Assembly (NCBI GenBank): GCA_025093985.1
Contig: JACAAK010000004.1
Coordinates: forward strand, 2,480,001 to 2,544,000
DNA from: Calvatia gigantea
Lineage: Eukaryota > Basidiomycota > Agaricomycetes > Agaricales > Lycoperdaceae
Length of the DNA: 64,000 nucleotides
Direction: 5' to 3'
Part shown: positions 1 to 64,000 of the stretch, one piece after another
Layout of the letters: every line of letters begins with the position of its first letter
How positions within the stretch are numbered: the first letter of the stretch is position 1
Made by a program: the position numbers and the translations under genes
Notes under the pieces: generated by a model
Databases searched by the model: none
What the model saw: the letters and a program-made list of their open reading frames with translations, nothing else
What the model was told of the DNA's origin: nothing

Positions 1-224
1 ATGCGTGGTGGTCCATCGTGTTTTACCCCGCAACTGATGCCCCGAAATTCCACAAGGGGATGATAGCAATGTTATGTGTCTGTGTTGTTACCCTTGGAGT
101 GACTTACCTAGTGTACTACCTGGAGCAACGCGAAAAGCGGCAAAAGCGGAAGACGCAACAGCACTCCTCACCAGAAGCAGGGAGAGTCGATGAAACTAAG
201 CGGTCATTGGAGACGGGAAGTTAG
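1..224 (+). CDS. MFS transporter, C-terminal fragment (anion:cation symporter type)
   Basis: This is the 3' end of a gene cut by the left edge of the window; the frame is open from base 3 to a TAG at 222-224. The fragment is about 73 residues. It starts with a short loop (WWSIVFYPATDAPKF), continues with one hydrophobic helix (roughly MIAMLCVCVVTLGVTYLVYY), and ends in a basic cytosolic tail (EQREKRQKRK) followed by a polar Ser/Thr/Glu-rich end. The ATDAPKF-type loop before the last helix followed by a charged tail is what the C-terminus of allantoate/nicotinate-type (Dal5-like) major facilitator permeases looks like. The substrate cannot be told from this piece. The next gene converges on it from the opposite strand. 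Confidence 0.6.
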   Translation, partial: AWWSIVFYPATDAPKFHKGMIAMLCVCVVTLGVTYLVYYLEQREKRQKRKTQQHSSPEAGRVDETKRSLETGS

Positions 225-558
225 GCAAGCCGCCCAGGACTGTTAATGATAGTTTTGTATTATTTAGAGATCGGATTCTTGTTACTACAACTGCAAGAGA
301 TAGTCAATCTGTTACTCTCCTGGAGATATGATTGGCACCAGTGCAACTGGCTCTGCCTGACGGCTGAGCGACGCGTGGGGGGGTATTACACGGAGGTATG
401 GTCGAGAGTGAATTAGAAATCAGAACCTGCGCAATTTAATTAGTTGGAATTTCGGGCAAGAAAAGTTACTCGCGCCTTGAGACTTTCTACGTACGGGTAT
501 ATGGCGGCCCAGTGACGGTGGTTTTGGATGGGGCCTCTGAGGGTTGCACTAGGCTGGG
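225..558. other. Intergenic, between two converging genes
   Basis: This interval lies between the stop of the MFS fragment and the stop of the minus-strand membrane protein. It presumably holds both 3' UTRs. I see no conserved coding frame, repeat or RNA gene in it. Confidence 0.6.
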
Positions 559-1311
559 TCAGTTGCCGTATCCCCAAGCTGGGCGTGGATCGGTTCGGGG
601 AACACGGGCAGTACCAACATCCCCAGACCACGGTGGCTGGACGTTCCCAATCAGGGTGTGTTGGCTTTCTGAAGCAGGGAACCGATAGGGATCCTGGTGA
701 GGCCTGGCAAGGGGGGCTGATGCGGGATTCATCCCAGGGTAGCCACGACCGAGATTGCCGCCCATGGCACTATTATCGATGCTATGTCCATTGTCAGAAC
801 TCAGGAGACTAAAGCGTCGCTTCTCGGTTGCATCTCCTCCCATTGGAGAAGGGTCGAATGAAACAGCTTCTGCATGCAACCGTTGGCGCCGGCTTCGCCT
901 AATCGCAATTGTCGCGATGGCTATGAGGAGAGCTAGCCCAGCCACCCCCACAATGGCTAAGATTGTACCAGAAAGGGCTTTGTTTTGTAAGAAGCCCTTG
1001 GAGCTTGAGGACGGCGCCGCTTGGATGCTGGGCTCGGGGCTCGGAGTAGTGTACAAGGTGACGTAATAGGTGCTACCATCGGCTGAAGTCGTTGTCTGGA
1101 TGGAAAAGTCTGATGGGGTCGGCGTAGGGGTGAGGGGCAGTGATTCCGAGCTCGAGACGGAGTCCGTTGATGATGTAGTCGCCAAGGACGACTCGGAAAC
1201 CACGGGTGCGGTTTGCGACGCCTGAGTAAGCGACGTGACACTGGTAGCTGAGCTGGCGGGAACGGATCTTCGGGAAGACGTAGCATTAGTGAACCGGAGC
1301 GGATTCCATAC
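559..1311 (-). CDS. Single-pass membrane protein with Ser/Thr-rich ectodomain (5' exons unresolved)
   Basis: I do not recognise a named family. The C-terminal exon reads from a codon block around WNPLRFTNATSS to a stop at 559. It shows a Ser/Thr/Pro-rich stretch (probably extracellular and O-glycosylated), one transmembrane helix (about LSGTILAIVGVAGLALLIAI), a stop-transfer cluster RRSRRQR, and a polar cytosolic tail with phosphorylatable Ser and Pro-rich segments. The layout resembles the many small fungal cell-wall-sensor-like or SKG6/Mid2-like membrane proteins. A stop in this frame at 1312-1314 shows that an intron precedes the exon. The 5' part, with a signal peptide, probably lies between about 1320 and 1560 on the minus strand, but I could not join it with confidence, so the given start is the exon edge and not the start codon. 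Confidence 0.5.
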   Translation of the reverse strand, partial: VWNPLRFTNATSSRRSVPASSATSVTSLTQASQTAPVVSESSLATTSSTDSVSSSESLPLTPTPTPSDFSIQTTTSADGSTYYVTLYTTPSPEPSIQAAPSSSSKGFLQNKALSGTILAIVGVAGLALLIAIATIAIRRSRRQRLHAEAVSFDPSPMGGDATEKRRFSLLSSDNGHSIDNSAMGGNLGRGYPGMNPASAPLARPHQDPYRFPASESQHTLIGNVQPPWSGDVGTARVPRTDPRPAWGYGN

Positions 1312-2013
1312 TTATCGCAACTGACTGTGTTACACTTCCAGAATTTGTCAGTCCTGCTGGCCTGGTGGCGGTGTGTTATGGTACACAATCAATGACGACC
1401 CAGCTTTATAATCTGGCAAGTTCAGGCTCACAATGAAGGCTCAGGAAGGGGCAATGGACTGTAAACTAGTAAATACCGCTTGAACCACCAACGAAAAGGG
1501 CGACTCACAGGATCGTGAAGAGATCTGTCGGAGGCTCCGTCAGTCTCTTACTCACGATTATGGGGATGGACTTACTGGGTAACTGCCTTTGCTCGAATAC
1601 AACCATGACCGCGAGCAGTTGATATCGCGATTGGGGAAAAAAGAGAGTGGGGGTTCGACTCCGGAATGAAGCCTCAGGAAGGAGGGGGAGGTAGAAAGGA
1701 GGTTGGGGAAGGTTAAACTAGGGGGGGGGTTAAGAAGAGGTCTTTTCCACTCCACAAACAGCGCGTGCCATCTAACGCTAAACCTTTTGAATTCTGCGTC
1801 CATTGTGATATTGGAGCGGGGCGATGGTAATTCTCGAGTTGTCATCACGACGTTGGAGTCCATCGGTCTCAATGGCAGGTGGTGTTCAAGCCTTGGTACG
1901 TCACTTCTGGCTTGCGCGGGGTATAGTTTACATTGCATGTACGTATTTTTAATTTTGAAAACCAAGATAACCTAAAGGTCTGGTTGCTTGGCGGGTCCGA
2001 TTGACTCGTCACA
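1312..2013. other. Upstream region of the membrane protein; 3' flank of the PKA subunit gene
   Basis: The part next to 1312 probably carries the missing 5' exons of the Ser/Thr-rich membrane protein (minus strand). From about 1560 to 2013 I see no conserved frame. The 3' UTR of the PKA regulatory subunit gene should enter this interval from the right. Confidence 0.4.
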
Positions 2014-3420
2014 TTATTGGTTAGAGAACGAGTCATATTCCCCAGCTTTCTTCTCCATAACATCTTTGAGGGGCCCGAGCAAGCGGCGAAACGCAGCAGC
2101 ATCTAGTGCTGCCACCATCAGTCTGTTCTTCGCTACGACAGACGCTGCCCGTGGTTGTTCATGGAGCAGAGAAAGTTCTGGGGGAAATCACGTCAGGCAA
2201 TGGTAACGTGAATGATTGCGGAGGCGAGTTCACCTCCGAAGTAGTCTCCTTTTTTGAGGTGGCCAATTTCCCTGCCTTGTTGCGTGACGATAGCTTCCCC
2301 GTCTTCAATGAGGAAGAATTTATCTTGACCAGGGTCTCCCTCCTGTACCACCATCATCCCGTCTTCATAAATCTCTCTGTTCAAGGCATCTGCAATCTTG
2401 CTCTTCTGCTGTGCGTCAAGGGATGAGAACAGCTCAACGCCTCCCAAAAAGTCCTCGTACATCATACGACGCTTATGCGCCAATTTCAACACGATAGTGC
2501 GGAATGTCATACGGTCAAGTGACCAGAGGTGAGAATCTGCCATGGCAAGGACACTTGCTGCACGAGGATGACCATACAACAGAGCCAGCTCGCCCACATA
2601 ACTGCCGGCTGGACACTCCGCAACCTTTGTCCCCAGTTCGGGGTGGACAACAGTCCGAGGGTATTTTCCCTCGGGGTGCCCCTTGATGAATACGTGAAGC
2701 AATCCCGATTGGACAATGTAGAATGCATCTCCGGGGTCTCCTTGACGGATGAGAATATCGCCTTTCCTGATAATCCGCTCTTGCATTGCACTAAGCACGG
2801 CTTTTTCCTGTTCTTCAGCCAAGTCGCGAAAGATAAAGAGTCTCCTGGTGATGTTCCTGATTCGCTCGGTCTCTTCTGATATTTTTGGGTATACGGGCGA
2901 GGGAGCGTCAGGTGTGTCCACATCGATAGACTCAGCAAAAACTGAAGAGCGACGTTGGAAAATGGCTGAATTGGGAGGATGAAAGAAGTCGCCTGAATCC
3001 GTGCCCGTGGGGGTGATATCATCGAATTGGTTGAATGTGGACAGAGTGGATGAAAGAGGTGGTATGTGTGGTTGCTCCTGTGTTCCGAGTCCTGAACGGT
3101 GGGTCCAATGAATCGGGCAGGAGGGCGTTGCCGGGAATGTTTAGGGTCCCAAATGGAGCGATGCTGGCTCCCATGGACGGACGTAGGGTGACAAAGGACG
3201 CCTGGGAGGGAGTTCTTCGACCGGTGGTTGAGTTATCGTCGTAGAGGTCCTCCGGGATGTTATTCAGGCGGGATCGCTGGGACAGGAGATTGCGAATTCT
3301 CGCCCTCTGTTCTTCTAACCGAGACTGGAACCAGTTGGCGCAGAACTGGAGGACGTCGTCCGGCCGCGCACGCTGCACGTCGCGGGTGAGATCTTCGATA
3401 AGGTAATCGAAAGTGGTCAT
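2014..3420 (-). CDS. cAMP-dependent protein kinase regulatory subunit
   Basis: This is the regulatory (R) subunit that holds PKA catalytic subunits inactive until cAMP binds. The order seen is: an N-terminal dimerisation/docking region (MTTFDYLIEDLTRDVQRARP); a pseudosubstrate-type inhibitor site RRSSV at 2940-2954; then two cyclic-nucleotide domains. Domain A has the phosphate-binding cassette GELALLYGHPRAAS. Domain B has GELSLLHEQPRAAS, obtained only after splicing. Proposed exons are 3420-3183, 3091-2234 and 2177-2014. The last intron (2178-2233, 56 nt) is well supported because it converts an out-of-frame FGGEL into the conserved FGELSLL. The first intron (3092-3182, donor GTCCGT) is less certain. 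The start is the first ATG before the dimerisation segment. The inhibitor site is SS rather than a plain RRxA/S, so it can be phosphorylated (type II-like), as in other fungi. Confidence 0.9.
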
Positions 3421-3536
3421 TCAAGCAGAGATAAGTGGGTTGGGATAAGGGCTAAATACAAGGACTGCTATGGACGACACTAGTTATTCAATCAAATGCG
3501 GAATTCCATTGTATTTGCTATCACTACGTAACTACC

Positions 3537-5224
3537 TTAGTCTGCGTCGTCCACCCACTCTCCCGCCATCACTCGTTCCATGTATCGCTGAACCCACCGA
3601 GGTCGCCGTGCGTGCCTCTCCCGGAGGGTACGCCGCCATTCTTCCGCCCTCTCCTCGTTCTTCTGTGCCTCCTCGTCTGTCAAATCTGTTCGAGGTGACG
3701 CATCCCGCGTATTTATTTCGGTTCTGACGGTCCCCTCCCGTGCCCGTAACACAGTTCTCCTCTGATTCCAGATAGCAGGATGTAGAGTAGTCACCAGCAA
3801 CCCAAAGAATGTCACGATCTTGTGCCCTAAACCGGGCTCCATCGAATTTTCTTGCGTTGCTTCTGTCAATACCTGTCGTTCTGTCTCGACGTTTATATTC
3901 CCCAACATTTCCATCAACGCTCTTGACTGTCCTCTCCTCTGCACGGGATGGATATTGGGGCCGGGCATAGCAGGTGCTGCACCTGGCTGTTCAGGGACGC
4001 CTGGGACTCGTGCCCCATCTTGTCGACCGTTCTGTTCATTCTGTTGTAACTGTCGGAGTAGATTATTTCGAATGGGTTGCCAGATTTCGTAGAGCATCCA
4101 AGCCAAAATCAGTATACCAAATATTGGCTTGCGAGTCGGGGCCACGAAGTAGAGCAATAAAGATGTTCGGAGGATGAGCATGAAGAGTGGTGCAAGTAAT
4201 GGGCGTAGAGGCACATCCTGGAGCCGATTCCCGACCCGAGGTTGTTCCCTATTTCGGATAGCACCAACATTCGGTACATTGTGGACGGGTGGGAGACCCA
4301 TCTGTTGCAGCAGGTCATTAAGGTGAGGAATATTAGCTACGGTTTGGTGGTCGGGTATAGTTTGGGTAATAGTATGATTGGGTTGTGATTGAGCTTCTTC
4401 ACGGATTTCCTTCGTGAGTACCGAGAACGTATAGCTGAGAACTCGCAGAGCATGGGCTTGAGCGGGAGTTGGTTGAGCATTTGCATTCTTGAGTGATAGA
4501 TAAGGAGTATCTCTACAAGGATGTTAAGTTTTGCATTGATCCTCGCAAAACTGCAGAGTTACGCACCCAATTACTACCCGCTCATACTGCAGGCCACCTG
4601 GTATAACTTCGGGATATGGTTCATCCAATATGGCCGGCCAACTCCACCCGTTGTCTTCGAGTAGCTTAATGGCTTCCTCACGTTGGCGAGGCATTGCATG
4701 AGCACCTGCGGGATTTGTACGCCCTTCCATTAGCACGGCGATTGCCTCCACATGCTTGGCAAAAACAAAAGGCAATCGTTCTGCGGTAAGGTTGGACTGT
4801 GCAGTTGGAGCGGTAGTGGGTTGGGTCGACTGAGGAGCAGGATAAGTAGGAGTAGGTCTCGGAGCAACATTTCTACGTTGGATAGTTGTCGCTTCAACTG
4901 TCGGTGGCCCAGCCACCCAAGCAGAAGGGTGCACCGAGAGATGTACCACACGGGGTTCATTGGACTATGTTGGAGATTGATTAACGAAAAAGATAAAGGA
5001 AGGATAGGTTAACAAATGCCTACCTTCCATATGGCTGCTACCTTCTCGTCATCGGCCAGGAACCGTCCTCTCCAGATCAGCTTTTGACCTTCCACACGAG
5101 GTCGACCGGGGCATGTCCGATAGATTTCTTCTTTGGCTTCGAGTATAGTACAAGTTTCCGGAATTTCTACAGTAAAGGAACGAGCGTAAGTAGGAAGCTC
5201 AATACGGAGTTGGATGATAGACAT
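3537..5224 (-). CDS. HERP/Usa1-like ubiquitin-like-domain membrane protein (ERAD)
   Basis: The N-terminus (about residues 5-85) is a ubiquitin-like fold: MSIIQLRIELPTYARSF, then GRPRVEGQKLIWRGRFL and, across an intron, RVVHLSV. The EGQKLIWRGRFL strand-turn matches the EDQRLIYSGKLL region of HERPUD1. A Pro/Thr-rich linker follows, then a membrane hairpin (LLAPLFMLILRTSLLLYFVA and FGILILAWMLYEIW), a long polar segment, a further hydrophobic stretch (VTFFGLLVTTLHPAIW), and an acidic/basic C-terminus. This is the architecture of HERP in animals and Usa1 in yeast, which organise the Hrd1 ubiquitin ligase at the ER. Exons: 5224-5024, 4964-4578, 4487-3537; introns 59 and 90 nt, both phase 0. Identification is by domain order and the UBL pattern, and no enzyme activity is expected. 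Confidence 0.7.
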
Positions 5225-5426
5225 GGATGAGAGGAAAGGTTAGGACAATTCGTCAACGTGGAACCCTGGAATAGGGAGCGCTCGTCATCCAGTATCACGT
5301 GCCGGCCCGAGTCTGCACCGCCAGTAACGAATTAATGAAATTCGACGAGTTTCTCCAGGACACCTGAACATTTTACAGTATGCCCGTAATTAAACTACAG
5401 TAATACCCACTCTTCCTTGGGTCTAC
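5225..5426. other. Intergenic, with a CACGTG box
   Basis: This is the promoter side of the HERP-like gene and the 3' flank of the oxidoreductase, both on the minus strand. A palindromic CACGTG (5296-5301) lies 72 bp upstream of the HERP-like start. I see no coding frame. Confidence 0.4.
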
Positions 5427-6795
5427 TCAAGCCTGTGGAACATCGAGCGTCCTCCCTTCCTTTGAGCTTTTGTGTGCAAGTTCTATCAGCTCGATAACAG
5501 TTTGAGCATCCTTCCAAGGAACGAGCAAATCTGCGCCTTCCCTAATGGCAGCCGCCAAATTTCTGAACAAATCGGTGTAGCACCCAGCACTATCTGAGGG
5601 CCATCTGTCGAAGAATCAGCAACGCTTAAAAAGGGGTGTCTGAAGGGTCTGACGTGGTTTTACTGAATGTCACGCCATCGTTCTGTACATTCTCAACAAG
5701 TCCCCACAAAGATTCAGGTTCTTTCCCGTAACTGAGTTCGAGAATGCCCTCCGGTTTCGGCATCGCTTTGAGTTGCTCTTCCTGGACGTCGACGCCATAC
5801 TTGGTATATGTACCCCGAGTCCCACGAACGACATATCGTACTTGTGAGGAACGGGCGGAGAGTATGTGGCCTCTCAGGATGGCAGTTATGGGATATGGTC
5901 GAACTGGGTTCCTGGAGTAGTGAAGGTGAATCGTAAACTGATGTTCAGGGGAAGATACGATTATTAAGGTTGTAGATCATGACGGTTTAGAAATAGGGGT
6001 CACGCACGGAGTCATCGACTTCTGGACTCCCGAGTCCTCTTAGATTTTGGATAAAGCCAGTAATCTTGTCAGGACGTCCGAAAAGGGCGAGCGACTGGTC
6101 GATAAGATGCGCTCCTAGGTCATATGTGAGGCCAGCTGCGGGCCTTGCTTCGTCTTTCCATGACCCCTTCAGGCCAGCGCGGTAGCGATCATGGCTGCAG
6201 CCATCATTAACGTCACAGCTTTAGGAGAAAAACTTTGAAGTTAGATGGCTTACTGCGATTCAAATTCGGTGATCGTCCCCAATGAATACGCTGATGACTT
6301 TGGGAGCGCCAGCAATTTCTTGAGTGCAAAGAAGTCTGAGTCCCATCGTCTGTTCTGGTATGCGTAGAGAATAAGGTTCTTGGATTTGGCGATCTCGTAG
6401 AGTTCCCGAGCCTGTTCGGAAGTTTGAGTGATAGGTTTGTCCACCAGAACTTCCGAAGAGAGATGGATATTAGCTGTGCCAGGGGGTGTCAATTTTCTCC
6501 GCTTACCGTGCTTCCCTGATAGGAGAGCGGCTTTCGCGAATTGATAGTGAGTGTCATTTGGTGTGCCGATCACGATGAGTTCGATTTCGGGATCTGCGAT
6601 GACTGCCTCGAGGGTCCTATAAATCTGAACTGAAATTCCGAACCGTCGTTTGACGCTACCGCCGTCCTGAGTGGGATTCCTCTCGAGAACGGAGTGAAGT
6701 GTGAATAACTCATTCAGCGCAAGTATGAAGGGAACATGGAAGGTCAAGCCTGCAAGGCCAACACCGAGAACACAGGTCCTAATAGGCTTCAGCAT
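5427..6795 (-). CDS. Gfo/Idh/MocA-family NAD(P)-dependent oxidoreductase
   Basis: The N-terminus is a Rossmann fold: TCVLGVGLAGLTFHVPFI, with the dinucleotide loop GVGLAG around residue 10. IVIGTPNDTHYQFAKAALL and, after splicing out an intron, GKHVLVDKPITQTSEQA follow. The EKP-type motif (here VDKP) is the family hallmark. Downstream come YQNRRWDSDFFALKKLL, the segment FESHHDRYR, and GLTYDLGAHLIDQSLALFG, the usual family sequence around the catalytic His (H in GAHLIDQ). The C-terminal alpha/beta domain ends RTLDVPQA. At least five introns are needed, with clear GT-AG sites. The last is best placed with donor GTCAGA, giving TTWPSDSAGCYTDLFRN. The start is the ATG at 6795, directly before the Rossmann strand; the frame is open further upstream but enters the inverted-repeat element. 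The substrate is unknown; yeast YMR315W is a distant relative. Confidence 0.8.
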
Positions 6796-6922
6796 CGATA
6801 AGGGAGTGACAGGAGTCAAAAAAGAGATCAGCCAGGATGACCAACCCGCCATCTGTATTCGGAACAACATGCAGGATTGGTTATTCCAACAACCTATCAA
6901 TGTCATTGGCCAGAAGTTAAAC

Positions 6923-7438
6923 TGGATGACTTCCCATAGGATTTAGAATTCTAGATCATATTTCTAAACCTTAATGGCACTTGATGCCGAAAAATTAGCC
7001 GAGCTACCGCATGAATCCAAACTGCTGAGGCCATGACAATTTCACGCCACAAATTGATGAGCCTCTGATATCCTTCAGAAGTGGTCGCAGCCAGCAAAGA
7101 GGTACAACAATTTAACTTGATCACTATTATGTCCTTATTGTTTGGAGACCTGCAGCGGCCTCATATTGTATTTTGGAGGGAGGAAAGTACGTACACACCC
7201 AAAAGATAAAGGACCCAAGTGGGGAAATGATGGCGGAGCCCCAAAAAAGGGTTTATAACGAGTGTCTGCAACTAGGAAGGGGGGTAGGAGGCCTCCTCTA
7301 GATTAAGGTTTAGAAAAGGCTCCCTTTTGAGATCCGAAACGATCCCATCACCCGGCTTTCCTGGCAAGTCACGTTCCTACCACTTGGAGCGATTTAGAAA
7401 AATAATCTAGAATTCTAAACGCTGCGGGAAGTCATCCA
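6923..7438. mobile_element. MITE-like inverted-repeat element in the promoter interval
   Basis: Two arms in inverted orientation, 6923-6970 and the reverse complement of 7391-7438, align without gaps over 48 positions. About 41 are identical by my count. The outer 13 bases (TGGATGACTTCCC) and an inner 15-base core (TTTAGAATTCTAGAT) are perfect. The 420-bp interior has no open frame of note, so if this is a transposon it is non-autonomous. Similarity fades within a few bases outside the arms (around 6919 and 7442); I could not identify a clear target-site duplication. It sits between the oxidoreductase start and the GH9 start, which diverge here. The alignment was done by eye. Confidence 0.5.
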
Positions 7439-7485
7439 CTTAGAACCTTCAACCAGTTAACCACCCTGCGTCCACCTATTAGAGT

Positions 7486-7491
7486 CACGTG
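7486..7491. promoter_or_regulatory. CACGTG box upstream of the GH9 gene
   Basis: A palindromic CACGTG (inside GTCACGTG) lies 134 bp upstream of the GH9 start codon, just outside the inverted-repeat element. This is the core bound by bHLH factors (Cbf1/Pho4/SREBP type). Function is inferred from the motif only. Confidence 0.25.
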
Positions 7492-7624
7492 TATCACGCA
7501 TGACTTCAGTCACATCACCCCCTCTTCGTTGATGTGCGTCTATTTTTATCTATCGTTCAACCCGATTTAAAGTTGAACTTTGTATGACCGTCAGCCTCCC
7601 GCCCCGACCCGCTCACGACTCTCC

Positions 7625-9944
7625 ATGCGTGCCTCTGTGATAATAGCGCTGGTATCCGGCCTCGCCTTTCCATGTCTTGCCCAACTCTCATTGCCTAATC
7701 CCCCGTATCTGCCCCCAAATCCATCTGTTGGAGCTGTACAGTCCCTTGGTGGATATCCTAACCAACAATGGACAAATCTTCTTGGCAGCCTACTGTATTT
7801 CTATGAGGTACAGCGAAGCGGAAACCTTCCGGGTTCCAACAGAGTCGCCTGGCGAAATTCGAGCACCCTCGACGACGGGAAGGATGCTGGAGTTGATCTG
7901 AGTGGTGCGTTTGCCCGTTTCTGAACCCCTATTCTTTAGTTGAGAAATTCCTGTCTAGGTGGATATTACGATGCGGGAGGTAAAGGACCATTTTCTTTTT
8001 GTTAGCCGGCCTGTTCATATACCTTTCTCGGTCAGATTATATCAAGGCCACCTTCCCGCTTGTGAGTGTATACCTCTCTGATTATCCCTTCAGGTGTGAT
8101 TTTATTTTATTTTATTTTTTGCAGAGCTTCACCTTAATGTCGATATGCTGGGGAGCGACAGACTTTGGCCGAGGTGAGTGTCCAAAACTAATTTTGCCCA
8201 TAAAACCAACTCGGCCCTAGGTTATGACCTTGCCAACCAGACGTCTTATCTGGATGACATGCTGCGCTGGGGACTTGATTGGCTCATCAAGGTCTGCTCA
8301 CTTCAACTCGGAGCTCCTTCAACTCTTAGTTTTACGTTTTTTAGGCACATCCCAATGACGATACGTTATACGTCCTGGTTGGAGATCGTCAGTTTTTTTT
8401 TTGTTTGCAATAAAATCTCTCAGCCTAATTCTTTATTATTAAAAAGCCGTCGATGACGATAATTACTGGGGCGGCGACCGCAATGTACCTACTCCGCGAC
8501 CTGCCTTCCAAGTAAACGTGACAAAACCAGGCACCGACGTGGCTGCTGGTACAGCGGCTGCATTTGCTGCGTGTGCCAACCTCTATCGTAATAAGGGTTT
8601 TAACGGTACCTTCTCGGGCCCCCCAACGCTCACAAATGCCTCTTATGCTGATACCCTTCTTACCCATGCCAAATCCTTGTACTCCTTTGCTGTCAATGCG
8701 ACAGGAGGCCGCAAAGTTTATCAGAAATCCGTCCCCCCCGCAGATAGGAGCTATGGTTCGTCCGGCTACGGAGATGAACTTGCCATTGCCGCGCTTTTCC
8801 TATCTTGGGCCATGGATTCGCAAGATATGTACGACCAGGCGACCTCACATTGGACGAAATACAATTTGGACCAACAGGATCGTATTTTCAATTGGGACTC
8901 GAAAGCTCCCGGTCTCCCGATTTTGTTTACCCAAGTTCTGCGAAGTTCGAATTTCGTCACTGGTAACACCTCCGATTGGCAGCTCCAAGCCGAAAATTAT
9001 CTGGATGAGATTGTGGAACGTCGTAGTCCAGGGAGGATGACGAAAGGTATTCCGGCCAATTTTCCAGTCTCCTAACGCTGCTCAATAAACACGGAACTAG
9101 GGGGACTGTTGTACTATGACGGTGATTCCGATAATGCGAGTCTAAATCCAGCCCTCAACGCCGCAATGCTCCTCACGCGCTATGCTCCGTATGCTTCTTC
9201 AACCGAGAAGCGGGCCGCCTACCTAGTTAGTCACCCTATATACCCCCTAAAAACCTTCAACACATTGAACATGTGAACAGCGCTTCGCGCAGTCGCAGGT
9301 CGACTACGCACTTGGAAATAATTCAATGTCAGGTAAGCTTAGAATTCATATCTTAACTAACCCATCCATTTGACACCCTCCATTTCTGATTCGGGCATTT
9401 TCAAGTCCCGTATGTTGTTGGCGTAAACCCCAACTCGCCATCCAATCCCCACTCAGCACTGGCTAGTGGAGGAACCAACGTCAATGCAATTGATACTGAC
9501 CCCGCAAATACCACGTACACCATTTATGGGGCAGTGATAGGTGGACCGGACGTAAATGATAGGTATTTTGATATCCGGAGCGATTGGCCGGAGACTGAGG
9601 TGGGGCACCTATCACTCACACTGCACATCCTCGGCTAACTTATTACGCCCTGAAAGGTCGCCCTGGACTACAATGCCCCGCTCCTAACATTAGCTGCGTA
9701 CAATGTCATGCAAACGACTGTCGATCCATTCTATACGAGTCTTGAAGACGGCGCATACGCTAAAGTCAAACCAACGGGATATCCTTGCGATGCCGCTTTC
9801 AAACAAGGCTGTCCTTCACCAAGACTCAGTCCTGGAGCTCGTGTTGCAATGGCGCTCTGCATCACAATTGTTGGCTTGGTCCTCATTGGTTTGACTTTGT
9901 ATTGGTATTACCTTGGACAGAAGCACAAGAAGGGCACTCTCTGA
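7625..9944 (+). CDS. GH9 endoglucanase, membrane-anchored
   Basis: This is a beta-1,4-glucanase of glycoside hydrolase family 9. A signal peptide (MRASVIIALVSGLAFPCLA) precedes the mature start QLSLPNPPYLPP. The exons then spell the catalytic domain: SGGYYDAGDYIKATFPL (the YDAGD nucleophile/base motif), FTLMSICWGATDFG, LDDMLRWGLDWLIKAHPNDD, DDDNYWGGDRN, VDYALGNNSMS, PYVVGVNPNSPSNPHSALASGG (the His-motif region) and DWPETEVALDYNAPLL, containing the catalytic Glu. After about 530 residues there is a C-terminal helix (ARVAMALCITIVGLVLIGLTL) and a short basic tail ending KKGTL, so the enzyme is probably anchored in the plasma membrane. About ten short introns interrupt it; donors and acceptors are mostly GTRNGT/YAG. 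The first ATG before the signal peptide is used. The other strand holds no competing gene. Confidence 0.9.
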
Positions 9945-10190
9945 GAGAAAAGATCTACTGTGATTCCCCTTTTCTCTTCCCTTCCTTGGTTCTCTGCTTT
10001 ACGATTTCGCTTACGATCGAACGAACAACTTGTACATCGATGTTTTCTTAACTGTTCTTTTGTGTTGGTGCACTTATGGTCGTGTCGTTATAATTTGAGG
10101 GGAGTAATTATATGATTGCACGAATATATCCACGACATATGCATGAAAAGTGTCTATGGTAAATGTGCGGGTATCCAATGAACAATTTCA

Positions 10191-13100
10191 CTAGTAAACC
10201 TAGAAGGGAGGAAATGATTAGCTCAAATCCAAAGATGAGCAACGGTGGACGGAAACCCACTTCAAGAACGTATCGTTCTTCCTCTTTCAAACCCTCTAAA
10301 TAATCGCCAGCACCGGCTGCGTCCATACCTTTATACTTCACAAGCGCATTGACGAGCGTCTCATAAACGTCAGGCACCGGCCATGTAGGTCCACAGAGAT
10401 AGAAAACCCCTTTCTCATCATACAGCATCTTCGCCAACACCTCCGAATCTCCCAACATCTTATGCTGGATATACACCTTCTTCGGTCCATCACGTGAGAA
10501 TGCTAACCCGGCACGAGAAATGATACCGTCCAAGATCCAAGCCTCAATTTCCTCGCCGTAGAGATACTCTTGCGATTGGTGGCGGGAGCCGAAATAATAG
10601 TAAACAGGACCAATTTCTTGGCCACGCTCCACAGCGGCGGCGAGGTATTGAAGGAATGCACGGAAGGGTGCGGCACCGGTACCGAGGCCGGCCATGATGA
10701 TAGGCTGTTTGGGGGTGGGAGGCAACTAGGATTTACGTCAGAATTTGCTTTTATAAGAGCTTTCGGAGTAACACGTACCTTCATAACACTAGGTTTAATG
10801 GACACAGTGACTTTCTGGCCAACCTTCAAGCTGTCCAAGTAACGAGTGCACTGGCCATAACGACGAGTGCCTACAAAAATCATAAGTCAGAACCAGAACC
10901 AATAACTGTAGGATATACAACATACCGTTGGGCGTAACCCAATCAACCGTAACCACAAGCAGATCAACCCGATTGCCGACAATGGACTGCGAACTTGCAA
11001 TGCTATAATGCCTCGGCTTGATATCCCCAATCAACTCGCAAAGTTTTTCAATGCCTGGTCTCGCGCTTGGATACATTCTCAGCATATCGGCAAACGAGAC
11101 AGTATCCTTCTCCGACAACTTCTTGAATGTCGATGCACCCTCCGGTGAACCAATGAAAAGCAATGCGTGTTTGTCGACGGGAGCGGATGCATACGCAGCG
11201 AGATCGGTATAAAAGGACTTGGGTGGTTTGCCGAAGAGGTCAACCTGTTGCTGGAGTGCCTGGAAGACGGTCCGGGTGTGGAGTTTGTCACTACCTGGTA
11301 ATGGGATTGTGATGAGATGGTTGGGGTCAACACCGTAGAAAGCACAGAAGTCAAGGACTTCCTCCTCATCGTTCCATCCGTGTACACCGAGGGCCTCACC
11401 GATGGCATACTTAAGGCCAGTACCGGAGGTGTCAAACTCGAGATGGAACACGTTACGGTTGTATTCCAAGGGAGTGAGGCGACGATTGACTGTGCAGGTG
11501 ATGAGGTAGGTACGGTCAGTGACTTCAGGGTGTAACAGGGGATCTTGGGGTTGCTCCTCCTCGCTCGGAACAGTCTCATCCGGCGCATATACGGACGGGA
11601 AGATGAGGTGCTTTGCCGCATCGTGCCATGAACCAAGCTTCGCGCCATTGACGAGGGTCTCACCGTCAAGAGTCTCGACGACAACGGCATTGGCTTCAAT
11701 GTTTTTAAGACTGGAAGGAGCGACCTCGGAAGGGAGGTCAATATCCACCTCTTTGAGAGCAGCCCAAGTGTAAGAACTGATTTTAGAGATGGGAATTCCT
11801 TCAAATGCTTCCTGGAAAGCATTCTGAGCGAGTTTCTCGACGATAGGCTCGCTTGCAGCCGAACCGAGGTAGAGTCGGAGGAATCCAAGGTAGGTAACGA
11901 TGGTCTGAAGAGCGTCATGGGTAGGACCAGGTGCGCCGGCCAACTTTGTGGCGATATGCTTGGAATCAAGAGTGAAGATAGCTATATTCTTCCTCAAAAT
12001 CATAGCAACGACTGCCGAGGGGAGGTTAGCGATAAGCTCCTCAGCGGGCCAGGCAGTGATGATCAAGGCGACCGAGTTATCTCTAGCAAGATCAAAGATA
12101 CGGTGTGTCTTGAGCAAGCTCTGGTCGAGTATACCGAGGAAATCGGTGGAGCCGTCGGCAGAAGGCTCGAGCGGGAGCTCGAGGGAGAGTGGAAGGGGGT
12201 TGTAGATATCGGGCTGGGGTGCAAGTAACAGCCTACTGGCGGTGATACCACCCGGTTTCGAAAAGACGTCGTGGTCGATAAGCAGGCGACCTCGGATGGA
12301 TTTTGTGGTGAAGAGGCTCTCAACAGCGTGAGAGAGCGACGATAATGGTGATTGCGGGTTGCTGAGCAGTAATAACCGTTTGGCGGCCTTGATTCGGACG
12401 TCCGTACACTCTGTTGAGAAGGAGGGGACAATTTCGCCGATAAATTGAACGAAGGCATCCGTCTCGTTTAAGAGTTGGTGAGCGTGCGAGGGGGTGATTC
12501 GGTGTGCATGGATAGCTAAAGCGCCTGTAGGAGTCCACAATGCGCTAAAGACATCGCCGTAAAGGCTACCCTGCGTTAAAGTGTTAGGGACATCGTCAAA
12601 GACGTGGAAAGTCTTGACGGAGGATGGGATGACATGACGAAGAGCTTCCTCATCCCAAGGACGAAGTACATTGACAACCACGACACCCAGGCCACTGGAG
12701 GAACTGTTCTTAACGATAGCCTTAGCAGCAAGGGCCAGAGGGCCATTTAATAACACGAGAACAGTGTGGGCACCGCTCTCCCCCGAATAATCAAAGAATT
12801 GATACCCTGCTGACTCAACAACCTCCGCGACGGTATCGGAAGGTATGCTTTCACGAGGAGGAGCAACTGCATGCCCAAATTCTCGCCCGCTAGTGTGGTG
12901 ATCAAATATATGAATGACGTGGTGGTTAGTGAGTCGATAAGCCAAATCGGCGAAATCGGCGGCTTGTTGGGCAGTGGAAGAAAGTAGGACCACAAGACCC
13001 TCAGGCAGCAGTGGCCAAGCAGCAGCCAATGACGCAAGGCTGGGAGACAACTGCCAAAGTTTCTCCTGCAGAAACGATAGTAGGCACCTGGACGATAAGT

Positions 13101-13543
13101 CTACTTTCGGTAGAGGCGGGAGGAAGGTGGGTGAGGGAAGGGCCCATCAGGGCCAGTCCTGGTGGTGTGGTATAAGCCGTTAAGATAGCCTTCTTTCCGG
13201 CATCCACACTCGTTCCTTGCGATAGACGACCAATCAAGCTCAATCCTGCACCAGCTCGAGCCTGGAGATCGATGACCGTGGCCGATCCTCCGAGCTTTCC
13301 CCAGGCCTTCGTCAAGGTACCGAAGCCGACCTGTTCTGCGACATCAAAGACATAGACAAAAGAACTGTTAGATTTTTTGGAAGCAATGTGTTCGACGACT
13401 GCAGATGGCTGGACATGGGGGTTGTTGTAGAAAAGCTCTTGAGGTGAATCTAGGGGTTGTTTGAGACGAGGGGATGGAGGAGTGGAGAGTGTGGTTGTTG
13501 GGGACAGAGGTGTAGACCAGCCGGAGCTACAGAGTGAAGCCAT
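10191..13543 (-). CDS. MET10: Sulfite reductase [NADPH] flavoprotein (alpha) subunit
   Basis: This is the electron-input subunit of assimilatory sulfite reductase, moving electrons from NADPH via FAD toward the haem subunit. The N-terminal part (first ~600 residues) is the pyruvate-ferredoxin-oxidoreductase-like region typical of fungal MET10. The FAD domain carries RHYSIASS; the NADPH domain carries GLGTGAAPFRAFLQYL, YYYFGSRHQSQEYLY and VFYLCGPTWPVPDVY. The protein ends RYVLEVY after a final intron (10200-10260), leaving a terminal exon that codes only Val-Tyr-stop (10191-10199). Two other introns give TPNGTRRYGQCTRYL and VMKLPPTPKQP. Near 13045-13090 the reading frame changes; a 37-nt GT-AG intron (13051-13087) would fix it, otherwise it is a 1-nt frameshift. 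A CACGTG box lies 135 bp upstream. Confidence 0.9.
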
Positions 13544-13677
13544 TGTGTGCGGGGGAAGAACGAGTAAGTTTGTCTGGCTTTTTTCATCTTTTCTACTTTG
13601 CTGGACTTTCGTTCGTGGGGCATGACCATGATCAAGCAATTTGGCAATTTGTGCTAACGATCGCGTTTTCGCTACGT

Positions 13678-13683
13678 CACGTG
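13678..13683. promoter_or_regulatory. CACGTG (Cbf1-type) box upstream of MET10
   Basis: The sequence TCACGTG (13677-13683) lies 135 bp upstream of the MET10 ATG. In Saccharomyces, Cbf1 bound to TCACGTG recruits Met4 to sulfur-assimilation genes, so the site fits the gene. The box also occurs near other genes in this window, so it is suggestive and not proof. Confidence 0.45.
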
Positions 13684-13809
13684 CTATCCGGAATTCGGTC
13701 CCCCGCCAATCCCGTTCGCCTAACGGAACAACTGTTACTGACTTGAACATCAACAATCAATTGCACGACACAAATATACAGGGGCCTAGTATTACAAGGA
13801 GAAGATATC

Positions 13810-14889
13810 TCAAGGGCGTATGGTCTTGAAGAAGCGATCGCCCTGTGAATCTGGTCATTAACTGAGTTTTCCGTGTAACTCCAGCGAATATCGCCTACCG
13901 CATCACCGAGACCTGGACTAACGATGCCTTCCGGAGTCAGCACGGTATCAACACCAGCGACCCAGATCTACGGACAAAAGTCGATCAGGACTGATTCCAA
14001 AAATCATCAGCAAAGTATTATACCTCAAGTTGGGGAAATTGCGCCCCGATCTGGCGAAGACCTTCCTCCGAGGCTAATACCGACAATAACTTGATCTTGT
14101 TGACTGCGGAGAGATAGTCACCATTGAGTTTATTTCTTTCGAAACCAAACCACATACCCGGAATACCCCAGTCAACGATCATCGTAAGTGCTGCAAGCGC
14201 GGTGCCACCTGTTGCGATCAGGGGATCCAGCAAGAATACTTGATCGACAGGAGGGTGGGGCGGAAGCTTGGAGTAATCTACATCTCCTTGATAAGCGGTC
14301 GCCGAGAGCTCCGGAATAATATTACCTTACATTCAACAGGTTGAAGAGTCACCTTTTCCCTGAAAAGACCCAGGTGGTATACGGGTGCATCTCTGCAGTG
14401 TTTGAATTCGGGATGTGCAAAATGAGGGGAATCAAAGCACAGACGACTAACGGGAAGAGGGAGAGCTGCAGATATGTTCAGTTGATAGGATATCGAAGTA
14501 AGAGCCGGCTACTTACTAAAGCATCACACATGCCCAGTCCAGCGCGAAGGATGGGGGTCAACCCGATTCTGGCCTTGATCCTCTGTCCTTGAAAGGCACC
14601 GACCGGAGTTTGCTAGCAGACGATTGTTTTTAGAAAGGAACCGTGCCACTCCGAATACGATACGTACGCCCTTGGAACGTCTCTACGTCCAGGTCCCTCG
14701 AGGCCTCGTAACCTAAAATCAAGCTGATCCTATGAATCCCCTGGTACCCGCTGTTAGTTCCGCTAGCCCCTTGAGGGTATTAAGGACCATTACTTCACGG
14801 AAGTCCTTTGGGGTTGTCGAGGCCTGGCGTAGCTTGGAGAGCTCGCTGTTGATGATCGGGTTAGACAGTTTATGAATCGTACTCGACAT
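13810..14889 (-). CDS. FUR1: Uracil phosphoribosyltransferase
   Basis: UPRT makes UMP from uracil and PRPP in pyrimidine salvage and also activates 5-fluorouracil. The N-terminus MSSTIHKLSNPIINSELSKL and DFREVMV, then ARIGLTPILRAGLGMCDAL, PVYHLGLFREKVTLQPVEC, the PRPP loop LLDPLIATGGTALAAL, and the uracil-binding tail IWVAGVDTVLTPEGIVSPGLGDAGDRFF cover the whole family fold. At least five introns are visible. The last one (13843-13898) restores GDAGDRFF and ends the protein KTIRP. An internal intron with donor GTATGT after DWGIP removes a spurious in-frame segment. The ATG at 14889 immediately precedes the conserved HxLSNP motif. Length after splicing is about 220 residues, normal for the family. 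Confidence 0.9.
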
Positions 14890-15149
14890 GGTTGGTGTTA
14901 AGAGTAAAAAGGTAGACCTGTAGACGCGTAACCTCGGGCATGTGTTCAATATAAGTGCCCCGGAACTTGATTGAGGTCTTAATTTATCTTATCTGGCAAT
15001 CACTTAGCCCACAATCATTAATCAAAGCTTAAAAACCCGCGTTTTCATTATATGAACCTGTCCTGTTTGTCATAATATCATGTAAATCATAGAGGCTAGC
15101 TCAGGCAAAGGTCCGCAAGTCACGGTCTGAACGATACAAAGGACTAGTG
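14890..15149. other. Intergenic
   Basis: This interval holds the promoter of the UPRT gene and the 3' UTR of RRP8; both genes lie on the minus strand. It is AT-rich around 14990-15080. No further feature is seen. Confidence 0.5.
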
Positions 15150-16500
15150 TCATCGTCGCTTGTATTCGCATGGTTTCAGCACATGCGCTCTAGATACCAA
15201 ATCCTTGACTTCACTCTCAGTCTTGGGCTTTCTTGCAGTCTTCCTGAACTCGAATGATGTAAAGTGCGTGTTGCTTTCGTCCTGCACGCATATGACTTCA
15301 ACAACTTCTATTCAGACGCGTTATAAGAGCGTACCTTGGATTTGAAACGAAAGCCAATGGTTTTTACCAGATTTTGGAATTCCTCGGCGCTCGCAAAGCG
15401 ACTGGCAACCTCGGCAATTTTTAATTCTCCCCTGCAGTGAACGGATACATCAGCGTTGATAATGAGCTGAGTAAGAACATACACACTCGGGTTTGAGTAT
15501 TCTCCACGCCTCGAGTAAACACTTTGGCCAATTTGTGCCCATGAGACTGAGCACACAGACAACAACATCTACTACTTGCGCAGACCCACTTGTCTTCTCT
15601 TCGCCATTTCCTTCAAAACCCGGGAGAGGTAAACGTCCAGAAACATCAGCCTCCACTACAAATTCGCCATCTGATACCAAGTCATAGGATAGAACGTTCA
15701 AGCCTCTGGGTATCAACGCCTTCGCGAGTGCGGCATCTCCACAACCAAAATCTGCGATGATTGTTCGAGGCGGATATGAAGAAAGAGCAGTAATGTAAAG
15801 TTGTACGGGGTTTGTGGGCCAAGAGCTAACCTGGTGTCGAAAACCTGCGTGATACTTTGAAGCGTGAACAAACCAATATAACCCAATGGGAGCGACTATG
15901 CGAACCTCTTCGAATACCTTTGGATCCCCTCGCATTAACAGATGAGCTTCCTGGCTCTCGGATTTGTACAACATTTCGTTAACCATTCTGGGGAAATGAG
16001 GTAACGTCGCAGTTCGTTGGAGATTTTACTGACCTGAAGCGTGCACCATCCAGACTCCGTCTCATCCGTTGTTGCAGCGCCGTCAACGTGGGCATGGACG
16101 ACGTCGAAGGGGTTAATGTCAAGGTCGAGGCGATGGTCGGAGGTGAGATAGAATCTCGGTGTGTCTTCACTTTCTTCGTCGGCCGAGCCGAGTCGTCATC
16201 GACAGAAACCCTCGGTTTCAGTGGTTTGGGCCTCGAAATGTTTAACGAGCTGACATGGCTTGCATCGAGCTTCCGTTTGTTTTTTAGTTGCTGTTTATCC
16301 TTTTTCTTCCTGGGAGTTCTTTTCTTCTCGGCCTTCTTTTCGTTCCTGTTAAATTTTTCCATGATCTTATCGAACGTGCCATTGGTTTCGAGAGACTGAT
16401 GCCCGCTATTCGGACGTTTACGTTTCTTGGACGGAGTGTCTTGATTTTCCTTCACAGGTGCAGCTCCGACGGACCATCCTGGGACTTCGAACATGGACAT
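15150..16500 (-). CDS. RRP8: 25S rRNA (adenine-N1) methyltransferase Rrp8
   Basis: This nucleolar SAM-dependent enzyme methylates an adenine of large-subunit rRNA. The protein opens MSMFEVPGWSVGAAPV, the usual Rrp8 start, followed by a Lys/Arg-rich nucleolar segment (KKRKRPNSGH, KKAEKKRTPRKKKDK). The Rossmann methyltransferase domain has IIADFGCGDAALAKAL (SAM loop GCGDA), NVLSYDLVS, VVDVVVCVLSLMGTNW and LEAWRILKPEGELKIAEV. It ends AHVLKPCEYKRR, the conserved C-terminus. Introns: one before the FQNLVK region that joins PEG-ELKIAEV, one after FRFKSK, and one in the middle. The ATG at 16500 (or 16494) is chosen because MFEVPGW is the family start; the frame is open further up but without recognisable sequence. 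It diverges from the P-loop ATPase gene. Confidence 0.9.
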
Positions 16501-16633
16501 CTCAACGCGAGGTGAGAGTGAGAGGGGTGGAAAAGCTGGGTTGAAACTGTTAGGTAAAATAAGGTTGACCGGAATGCACTGATGTCCGTAATTATCCAAA
16601 TTCCATTACCTTGATCCCTTGGCAAGTGAGAAG

Positions 16634-16663
16634 TGACTAGTAACCTGACTAGTCCTGACTAGT
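16634..16663. promoter_or_regulatory. Triple TGACTAGT repeat in a bidirectional promoter
   Basis: TGACTAGT occurs at 16634-16641, 16646-16653 and 16656-16663, in the 348-bp gap between the divergent RRP8 and P-loop ATPase genes. The half-site TGACT(A) resembles bZIP sites. A regulatory role is inferred from repetition and position only. Confidence 0.35.
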
Positions 16664-16848
16664 GACTGTTCCAACGGTTATAATCGCCAAGCAATTGCTG
16701 CATCTGCAGTTCCTTCTACTTCGCTTTTCGCCTCACGCCGCCAAAGTGACCGGCCCGATAGCTTTTGCTTCCTTTAGCTAAAGACCATCAGGGTTGTTAT
16801 ATAAACCCATCATTGAACCCAGCTTCCACCACTGCCTGAATTTCCAAC

Positions 16849-18766
16849 ATGTCCCATCACTCGTCTGATAGCGGTGTCTCAGCCCTCGATATGTCAATGA
16901 CGGAGTGGGATTTACTTGACGAACAAGCAATGTCTGGTAATACCAGTTTTGATTGCTCATCCGGTCCCACTCTGCATGAGTCTCGGAATGCCCCGCTCGT
17001 GATGCATTCTGCACTCGATGCGCTGGAAGCAGATGCCTATGACTCTCAATATGGCCTTTTCGGCCAAGTCATTGGCACCTGGTAAGTACTCCTGCGCCAT
17101 TCGCTACCCCGTGTGCATTGAACTTCCCCTCCAGCACCCGGGGAACTTTTGAAGCCCCATCTGATAAGCGCCTGTATATGAACTGCGTAGGGTTTCTACC
17201 TCCAACTTTTTCTTCTCTGCCTCTGACAATGTCCTGACTCCTCAGAGCGCACCGTTTTCTGCTCTCCTCTGTGGGGTCCAAGGTACGAAGAATCTTTCCC
17301 CTTTTGGGAGCAGTGTTTATCTCTCAATATACACACAACTTCCAGGAGCTGGAAAATCCCATACTTTGGGGACTATGTTAGAAAACTTGCTCATCCCAAG
17401 GTTCAAGGCCATTGGTACGCTCGAGGAGCCGATGAGCGCCTTGGTTCTTCACTTCGGTGAGGGAGGTTCCTCCTCGCTCCCCAGTGAAGTTGCCTGGTTA
17501 GCATCAGCCCCAGAAAGCCTCAAGATCGAATTGCCTTCGGTCAAGGTTTTTGTCTCACCTTCCAGTATCAACAGAATGCGTTCAGTATATGCTGAAGCCC
17601 TTGGGGATGCAGTTGAAGTTCGTCCCTTGTACTTCTCCGAATCCGAGCTCGACGCATCTGCAATACTGTCCATGATGTCGGTTAACTCCTCAGGATCTGC
17701 TCCTCTATATGTCCAGCTTGTGTTGGTGAGCCTCACACTTTTCCAGCTGTAACTGTATAAAGCCCCTATAATGACATACGCCCCATCGTGCTTTCAGTCA
17801 AGATTGCGGAGACTCGGAGAACAGTACACTTTCCGTACTTTCCAGGAGGAACTGAAGGATCTCAAGGAAGATTTAAACCCCTTACAAAAGTCAAGCCTCG
17901 AACAACGTTTGGCTCTTCTCAACTCCTTCTTGGAACCTTCGATCCCTGCAGGAAAGAAGAAGTCTAGAGTTAGGACAATGTCACGATTCGCCAAGGGTCA
18001 ATTAACCATCATCGACCTTTCCGACCCTTTCATAGATGCGGACTCTGCATGTGGTATTTTCGATATCATTTGCAGAGTGTTTACGCGTGCGGAATTAGAT
18101 GCAGGCAAGGTCCTGGTCATCGACGAAGCTCACAAAGTCGGTCATGGCATTATTAGTTGATGTGGCTTCCACTGATACGGTTTCAGTATCTTTCCAACCA
18201 CGCAGGTTCATCGGCACTAACACAAAGGATTCTCAGCATTATTAGACAACAGCGTCATTTGGGCATGAGGGTTATCATTAGTACCCAAGGCATTGTTCCT
18301 TCTTCTCTTTGTCAACCCAGGATTGACCTGGATATCTTTTGATAGAACCCACCATCCTTCCACCGGTTATCATAGATCTCTGCACGGTTATCATTCTTCA
18401 TCGATTCCAGTCTCCCGCTTGGTGGGAGCATATTGTCAAGCATGTCTCCGCGGATTTCGCAATTGGGGATGCCTTTGACCATGTTGTTCGTTTGCAGGTA
18501 AAGTCTACTCGTCTGCAAGTCATTTGACTTTGGCTAACATTTCACAGACAGGTCAATCCGTCCTTTTTGCGCCATCGGGTATTGGAAAGTTCGAAACTCA
18601 GCCAGAGGCCCTTCAGGAGGATACAAAAGCCGTATCTGTGCCCAGTGGCGGTTCCGGAGTTGGGCTCTTCGGTCGTCGGTATCTTATTTGTAAGACCAGG
18701 AAGCGATTGACAAATGATGGAGGGGCATCCCTTTTGGCCACGAAGAATGTAGATAGCGAATTCTGA
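16849..18766 (+). CDS. Orphan P-loop ATPase (fungal, HerA/FtsK-like pattern)
   Basis: The protein is an ATPase of unknown role. After a polar N-terminus (MSHHSSDSGVSALDMSM) come CTRGTFEAPSDKRLYMN and the Walker A motif CGVQGAGKSHTLGTMLENLL. Then come VLHFGEGG, a long alpha/beta region (VRPLYFSESELDASAILSMM), FAKGQLTIIDLSDPFID, the Walker B motif KVLVIDEAHK, and GMRVIISTQEPTILPP, an arginine-finger/sensor-like region, then LHRFQSPAWWEHI. The order resembles HerA/VirD4-type NTPases. Close relatives are common in mushroom genomes as uncharacterised P-loop proteins. About eight introns are needed; all but one are GT-AG. The intron at 18290-18345 must start with GC to keep ISTQEP. The stop is at 18764-18766. 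Confidence 0.75.
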
Positions 18767-18834
18767 TTGAGTAACGAAATCCCTGCTTGTTCCATTCGAA
18801 CTGCTTTATATCCGTAGACTCCTTGCCAATAAAA

Positions 18835-19303
18835 CTAATACGTGAGCCAATCCGCTATGGCTGCTGCTGTAATATCATCCCATCCAGTTGGTCCTCTCTC
18901 TAACGTGACAACACGCCCAATTTCGCTCTTGCCTAACTTTCCATTGTATAAGTGGGGAAATAATCCCTCACCGGGTCGAGGGCCGCACACTGGTAACATG
19001 ATCGGTGAGCATGGTGTTATCTTAACAGAATCAACTCTTCGCACCTTTTGCGTCCGGACTCTCCCAACGAACCTTCTCCTTGACTGGTTCAAACGGGATC
19101 TTTAGAATATACACCCTCTCTTCGTCCGTAAAGAAGCGTTTCAGAGTGCCAGGTACTTGAACCGAAGTCGAGAGGTGGATAAACCCCGATTGTTGGTCAA
19201 GTTCACTTAATGGGAGCTCTTCGGGCAGTGGATCGGGAGGAGCCGCGTTAGATGGGATAAGTTTGTAAAGATGAGTTGGGAGTGGCGATTCAGGGCTAGA
19301 CAT
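18835..19303 (-). CDS. DUF952-family protein
   Basis: This is a small (about 135 residues) DUF952 protein. THLYKLIPSN, then DQQSGFIHLSTSVQVPGTLKRFF (the GFIHLSTxxQ signature), VYILKIPFEP, RWESPDAK and, after a 55-nt intron (18990-19044), RPGEGLFPHLYNGKLG follow the family from end to end. The FPHLYG-type motif confirms it. The biochemical role of DUF952 is not established; the fold is related to ADP-ribosyltransferases, so NAD chemistry has been suggested. The ATG at 19303 is the first in frame. It converges with the P-loop ATPase gene, with 68 bp between the stops. Confidence 0.85.
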
Positions 19304-19482
19304 TGTTGAGTGAATGCTGGCGAATATAGGTATAGGTGAGGTCAGTGAGAACTTGTTTCAATCTCTGCATCGTGGATCGTCCCAATAAGTACATGCGGTA
19401 ACCGTGTATGCGAGAACAAAATCGGGCCCCTCCGTCTAGAAGTCCAGAATATGTACAAATAGCGTCCAATCACCGAAAAAAG

Positions 19483-21507
19483 TCATACAGCCGAATACCC
19501 TTTTGCCCACATGTTCTTAACACGGTAGAAAAGGCTATTAGTCCGTTGGCGAAACTTCCAAACCATAGAAAAGGTATACAAGGCCGCAATCACAACGATG
19601 GATAAAATAATACAGACAGCAAGGATGCTCCAAGCGGAGAGTCGGGTTGTAAGTTCAGTGTCTCCAACTCCCCGCATGACGTACGTTACCAATGAAATGG
19701 TGAACATGAGGATAGCCCAGACGAGGAGTACAGGAGGCAGGCTAAGCATGAGTGCATGTCCCAGGAAACCGAAGTAGCTGTGTTTTGCGTTGTAGAGATA
19801 TGTGAACTATGAAGTTGAGGGTCAACATCCTGGGGTTTGCCAAAGGTAATCGTGGTGTGATACCCACAAAATTTCCCTTTTGCGTCTTGGCTTGGTGCGT
19901 CCAGATGGAGAATACCCCAATAATAATACTCCCCAGGGAAGTCAGAGCGGAGGTAACCGCGGTGAGTACGGAGACCTCTGGCAGGTCAGGGGCAGATAGG
20001 AACCCGATAGTAGCACTGTATTCCGCAGATGAGCAAGATACCTTTACCTAGACGGCGTTGAAACGTACGAGAGGAGAACGGTTGACTGCACGAAGGTAGC
20101 GATATCAAGTTAAAGCGAGTGACTTCACGGAGCGCAAGACTCACGATCAATAAGAAATGCGAGTATTCTCGCACAAGTCTGTCGACATAGCTCTCCCAAT
20201 TACTCTGCACACTGGCTAAGCGACCTCGATATTCACTCGTGAGCTAGAAGTTGGGTGTTAGAATCGTTTAGTCAAAGAAATTGGGCGGATATACCTTGAT
20301 GTGCAAGTGATAAGTGTTTGGTATACCAAAGAAAAGACATCGGATGATAAAAAACCGAATAAGTGACTCTGGCAGTGACTGGGATGATGTCGATTCTGGC
20401 TGAGGAAGTTTGCTTTCTTGATATGCCGCAAAATCTTTGACGTTTCTTTGGCCGTGGCGCTCTGCATCCCGATACTTATAAGATTCTCGAAGTATCCAAG
20501 CGAGAAAGACAGTCCTCGCAGGTGCATGACCATATATCGAGTCTGGAGTGAATCATTAATGGCGCCGGAAATTCCTGCAGAGTCGTTGACTCACCAGATA
20601 GTTGGTGTACAATGCGCAAGAGATCTTCACATTCCGATTTGGAGAAGGGAACTGTACTTCTGTGACCGGATATGAGGTTGTCCGTCTGAAGTAGTGTCAG
20701 ATCATTATCCTTGTGGGGTTTATGTGACGCACATAAAACCACGTAAGGGCATCCAATGCTTGTGTCGGCGCGAGATTTGGTGTTGGCATATGGGTGGGAT
20801 GGTTCCACACATAGTTCCAGTACAAGCGAGCACGTCTGTTCACTATAAGAGGTCAGCGTCGGCCGAGACGGGAGGGGAGAGGGGGTTAACTACTTCGGAT
20901 TGGATGAAGTTCGATGACCTTGCTATACATCATCTCGAGCTCATCTTCGTAAAAGGCTAGGCATCGAGAATGATCGACGAAGAGGTAGAAATTGGTCGGA
21001 GTTCCTTCAGTTGCCTCGATGCTATGTCCGTGGGCGAAGAGGTGGATTTCCATTGAATCTTCCAAGGTGTAACCCTTGTCAGCGTCCCTCATGATCAGAG
21101 CATGCACTTCTGGATCGCGGACGTCATGGTCTGTGACAATCTTGAAATTCGGATTGAAGAAATATATCCATCCCTAAAGCTCGGGCATCAGTCGAGCTCC
21201 TGGCGGGGTGAATGGAATCCGCAACTTGTGGGTGGGTGCAAATCCTCCAGCCTTCTGGTACAGGGTTAATATTATCAAAGGCGTTCGTTCTATAGGGGTC
21301 GCATTCGTCCTTGGTGAAGGGGTCAGACTCAGTACGTAATCTAGGGAGGGGGGGGGGGACAGGGCTTGTCGTTAGTACAGCGAGTGGCATGAGAGTTATT
21401 GGCTCACTTACAGCGAAGCTTCGGTGCTTGAAGGCGGGTGCGGTGAGTCGGGTGTGTTGAGTGTGGGCGTGGAGGGAAGACTCATGGGTGTAAGCGGGTA
21501 ACGACAT
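19483..21507 (-). CDS. WW-domain-like protein with C-terminal transmembrane helices
   Basis: The N-terminal part is polar; then a WW-like module appears, PEGWRICTHPQ joined by splicing to GWIYFFNPNFKIVTD, followed by HDVRDPEVHALIM. Next is a region with FYLFVDHSRCLAFYEDELEMMY and, further on, RLYWNYVWNHPTHMP. The C-terminal third has several membrane helices, including HFLLIVSLAL, PPVLLVWAILMFTISLVTYV and WSILAVCIILSIVVIAALYT, and ends VKNMWAKGYSAV. This combination is common in Agaricomycetes as uncharacterised proteins; no function is known to me. Many introns are needed; exons were followed by conserved hydrophobic blocks, so inner boundaries are uncertain. The ATG at 21507 (MSLPAYTHESS) is the likely start. 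It diverges from NSP1. Confidence 0.55.
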
Positions 21508-21688
21508 GATAGACGTTGTGTATTTGAGTTGCGACGTTGCTGGTGGGAAGAGAATCTCCTTGGCTGTGATGCAGGTGATGATCGTAGATCCACGCCAAAA
21601 CACGAACACACACGTTGGGCGCGACTGCACCAGACAGACACAGACAGTGACCACTGACATAGTTGATTGGACGCGCTCTGCACAGACA

Positions 21689-23899
21689 ATGAGCTTCTTC
21701 AAAAACCAAGAACCACCAAAGAGCATCTTCTCAAATCCTCCTCAAAATCAAAACCCACAGAACACTCAACCTTCAAATATATTTGGTGGCGGTAAGTCGT
21801 CTCTTGTTTTTCACCAATCCTATCTGTAATACAATCATGAACTATAGCCAAACCCGCAGGAAATTTGTTCGGCAATACGACCCCCAGCACTTCGGCTACA
21901 GGAGGTGCCCCATTCGGAAACACCAACACCACAGCAACAACCTCTTCAACTGCACCTGCTACTGGCGGCGGGCTGTTTGGTGGAGGCTCGGGCACCTTTG
22001 GAAATACATTCAGTGCACCTGCGACAACATCCACCACTACACCCGCAGGAGGTGCTGCTGCTACAAACCCAGGCACAACTCCAGCAGGAAACGCGCCATC
22101 TATCTTTGGGGGTGCTGCAAAACCACCAAACCCTCCTGCAACAGGATCTCTCTTTGGGGGAGGGCCAAATGCTAATCCCACATCATCAACAGCGCCCACA
22201 ACAACCTCCACCTTTGGAGGTCCTGCAGCAGGTTCAACAGCTCCTGCTGGTGGCTCATTCTTTGGCGGCGGGGCAAATCCTTTAACGTCGAACAAACCTG
22301 CAGACAGCAACGCCCCTAGACCGAGCCGTAGGTCTCATTCTCGCTTGGTCGTATATACTTATAATACTCATCTTTCCCCAAGTTTATGGCACTACGGCAC
22401 CCTCCACAGGTGAGCAGGATTATTCGATCGTAAATTTTCGCAAGGGTCATGACCTTCCTTTCAGCTCCCATTACTGGTGCTTCTACAACCCCGGCTGCGG
22501 GTGGGGGTCTATATGGTCTTCCTCCCAAACCCGCTGAAAGTACTGCTGCTGCGGTAGCTGGGTCCGCAACCCAGCCGGCTACTGGGACCTCCTCAGCGTC
22601 CACTGGAGCAAGTGGTACAACACCAGGAGCGGGCTTGTTCGGAGGTGGGGGCAACATTTTCGGGAAGCCGGCTGGCACGTCAACTACGTCTACGACGGCT
22701 GCTACTGCTTCGACCACGGGTACTACTACTCCATCTGGTGGTCTTTTTGGAGCGAAGCCAGAGGAAAAGAAGGATGGTGCTCCTACTGCGACTACTTCGA
22801 GTAAGTTGGAATATGTCTTAACTAGCAATAGCGCAACTGACCGTATCTCTAGCTGCCCCGGGATTCAGTCTCTTTGGTGCTAAAAAGGATGCAGCTCCCG
22901 GTGCAATGAGTAGGTCGCTTCCTCAAAAAATTCGACATGTTTACTGACCCGTGGTCCCCGCGACATTCGCAGCCTCCACAACTACAGTTAAACCAGGCGA
23001 CAAGCCAGCCACTCCTGGTGAGAATCTTTGTGGTGTCCTGCAGCATCTTGAACTCACCATTTTTCTTCTGTTTTTTTTTTTTTTTTTTAAAAATATCAGG
23101 CGCAGTGTCTGCGGCAATCGCAGTTTCTCCACCCTCCATGCTAAGAGGCAAGACCTTGGAAGAAATTGTAAATCGGTGGTCGTCAGACCTTGAAACTCAC
23201 GTCAAAGAGTTCAACCGTTTCGCTGCCGAAGTTGCGGTCTGGGATCGTGCTCTGATAGACAATGGAAACAACGTGCGTCCGTTTCCCCCTATTTATCATA
23301 TGTCCTCGCAAACTTATTCTTTATTCTCTAAGCTTTCTGCGCTGTACGGTCACGTCCAGGCCGCAGAACGGCAACAGGATAACATTGACCAGTCTCTGAG
23401 TCATATAGAACAGCAACAGAAAGATCTCGGCGCAACACTGGATGCTTATGAGAAGATGTCACAAGAGCTGCTTGGTGGTCAGGGGGGCAGTCTCCGAACT
23501 CTCGACACTGGTCCTGCGGACACCGAACGAGACAAGAAGTGAGTCTAAATCAAAACCTTGGTGATTTCAACTTGACTCAGTCCAAATCACAGCTATATGC
23601 TCGCAACGGATCTACATACTCAGCTTGACGATCTTTCTGGGTCACTTACCCAGATGATTGAAGCGGTCAATGGGCTTTCCGTTTCCAACAAACCCAATGG
23701 GGAATCAAACGACGACCCGATGACGCAGATCTCACAGATTTTGAGTAGCCATTTGGAGAGTTTGCAATGGATTGACGGTGCTGTTCGTGATGTTGAGTCC
23801 AAGGTCATGGACATCGAGAAGAGAGTGAAGGACTCCGGATATGGCTTAACTGGCAATAACAACCAGGGCAAATCTAGAGGTTTCGGCCTCAATCGGTGA
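21689..23899 (+). CDS. NSP1: Nucleoporin Nsp1/Nup62
   Basis: This is a central-channel FG nucleoporin of the nuclear pore. The first ~300 residues are low-complexity Ala/Thr/Pro/Gly with repeated GLFGGG, NIFG, SLFG and SFFGGG motifs, the cargo-receptor-binding FG region. The C-terminal coiled coil starts SPPSMLRGKTLEEIVNRWSSDLETHV, the Nsp1/Nup62 signature, and continues with LSALYGHVQAAERQQ, LDAYEKMSQEL, LATDLHTQLDDLSGSL and IDGAVRDVESKVMDIEKRV; this binds Nup57/Nup49 homologues. Seven or more short introns are present, one containing an 18-T run (23071-23088) before its acceptor. A 27-nt exon (about 22382-22408) adds LYGTTAPST. The ATG at 21689 gives MSFFKNQEPPKSIF. Confidence 0.9.
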
Positions 23900-24053
23900 T
23901 AGATGATCCATAATGGTTTTGTCACGGCGTGTATTGACACGATTTTTTGTTGGTGCTTTCGTATGTATAATGTTCAAGAAATTGCTATTACAAATACGTT
24001 TGCAAGGTATAAAGGCGAGGGTAGGGAGTGACTGATTAAAATGAGGAGCTCTT

Positions 24054-27000
24054 CTATAGAACACTGTATCTCCCGGTTGCTTGTGGGTTCCGCATTTCGG
24101 CTTGGATTGCGGCAGCCGAAGCTTCGATAAGTAGACGTTTGATTTCGCGCACTGCTTGTTCCACCTGTTAAAGGGTTAGATAACTGTTTCTCGAATTGGA
24201 CTCAAAGAGTGACCCACCTTCATTTCCTCGTTTGATTCAATGAGAAGATGGAGTTTAGGAGGACCTTCCGGAGGTGGCTCTTTTCCGGGTTCATAATAGA
24301 TACCTAAAGCCAATTGAGTGTGATACCAAGAGGTAAAATAAACAGGATAGTCACCCTTGTTAGTAACCGAAGCTCCAGTCATATCGATGAGCTAAGGAGC
24401 ACAAGTAAATTAGTGTAGAGGAAGGGCTCAGAGCAAGGCTACTCGCCTGCGTCATGGTCTCCTTATTGGTGACACGCCAACGAGCCTTTTGAGGATAGTC
24501 GTTAATGGGTATGATAGCATGGAAATCGGTGGAATCGGGGTTGATCTTCCGACCCGAATCCTCCGCCTGCAGTTGCGACTGTAGCACTAATTTGGATGCT
24601 CTGAGCTGAGCGTTGAGTTTCGCGACCACGTTCAAAGCCTGTTTGTGAGCCGGCGTGTCTTTGCCTGCGCGGGCAGCAGCTTCCTCCGCTGCACGCATCT
24701 GGCTTTGAATTCTCTCTTCTTCCTTTGCGTGAGCAAGCCGGCGAGCAGCTGCAATTGCGCCTGAGACTCCGAGAAGACCCCTGGATGAATCGGGTGCGGG
24801 GCCACGCTTGATTTCGACCTTGAAATTTCCAAAGGTCATGTCATCGCCATTCGTCGCCTTCCCTGGGGCACCTGGTGCCACTTCTTCGGGTTTGTCTTCC
24901 TCTGTGGGTTCACCATAGGCTTTCCTCTCTGCCTTTTCACGAGCATCACGCTCCTTGTCAAGCCGGTCCAAGCCCTTGCCGCCGAAACCAGAACCTGCAA
25001 CTTGAGCTCTACCAGCTTTGACTTTCTCGAGAAAACCTAAAGGACAACAAATTCAGCTCTGTTCCACGGAGTGGGGGAGAGGGAGATGCTTACCATTGGC
25101 CAAATCCTCCAACTCCTTGGGTATTGAGGCATTGCTGGCTTTGAGGGCACGATGAATATCAACAGAATAACGATCTTGTTCTGGTGTAATGAAAGTAACG
25201 CAAGTCCCTTTGTTTCCAGCACGTCCGGTGCGTCCGGCACGGTGAACGTAATCTTCCATATGATTGGGAGCATCATAGTTAATGACTAGCCTGAGTTGCT
25301 TAACATCAAGACCACGGGCAGCCACAGATGTTGCGATGACAATAGGTACGACCCCCGACTTGAAGTCGGCAATCGTCTGGTCCCGGTCAACTTGATCCTT
25401 GCCTCCGTGTAGTGACATACAAAGGTATCCCTTGCGCATGAGTTCCCGGAGTAAATTGTCAGCGGCTTCCTGGCGGTCAACAAAGATCAGGGTTCTACAC
25501 TCCGGATCCTCGTTGTACATTTGACCAAGGATCTCCAAGAGGCGGTTAAATTTCGTATCTTCTGCCCGAAGTTCGACAATTTGCTCAATCTCTGCGGCCA
25601 CCACGGACCTGCCACCAACAGTGATTTCAAGTGGTTTCCGCAAGATTTTACGCGCAAGCGAGTCCATCTGTTTTGGGAACGTTGCGGAAAAAAGAACCGT
25701 TTGTCTGTCGGGTCGAGTATTATTGACTATTTTCATGACCTGAGGCTCGAACCCCATATCGAACATACGGTCTGCTTCGTCGAGAACAACATATGTCACC
25801 CGCTTGAGGTTGGTGACACGACCTGAGTTGGCCGTTAGCAAATCTATCATGCGACCAGGCGTGCAGACGATAATTTCCGCTCCCTTTTTAAGCTCTGCGA
25901 TTTGATCCTTAATTGGAGAGCCACCGTATGCACATACAGCCTATTGGACCATTGAGCATGTGTGTTTTAAAACAAAACATAAAAGCCTCACCCGTAAACC
26001 GAGCACTTTCAGGAAAGGTTTACAATCCTTATGGATCTGAACAGCCAGTTCGCGGGTCGGGGTCATGACAACTGCGACCGGACCCTCCATTTGTTCAAGA
26101 GGACGTTGATCTTTGATATGGCGGAACATAGGCAATAAGAAAGCAATCGTCTTTCCAGAACCTGTCTTTGCGACACCAATGACGTCGCGACCAGACATGA
26201 TGGCAGGTATTGCCTGAGCTTGGATAGATGTAGGGGCAGTATAGTTGAGGCGTTTGATGACCTCCAGACTATAGGTTTGATCATGAGTAGGGAATAGAAC
26301 AAGAAATCATGGACATACCAATTCGCAGGCATACCGAAATGACTCCACTTGGTGACCGGTCGAGGACAGTCGATTCCGCGAATTTTGATACTATCCAGCT
26401 CTAACCGTAAGAGTTCCGCCTCGTCGTCCGTCATATTTGCAATGTCGGGGGGTGGGATGTAGAATTCCTTTCTGAACGGCTCGTAATTGATACGTGAATG
26501 GTCAACCGTTGCCAGCTCCTTCTTTTTCGCTTTCTTCGCAGCTAAGGCAAGGATATCCTCAGGATTGAGGTCCGTTGCGTCAAGCTCATCAATGGCCTCT
26601 ACAACCTCGTCTTCCGTACCGTCCTCTCCCATACGCTCATCCAACCGAACTCGGGACTGAGTGCCATTCACACCGATCATTTTCTTCATATCCTCCATAT
26701 TTACTTTCTTCACCTCCTCCTTCACCTCACTCATGAATGCGTCAAGAGGGTCGACTTCGTCGGCTTCTACTACATCCATGACTTCCTTGGCTTTGGCTTT
26801 CAGAGCCTGGTCCATCCTGTTGGCCTCCTCCTCATCGTCGTCATCAACTTCGAGGTCCCCGACAACCGTGTCGTCCTTCATAGTCATGTCAACAGCCGGC
26901 ATATCTCCCAGTGTCTCTAATTTACGTTTCGTCTCTACAGAGTCATCCATCGAAGCTAAACCCTTGGCGACTGAAAATTCCGGTCTCAGCGGCAAACCTT

Positions 27001-27637
27001 TAAGACCGAGTCCGCCGAGTGCAGCACGGTTGAGCTGGCCAGTTTTAGTGGCAGGAGCTGAAGGGCATTAAATCAAGTGCTGTGAAATCTTGTCGACGGT
27101 GAGAGCAGGAAGAGACTCACCTGGTGCAGCTTTCCCAGCAAGCGCCATAGCCTTTGCCTTTGCCTCGTCCAAGGCCTTCTTGGCTTCGCGTTCCTTTTTC
27201 CATGCCTCGAGTTTTGCGCGCCTGGCTCCTATTTTCCCGTCTTCAGGTGGAGGCGTGGCCGCGGCAGCTTGTTGCGCTAGGGGCAGAGGGGGACTTGCGC
27301 CACGGTCGCGAGAGCGAGACCTTTTCCTGTCATCCCTTCTATCGTCGCGTCCGTCCCGATGCGAGTCCCTCCGACGTTCATCTCTGTATCTATCATCTCT
27401 GTATCGATCCCTCTCTCTGTCACGGTCCCTGTCCCGATACCTGTCTCTATCTCTGTCTCTTCCCCCGTCTCTATCCCTATCCCTGTGACTATCCCTTTCG
27501 TCGTCGTAACGGGATCTATTGCTGGGCCTTTGGGCATTGCGCCTGGTCGGCGACGGAGACCGAGGTGAAGAACGGTGAGATGGTCTTACCCGTTTATTAG
27601 ACGTGTCCGGTGAGTATGACCTGTCCCTGCGGGCCAT
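24054..27637 (-). CDS. PRP5: DEAD-box pre-mRNA splicing helicase Prp5/DDX46
   Basis: This ATP-dependent helicase remodels U2 snRNP at branch-point recognition. The N-terminus is arginine/aspartate/serine-rich with long RD and RE dipeptide runs (about 27280-27540) and RS elements. Then acidic and Lys-rich blocks lead to the helicase core: [17 protein letters not shown] (motif I), PTRELA (Ia), [13 protein letters not shown] (II, DEAD), LFSATFPKQ (III), [20 protein letters not shown] and [12 protein letters not shown] (VI). It ends [15 protein letters not shown], a usual Prp5 C-terminus. The [14 protein letters not shown] frame is rebuilt across introns. The ATG at 27637 and stop at 24054-24056 are clear. 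It converges with NSP1 (154 bp between stops) and diverges from PI31. Confidence 0.92.
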
Positions 27638-27727
27638 TGCGTTGATGACGGGTTGCGTGCAAAAGAGCGGGTGCTGTTATTTGGCTTTGTTGTCTAATAA
27701 AAGGGGATAGCGTGACTGACTGAGCTC

Positions 27728-27745
27728 ATTAACGTTATTAACGTT
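27728..27745. promoter_or_regulatory. Tandem ATTAACGTT repeat in the PRP5/PI31 bidirectional promoter
   Basis: The 9-mer ATTAACGTT is repeated head to tail in the 149-bp gap between the two divergent start codons. Each copy contains the palindrome AACGTT. This may be a shared factor site; it is inferred from sequence only. Confidence 0.35.
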
Positions 27746-27786
27746 CAGGGCCGCCGTCACAATCGCTCCCTCCACATCCAACAACT

Positions 27787-28926
27787 ATGTCCAAAAGCGC
27801 CTTGGACCCAGCTGCGCTCATATCTCGTCTTCCAACACTGTTACCCTCGTCAGCCAAGACCTTGAACAGCCCACAAGATGCCCTTGCTTCCTTGGTTCAC
27901 ACAGCCATGTCTGCCCTCGCCTTCCGACTAACAGCTATTGATGAGTCTTCGTCATCAATCCGCGAGAACAATGGCCTGCCCGTAGAATGGAATAAATCAG
28001 GCCCAGGCCATTATACATTCAAGTATAAGCATGAGCAGAGTAGTCTCGAGTTCGTCATTAAAGTATCCAAGCTGGGCAGCCGTACTCTCATCAATGCCAT
28101 AGCACTGGAGGTGTGCACTCTGAATGCATTCACTCATTGCGAGCGCTAATCTTATCGCAGACAGATAAAGTTGCATCTTTGGACGTTGCCACAGATGACT
28201 TTTCTTCTCCATCCTTCTACCCCCATGACACCGGCAGTTCAAACGCACAACCCTTAATCCATGGGTTCATATCATCAAACAGAGTGGAGGATTTAATAAG
28301 CCAATTTAAGCTTAAAATTCTTCAGAAAATCATGCCTGGTCTCCGCAAGGAAGGGTACACGGAGGATACTACTGAGACTACAGGCTCAGGTGCACACCCC
28401 CCACCAGACGCTGAGCCGGGTCCTTCTGCTGGACCACGGCCACGGGCACCCCCACAAGCCCCCCCTGTAAATCCCTTCTACCCTCAACCCCTGTTCCCTG
28501 ACAACCCACTTGAGATCGGCCGACGAGACCTCGATCCGTTCGCCTCGAACCCATTCAGTCCTCCCAGTCTCTTTCCACCCGGAAGATCTGGGGACGGCAT
28601 GTTTGTTGGACCCGACCACCCAATATTTGGTGCCCCACGTGGCGGTGTACCCCTTCGAGGTCCATGGGGTGGCGATGGTTTCTTGCCTCCGATGGGTGCA
28701 CCTCCTGGTGCGAGGTTCGACCCCATCGGGCCGGATCCCTTCCCTCGGCGGGGTGGTCCACCCGGGTTGCGAGGTCGAGGTCGAGGTCGAGGCTTTAACA
28801 GTCCCGCTAGCGGGGAGCCCGACAATGACGAATTCATGCCTCCTGGAGCTGTGAGTAGTCTGACTCCCTCTGACGCACTTTGCCGTCTGCTGATGATTGC
28901 TTTACCAGGGTGACATGTTCATGTAA
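27787..28926 (+). CDS. Proteasome regulator PI31 (PSMF1) homologue
   Basis: PI31 binds the 20S proteasome and acts in its assembly, transport or inhibition. The N-terminal FP domain reads DPAALISRLPTLLPSSAKTL, ALAFRLTAIDESS, NNGLPVEWNKSGPGHYTFKYKHE and, past an intron, QPLIHGFISSNRVEDLISQFKLKIL. The C-terminus is Pro/Gly-rich: NPLEIGRRDLDPF, PFSPPSLFPPGRSGDGMFVG, GARFDPIGPDPFPRRGG, RGRGRGRGFNSP and NDEFMPPGA. A final 18-nt exon (28909-28926) spells GDMFM-stop, giving FMPPGAGDMFM, which matches the family end (FMxPGxxDMYM type). Three exons: the first intron is at about 28110-28160 and the second ends at 28908. The ATG at 27787 is the first in frame. Confidence 0.92.
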
Positions 28927-29217
28927 TATAGCATTTCTTGTTCTTTGTCCTCCTGTTTGTGTAGTCCAAAGAATATATACTGCGCGATGTAACGATACAG
29001 CTGCCTGTCTTATTCGTTTGTATTTTATAGTGATGACTGTGCTTTTTCAAGATGAAAGCGCCTGATGAGCAGGGAGCTGGCCCTTTTGGAGGCAGGGCCG
29101 GATATGGAAGGAATGTTGTGTGTTGTATGGCATCAGCATATCGCACTGACCCCGCAGAGGCGCAGAGGTGGCTACGGATATAAATTCCCGCACTCACTTC
29201 TGTTTCCCCCAAGCACA

Positions 29218-30212
29218 ATGTCCTCCCGAACAACAAGCCCGACAAGACACTCAGAGAACTCACCACCCTCAAGCCCGACGTCTCCATCGTCGCCTCGTCG
29301 AAGGCAGCAGCCTCTTCTCCCAGGCTTCCGTCCATCACCACGACCCAAGCAACGACCCATTGCCGAAATGACCCTTCGCGAGCTACAAGACCTTCACAGA
29401 CTCAACACCACTATCCTGGCCTCACCGTGCGTGCGACCCCCTATCCAATGCATGACCATCTAATTCCGATTATAGGGGAGCGTCTACTTCCACTTATGTT
29501 CAAAGGGTACTAGCTGAGCAAGCTGCTGTAGAATCCCGGTTAATTGAGCTTGATGGAATGGAAACTATCAATACAGGATTGAAGAACACCAAGATACGCG
29601 GAGAGAACGATATGATCGTCGACCCGCCACCCGAACCTCCGACAAGCAGGACCCTTGAAGCCAAAAAGAAAGCCCTGGCACGATTTGTAAGTCTGGTATC
29701 CTTTCTTATACAACATTAGGGGGGTTGAAAGTAACATTAGGGGCAAAGCGTTGCGTTAGGCCCAGGCAATGGCAACAGTCATGCATTTAGCATGCAAGAA
29801 GCCATGGAGCTAGAACGTCAGGCATTTTTGCACGACAAGGAACGTGAACAGCGCATCACCGAGAAAAAACGGAGACAAGGCATTCCAGTAAATGGAGAAA
29901 TTTTGACAAGGCAAGAAAGAGAGGCTCGCATATGGGCGTTCATGTATGTCGATCCATTTCTGCTGTGTCCCATGATCTAGTCTAAGTGTTTTTAGGAACC
30001 ACAAGCCGACAGAATCAGATCTGGAAGATGACTCCGACATGGATTCCGATGATGATGATCCCTCGACATGGTTCGAAGATGATCAGGATGACGGTCGTAA
30101 AGGGCAGGATATCATTGAGCCGGACGATGAAGATTTTTCTGATATAATACGGATTGACGAAAGTCGAATTCGTTATAGCACCTTTTACGAGCCTCGTGAC
30201 GAGGGCGATTAG
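29218..30212 (+). CDS. Conserved acidic/charged protein of unknown function
   Basis: I do not recognise the family. The N-terminus is Ser/Pro-rich (MSSRTTSPTRHSENSPP, PRRRQQPLLPGFRPSPRP), then EMTLRELQDLHRLN begins a helical region that continues YVQRVLAEQAAVESRLIELD. After the second intron it reads SVALGPGNGNSHAFSMQEAMELERQAFLHDKE (spliced), a Lys/Arg/Glu coiled-coil-like stretch with RRQGIPVNGEILTRQEREARIWAFM. The C-terminus is strongly acidic (LEDDSDMDSDDDD, DIIEPDDEDFSDIIRIDES) and ends YEPRDEGD. Composition suggests a nuclear protein. Three introns with good GT-AG sites join the four exons. It lies 291 bp after PI31 on the same strand and 112 bp from the stop of the converging ankyrin-FYVE gene. 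Confidence 0.65.
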
Positions 30213-30324
30213 CAGAAATAGCAAACGTACTATTAAATGTATTTTTTTATACCGTAACCCAGTAATAAACCTAATAGCTAAAGAGATATATTATATGATG
30301 GAATGTTTGTCCTTTGCGTGAGTA

Positions 30325-33300
30325 CTAACGAGCATGAACTGGGCAGCTCTTCCCTCGTTGTAGCCAAGAGGAAAGGCAAGCTAACCAAAGGGCATTTGTA
30401 AGTTGCACTGACTGAGGATAAAAATACTGACCGTTATGAAAGCTGCAGAAGCAACTCAAACGAGCCACAGTAGAACCTGCATACACTGCGTCAATTCTGA
30501 GTGACGGAACCACTGAGGACCGAGTACCTTTGACAAATTCCTCCAAACAAATAACACCTTGAAGCAAAAGATTCAATGATCAACATGATTGGACCAGTGA
30601 ACATCTCAGCTTACATTCGACACCAAGTAGAGTGCTTTCAGCGGGAAGTCGATAGACGAGATAGCGAGAAGTCGCAGGTCCTTGCCCAGAACCGCCTTCT
30701 AGACATCGTCTGACATGCTCCTCCTGTTCTGCTGCACCACCGACTTCGTCAAGATCCTGATTACATACTGGACAGCTACGGAGCAAGCAGTTGATTTGTG
30801 CGTGATTCATGGGACGGAGTCAGAAGGAACATACTCGGCAAGGTCACTAAGTTGGGAGCTTGACTCTCTCCGCGTCACTCCACCTGGAACAGTCAACCTC
30901 TCTTGATCCACGACGATCCGTTCAATTGCGTTGCCTCGGTTAGTCAATCTGGACGGTACGGCAGCAAAAACCTCGTCGTAACACGTGTGGCAGACTCGCT
31001 GTGAGCTGGAGGAACCAGTTGGCTCTGGACCTGCTGGATCATGAACGATATCAGAAGGATCAAGCAAGACCCTGAATGATGAACAACGGTCGCAGAAAAT
31101 TCGGCCACATTTGCGACAGTGCTAGGGCGATATTCAATTTCTGTGATAATACCAAGGAATGTACGCTTACGTGCTAAAACCGGATAAACAGCGGTCAGTT
31201 GGGTCTTCTGAACAGAACGCAGAGGTACATACGCGGCGAAGCAAGAAGGTAAATCGCCTTTGGCAGTCTCGGCAATTGTGCACTTGTTCATCTCGTTCCC
31301 ATTGAGCAGTGAGCTGATGGGGAGTTGGAGGGGTCCAGTGGGGCGTGATGACCTTCTGGGGAGCCTCTTTAGTAGGAACGCGGAACTCTGGTGCTTGAGA
31401 AAGTTGAGGCGTAAGGTCGGTGGGGCCGCGTGAAACTCCCGGCCTATTGAAATAGTCCATCTGGTTCGACGCCCTCGACGCCGGTCTGGTACTCTCGGGC
31501 GTAGCGAAAGGATAACGGAATTCTTCAGAACTTGCATCATCATCATCATCATCAAACGGATCATCATCTAACATAACGTCAAAAGAAAACCAGGCAATTA
31601 TCACGTCTTACAAACCTTGACCTGTCAACAGGAGGACCCTGAGCACTCGCTGCAAGTCTCCGACGCTCAAGTTCCCGATTATATGCGTTCAGTAACACCT
31701 CAGCCTGGGTCTTACGCTCGACATCCTCGTCATCTGCAAAGTGTCAGGTGGTCAGGAAAAATCTGGAGAGCGATCCACTCACTCAACATGCCCTGACGCA
31801 GCTCAGTCGTGGCACGCTCAAGTTTGGCAATAACGCGGCGGGTTTCAACAGCTGAAGTGAGATTACTCTGGTCAATGTCCGGGGGAGTGTTTCCTACAAG
31901 ATAACGGGCTCGGCCGACATAATCTTGGGCGGAAGAAAAGAACCCGGATGACATCGCACCCAACTCTTGCCCTTCACCCTCAGTTAGGATCTTGTTGAGG
32001 CTCCTCAACATACGGTAACAGGGTTCCATCGGAATCCAGATGATACATCACTCCGTCCGGTTCAAGATACGGTAAAGGTGGAATATCCAAGCGCCGTCTC
32101 ATGATTCTAACCCAGCGACGGCGACGCACCCACACTGGTTGTGAACGCCCTGGGAGGGGAGAAGAGAGAGAGGCATTCCGAGATGAAGAGCCGCCGAACC
32201 CAGCAGCGACGACTCCGCTACCATTCAAAATTCGCTCAAGTTGGGGCAGCCGTTCTGCCAGTCCATCTATCATCGGGTTCCTCAAAAGATTGCGCATATT
32301 GCCATCCTTCCCCAGGCTCTACCCCTGGGTGCGTGACATCGAGCGTCCAATCAGACCTTTAAAAGTAGGATGTCAGCCTTGCAAATATATTTGACCATGA
32401 GGAGACACACAGCCAGAAATGACTCCTTTCAACGTTATCAGGAGCGGGCCGGTCAACGTTGACTGGTCCGTGGGATATCCCACGGCGCATTTCGCAAAGG
32501 AAGTTGGACACCGCTTCTTGAGGCAGGTATTAAGCGGTTGCTAGTTTCTTCATCGGGTCGCGGTAACTTCAACTCGAAAGGTGCGTGACGACCGCGTTTC
32601 CCTAGACCGGAAGCAGAAAACCTGGGCCGCCCACCAGATGTAGCAACTGTTTGGAAGCCGTAAGTCCAGCCGTTGATTTTCGTACACAATAATGGGTAAC
32701 GTTGTGTGCACCAAGAGTGGGTTGTAAGGAGTTGTTGTACCACGCCACTGTTCCGCTTCAGCTTGTTGTAGGACCTAATACCTTATGAGTCGGTGGGAAT
32801 GGAAAAGCCAAAGTACGACCAGACCTCGCAAATCCAAACTTCAAATACAGCAGCGGCAGCATCATAAGCAGTCTCTCCCCACTTGTTCCGTATGAGAGGA
32901 TTGGCCTTTTGTTTCGTGAGAAGGTAAAGGACGACAGGAAGGTGCCCCTTGGAAGCCGCATTCACTGTTTACTGATTAACATGACTGGAAATGAGCGTTT
33001 CCTCAGGGACTTACTCAGAGGTGTCCATCCGTCTTTGCTCTTGACATCGACACCTGCCACACCACCGACTGTTGTTGTCGTCCCTCCCTTCTCACAAAGG
33101 TATTTTACAATATCCAAGTATCCCTATACAGTTTTCAGCGATTGGCGAGGCGCAAGCTCAAATATAAGGGACTCACTTTTGAGCAGGCATTGTGAAGCGC
33201 GGTCCATCCATCAGCATCACGAGCATGAACATCAGCCTTGTGAGGGACCAGATAGCTGACAACGGCCATGTGTCCATTGAGTGCTGCCTTGTGGAGTGCC

Positions 33301-34219
33301 GTCTATACCAAGGCTCAGTTAGAACAACACGGTTGAAATATGACCAATATGCGAACCTCTCCTTCTCTGTCCTCAAGGTCAGGCATAGCCCCACAATCCT
33401 CGATTACTACAGTTTGTCAGATTTCATGTTTCCATGTCTGGTACGGAACTGCTTACGCCACTGGACAGTCTCCAGGTAACCTCTGCTAGCGGCCACATGA
33501 AGCGCCGTGAACCCCGTTCTCGTGGATGCGTCATTTGCCAAATTGAATTGTTCAACATCATTTCTCTCAAGCGCATTCCTGAAGAGTCTCTTGAGCAGCG
33601 GAAGGTCACCACTAGATGCTGCAGCATAAAGTGATTCAAGCTGTGCCGGAGAAGGTAGCTTTTGTGGAGGAGGCTGTGGCAGCTCCAGTTGTAGTTCTGG
33701 AACCGTGGAAACGTCTGCAGAAGCTGGAGAGAACGCAGGGGAGGCAGATGAAGAAGCTCCGAGAACAGCCAGTTGGGGGTCGACTCCAGGCGAATGGGTC
33801 TGAGGGGTCTGAGGCAAAGGTTCTGACTCGGTAGCTACAACATCCCTCGCTGATATCGCCGGTGACGTGTTGTCCTCTGATATTGGAGAGGAAGGTGGCG
33901 CATGTTCGAGTTCCGCTGCAGTGGTCAAGCTTGTGTCGGGGTACACGAACTCCCCATAATCATCCTCGTCTTCATTTTCTTTATGTTCAGGAATTTGTGA
34001 AGAAGGGTATGACACCACTCCACGTTGTGCCAGCGCCTGCCTCTCGTTCTCCCAATCCTCGTCCGAATCTCCGCCTTCCGGGGTCGTCACATGCGAATCC
34101 GAAGTTCTAGAAGATGAAATATCAGCACGGACTACCCCCAACTGCGAAGAAGTTAAGACGGTTTCTTACTCTTCAATGGTAGCCAAGTACTCAGCATGTT
34201 GGCGGAGAGGATCTGCCAT
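30325..34219 (-). CDS. Ankyrin - dysferlin/peroxin-type - FYVE - RING protein (probable E3 ligase)
   Basis: Domain order: a short N-terminus (MADPLRQHAEYLATIEE); an acidic region; ankyrin repeats (GFTALHVAASRGYLETV, GETALHKAALNGHMAVVSYL, GWTALHNACSKGYLDIVKYL, GWTPLMNAASKGHLPVVLYL, GETAYDAAA); a dysferlin/peroxin-type segment (DVTHPGVEPGEGWQYAQSF, VWVRRRRWVRIMRRRLD); a FYVE zinc finger (WERDEQVHNCRDCQRRFTF, RRHHCRKCGRIFCDRCS, QRVCHTCYDEV); and a Pib1-type RING (CVICLEEFVKG, LSCFCSFHNACLSSW, CPVH). This suggests a PI3P-binding endosomal/vacuolar ubiquitin ligase. About a dozen introns are needed, one only 39 nt (32647-32685). A 3-nt exon is needed to make the HH of the FYVE motif. Start ATG 34219. 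The join between the ankyrin and dysferlin parts (~32400-32500) is the least certain; two adjacent genes remain possible. Confidence 0.7.
31171..31173 (-). other. 3-nt micro-exon (CAC, His) in the FYVE domain
   Basis: On the minus strand the CAC is preceded by an acceptor (CGGTTTTAG) and followed by a donor (GTAAGC). The upstream intron spans 31174-31232 (59 nt, donor GTATGT, branch-like CTGAC) and the downstream one 31122-31170 (49 nt, ending CCCTAG). All three junctions are phase 0. With it, CGC CGC + CAC + CAC TGT CGC spells RRHHCR, the FYVE signature. Without it the protein would read RRHCR and lack one His. Confidence 0.6.
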
Positions 34220-34866
34220 TTTGAAAGCCAGCTGACAACCCTCAGAATTAAACCAAACCTTTTGACCGCCTCGAAGGCCACAGACAGTTAGTTTTCGTGG
34301 GAGTTCTTGCTTCATTCATGTTTACCCCATATGGTAAGTGGCCACTGCCACTCTCAGTATCCCAATATTATTAACAGCCAACTTCGCATCGACCAACCAC
34401 CGTAAGAAATCCACTTCCGAAACGCGGCGGACGCAAGCCAGAGTTAACTAGGTAGATAATCGCTTCTGCCAAGTTGTGTCTACGCAACAATTAGAATCCT
34501 GAGAACACACCAATATGGCATCCCGACACCGAACATTCTAATGACGGCCAGGCCTGGTGCTCTCATTTACCGCAATATGACAGATTACCACCAGTTGCTA
34601 TAGAATTGCACCTGTTCAAGGCAACTCACAGGCCCAGACGCCACTTGTAACGTAAACTAATCCTAACAGCACACAGATTTAGAGTTACACCCCACACTTT
34701 CACTTTATCGGAGAACAAAGACCTCTATCTGACCGCATGCACAAAACTCCGGAACAACATTGGGGTCAACCCCGCACCTTCCCCATACCTACAAATAGCC
34801 AGCGAGACAGGATACACGTTGTAGCGCCCGGCATCTCGTCTTACTCCCCGAACAATTCACGAACAT
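34220..34866. other. Intergenic (647 bp)
   Basis: This is the promoter side of the ankyrin-FYVE gene and the 3' flank of the ferric reductase gene, both on the minus strand. I see no conserved reading frame, RNA gene or strong repeat. Confidence 0.5.
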
Positions 34867-37302
34867 TTACAGACCAAACTTCTCCACATGCAACGTCACT
34901 GATGGTATCCCACTAAATGCAGCCCGGGGACTCGCCACTCCTGAACTAAGTGCTCGGCGAACTGAATCCGATAGGCTAGACGGTCCTGCAACTAAAAATA
35001 GATGTTTGATCAGCAATTTGTTACTCAATGCCACAATACCCGAAGTTCAAGAGTACAAACAAGCCTCCAAACGAAAGGCTGAATTATCATATCTTGGTAC
35101 CTCGGGTAGGCTATACGCACCATCGACAGAAATAGAACCCGAACAGGCAGATATCTCGTCGTAGAGTAATTTACGAATGCTTGGCCTCCCATGAATGATC
35201 TTGAGCGCTGAGTATGCTGGTAATTCATGTTTTTCCTCGACACTGATTTCTGGTTTACTGTTGCTTGCGGTGGATGTCGCGACGCTTGGGGTGGGGGCAC
35301 TGGGAGTCATATTTGGTAAAACGGAGACGACGCTCGGCAGCTTTGAACCAGTAATATAAATCCGAGGTTCTATTGACAAATTCGATGGGGAAGCATCGAG
35401 CGCCTCAGAAAGCGTCTTCGATATCCATTCCAGATGATCTTGAAATAGGGGAGCAGTGGTCACGCCCACATCATCAGAAGGTTTCGGAATTTCGCTTGCG
35501 AAGTACATACCTGCATCGCGAATGGCCCAAATGAAAACAACTCGTTGGGTTTCGGATTTTATCCCAGCGGATCTTGAGCTATAGGTCCACGCACAAAACT
35601 ATGAGTATCATATACGCCTTTAAACGAAATGACCCACCGGAGCAAATTCAAAAACAGGGGAAGAATATAAGATATCCCAGAACCCCCTACTAGACAGTGA
35701 GTTCTATATCATGTTGATATCGGAACTTATAACTACCTGCAACGAGAATGCTTGTAGTAAAAGTGAGTAAATCTGGTGGGCACCCATATGGGCCATCAAC
35801 CAAGACTGGGATTATGGGTGTGGAGCCGTTTTCCCGTGATGCGAAATGACGCAAACGTCCAGTCATCCCAAAACACCCACGAATAAGAAAAACAACTTGA
35901 TTATCTTCGGAATCGTTAGAAGCTCCGGTCCTTAGACTTCCCGGGATACTAGCAATGGTGAATGGATGAGCCTCAAGTGGTAGCCTGCTGATCGTCGGCA
36001 ATGTGATGTATGCGTGTTGACCAGGCTTCCAGCTGAAACGACGAGCAAGTGTGAGTCGAATGGTATCGCTTGACACTAATTCCACTGCCGCAACAGAGTA
36101 TTTCGATCCGCCAAAAATCCACAGCCGATTGTTCCAGACGACTCTGAGACCACGAAGGGCGCGGTCCAAGGCCCATAACATCAAGGCCGGCCATATGTAG
36201 CCGCCCATACTAGCAACGCTTCTTGAGTTTTTGCATGAAAAGATATCTCGTCTACTAACCCTTGTTCGCGAGCATGGCAATAGCCCGATACTAAGAAGAT
36301 ACTGTGGACTTTTTAAAAATTTCCTGTGAAATATTAAACGGCGGTACACTCACAATATGAGAACAATGTGTGACAAGAAGAACAGCTCAAAAGCCGCGGT
36401 TCGTACGGGTTTGAGAGATAATATTGCTGCGAAGGTCAACGCCGCTAATCCGGTGACTCCGGAACGCACCCAGTTGTGAGTAAAGTCAAATTGTGGCGGT
36501 AGACTAGTCTGATGCATGGGTGGCCTGATATTTTGAATGTACCCGCGACGTACCCTGAGACAATGCGCGAAACGGCGTGTAGCCACAAAAGCAGGAGAAT
36601 CGCCCTTGCGGCAGCCCGATGCAGAACGTTGAGCTGGTGGGCATGAGTCAGCCAAAAAGGCCAACAGGGAGGGTGACAGACCTTCTCATGGCTTACGCCC
36701 GTGAGGACTGTGGTGTGGCTTGAGCGTCAAGCTTACAGAGGGGGGTCCCCCGCTGCTTACAAGAGATAATGTTATTTTTCCCAGCCAGGGCTACAATGAG
36801 AGGGAGTTGGCAGGAAGCAAGATGGGCGGCACGATCCTCATAAAATTCGACATTCAAATCGCGAGCTGCAGAACATTCGTGAGCAAATATCCACAACGTG
36901 TAAAGATGCCGACATGCTATCGACCAGTAACCATATCAGCAAAGAAGTGATATAGATGCAGATGAACACCACTTCGGAGGGGAGCAGATGTGCCCCGAAG
37001 CCGACAGGAAGAAGGACGCGGAAGGCAAACACTCTGTAAGTTGTCACCAACATGGCAGTACACCGTTTCAAAAAGCCTGCAGGAGCGGTAGACCCGAGCC
37101 CCTCCTTATCAAAATCGGCTTGTTGTTGAGGAGAGGACATTGGTGACCGCTTTCGGAGGCAAGAGTGTAGAGCACAGAGCAGGTTCACCAGGGTCAAAAG
37201 GCCCAAAACACATCCAAGAAAAATCCAGAGCTGCACAACCTTCTGGTGCTGCTTCTGATCGCGAATGAGACGGTCTGCGGAGGAGGAAGTTGACTTGGCC
37301 AT
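34867..37302 (-). CDS. Ferric/cupric reductase, FRE family
   Basis: A plasma-membrane flavocytochrome that reduces extracellular Fe(III)/Cu(II) with NADPH. The N-terminal part has helices (LWIFLGCVLGLLTLVNLLCAL, VFAFRVLLPVGF, VVFICIYITSLLIWLL) and a membrane core with NVLHRAAARAILLLLWLH and FELFFLSHIVLIL, which carry the bis-His haem ligands. The FAD domain shows WKPGQHAYITLP and HPFTIASIPG; the NAD domain shows VDGPYGCPPD and, across an intron, VAVGGSGISYILPLF; the C-terminus shows IIHGRPSIRKLL and VAGPSSLSDSVRRAL, ending LHVEKFGL. All are standard for fungal ferric reductases. Start ATG 37302 (MAKSTSSSAD); stop 34867-34869. About eight introns. The specific metal is not decidable; there is no adjacent permease or multicopper oxidase gene. 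Confidence 0.9.
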
Positions 37303-38184
37303 GATTGGGTTGTAGAATGAATTTCCGCCTGAAACTTTATACCGAATCTTCCGTCCCCTGTAGAAGGGAGAGTATGATATTTTTTTGGTATGCTGAGGAC
37401 AACTAGATAACGATTGAGATCTCTTGAAGATGACCAGGGTCGAACGACCCAAAGCGGAGAGAAAAAAGCGTTGGCAAGTCCATGTGGAGCGGCTCGGGAA
37501 TATGACGAGTTGATCGTCGGAACAACTGGGAGGGGATTAGGAAAGGTTACAAAAGTTCAATGTGGCCAAAAGTCCAGTATGTGGTCCCTTTTAGAAGATT
37601 CGGACATGGATTCGAGCGTTGTCGCGGATAAGGCTCGGTCGCATGCCGGTACACCAGAACGCCATGTTCGTGGAATGATGTTGATATTGGTGCAGGCGCC
37701 CAAATGGAAATGGCAGCTGGTTTCGGATAGAGCAGAATGATCCCAATGCTTAAACGTTAAACCAAAGCGGGAAGGACCAGTGCGCTCCATCCCATTGACA
37801 AGTTCATGCGAAAGGTAGCCACCTGAGAGTACGAGGCATGGCGGAAAACCGTGTGCGATGTAGCGCGTCAAGCGCTGTATTTGCAGCATGTACAGAAGCA
37901 GCACACGTTTAAATTGGGGTGCTTATCTTTTACCTTGGGGAGACGGGTGCGTCCGCCTGTGATCCACTTGGGTCCTCAGTCGAATATTTTATAACTCTGA
38001 GCTGGAGTCTACGAGGTGCATTTACGAAGAAGAATTGCTGCATGTGAGCTGGAAGTATTATTTCAGATTGTTTGCGAGGTGGTTAGATGTCGTGATGATG
38101 ATGGAGGGTTGTGTTCAGGGGGGGGGAGCGATAAAAGTGGACAGCCGATGGCGTCCAATTATAGCTCACCATTTCTCTCTCAAA
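37303..38184. other. Intergenic, divergent promoters (882 bp)
   Basis: This separates the minus-strand ferric reductase from the plus-strand aminotransferase. A TATA-like GATAAAAG lies at about 38129-38136, some 50 bp upstream of the aminotransferase start. Other open frames in this interval have no conserved look. Confidence 0.45.
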
Positions 38185-40016
38185 ATGTGGGCCCGATTTT
38201 ATGCGTCTGCCAGATCACACATCCTTTTCACCCCCCATTTCCATCGACCCATGTCTTCCCTCCAGAACGGTGTTCCCAAACCCAAGGATCGTTCCAACCT
38301 CATCCCCTTCTCTTCCCGTCTCAAGGAAGGCAGGGCTCTTGCCGAGGACGTCTGGTCCATCTTTAAGTGCGTATCCTCTGTACTGGCTTATATCCAACCT
38401 TAGTCTTGCGATCTCGTCTCTAGTGCTGCAAATCTCCCCGCAGATTGTATAAATCTGGGTCAGGGGTATATGAATTTTGGCCCTCCCAAGTGGATTAGAG
38501 ATTCCGCCGAGGAAGCCCTCAATGCCGTCGCGCCCAACCACTACTCCCATCCTCGTGGCCGTATCCGTCTGCGTGAGGCCCTCAAAACTTTCTATGATCC
38601 CCTTTTCGGCAGGAGTCTCGACGTTGAGTCGGAAATTCTGGTCACGAGCGGAGCCAACGAAGGTGCGCAGGCTGAAGTGTTCATGCACCAGGAAGCCAGG
38701 AAGTATCTCATCTTCATGTAGGCCAATACTCAGTCTTTACTGCATTCCTTGAGCAAGGTGACGAAGTTATCATGTTTGAGCCCTTTTTCGATCAATACTT
38801 GCCCTCTGTGACCTTCAATGGCGGCCAACCTGTCTATGTGCCCCTCCATCCCCCTGCCGCTCACATCGACAAGTCAACTAGTGATGATTGGACCATTGAC
38901 GTTGATGAAATCAGGTCGGCGCTCCACTTATCCACTTCTTTCGTGTCTCATCATTGATTGCGTAGGCGCGCCGTGACTTCCCGAACAAAGATGATCATAG
39001 TCAACACCCCTCACAACCCCGTCGGCAAAGTCTTTACGCGAAAGGAACTTGAGGCCATCGCAGCTATCGCCGAGGAATTCAACCTCCTTGTTATGTCGGA
39101 CGAAGTCGTAAGTCGCGTTGATCTTGGTACCTGAAACCCCCCGAAACACCGCTGAAATGAATTGCACGGCAGTATGATTGTTTGACCTTCGATAACAAAG
39201 AACATCATCGTATTGCCACTTTCCCAGGCATGTGGGATCGAACCGTGACTGTTGGTTCTGCCGGAAGCGAGTATCAATAACACATTCTTTGATCTGTGGC
39301 TAATTATACGTATCCAGAGGCATTTGCCGCCACGGGTTGGCGGATTGGCTGGCTTATCGCGCCTAAGTCTATCATTCAACCGACACTCGCGGCTACAACT
39401 CGAATTGTCTTCTGCTCTGTTTCTCCTCTCCAAGAAGCTGCCGCAGCCGGCCTCGAACAAGCCAAAGAACGCAAATTTTTCGAGATACAACGCGATGAAT
39501 ATGCCGAACGTCGTGCCGTTCTTGTCGAGGCATTTGATAAACTTGGCCTGAAGTATACCTTACCCGAGGGCAGTTATTTTATTCTTCTGGTTCGTCTATT
39601 CTTTGCATATGGTATCGCCCATGGACGTATTTTTATTTTATTTGCAGGACATATCCAATGTCGATATTCCTGAAGATTATCCTTTCCCTGAGAGTGTCCT
39701 TGGCCGTGGCCGAGACTTTAGGTCGGTGGATTTTACCTCGTCTTTGACCAGGGCTTTGATTAATTGATCAATGTGCATTTAGAGCCAGCTGGTTCATCGC
39801 GATGGAAGTCGGCGTTTCTTCCATTCCTGTCAGCGAGGTAGGAATGGTTTACTTCTTTTCCGTGAATATTATTTGATCGTGCTCCCGCAGTTCTACTGCG
39901 AAGAACATGCAAACATAGGGGAGGCGTACGCGCGCTTTGCCTTCTGCAAGGACGTTGACACGCTCAAAGCGGCTGCCAAGCGTTTTGAGAAGCTCAAGCA
40001 ATACATCAAGCAATGA
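38185..40016 (+). CDS. BNA3: Kynurenine aminotransferase / class I aminotransferase (BNA3 type)
   Basis: A PLP enzyme that transaminates kynurenine (to kynurenate) or related amino acids. Segments in order: LPADCINLGQGYMNFGPPKW, APNHYSHPRGRIRLREAL, ILVTSGANEG, GDEVIMFEPFFDQYLPS, MIIVNTPHNPVGKVFTRKEL (the NPxGK motif), VMSDEVYDCL, SAGKAFAATGWRIGWLIAP (PLP lysine), CSVSPLQEAAAAGLEQ, and a C-terminal ARFAFCKDVDTLKAAAKR. The lysine codon is split by a GC-AG intron (39267-39317). Eight or so introns in all. Two in-frame starts exist: 38185, giving a 22-residue basic N-terminus (MWARFYASARSHILF...) that looks like a mitochondrial presequence, and 38251 (MSSLQNGVPKPK), a cytosolic form. Yeast Bna3 is found in both places. 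The stop at 40014-40016 is sure. Confidence 0.85.
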
Positions 40017-40167
40017 GCCGTCAGCGCGTCTAGCCAGATAATTCTCTGATTATTTTTTTGCCAATATTGCCCGTATATCTTACGTATCTATCCGTAACCT
40101 ACCCGCGGATATAGAGGTCGTATGTGCGCAAATGACATAACTACAGATTATTCTTTGCTTGGACTAT

Positions 40168-43100
40168 TTACTGATCCCCTTGCCCTTCCAACACAGTTTG
40201 GGAAGCCTGCTCTACGAGTTCGTCAACAATGCGGGACAGATTCTCGTTCTTATCCCTGGACGGACAACCATAATAAGAAGGGTTCGTCAGCACCCGGCGA
40301 GAAAGGAACGAGAATGACAAGAGGTCAATCAAGTCCTGCTTCTTCTCCTTCCAGTCTACCTTTTGTACCTTCATCCAATTCACGAGCGTAGACGCTTCCA
40401 ACAGCTCGGACTCCAAAGGTAACCCATCACTTAAGAATCGCGTCAAAGTGTCCTTCGTTTCGGCTTGACAAAGTAAGAAGAAATGGCCAGCACCGGAATG
40501 CCGCACAGCATGACTCTGCATTCGGACAACCTTTGCAAGGCTGTAATCCCGCACTTGCCAATCCCCAGTACTTGACGATGGCCCCGTGAAATTGAGATAT
40601 TGTGTACCCATCACGACTACGACAGCCGCACGTACGGGCAGCGACGTGATCGAATCATGCGGGACAATAAGTACGCGTACCGCCCCTTCAGCAAACAAAC
40701 CGAGCATCAGCAATCGATCCTGTTTCTTAATTCCGCCATGGAAGATCCCAACGCCTTTGCCAATAAAATCTGCGAGAGACACATCCTGCAACCGTGCGCA
40801 TCTATCTTCGATGTACTCGTGGGAGACATCGTCCGGGAGATAACCACTTGTAGACTCGATCTCCAGCATTGATTGTGTAAGCAAGTTGAGAGCAATTGAG
40901 CGACAAAGTCCTCGGGAAGAAACAAAGACAATGGTACTTTCACCAGGCGGCGCGGTTCTAATGGCCATGTGTGCGGGTTTTGCCATGGCTTTGAACAGTG
41001 ACGCAGAGTGTGGAATTGTAAACGACTGAACGGAAACTTTCAAAATCTGGTCGCGATCCCTCGGTTGGAAACTGACGAGGGCCGTGGGGTCGACGTTCAA
41101 CCAATCCGCAAGATCAGTGGGATCGTTGAGTGAATTGGAAAGCCCGACGTATCTCGTTGGTTGAATTTGGGTAGCACAGCGAAGCAGGGACACAGCCAAT
41201 TCATACGTCGAGTCCAGCTGCTCAAGGTCGTCGCAGATAACGAGGTTGATGCTGGTTACACTCTCATGTGGACCGAACGAAACTAGGGATGTGAGCAGTA
41301 CACTGGCGGGTACGATCCGTATTAGTTGGCCCTTGGAAGGCGATAAGACTCTGGTCGATGAAGGCAACTCCAGAGGGATATTCAGCATCGAGCATGTCGG
41401 TTGGAGGTCTGCGTGTAGCTGTTGCGCGTAGCTTTCGTAAGGGGTCACAATCATCGTCCACAAGTCTGGCGTCACTTGCGTTGCCATCCTGAAAAATAAT
41501 ATGATCAGATATTCCAACAAGTGCGAGTAATTGCTTCGTACGCACAAAGCAAGGATCTTGGCCATCGTAGATTTCCCATTTCCACAGGGTGCGCAGATCA
41601 GTGAGTGATGGTGGGTGTTCGCCAGCGTCCAGTAAGCTTGCGTCTGGATGGCATTGAGGGTAGATGCCGTCTTTGATAATTGAGCTCTCAGAATAGGGTC
41701 CTTGATGACTGAGATAGGGAGTAAAGGCAGTGGCAATAGGGGTGTGTGGCTTTGTGAGGGTGCAGGCATCGTCAGGGTATCCAGAGAAACGTGTATCTCA
41801 TCCTCGGCACCGATCCAACGATCAGAAACGACGCGTATTGTAAGAAAGGCGGGTGGTACACCATTCGGGATGGTGAGAATGAACTCGAGAGTTGTAGATT
41901 CCGTGGCAGGACGGACAATGAGATGCGCGAGTTGCAGTATCGTTAGCCCTTCATGATCCTCTACCCAGATCCAAAACGGCTCCGCGCTTCCATGTAGCCT
42001 GGGATTCCAGGTAAAGTTACGTGTGAAACAGACAGAAATATTGAGGACATCAGACCCAAGTGGCCGCAGGCTCTGCTCGACCTGCAGCGATGGAAATTGT
42101 TTCGCGATCTTTAAGATTGCCTGGCCTTGTTGTTCATTGAGGCGTAGAAGTTCACCCAAGGAGGCCCCATCGAGAGTGAGGAGCTCCTGGACAGTCCATT
42201 CGTCTGCCAATTCCTGTATCCTATACAGTGTCTCCTGTTTGAGCTCAAACTGCCGCAGGGGGTGTTCGTATGGCCAAAGCCGTTTTTCAACAGCCTTACT
42301 CATCCCCATGAGTACCGTGGCAACACCAGCCCACTTACGGCTGAACGCAATCTCCAAAAGGGCACGAATGATGCGACCACCGTTTTGTGCTACATAGGCC
42401 ATGTCGGAAACGAGAGCAAAGTCTTCAATGACCTCTCGCGATATATACGCCTGGAGGAGGATATTGACTTTTCCGTGGTTTGTGTCGACCCCACCCTTGC
42501 AGACCGTGTTTAGCGACACCCATGCAAGCAGTGACTAACTCACCTTGACATCGCATGGGGCACGCTCCATCAACTGTTCCAACTCTTTCGTCTCTGAATC
42601 TCGCAGTTGTATTTGATCAAACTGGGAAAGCAGACCATGAAACTAGCTGGATGCAAAGCACATCGTGTCTCACCTCAGTACTCATGCTAAGCATTGCTAA
42701 TACATCAGCTTCCGACATCTTAGGACGAAACTCCTTGTTGAATATCTCCACAGAGGTATATCGGAGGTAATACTTGGCCGCAATTCTTCCAAGCTCTGTG
42801 ATAGTATAGCTTTCTGTCTTGTGGCCTTTGACGACCATTTTGGCATCTGCCAACATGTTGATAGCATAATTAACCAACTGGTGTCGTTTTCCTCCAAGTT
42901 GTGGATCATCCAAAAGGGTTTCCCTGGAAATTCCTGTGATTGTTCCGTCAGAGGGTGATCCCCACGAGCTGGGGTACGCACCATAAAAGGGCGGATTCTT
43001 CCTCATACGCACATGCAGATAAGTGTAACCAAGCCATTGAACAGCATCACCAAGGTTTGCTACAGTTCCCAAAGAGATTTCTGCATTGAGTGCGTCAACG

Positions 43101-46100
43101 AGGCCTTTGGAAAATCTTGCTACGGGTCAGATGATAGATAGACACGAGGATAAACTTAACCTACTGCGATTCAATAGGAATCTAGTGCTCGTGATTAGTG
43201 AGGAAAAGTGTGCGCATGTAAAGGTCTTACCTGCAAAGTAACTGCTTCTAGATAATGCGGGAGTTTGTCCTCTGTCGTACAGATATAGCCTTCACCGCTT
43301 GATTCCAAACCCGGTCGCCCCGCTCGACCAAATACCTGTAGCACGTCCAAGACGGAAAGGTCAACGAAAGAACCTTTGGAGCTATCATAAATTTGTGTGC
43401 CCTTGATGATAACTACCCGAAGAATGTGAATTCACTCGAAATATCTAAGGGGGAGAGCGTACCAGCATGCGCAGGCAAATTAACACCCCATGCTAGAGTA
43501 GCTGTACAGCATAGAACCTGGAAACCGTGAATAACTTCTACGGCCGATTGGATTCAGGAACTTCACCTTGATTGCTCTCGCTTCGAACAGCTTCTCCATT
43601 AGATTTCGATCTGACCTCAGCATTCCCGCGTGGTGGATACCAACGCCATAGTCGAAGAGCAGCTTCATCTCTTTGTTTCTAGATTGGCTGATCTCCCGAC
43701 GGAAAAGGTCCCACTGTGGGTGTTCCTGACAACTGAAGTCGTCCACAACACCTCTCATAAGGGCAACCTCTTTGAGGTCCATAGCTGCTTTCACAGTCTC
43801 TTTCCGAGCGTGAACAAAGACCATAACTTGATGGCCTTGTGCGACCAAACCAGCGACCTTCTCAAAAGTGACGTGGTCAAGGTTCTTGCGGGATTGGGTA
43901 CTCCCGGGTTTGCCTTTGATACCTAAGAAATGCTGTTCCAACGGTATCGGCCGAAACGAGGAATCAAAATAGAAGAGACCTTTGTACTTAGATACGCTAT
44001 GACATGATCAACAAGATAACTTTTGCACCAACAAACATCACACCTGAGAAATTCCGCGACATCCACGAAATTGGGAAGAGTAGCACTCAACCCGACTATA
44101 CGAATAACAGATTGGCTTGATTCGACCTGACAATCCAATCAGCATTGTAAATGGTCTACAAAGCAACTCACTTGTCTGAGCGTTCTTGCAACTATAGTTT
44201 CGATCACAGCGCCACGCTCGTCGTTGAGTAGATGTACTTCATCAATAATGAGGAGCTTGAGGCTCTGAGACGAGACATTGTGAGGGCGAAACAATGCTTC
44301 AGAAGGTGAAACCCCTCACAGATGCGATCTCTCCTTCACCTGTAGGTTTCCTCGTCACGACATCCCATTTCTCTGGAGTTGTAACAATAATTTGTGTAGC
44401 GGCGATTTCTGCCTTGGTCATCTGCATGTCACCTTGTTCCCAGTCGGCTGGAGTGCTTAAATAGACGGTGTAAAGGACGTACCAGTTAATTCCCTGACCT
44501 CTATCGCCAGCCAACGAAGTCTCCTTCCAAGTTTACGAACGATCTCGGCCGCAAGTGCTTTCATAGGAGCACTGCAAGATGGTGTAATCAGAAAAGGTTC
44601 GGGGAAAGGAAGGGGAAAAATATGTAATACACGTAAATAATCTTGAAAGCATCTCGATGGATTGTACTGCGGAGGTCAACCGTAGGATCTGCTTGTGAGC
44701 GGTGTTGGTTGATAACACGGAGGATTGTTAACATAGCAACATCCGTTTTTCCCTGTCATAAGTAAGAGGGCGAATAGTCGCATAGGTCATAGTCATACAG
44801 CACCGGTGGGAGCTATGAAGTTCGGATGAGAATTTCCCCGCACTCGTGCTCAGGGCATGAAAATTACCACATATCAACATATTTTCGTTAGTGTTATAGG
44901 CTGTGGGATAGACGAGAGACTGTATGCGGTTGAGTGACATATAGCCCTAGGGGCGGTCTCAGATGTGACATCCTTGGGTCAGTGGCTAAGAGGCTTACTG
45001 GAAAGCACCCTTTTGCGAGGGAGTCGAGTTCTGTTACTAGAATCAAATGCTCCTTCGATCTCGGAGGAACCGGTTTCGCGGGAGGTACTATCACCTCTTC
45101 GTATTCCTGTGATACTCTGAGCATGGGAAGTGTTTGTTTACTACGATGGACATACCTCACGATATTTTCTTTCAGTCCCCAAGGGTAATAAATACTTCTG
45201 TCCTGTTGGCGACAAGATGTTGTTTTGCGAGAGTTTCATGGAACTATAGACATGAGGAAGCACTTCCGGAGTTCCGGACTAAGGTCATTAATGAGTACGC
45301 GCCTCGGTGGTGAAACGAAGAGCGGACGAACTTCAACGCCGGAGAAAAGCGGCCTTGCTGCGTTTTCCTGGAAAGCTCTCTCCATCCGCCTTCGTGCAGC
45401 CTCTGGAGAAAAATCTGTTGAATCAATCTCTATGAGGAATACGTTGAGTCAGAAATGACATGTTCTTCAGAGGCAGGTGACAATACCCGGCTGTATGGTG
45501 GATGGGACCCCGTTTCCCGTTGTTCTTGAACGATCTTGAGATAGATAACGAGAGATCTAAATAGGTTCACTGCTCTGAAAAGGAGGAAAAGGTTCAAAGA
45601 ACGTACTTTTTGCTTGGAAGCTTCCCGGTTGGCCAGCAGATCCATTACCAGTTCCAAGCTCTCAAAACCGAGGAGCTCTGCCATTTGTTCAGATATGACA
45701 TCGCCAGGATCCTGGGATGAAAGTAGGGTGAGAAGGGCTGGGATCAGTGTTTCGTGGTTGGGGTTTCTGTTCTTGGTTGGGAGAGTGAGCATATCATTTT
45801 TGAGCACACACACTTCTGTAATTTCAATACAAGCTCGCTATCCTCGCTTTCCGGTGTTCCACCGGCCAAATGCACGTCAAGGACCGAGTGATCGCCAATG
45901 TCAGGGGCTTCGTCTCCATTTTCGTGGACATCACGGTTTGGTGGCTCTCCGTTTAGTCTATGGATATAACGGTCAGTAAAACAGTAAGCTCCACAATAGT
46001 TCTATATTCATACGAGAGCCATTGGTCAATCTCCCTCCGAAAATGGTCAGAAGTACCAGTGCTCTCCTCATCCCCGACGAGGGAACGAAGGTGCTTCTCA

Positions 46101-46111
46101 ATGGATTCCAT
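40168..46111 (-). CDS. SLH1/ASCC3-type DExH helicase with degenerate, truncated second cassette
   Basis: A large Ski2-like helicase. Cassette 1 is intact: [27 protein letters not shown] (motif I, built across introns), [89 protein letters not shown] (VI), then a first Sec63 module ([42 protein letters not shown]). The sequence tracks human ASCC3 and yeast Slh1 (ribosome quality control). Cassette 2 is degraded: its P-loop is [12 protein letters not shown], motif II is VICDDLEQL instead of DExH, and the QxxGRAGR motif VI is replaced by [14 protein letters not shown]. The protein ends soon after NPSYYGCPS, where the C-terminal Sec63 module should begin. Start ATG 46111 ([11 protein letters not shown]). 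Many introns. Confidence 0.8.
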
Positions 46112-46423
46112 CGCTATGTTCAATAATATTTTGCCTAAGTCTAGTTGCAGGGGACACAAAACGGAGGAACGGGGGGTATTGTGCAACGAGGCAGGGTTTC
46201 AAAATTAAGATTCATATAGCGGGTTGTTGCGTCTGGATCGGAAGATCAGAGCCGAATGATTTCACCTCACGTGTCCCCGACACAGTCTCTTAGAAGACCC
46301 ACTGACGATGCGGCCCAAGTTTAAGGATGGAATACAATGTAATGCATTAATTCGAAGATAATACCATAGGTGAAGAGAATGAAGTCCGCAGTGACAGAGA
46401 AACCACATAAAAATGATAGCCGA
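46112..46423. other. Intergenic (312 bp) with a CACGTG box
   Basis: This is the promoter of the helicase gene, and the 3' flank of EFR3. CACGTG at 46268-46273 lies about 157 bp upstream of the helicase start. No coding signal. Confidence 0.4.
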
Positions 46424-49400
46424 TCATCGTTGGTCCGATTTTTGTAGAGCAGAAAATGACGCCTTCAAGAGATTCCCATTTTGTTTCCCAATCCCAAGCT
46501 TTGATAGGACATCGCGAACCTCTCCTGTTGCGGATGGAGCAGCCCGTTTTTTTGCGCGGCCTCGGGATCGTGTTTGAGTTAACCTATTACCATTCTCCCC
46601 ACTGACGAAAGAAGGTGCGTGGTCGAGTGTAGATATTGAAGGTGGTCGAACCAAAGCAGGGTTTGACATACTGCTCCTTCCCTCCAGTGCTTCCCGGAGA
46701 TCGGTTACCCCGAGGCCACGCGTTGAACGAGCCAAACTTTGCAATGACATATTGTTCATGTGCATCAGAGCAGGAGATATCCTCAGCAGTGGAGAAACGC
46801 CATCACCCCGTACTGTCGCCTCAAAACCCGAAGCGCGTTCAACTGTACTAACGCTTAGGTATTTGTGATAGTACAGGTGGAATTGCGTGGACTTACAGTC
46901 ATTAAGCGCCGCCTCAGGGGTCCAAGGCACCGAGAGACGGCGAGATAGTGTCTCCTGGTCGACACCAAATGCGTCCAGCACAGCCTCGCTGGAAGTCACA
47001 GCACGAAGTGCTGCATTTCCATCGATGGGAGCCCAAGGGATATCTTGGTTCCATGAGAAATCTTGCAAAGTGAGGAATGTATCCTCAGGTAGCGATGGCT
47101 GTGGTACAATGAAGGATACCTTCATGGTTGTAAGGGCCTGTGGAGCGCGTCAGGCTTCTCGTGGAAAGGTTCTAATGAATGATCATACCTCCTCTGCCAT
47201 TTTAACTACTCCTTGTACACTCCAAACAGTCCCGATCGCTAGCCAAACCCTTGCAAGCAGCTCATCAATCGCAAATACCCACCTCAGTAAACCTGGATTC
47301 TCTTCGGGGATTTTGTTTGCTCGCTGCAATGCAAGTAGCATTGGAACCCCAGTGAGTAGTCCCCTGATGGGTATTTGTTCCTGCACTGTTCGCAAGACTT
47401 TGAGGGCATCTTGAACGTCATTAAAAGACGCCGCCGGTGAGCTTGACAAGCAACTCGGAGCACGTTTGACGTATTTATAGACTAAGGAGATTTTTCTGTC
47501 GCGCGGTCCTTGGGATAACGCGAATGACGGTCGACCAGATATTGAAGTACGCCGATCATAGCCTTGGGAATCATTCAAAATTTCCTCTTGAGCCGGACTG
47601 CGCAACGTGGAAGGATCGGTGGCTGCGGGGGAGGATGTACCGGGAGATGAGTTTGACGTAAGGCCCAACACAGAGCATGTCAACAACATATAATAGTAGG
47701 CATGCAAGGCATTCAAGAGTTTGTTGATGATGTCGCCAGGGTGTAAAAGGGCACGGGCATTCGCTGCTTGTACAAATGGCCCTTCAGCCAGCTTCCGAGC
47801 CCTCTTAATGCCATCGGGATCGGGACAATCCCCATATCTCGGCATTTCGAAGGTAAGATAATAGACAAGGGCGTTGGTATAATCCATCCGCACGGTGATT
47901 TCTCGGTCGCAGATCAAACTTAGAGTGTCTAGCCAAACATCAGGCGGGACTTTGGTTCTTCTGGCCACTCTATTATCATGGGTAAGGTCTCGACTCGAAC
48001 GATCGTTTAGGGGTGAGTTCGGGCGGGAGGGTGTCCTCTGTGCATGGTTTTGTATGTTTGCATCGGACTTATTGGCACTTTCAATGAGGCCTGAAAGCCC
48101 CGACAAAAGCGCACGGATGGCGGCGGAGCGTGTGCGAGCGTAACCAGGTTTTCCTTGGGCCAAGACACCTTGGATTTCAACAGTAATGAGACGACCCACA
48201 AGTTCGCCCTAACGAGGGTATGAGCACCAAATTAAAAGGCGAAGGAAGAAGACGTACAGCCAAATCCTGAATTTGATCGGAGTAATAAACGTGGGTGCCT
48301 AGGGACGCTATGCAGTTTTCCAGTGATGGAACTAGCCGATCTTCTGGATCAATGGACGTCCGACGGATGAGAATGGTAACGAGATTCGATAATATGTCAG
48401 ATGAAGAAAGGTTGATCATCCTTGTAGGAGAATTCAAGACAGTGGCAATCATTGCGGTAAGTGCTTGGTGCATAGCAGTGGCTGTCGTCGAGTTTTGATG
48501 TTCGAGCAAGCGTTCCACAAGCCAGGTAGGGACGACATAGCGATATTGATACTGGGCCCAATCAGCGATTCTGTGTGCTAACCAGCAACAATGGTCGATT
48601 GTGCTCCAGCCCTTGAGTTCATCAAGATTATCACATGTTGATTGCATTATGAAACCCAACTGAGGGCCCGTCGCATGGCGTAGGAGTGAGAACAGTGCCC
48701 GGAGTGCTGCATCAGAAACATCGCTATTTGAGGGTCCCTTATCACCGTCGACGTGGATATGAATAGAAGCAGCACGTCGTTCATAAGCTGGGCGTTGACG
48801 GAATTCTGCGAGATAAGGGGAGATGGGCCCTCGATCCTTGACCTCGCCAGCTCTGGTGTCATGAGGATAAGGTGCAACACAGGTAGAGTAATATACGTAC
48901 TGTTCATTGAGTGTGGAAACGTCCGTTCGAAGGAGGATAAGGATTATTGGATTCAGGATGATAGCAACCTGCGCTCTAAACTGGATGAAGTCATTGTACA
49001 ACGCTTCCGAATTTAACGCAGCTGTCAGTGCGGTCAACCCAACCAACCTCGTACTGTACGCAATTAGGAGGACCGTATACCTCAACGTGACAGAGTTACT
49101 TACCGGTTCCGAGTTTCGTGGTCTGGAGCATCGCTGCGGCTAAGAGAGGTGAATGTACGCAGAGCGGATAGGTAGTTGTTTGTGAGGGTACTATCAACAC
49201 CAATGAGGTGCCCATCGGTAAATGTGGTCCACGCAGTAAACTGGTTCCGATGTCTCAGGTTAAAAGGGGGGGAAGAAGTTCAAAACTCACGTCGCTCGCT
49301 GCCCTGACAGCAACTTCTAGGTCCGAAGCCAAGGAGGCAAGGACTATTTCAACCGATGCGATGAGAGAAGGCGATAGTAGTGCGATATCACGCTTGCACT

Positions 49401-49779
49401 CTGATGCCAAGGAACGAAATATTGAGAGGGTGATAAGGAGAGACCTTTAGTCTGTTACAGTGAGATGATAGGCTTAGACTTGCCCAGCGACTTACGCTCT
49501 CATGCGGAGGTTCCCATTACAAGCTTTGCGACATTCTGTCCTGAGGCGCTTTTCTAATTCAGCTCCAAGCTTTGTTAATTTACCACGATTATTAGACCTG
49601 TGGGGCACTTCAAGTTCGTGGGCGGCATCCAAGAAAGATGGCACTCACGCGTAATAAGTTAAACGGCTCAGCTCATGAGAGTTAGGAGCATAGTTTGGGC
49701 CCGCCGTGAGGAGAGTAGAGGTCGGAGGGTAGCAGGCATTGAGGAGTTGCACATGATTGGGAGTGAAGAGATGGTGCAT
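46424..49779 (-). CDS. EFR3: Plasma-membrane PI4-kinase scaffold Efr3
   Basis: Efr3 anchors the Stt4 PI 4-kinase complex at the plasma membrane. The N-terminus is diagnostic: MHHLFTPNHVQLLNACYPP (membrane-anchoring Cys region), LTYYASNNRGKLTKLGAELEKR (spliced) and CNGNLRMRA. A long armadillo/HEAT-like helical body follows in several exons, with VYYSDQIQDLAVRL, RALLSGLSGLIESANKSD, DVWLDTLSLICDREITVRMDYTNALVYYL and LLRWVFAIDELLARVWLAIG. The C-terminal third is disordered, with SRGRAKKRAAPS and a closing DVLSKLGIGKQNGNLLKASFSALQKSD. Start ATG 49779. Introns use ordinary GT-AG sites. The two main large exons lie at about 48199-47183 and 47125-46424. Confidence 0.85.
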
Positions 49780-50327
49780 AGACAAGAATGAAGGAAAGTG
49801 AAGGAGCAGTGAAGCTAGTGAAGCGGCGTCTTCTCAGCTTAAAGTGAGGAAGAAGTACCTGAGAGGAAGCCCAGACTTTGTTTTCGCAAGGGTGCCCTGC
49901 AAAGCCGTTCACTGACGTCGAGGCCGCCAGTAAGTCGTGGGAAAGACCGCCCAAACACACATCAATATCTAGGGCTCATCAAATTTCTGTTGTCTTGTGT
50001 GATCTTTCCTATCCAGACGTCCAAGTCTTGTCACCCGAGCCGGAAGGTATGTATGTGATCCTCTCCCCTTATATGATGATCTTTTTCTGCTGTGCACCAG
50101 ACCAAGTGCTTCTTTGACGACAAATACCCTGGCTCCCTCACATACGCTTGGGATTGCCCTGATCATCTTTGGCACCTTCTTCCTTCCGGAATGCTAACTT
50201 TACCTCTCTCAGGTCGATGTACTAAGCCTCTTTGACCACCAAAAATTGGAATACATGATTCTCGTTGGAGATTCCACCATTTCAAAGCTACAGATATTTC
50301 TACATGTTATGAATATGTACATAGCGT
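49780..50327. other. Intergenic (548 bp)
   Basis: This is the promoter of EFR3 and the 3' flank of the BRCT gene. A plus-strand open stretch (49878 onward) has no ATG and no recognisable homology, so it is not called. Confidence 0.45.
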
Positions 50328-51158
50328 TCACATGAAAGATCTATGGGTCTTGTCAGTGGAGATTGTAAATTTCCGTTCCGGCTGCCGTTTGCCTAGAGCA
50401 ATGGATTGAGAAACCCATTCAGGACGAACGATGTATGGTTTGTTGCACGTCTTGCCCTTCAAAAATCGATCCGTCTTCGACCCGCTCAGCCATTGAGAGG
50501 TCACAATATGGGTACACTGAGATGGCACCGGGCTACAGAAAATCAGAACTTGAGGACTCGCTGTTCATGAGACTTCGCAAGTACTTACACGGTCTGTCCT
50601 CCCGCTTCGGCCACAACTCGTTTCAACTCAATATCTGTTGTGCCATTTAGGTATCCGCTGAGATATATACGGACGGAACGGAGAACGCCGTTGGAACAGG
50701 AGCTTGATCCTCGTTGTGCCACCAACTTCGTTTCTCGGTCTTTGAGATATAACCTCCGGTTCATGCACTCCTCATTGACTTGATGCCCTGTCGAAACCGA
50801 GACAGCTCGATCTGTTTTTCAAAGTTCATCACACGAGAAGTACAAGGAGAAAAGGGAACAGGAAGATTAACCTGCCCGGTTGGCCGCGTCGGAATGGGTG
50901 ATCGGGTTATATTCACTTGAGAGATTGCGCAACAGTCCCCGGTTCAGTTCCTTTATGCTAAGTTTAAGTTTCGGTCGTCGAACTTCGTGTCCTCTTAGTG
51001 ATTTTTGTGCAATATTTGTTAATCAACATACAACTTGCATCGTTCAGCTCCTTGTCTGATGCCGGAGGGTGGGTTTTATATGGGTGGTATCGGAGACCCT
51101 CAGCCTTCAAAGCAGGTGAAATTGATGTCTTCGCAACCTTGGGAAAATAACGCTCCAT
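50328..51158 (-). CDS. Small BRCT-domain protein
   Basis: The protein has about 205 residues. The N-terminus is MERYFPKVAKTSISPALKAE. A basic helical stretch follows (RRPKLKLSIKELNRGLLRNL), then SEYNPITHSDAANRADRAVS, and a single BRCT domain at the C-terminus: VRIYLSGYLNGTTDIELKRVV, AEAGGQTV, SQCTHIVTSQWLSGSKTDRF and KPYIVRPEWVSQSIALGKRQ, ending RSFM. The VRPEW(V)xxSIxxGK pattern is the BRCT signature, most like the REV1-type BRCT of fungal DNA-repair proteins. But there is no polymerase domain after it: the stop (50328-50330) follows within 20 residues. Introns include a 43-nt one (50992-51034). It is probably a DNA-damage adaptor; exact role unknown. It diverges from FPGS. Confidence 0.7.
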
Positions 51159-51377
51159 TATATATGAACGAATCAACAAGAGAACGAGTGGATTTAGCAA
51201 GGCACGCGAGCCTTCTGTGTTGGTGAACGATGGAAACAGGCGCGGGTCCTTTGAGGTCCTTTGACTCTGAACCGTGTCAACTGCGTCGATGTCACGAACC
51301 CATCACGTCGCGTGGGTGTGACAAGAACCATCCGGAGTAATACCGTCTTCTGCCAAATCATCCTGCCAGATCGAGGC

Positions 51378-53391
51378 ATGTGGATGGGTCCCCCCAAGTT
51401 CTTATCATCCTTATTCAGATCCACCCATCTTCACCTCCTAATTAAGCGCCCAGGGCACCGATACATGACCTCGACAAGAACTTACCAAGGCGCAGTAGAT
51501 CACCTCAACAGTCTCCAGTCCAATGCCGCAACGCTCGATGCTGTTCGCGCCTCCGGGGGGCGCTTGAGTGAATTTGCGATTCCCGAGATGTTGGAATACC
51601 TACAGCGCATCGGTTACTCGGTACGCCCGTTACCTTTGATGGGGATTTTTGTGCATCGTATGTATTCATAACAGCCAGATGAACTGAATGCGTTGAATGT
51701 CATACATATCACGGGAACGAAGGGGAAAGGATCTACGAGCGCCTTTGTAAGCTCAATCTTACAGCGTACAAATCCGTCCTGGAAAGTTGGTATGAGGACC
51801 TCTTACATCCACTACCATGTGGCTAATTTAAGGATTTGAAGGGCTTTACACTTCACCTCATCTCGTCGCTGTGCGAGAGCGCATTCGCATAAATGGCGCT
51901 CCCATATCAGAAGAGGATTTTACCAAATATTTCTTCGAAATATGGGATAGACTCGTCGCTAATGATAAGGTCAATCCCAACACAATCTCTCCGAATGACC
52001 ATATCTTAACACCAGTCTGTATAGCGAAAGTTACAGGCGACCAGTCTCATGCCAGGCTACTTCCGCTTCATGACACTCCTTGCTTTTCACACATTCCTCA
52101 AAATGAATGTTGACGCCACTGTCCTTGAGGTTGGCGTCGGTGGAACATACGACAGTACCAACATAGTACCCAAACCTGTCGTTACAGGTGTCACGGCTCT
52201 TGGTATCGACCATGTTTCCGTACTGGGGAAGACGCTTAGAGAAATTGCATGGCAGAAGGGGGGGATATTCAAGGTCAGTGTCAAATCCTGCATGCTTTTG
52301 TTGTTACTAACTACCCCCCCCCCCGTAGGAAGGCGTATCTGCAGTTACTGTCACTCAACCACAGGAAGGGATGGAAGTGCTCGAACAAAGGGCGAAAGAG
52401 CTGCACGTAAGAATTTTAAGTTAATGCAAGCAAAACTTTTATCCAATGCGGTTGTGTCAGGCATCTTCCCTCACAGCTGTCAGGCCATCTAACGCCCTAT
52501 CCGACATCCAATTAGGTATGACGGAACTTATAACACTTCAAGTGTTGTCCTTACCCCGAGAAAAGGTTTAGCTGGCAAACATCAAATCCAAAATGCCGCG
52601 ATAGCTGTTGCGCTTGCCAGGACAATCCTCCAAGAGCGCAACTCCCTTAACGACACTTCCGAACTTCCGCAGACGTTTATTGACGGGCTTAAAACCACCA
52701 AATGGCCAGGTCGCTGCCAAACAGTCCCCGACCCAATTCAGACCAACATCACATGGTATTTGGATGGCGCACATACCCTTGAAAGCTTGAATTGTTGCAT
52801 GGACTGGTTCCTTAGTCCAGGAGTTGGAGTTGCCGCCCAGGGGTCGCCGTAAGTACCTGCATCTAAAAAGCCCGGCATCACAGTTTCTGAAGTGGTTCAG
52901 GTCGTCAACTAAGAGAATTCTGGTATTTAATTGTACGAGCGGTCGTTCTGGTCAAGCTTTCCTGGAAGCCATCCATGGCAAGATTGCGATGTGGGCGAAC
53001 CAGAACAAATTGGATCCAACCAACTTCTTTCACGACATCATCTTCTGTACCAACGTCACATATGCGGATGGGCATTTTAAAGGAGGCAAGTTGCACCGCA
53101 CCTACTTGCAACAGGGTATTCATTTGTGTTACTCTAGATTTGACTGCGAAAGCTATATCCAACACTGAGCTCACTCAGCTTACAACACAGAAACAGCTCG
53201 CAGCGGCTTGGTCTTCCATAGTGCCGGGTTACCCCCAGGAGAATTTGCACGTACTCCCATCGATTGAGCACGCCATCAATAAGATCAAGGACATCAGCAA
53301 CTTTAGTTCTCTGAAAGTGCTCGTCGCTGGGAGCCTGCACTTGGTCGGAGGCGTCATAGAAACCGCAGGATTATCAGACGTTGCTTTATAG
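51378..53391 (+). CDS. MET7: Folylpolyglutamate synthase
   Basis: FPGS adds glutamates to folates, needed for retention and for methionine and purine synthesis, in both cytosol and mitochondria. Motifs: TYQGAVDHLNSLQSN, ELNALNVIHITGTKGKGSTSAFV (P-loop TGTKGKGST), GLYTSPHLVAVRERIRING, FFEIWDRL, FLKMNVDATVLEVGVGGTYDSTN (catalytic/Mg site), TGVTALGIDHVSVLGKTL, GKHQIQNAAIAVALA, WPGRCQTV, WYLDGAHTLES (DGAH motif) and VLVAGSLHLVGGVIE near the end. Two in-frame starts: 51378 (MWMGPPKFLSSLFRSTHLHLL), a basic/hydrophobic presequence, and 51465 (MTSTRTYQGAV), the cytosolic form. Several introns, one with a CCCCCC tract before its acceptor. Stop 53389-53391. Confidence 0.9.
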
Positions 53392-53487
53392 ATGCCATTG
53401 CTATACGTTATACTCTACTTATTCCTATTAGGCCTAATATTGGAAGGATAAGATTCCTGGCCTACCCTATGCAGCTTGCTAGAATAC

Positions 53488-55314
53488 CTATGGGGCTGTG
53501 GACCGCGGAGAGGACAAGCTATGATTACTACGACGCTTTCGTTTTTTAAACCTAGTCATATGATAGCCATAGAAATTGATCGCCTTTTAGTGAGAATCAG
53601 ATATAATTTATCTGTTTGACTTCGATAAAGGCTGACCTGGCGATCGAGAAAAGTGACGATTCTTCGTCGAGGTAGTTTTCGTGTTCCACTGGGAGGCGCT
53701 AGATTTTGGAATACGTCAAAATAGATTGGCTGTGAACTGAGATTAGTCCTTCGGGGATGGGGGATCTTCAAGAAAGTCAATACCTCATAGCGTAATATCC
53801 GTCTATAAAGATCAAGATCCTGCATAATTTTTGTCCGGAACTCTTCCTGCCATTGTTCAAGCGCGGCAGACGTGCGTGTCTTTCGCCTCTGGCCTTTTCT
53901 GTTCGTGAGAGGCTGGGATGATGACCGCGACGGAGGTCTCCCTCTCCGCCGTTTTGGGGGGTCAACGGTAACAGATGACAGGGACCTGTTGGCATGACGG
54001 TCCTCCTTGACAAAATGAGAGCTGGTCTTGGGGGTTTCATGGGTAAAGATCTTGTCACATGCCGAAAGAGGACCCTTGCCAGGTTGAACAACGGGACGAT
54101 TGACAAAAGGTAATAAGTTATGTCCACTGCTTGTATCAATACTCTTTAAGCTATGAGTTCTAATAAAGATGACCACGAAAGTGAACTCACAATATTCTGC
54201 TCGCTAATGTTCGCACTACCAGGATGCGAAGATAAATTCTCGCCTGGATTTGGGGGAAACGAAGTTGGGATTATACTACTAGGATCCTCTTGCATTTGAA
54301 ATTTGAGTTTCGAAGGTAGAAATGTCCATGTCGGAGAGGGAGGCAGACCAGAGGTGCCGACCCCAATACTACTCGTCAAAGATGAGTGCGATTGGACCGC
54401 CTGTGTTGACACCGGGTACCCGAGCGTTCCTCCGGTTTCATCATCGAATTTCACAGCCGTACCCAGGATCGCCCGTGCGCGCCTCAACATCATCTGCCGT
54501 GTTTCTCCGCTGTATTCACAGACTGTAGATCCGGACTTCTTCTTTTTGCTTTTCTTCTTTGGAAGGGCGCTTTGCACGACATCTTCGAGATGCGTGTTCG
54601 AAGTCGTAGGAACCTCCGCCGGTGTTTCAACGAGCAAATTAAGCTCCTTCTTGATTAGAATGGACACTGTTTCAGAGGTATGCGAGTGTTTCTTGGAGCA
54701 CGTCTGGATGTGCCTGAGTTTCTGGATCGTGGTTTTCCTTGTTGTCCACCGTATTTCGCAGCACACGCATTTTTCTAGCCGAGATAGGTAGGACCCAGAA
54801 ATGTTGATTTCGACCAGACGTGCCTTTTTCCGACCACGTGAAGGGTTTCCTTTATCCGCGACAGTGTCAGAAGGTTGCGGCTCTTTCTGTAAAGCAACAC
54901 TGGAAATGAAACGGGGAACCACCCTTGGAGGGTTTGCCTGGAACGCGAACTGGTTTAATGACAAAGGCGATTGGCGGGTCAAGGGATTAGAAGGGGATGG
55001 GCCATTTGAAGTCGGTCGGCGAGGTACTTTGAGAATGTGAGTGATAGAGTTGCAAGTTTGCGAGTTCAAAACATACAATGATGTACCACTCTTGGAATTC
55101 TTGGAAGAGCGTCGTCCGAATCCGAATCCGTCAATTCAACAACCTTTTCTGGATCAACTCCGCTCTTCTGCATGGCCACGCGATTAAGTTGCGGGGGTTG
55201 GTCACAGCCTATGACGTTGACTTTTGACACTTCTCTTTCCGCTACGGGGTTGATGTCGCCACCAAGAGTTCGGGTGGGACGCTGAGTTGACGTTGAGGGT
55301 AAAAACGGGGGCAT
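53488..55314 (-). CDS. SLX4: SLX4-like structure-specific nuclease scaffold
   Basis: SLX4 assembles the SLX1 nuclease and others on branched DNA. The C-terminus after splicing is the family's conserved domain: MQDLDLYRRILRYEPIYFDVF, SGTRKLPRRRIVTFLDRQAINFYG. Upstream are an AT-hook-like patch (PPKRRRGRPPSRSSS), a long Ser/Pro-rich disordered region, and a zinc-finger-like block CVCCEIRWTTRKTTIQKLRH followed by IQTC, which corresponds to the UBZ/CCHC region. The last intron is needed to reach AINFYG and the true stop at 53488-53490. Start: ATG 55314 (MPPFLPSTSTQRP) is chosen; a longer open frame reaches 55392. Sequence divergence of SLX4 is high, so the call rests on the C-terminal domain and zinc-finger order. 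Confidence 0.7.
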
Positions 55315-55716
55315 CACTGAACACGAAACAGCGGTACGAATTCCAGTGGCTCGAAGACGGTAGACCTGTGCTACGGGAAAAGCGCAGAGCATAAATGGGG
55401 TTGGGGGAGGGAAAGGTAGGCAGCCCTGACGTTTTTGCGTCCGAGTCTCGAAGGGCTGGCTTACGACTGCACGGGTATGTACTATAGCCTATAAGTCGGC
55501 TTCCCCGTTTCGGACCCTTGACGTCGCGACGCGTTTGTTGACATCAATTTGTCAGGGTCGGAAAAAGACAATTTAATTCCATCCCCTGTTGCTCAATCAA
55601 ACAAGATCCAAGTGTGACAATTCCAATTTCGCTAACCGCTTTTACTAGCATACACACGTCAAGTCGTTCACCTTCGCCTCTTAGGATCTCAACGTCTTTT
55701 GTCGTCGATCACAGTC
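55315..55716. other. Divergent promoter region (402 bp)
   Basis: This separates the SLX4-like gene and the importin gene. It contains the Kozak-like contexts of both and no recognisable repeat; the GGACCCTTGACGTCGCGACGCG stretch near 55513 includes a TGACGTC (CRE/bZIP-like) core. I see no coding signal beyond the two flanking 5' UTRs. Confidence 0.4.
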
Positions 55717-58700
55717 ATGGACGTCGAGAAACCCAGGAACATAGCGCTTGGAGTTGTCGTAGAGGTCGTCAACCCGCAAGAGCTCTACCAAGTGTTGGCG
55801 GACGCTTCTAGCCAAGACCCCACTCGAGTACAACCGTCAACTAACCGACTTAAGGAGATGTTTGGTATGCTGGGAACTTTCGATGCTCTGCAGGAGATTG
55901 CTGTCCAGAAATCCGCTCCCACCCAAATCCGACAACAAGCAATCATACAACTCAAGAATAGCGCATTGGCTCACTGGAAGTCTCGAAAGTATGGACTAGT
56001 CTTTTATTTGCTGGCTAACGTTAAGATCGCATTTCAGGGTCCTCACAGAAGAGCATCGTGCCCGAATTCGTAGCCGATGTCTCGCGCTCCTCGATGAGGC
56101 AGATGATACCGTAGGAAAATGCTTCTTTCCGCCCTGGTAGACTTGTCTAATGGACCTATGCAGATCTCTGAATGCAACGAAATAATCGTTTCTAAAATCG
56201 CCCGCCAGGATTTCCCTGCTAGTTGGTTCGTGCACTCTTAGCATACTGTCGAACATGAGTTCCTCATCTCTAGCAGGCCAAGCCTCTTTGATGACCTCAT
56301 GGGCGTAATAGATGCAAGGTTGACTACTCGCTATTTTGTCGGCCAAGACAATACACAAGATGCTCTCGTGCTACGAAGGAGCCTTGGGATCTTGAATGCC
56401 GTCATTAAGGAATTCGCCAGCATGAAGATGCTGAATGGTATGAAGATCATGGCAAATGTGGGTCGTTGGGCCTCCGACTCTCCTTTCTGGTCAAAAATAA
56501 ACTCACGCTGATAGCTTGTGCAAGCCTTTCGTGACCGGATCTATGGCTATTACACAACTTTGGCACCAAAACTGTCATCATCACTCAACCCTGAAACTAT
56601 CACTATGAATAAAGCTCTTCAAGATGTCATCATCACCCACTTCCTGTACAAGGTTCTGGTGAAGATTGCCGTTTGGTCGTGGCAGCGCATTGATAAGTAC
56701 TCGAAAGAGGAAGCCGCAATGTCCAAAGCCTGGGTAAGTCAATTCCAACCCACTAACCGATTTTGTGCTTAGACAACGACATAGCAATCACAACTGTTCA
56801 GCTTCTCTTCTGACTACACCAAGATACTCTTTGGCCTGAGAAAACACATCGTTATCGCGCTTAACCAAGACGGAAAGCTAGCATTGGCCCGAAAATCCCT
56901 GGAGGTGTTGACGGATCATATCAGGACGTATGGAAAATACTTCCGTCGCTTGGAACAGCTAGATGCACCACGATTCGTGGAACTACCTCATTGCGGAGAT
57001 CTGGTCCTATTCTATTGGTCGCAAGTAGTTGATGCTACAGGTGGCTCTATGGAATTCATCGCAGGCATGACAGAAGGCTCTCGACAACCGGCGCTTGACT
57101 GATTTCATAAATTGCAGACTCCTTTGAAGCGGTACACCCGACACGGTTCTTGGTGCAGGGCATGGTTTTGTTTAAGGATACTTTGAGTCAATGGGCTCCC
57201 AAGCGACGCGACGGGTCCGATAACCCAAAAAGTGTGCTATCTTCTCCGAGCTTTCGACAAATTCAATACTAATATACATAGCTCTTTCTCTGGAGTTCGT
57301 CCAAAATGCCGCACAACTCCTCATTACACGTTTTATGCCCCTAAATCCCATAGACCTTGAAAACTGGTTGGCCGATCCTGAGGAGTGGCTAAACCTCGAA
57401 GACAAAGAAAATGACCAATGGGAATTTGAGATCAGAGTACGGGAAATCTCCGCGTATGATGCACCGGGCGACCACTAATTTCACCACCGTAGCCTTGCAG
57501 TGAGCGCGTACTCTTACAATTGACCAACAACTATAACGACTACGTCGTACCACTCCTCTTGGCATCTTTCAAGCAGTCTGCCGGTCTGTCGTTCTTCGTG
57601 TCCACCCCTATCTACTTCTGCTGAATGACAACCCCTGCAGTGACTTCTGCTGTTGATCTCAGTGGTGTTATTCAGAAAGAGGCGCTCTACTGTGCATTAG
57701 GCCGCTGTGCACACCGCCTCAAGAACGAGATTCCTTTCGACCAATGGCTACAACACACTCTGTCTGTAGAAGCCAAAGAACCGAACAATCCCAGGTATGA
57801 CTCCCCCTTCAGTCAAATGGGCTCTTCTAAGCTTGTTCAGCTATCCGATATTGAAGCGACGTATCGCCTGGCTGATTGGCAGATGGACGTCTGAAGACTG
57901 TGCCTCACCGACTAACCCACTAATTTGGGACGTCCTTGTGCACCTTCTCAAAGACCGCGGACCATCGACAGACACAGTGGTTCGTTTGACGGCGGCAACA
58001 GCTCTGAAGGATTGTATAGATGTACGTGTCTGTGCAACATCTCCAGACCCCATCTAACCTCGCCAACCAGACCGTGGAGTTCTCTGTGGATCTCTTTGTC
58101 CCGCATCTCCCGACTGCGATCAATGAACTTGTCCGCTTGATTGGAGAAGTCGAAACATTTGAGAGCAAACGTAGAGTGGATAATACGCTCAATGTAGTCA
58201 TCGAACAGACCGGCAAGCAAGTGAGTGTTGCTGTGATGTGCTTGATGTCCATTGCTGATTTGACGTTACAAGGTCTCACCTTTTGTGCCGATTATTATCG
58301 AGCCACTTCCCCTGTTATGTGAGGCGAATGTCAATTATCGTTTCTGCACTGCCTGACGCCGATGCCAGGGACATCCGCTGGTAACGACTGGCTGTTCAAG
58401 GGATCGCTGCTTGTGACAGTTACTAAGCTCATCGAGGCCATCGGAGAGCAGTCGGCGACTCTGGGGAATGTGGTTGTCCCACTCGTCCGAGAAAGCTTGA
58501 CACCAATCGTACGTCTCATAATCTTTTCACATTCTACACTTGTTGACTCTCGTTAGTCCATAACTCATCTGGGTGATGATGGACTAACCCTTTGGTTAAC
58601 AGCGTTGAGGAATACTACAACAATAGCCAGCGTGAATGGCGCCCCAGCCTTATCGGAGCTCGTTCCAGATGCTTTACGACTTCTCGCTACAAACTTCGAT

Positions 58701-59815
58701 CTACTCGGCACTATCATCAACATCGTGGAGTCGTACATCCTCCTTGATGCCCCAGGCTTGGTACAGGTGAGATTGTTTGTTCCTTCTCTCTTTGGTCAAA
58801 TTAAGTTATGTCTCATAGGCCCATGGAGCAGATCTCTTCCAAGCTCTTATGTTGGCCATCAAGGAAGAAGGCCTCATCCTGAATATGAAAGACTTGGTTG
58901 GCCTCGTGAACCTCCTGGTTCAGCTCACCCCCGCTGGCGCTTGGGCTTCCCATTTCCACTCGTCTGGACTTTTTGCCTGGATTCTGAACAAGATCGTTGA
59001 GAATGAGGTAAGGTCCTGATCGCCACTTTGCCCCCCCTTTACTGAGATGTTGGTTCTCCAGTCGAGCACTATGATCTTGACAGAATACATCTATCTGTTC
59101 GCTCGGATCGCTATGGCTGATCCGCAGGTCTTGCTGCAATTGACCAGTGCAGCAGTCAGTCAGCTGAACCAGAAGGAGGATTACTTCATGGAAGGCCTCC
59201 TGGATCAGTGGTGGGGCAAGGTAAATGATATTCTCCTGAGCGTTGTCTAAATCTCAAACAATCCTGCCAGTTTGATAATATGAGCGAACCCCGTCACCGA
59301 AAACTAACCGCAATGGGGATCGCCTCCTTGCTGTCAACGGGTAGAAGAGATGTTTTAGAGCGGCTCCCTACCGAGATATTCAACATGTGGCTCGATGTCT
59401 TTGGCGAAATCAAAGAGGCACAGAACTTCAACGACACAAGCGGAGACAAGTGCGCCATCCGGTACCCATCCCCGTCCAGTCACTCATTGCAATGTCCATA
59501 GTTCCCCGTCACCTCTCAAACGTTACTGGGACGTAGATGAAGCACCTTCATGGTTCTATCAAAATACTGAGGGTACACCAGAATATGAGCGACGCAAGAG
59601 GGTAAGCTCTTCGTATCATTACGGTGGAATTTAACAGCCTACCCCGATGATAGGTATACGATGGGGATCCCGTCCGAGTAGTTCGCCTTAAATTGTTCGT
59701 CGCAGAGAAGCTGCAAGAAGCGGAGAGAAACTCCGACCCTCAATATTTCAAAGAAGTTCTCTCCAAGGCCGATCCTACGGTGTTCAAGCAGATACAAAAT
59801 GAAGTATTCCGGTAA
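55717..59815 (+). CDS. Importin-11/Kap120-like karyopherin
   Basis: A large beta-karyopherin for nuclear import. N-terminal importin-beta region: LYQVLADASSQDPTRVQPST, LKEMFGMLGTFDALQEI, IRQQAIIQLKNSALAHWKSRK, then RIRSRCLALLDEADDTI, CNEIIVSKIARQDFPASW and PSLFDDLMGVID. HEAT-type repeats follow: ILNAVIKEFASMKM, FSSDYTKILFGLRKHIVI, SLEVLTDHIRTYGKYFRRL, FLMPLNPIDLENWLADPEEW-like (spliced), WGKVNDILLSVV region and DRLPTEIFNMWLDVFGEIK-like blocks. The end is YFKEVLSKADPTVFKQIQ. Length after splicing is about 1000 residues, normal for the family. The pattern LNPIDLENW...DPEEW fits IPO11/Kap120. Over ten short introns; start ATG 55717 (MDVEKPRNIALGVV), stop 59813-59815. Confidence 0.8.
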
Positions 59816-59906
59816 TAGATCAGGAGACTGGCAATTTTTTTCTCGCATTTTATTACGCTGTAGCCTTGTTTCCAATTGCTGCAGATATTCATTCCTGACA
59901 CCCGCT

Positions 59907-61390
59907 CTAATTTCCTATCGACCCAGACATATCCATTGCGTCTAATTCAGTGCTACTAAATGTGTAATCGCTCCCGCTTTCTGCCTCTGGAACATCAACC
60001 TCATATCTCTCAGCGCTCGTTACCTCATCACAGCACCTCAAACACTCCCATCCGTTTTCCTTGTCCAAATCGTCTGCAGTGCGCATCAGGCGTTCGGCGA
60101 CACAGCTGTAGCAGTAGATATCCCCACATGAAGCAACATACGGAATGTAGATAGGATGTGCGGGAGGGCCAAGTTCGTGGTCTTCTGCAGTGGTTGTTGA
60201 GGGCGCAAGTGTAGTGAATATGTTAGTTGGCTCAGAAATATTGAGATTGAAAGAAGCATTTTCGGCGCAGATAGCGCATTGGTCGACAGGAAGGGACCAG
60301 AATTTACCGCGTTTCGTTGATGTCGAAGCCGACTCTTTGAGTGTGTTCGCGAGCCCAAGTTGTTTGGTAATGGGCGTCGGAACAAGCGAAAGAACATTCG
60401 AAGGATTGAGATAGGAAAGGAATTTATGTATCCGTCGGCGGACCGAGCGGGTGTGAAGAAGCGGGAGCAAGAACAACAAGAATTCCTAGAAGTTGGGCGT
60501 GAACCAGGTCGGGTAAGTTGGCTGGCGAGTAATAATTTGTTATCACTTACAGTAAAGGCATGCCAGACCATCTGACGATTCATGAATTCATAGCTGACAT
60601 CTCGCTTCACTTGTTCCCGCGAAGGAACGAGTCGCATGTGCAACAGCCGGTCAGCCAGTGTTCGGTACCTAGCAAGCCTCAGTCTCAGGTCACTTCAAAA
60701 GACTGTTGAGCCCACCGGCCATTCCATAGGAATGCTACAAAATTAGCCAAACCGAATAGGTTGTGTAATGACTCCGTTGAAGTCAGGATGCCCCACGCCC
60801 TGCGCCGTTGGTCTGAAGAAGGGGCATCCGGCCACGCTTGCGAGAGCGCATGAGCTCTCAGGCGGGAATGTAAGTATGGCAGGAAGATGGTTAGGAGGCT
60901 GTGAAGTAAGAGCGTTTTCCGCGGTAAGCCAGACGCTGGGGATGCTTGTAGGCCTCCAAATATGAGAAGAAATTAATGAGACTTACGAGCTAGGGAACGA
61001 CCGGATGAAGGAGGAACGACGTATCGAAGATCTTGCAACTTTGCACCATAGCTCCCGCCGGTATCCCATACGGAGAACTTGTAGAGCAACAGTTGTATTA
61101 ACAAGCCAAGTTCAGGCTCTATTCGAGCCTTTACGACGTCCTTGAAAACAAAGTTAATGGAGAGCCCAGATACGCAGCAAGAACCACCGCACATTGATAA
61201 GCGACAGCGCCCTATTGATAGGTTCTTGGAGGATTTGAGCAAGTTCCAGATCCAGGAGTTCGGCGTCGAGTTGGCCAACCCGCACGATACGCTGTTCCGG
61301 GGGTTTAGACGAACCGAGAAAGGATTGTATTGCAGCCAGTCTCGTCTGTGCAGCTTCCCAAGCATGTTCAAGGGTATTTGTGCCAGTCAT
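59907..61390 (-). CDS. PEX2: Peroxin-2 (Pex2), peroxisomal RING ligase
   Basis: Pex2 is a membrane RING protein of the peroxisomal matrix-import machinery that ubiquitinates the Pex5 receptor. N-terminus: MTGTNTLEHAWEAAQTRL, RIVRVGQLDAELLDLELAQIL, KARIEPELGLLIQLLLYKFSVW and YGAKLQDLRYVVPPSS, the Pex2/Pex12 N-domain. A membrane region follows. The C-terminal RING reads CAICAENASFNLN, YVASCGDIYCYSCVAERLM and WECLRCCDEV. The ligand position after ASCG is Asp (GDIYC) and not the usual His. An acidic tail ends the protein. Start ATG 61390; stop 59907. It diverges from FRS2 over 183 bp that contain CACGTG (61488-61493). Confidence 0.88.
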
Positions 61391-61487
61391 CTTGAAAGGG
61401 GAGAGGGGAAGAGAAAGAGTATGATGTATTTCTGCGCCCGTTGGCCGAAATTGAACGTGAATTTGGACACAACTGCTCCGCCCCAGT

Positions 61488-61493
61488 CACGTG
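61488..61493. promoter_or_regulatory. CACGTG box in the PEX2/FRS2 bidirectional promoter
   Basis: The palindrome (context GTCACGTGG) sits near the middle of the 183-bp gap, 98 bp from the PEX2 start and 81 bp from the FRS2 start. It is a bHLH-type site; function inferred. Confidence 0.3.
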
Positions 61494-61573
61494 GTAGATA
61501 ATACCGAGTCAACGGAGATCGACTCGCAATCAAAGATAAGTAGCATAACATCCTCCCCTCATCGTGTACTCCA

Positions 61574-63649
<2,076 letters not shown>

Positions 63650-64000
63650 ATTATCGAACTAGTTTTGTAGCTACATAGCCAGGATACCAAGGTCAAATTC
63701 GCGAGGAAAAGACGGGAATATAAACTGAGAGTCTATGAAAAATCTGACATCGCTTATACGATAGCGGCCACTAGATATTCAATATCAGTGTCAGCCATAG
63801 GCAATGGTCATACTCAGGTGCAGGAGCCTCCTTGACGTTGAGTTTTGCATGTTTGATAGGTATTCATGGGGGCAAAACGGTGGCTTGACCAAGTGCGTCC
63901 CATCCGATCAGTGTCCCCCGAAAAATCTGCTGATAAAAGTTTTTTTTTCGACAAGAATACCTGAATATCGCCACCATGGTTAATCATAGTTTCTACATTA
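63650..64000. other. 3' flank of FRS2
   Basis: No coding signal, repeat or RNA gene could be recognised in the last 351 bases. The sequence likely holds the FRS2 3' UTR and a following intergenic stretch. Confidence 0.4.

Follow-up and report, generated by a model that had tools for sequence, protein, structure and literature searches.

A single-codon exon very probably completes the double-histidine motif of the FYVE domain in an ankyrin-FYVE-RING gene of Calvatia gigantea

The window analyzed here, a 64,000-nt stretch of contig JACAAK010000004.1 of Calvatia gigantea, carries a gene for an ankyrin-FYVE-RING protein in which one codon of the FYVE zinc finger appears to form an exon by itself. 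We regard it as nearly certain that the CAC triplet at 31173-31171 (minus strand) is a true exon, most likely constitutive, of a protein that is probably a membrane-held E3 ubiquitin ligase. A 3-nt exon completing the HH of the FYVE motif had been proposed in the first-pass annotation; the proposal is upheld by an enumeration of splice forms, by the Pfam score of the domain with and without the codon (74.6 versus 64.4 bits), by the continuous RRHHC open reading frames (ORFs) of relatives, and by relatives whose ORFs run unspliced into the flanking introns.

The minus-strand gene spans about 34219 to 30325 and is the single full copy in the genome (46 Mb, 77 contigs). Its ankyrin region, FYVE domain and RING finger were delimited over 30325-34219 by exon-by-exon alignment with P0145, a protein of 1027 aa that is 83% identical to the window protein and reads RRHHCRKCG. 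The exon preceding the micro-exon (31233-31567, minus; left end 31567 uncertain) encodes the first CxxC pair of the FYVE domain and ends in CGC CGC (R-R). It is followed by an upstream intron of 59 nt (31174-31232, minus), which opens with GTATGT, contains CTGAC with its A 21 nt before the end, and closes with TTTTAG; by the micro-exon CAC (31171-31173, minus), in phase 0 on both sides and supplying the first His of RRHHCR; and by a downstream intron of 49 nt (31122-31170, minus; GTAAGC, TTGAA, CCCTAG). The next exon (30835-31121, minus) starts with CAC TGT, encoding the second His and the third zinc Cys, and holds the remainder of the FYVE domain, while the last four exons (30775-30615, 30557-30528, 30476-30432 and 30380-30325; together 30325-30775, minus) encode the RING finger and the stop. 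In the spliced protein, Pfam places zf-RING_2 at residues 362-402 of 405 (38.4 bits), C-terminal to the FYVE domain.

Judged from its domains, the gene product is probably an E3 ubiquitin ligase located on endosomal or vacuolar membranes through binding of phosphatidylinositol 3-phosphate by the FYVE domain. Two related records, P0033 and P0182, are annotated as 'putative E3 ubiquitin-protein ligase C36B7.05c', which we take to be fission yeast Pib1. The mushroom protein resembles such fungal FYVE-RING E3 ligases in having a FYVE domain followed by a C-terminal RING finger, and differs from the C36B7.05c type in its additional N-terminal ankyrin repeats, according to the Pfam labels of its relatives. 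The nearest named relatives among the matches listed are from Macrolepiota fuliginosa (84.0% over 405 residues), a member of the Agaricaceae, and Leucocoprinus birnbaumii (76.7% over 424 residues).

At the site itself, CAC is preceded by GGTTTTAG, where the acceptor ends in TTTTAG, and followed by GTAAGC. Scored with matrices built from the 12 other introns of the same gene, this acceptor and donor reach 6.2 and 7.7 bits, in agreement with the earlier description of CAC as bracketed by a good acceptor and a good donor. The upstream intron combines the good acceptor with a consensus-like branch site; the downstream intron combines the good donor with a weak acceptor, CCCTAG, which at 2.6 bits falls below all 12 other acceptors (3.1-6.4 bits). 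Both donors associated with the micro-exon, GTATGT and GTAAGC, recur at other introns of the gene, and its four splice dinucleotides and codon are intact. Splice forms with one or two introns of at least 20 nt were enumerated over a 195-nt region containing 27 GT/GC donors and 8 AG acceptors, yielding 22 in-frame, stop-free forms (2 with one intron, 20 with two). R[RK]HHC is produced by a single one of these, the CAC micro-exon with introns of 59 and 49 nt; inclusion of CAC thus restores RRHHCRKCG in frame, as first suggested. The one-intron joint with the same outer sites reads RRHC and is one His short, which confirms the initial reading, and among all the splice pairs enumerated no other supplies the second His.

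Intron length separates the two joints. The 12 other mapped introns of the gene, located with P0145 as guide, measure 49-63 nt (mean 53.4, SD 4.3); introns of 59 and 49 nt therefore fit, and a single 111-nt gap, about twice the usual length, is an outlier. The claim that the flanking introns are normal for the genome thus holds against the 12 other introns of this gene, the set on which it was tested. A chance origin of the site was rejected on shuffle frequencies: when the gap was Markov-shuffled 100,000 times, AG/CAY/GT flanked by 40 nt or more on each side appeared in 0.354% of the shuffles, and the consensus form YAG/CAY/GTRNG in 0.015%. In the 64-kb window, both strands included, YAG/CAY/GTRNG is found once; among the 244 GT-AG stretches of 105-117 nt in the window, AG-NNN-GT is present in 27, AG-CAY-GT in 2 and the consensus form in 1.

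The domain itself is better formed with the codon than without it. The Pfam FYVE model scores 74.6 bits with the codon versus 64.4 without (cut-off 27.8), and with the codon the domain aligns gap-free across the motif with the FYVE domain of EEA1 (1hyi, 1joc). Eight Cys in four CxxC pairs (NCRDCQRRFTFLLRRHHCRKC, CDRC, CHTC), with a 12-residue spacer from the second to the third zinc Cys as in EEA1, are obtained only with the micro-exon; the spacer is 11 residues without it. The spliced protein carries the motifs RRHHCRKCG, WERD and RVC; WxxD is a signature motif of FYVE domains. A family search of the genome found five other FYVE loci (L001, L002, L003, L004 with L007, and L006), all five of which keep [RK]HHC within one exon; this genome therefore does use HH. 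Omission of the micro-exon would remove one His of the lipid-binding motif and shorten the zinc spacing from 12 to 11. In EEA1, mutations in the RRHHCR motif impair phosphatidylinositol 3-phosphate binding, as described in the excerpted text of PMC8491906.

To compare relatives, protein searches were run with the 405-aa protein and with Mycena P0001 as queries, retaining the best 120 of 173 and the best 120 of 237 matches. This gave 213 different proteins. Of these, 28 were dropped for want of a FYVE anchor, and manual sorting by names, scores and the tree removed 14 ascomycete-like rows and 6 from the outgroup. The remaining 165 Agaricomycete-type rows comprise 131 from NCBI and 34 from other sources, with source tags and names copied by hand and with unnamed rows such as P0069 assigned to this type by similarity only. 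Rows were grouped by the residues between R-R and the next CxxCG.

The alternative to the micro-exon is a single 111-nt intron, giving a protein that reads RRHCRKCG with a shortened variant of the FYVE domain. Its support comes from the public models: among the matches listed, 83 of the 131 Agaricomycete-type NCBI models, belonging to 64 genera by name, are one-His (RRHC), 21 read RRHHC and 27 are otherwise different, and the shortened protein still exceeds the Pfam cut-off (64.4 versus 27.8 bits). Against it, the one-His form is found in none of the 34 non-NCBI ORFs among the matches listed, of which 22 read HH and the other 12 either continue into an intron or are truncated; the difference between sources in one-His versus two-His gives p = 5e-13 by Fisher's exact test, for rows that are not independent. 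Near-identical pairs also differ by source: the Suillus subluteus model has one His and P0159 (92.7% identical) has two, and the same holds for the Phanerochaete sordida model versus P0161 (89.6% identical). Together with an intron twice the usual length and a zinc spacing of 11 rather than 12, these observations leave the single-intron form a very improbable account of this gene.

The two-His ORFs behave as would be expected of spliced RNA or of intronless genes: of the 25 non-NCBI basidiomycete HH rows (22 plus 3 from the outgroup), 23 also read without interruption across three or more other positions at which the window gene has introns. P0145 is continuous at all eight positions tested, the second of which is uncertain in the window, and P0159 is an ORF of 971 aa whose contigs measure no more than 3212 bases, less than the 3.9 kb spanned by the genomic copy in the window. 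It is from this continuity that we infer an RNA origin for the non-NCBI ORFs.

The one-His label was also mapped on a tree. A quick tree of 155 rows, built with the residues in question left out, requires 39 changes of the label, 17 of which are forced by well-supported branches; a label that changes at least 17 times on such branches cannot be a slowly evolving trait. Shuffled labels require a mean of 51.4 changes, and none of 500 shuffles was as low as 39, which counts against pure noise: the label shows some clustering, of the kind expected when genomes are annotated project by project. A true RRHC variant was rejected on the source comparison and the tree, and we attribute the one-His form mostly to errors of annotation.

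Several individual records deserve mention. Three Schizophyllum models and Pterulicium (P0024, P0196, P0203, P0207) group together and all read HH, possibly through intron loss rather than better annotation. The model P0022 (Collybiopsis luxurians) reads RRYHC, through either a genuine replacement of His by Tyr at the micro-exon codon or another annotation error. Paired NCBI records, P0061 with P0222 (Jaapia argillacea) and P0102 with P0215 (Flagelloscypha sp.), resemble the front and back halves of this gene; each pair comes from one species and from contigs of the same length, and P0061 breaks off just past R-R. Annotation has probably cut these genes in two at the micro-exon or close to it.

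The strongest evidence for the same exon at the same place in other species is provided by ORFs that run unspliced into the flanking introns. A third search with a short query, kept out of the 131 and 34 counts, gave 106 matches and more such ORFs. Each was examined for whether codons can be chosen to give YAG/CAY/GTRNG, the codons being deduced from protein letters and not from DNA. Among ORFs entering from the left, 11 of 14 fit at a first-intron length of 50-58 nt (0.28 expected from shuffled peptides), and among those entering from the right, 8 of 9 fit at a second-intron length of 47-60 nt (0.15 expected from shuffled peptides). With four ORFs present in both sets, 16 of 19 different ORFs fit, compared with about 0.4 expected. 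The consensus is missed by three of the 19. P0070 allows the minimal AG/CAY/GT only, and P0274 and P0286, scored as misses, end in S-M before the stop, for which AG/CAT/GT is also possible by eye (uncounted). Seven left-hand and two right-hand peptides were left out as too short; P0073, which breaks off 7 residues past R-K, was left out as well.

Two NCBI models, each with one intron retained in error, outline the exon. In the Mycena venus model the first intron (60 nt) is retained and His is then spliced to HCRRCG; in the Mycena filopes model R-R is spliced to His and the second intron (48 nt) is then retained. The Leucocoprinus sequence reads RR-H-VSLNY, compatible with a GTRAG donor after the micro-exon.

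Between conserved stretches outside the FYVE domain, the reading frame of the window copy steps by one at two places, 32762-32638 and 32048-31975 (minus). Splice pairs can formally bridge these steps, but at the cost of residues conserved in P0145. Relatives have continuous forms, and the steps reflect either assembly error or a decaying copy. Separately, the boundary at 31616-31568 (minus) fits only weak donors, the best being GTGATA at 31604, which would give a 37-nt intron and leaves the true joint uncertain; the donor needed there scores 2.3 bits, below all 12 other donors of the gene. On these grounds, the window copy could be decaying or misassembled, so that its splicing would tell little. 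We consider this unlikely: it is the sole full copy in the genome, its other exons are undamaged, most of them matching P0145 at 64-92% identity, the splice dinucleotides and codon of the micro-exon are preserved, and the exon is also supported from relatives.

Retention of a constitutive micro-exon would require that the two short introns be removed successively. According to an excerpt of PMC8378409, steric constraints are believed to prevent exon definition on an exon of such small size, and intron definition is the default for short introns; for plant micro-exons, the part of PMC8831610 available to us likewise argues that both complexes cannot be seated simultaneously. As the exon is too short for exon definition, each short intron would be recognized as a unit, one after the other, and such sequential removal is likely. 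The upstream intron, having the better branch site and acceptor, would probably leave first, although we favor this order only modestly. Its removal would fuse CAC to the long preceding exon, leaving CAC/GTAAGC as an ordinary donor.

Alternatively, the micro-exon could be a regulated cassette, with both forms made and the skipped form no longer binding lipid. The exon is in frame, so skipping would preserve the reading frame, and a fungal micro-exon in Xlr2 is described as a regulated switch in the consulted portion of PMC11121469. The one-His form that this predicts is present in 0 of the 34 non-NCBI rows among the matches listed, from a database clustered at 90% identity that could hide an isoform, and the earlier suggestion that skipping might switch lipid binding finds no support there. 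Regulated use is accordingly improbable. Slightly less probable still is its extension, in which the exon would owe its retention to regulated inclusion as well as to the damage that its loss does to FYVE: in some stage or stress both introns would be removed as one, so that a ligase one residue shorter would leave endosomal membranes, with the switch conserved across the fungal class.

The exon would have a long history. Among the matches listed, one-His models are present in Botryobasidium, Tulasnella, Exidia and Sphaerobolus; Botryobasidium, Exidia and Sphaerobolus represent the Cantharellales, Auriculariales and Geastrales, all of them Agaricomycetes. This spread makes it probable that the exon arose close to the root of the class, an age that rests on gene models and not on DNA. 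The protein of Calocera, a Dacrymycete, has two His, as read from protein alone. Unnamed ORFs near Botryobasidium, Tulasnella, Rhizoctonia or Rickenella (P0069, P0075, P0078-P0083, and P0074, which is nearest Rhizoctonia) read RK-H and then enter an intron; they seem to lack the micro-exon and to carry a single intron separating the two His, and are useful for dating the gain or loss of the upstream intron. One intron may have been gained or lost three bases from another early in Agaricomycete history, which fits relatives that seem to have the inter-His intron only.

Among micro-exons, coding exons no longer than about 30 nt, examples of 1-3 nt are already known in plants, flies and rodents, and codon-sized ones in truffle; the comparisons below draw on the parts of the cited papers that were accessible. 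In plants, 1-nt micro-exons of APC11 and VPS55 are conserved over a large clade and absent from the reference annotation, and the predicted proteins are damaged (PMC8831610). The mushroom exon shares the ultra-short coding length, the clade-wide conservation and the omission by annotation; unlike the plant cases, where loss of 1 nt shifts the frame or alters the N-terminus, its loss removes one whole codon from an invariant motif without a frameshift, in a fungus. Exons of 3 bp are reported in Drosophila homothorax and troponin T and in mouse and rat NCAM (PMC7392893). These too are single-codon, in-frame exons, and the homothorax one is conserved among insects; however, homothorax micro-Ex8 and the NCAM exon are alternatively spliced, whereas no alternative form was seen for the mushroom exon, and micro-Ex8 is part of a 48-bp exon, unlike the exon described here.

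Within fungi, the NACHT-ankyrin genes of Tuber melanosporum contain tens of codon-sized, alternatively spliced exons associated with receptor diversification (Iotti et al. 2012, via PMC4986451 and PMC3689799). The mushroom gene shares a codon-sized exon in a fungus, but here the exon is a single one in a single gene, and nothing points to its alternative use. Closer in taxonomy are the P450 genes of Phanerochaete chrysosporium, also an Agaricomycete, which combine introns of 45-55 bp with very short exons, the shortest reported in the excerpt being 6 bp (PMC1184071), compared with 3 here. The study of micro-exons in fungi is called relatively limited in the available text of PMC11121469. Mentions of micro-exons in the Rhizoctonia and Cryptococcus literature were discarded, as they concern aligner settings. 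Our literature search, whose scope left out most subscription papers, found no report of a FYVE micro-exon in fungi, and this FYVE instance is new within the literature searched.

The interest of the micro-exon lies in its size, its place, its breadth and its effect on annotation: within a zinc-finger motif that ranks among the most conserved, a single codon seems to have persisted as an exon across much of the Agaricomycetes. Nature thereby provides a test of how the spliceosome copes when an exon is too small for its two sites to be occupied at once, and of whether short-intron genomes carry out such splicing routinely. It also exposes a correctable error in public annotation: 110 of the 131 Agaricomycete-type NCBI models among the matches listed are without HH, which gives the FYVE proteins of mushrooms a degenerate appearance that is probably false.
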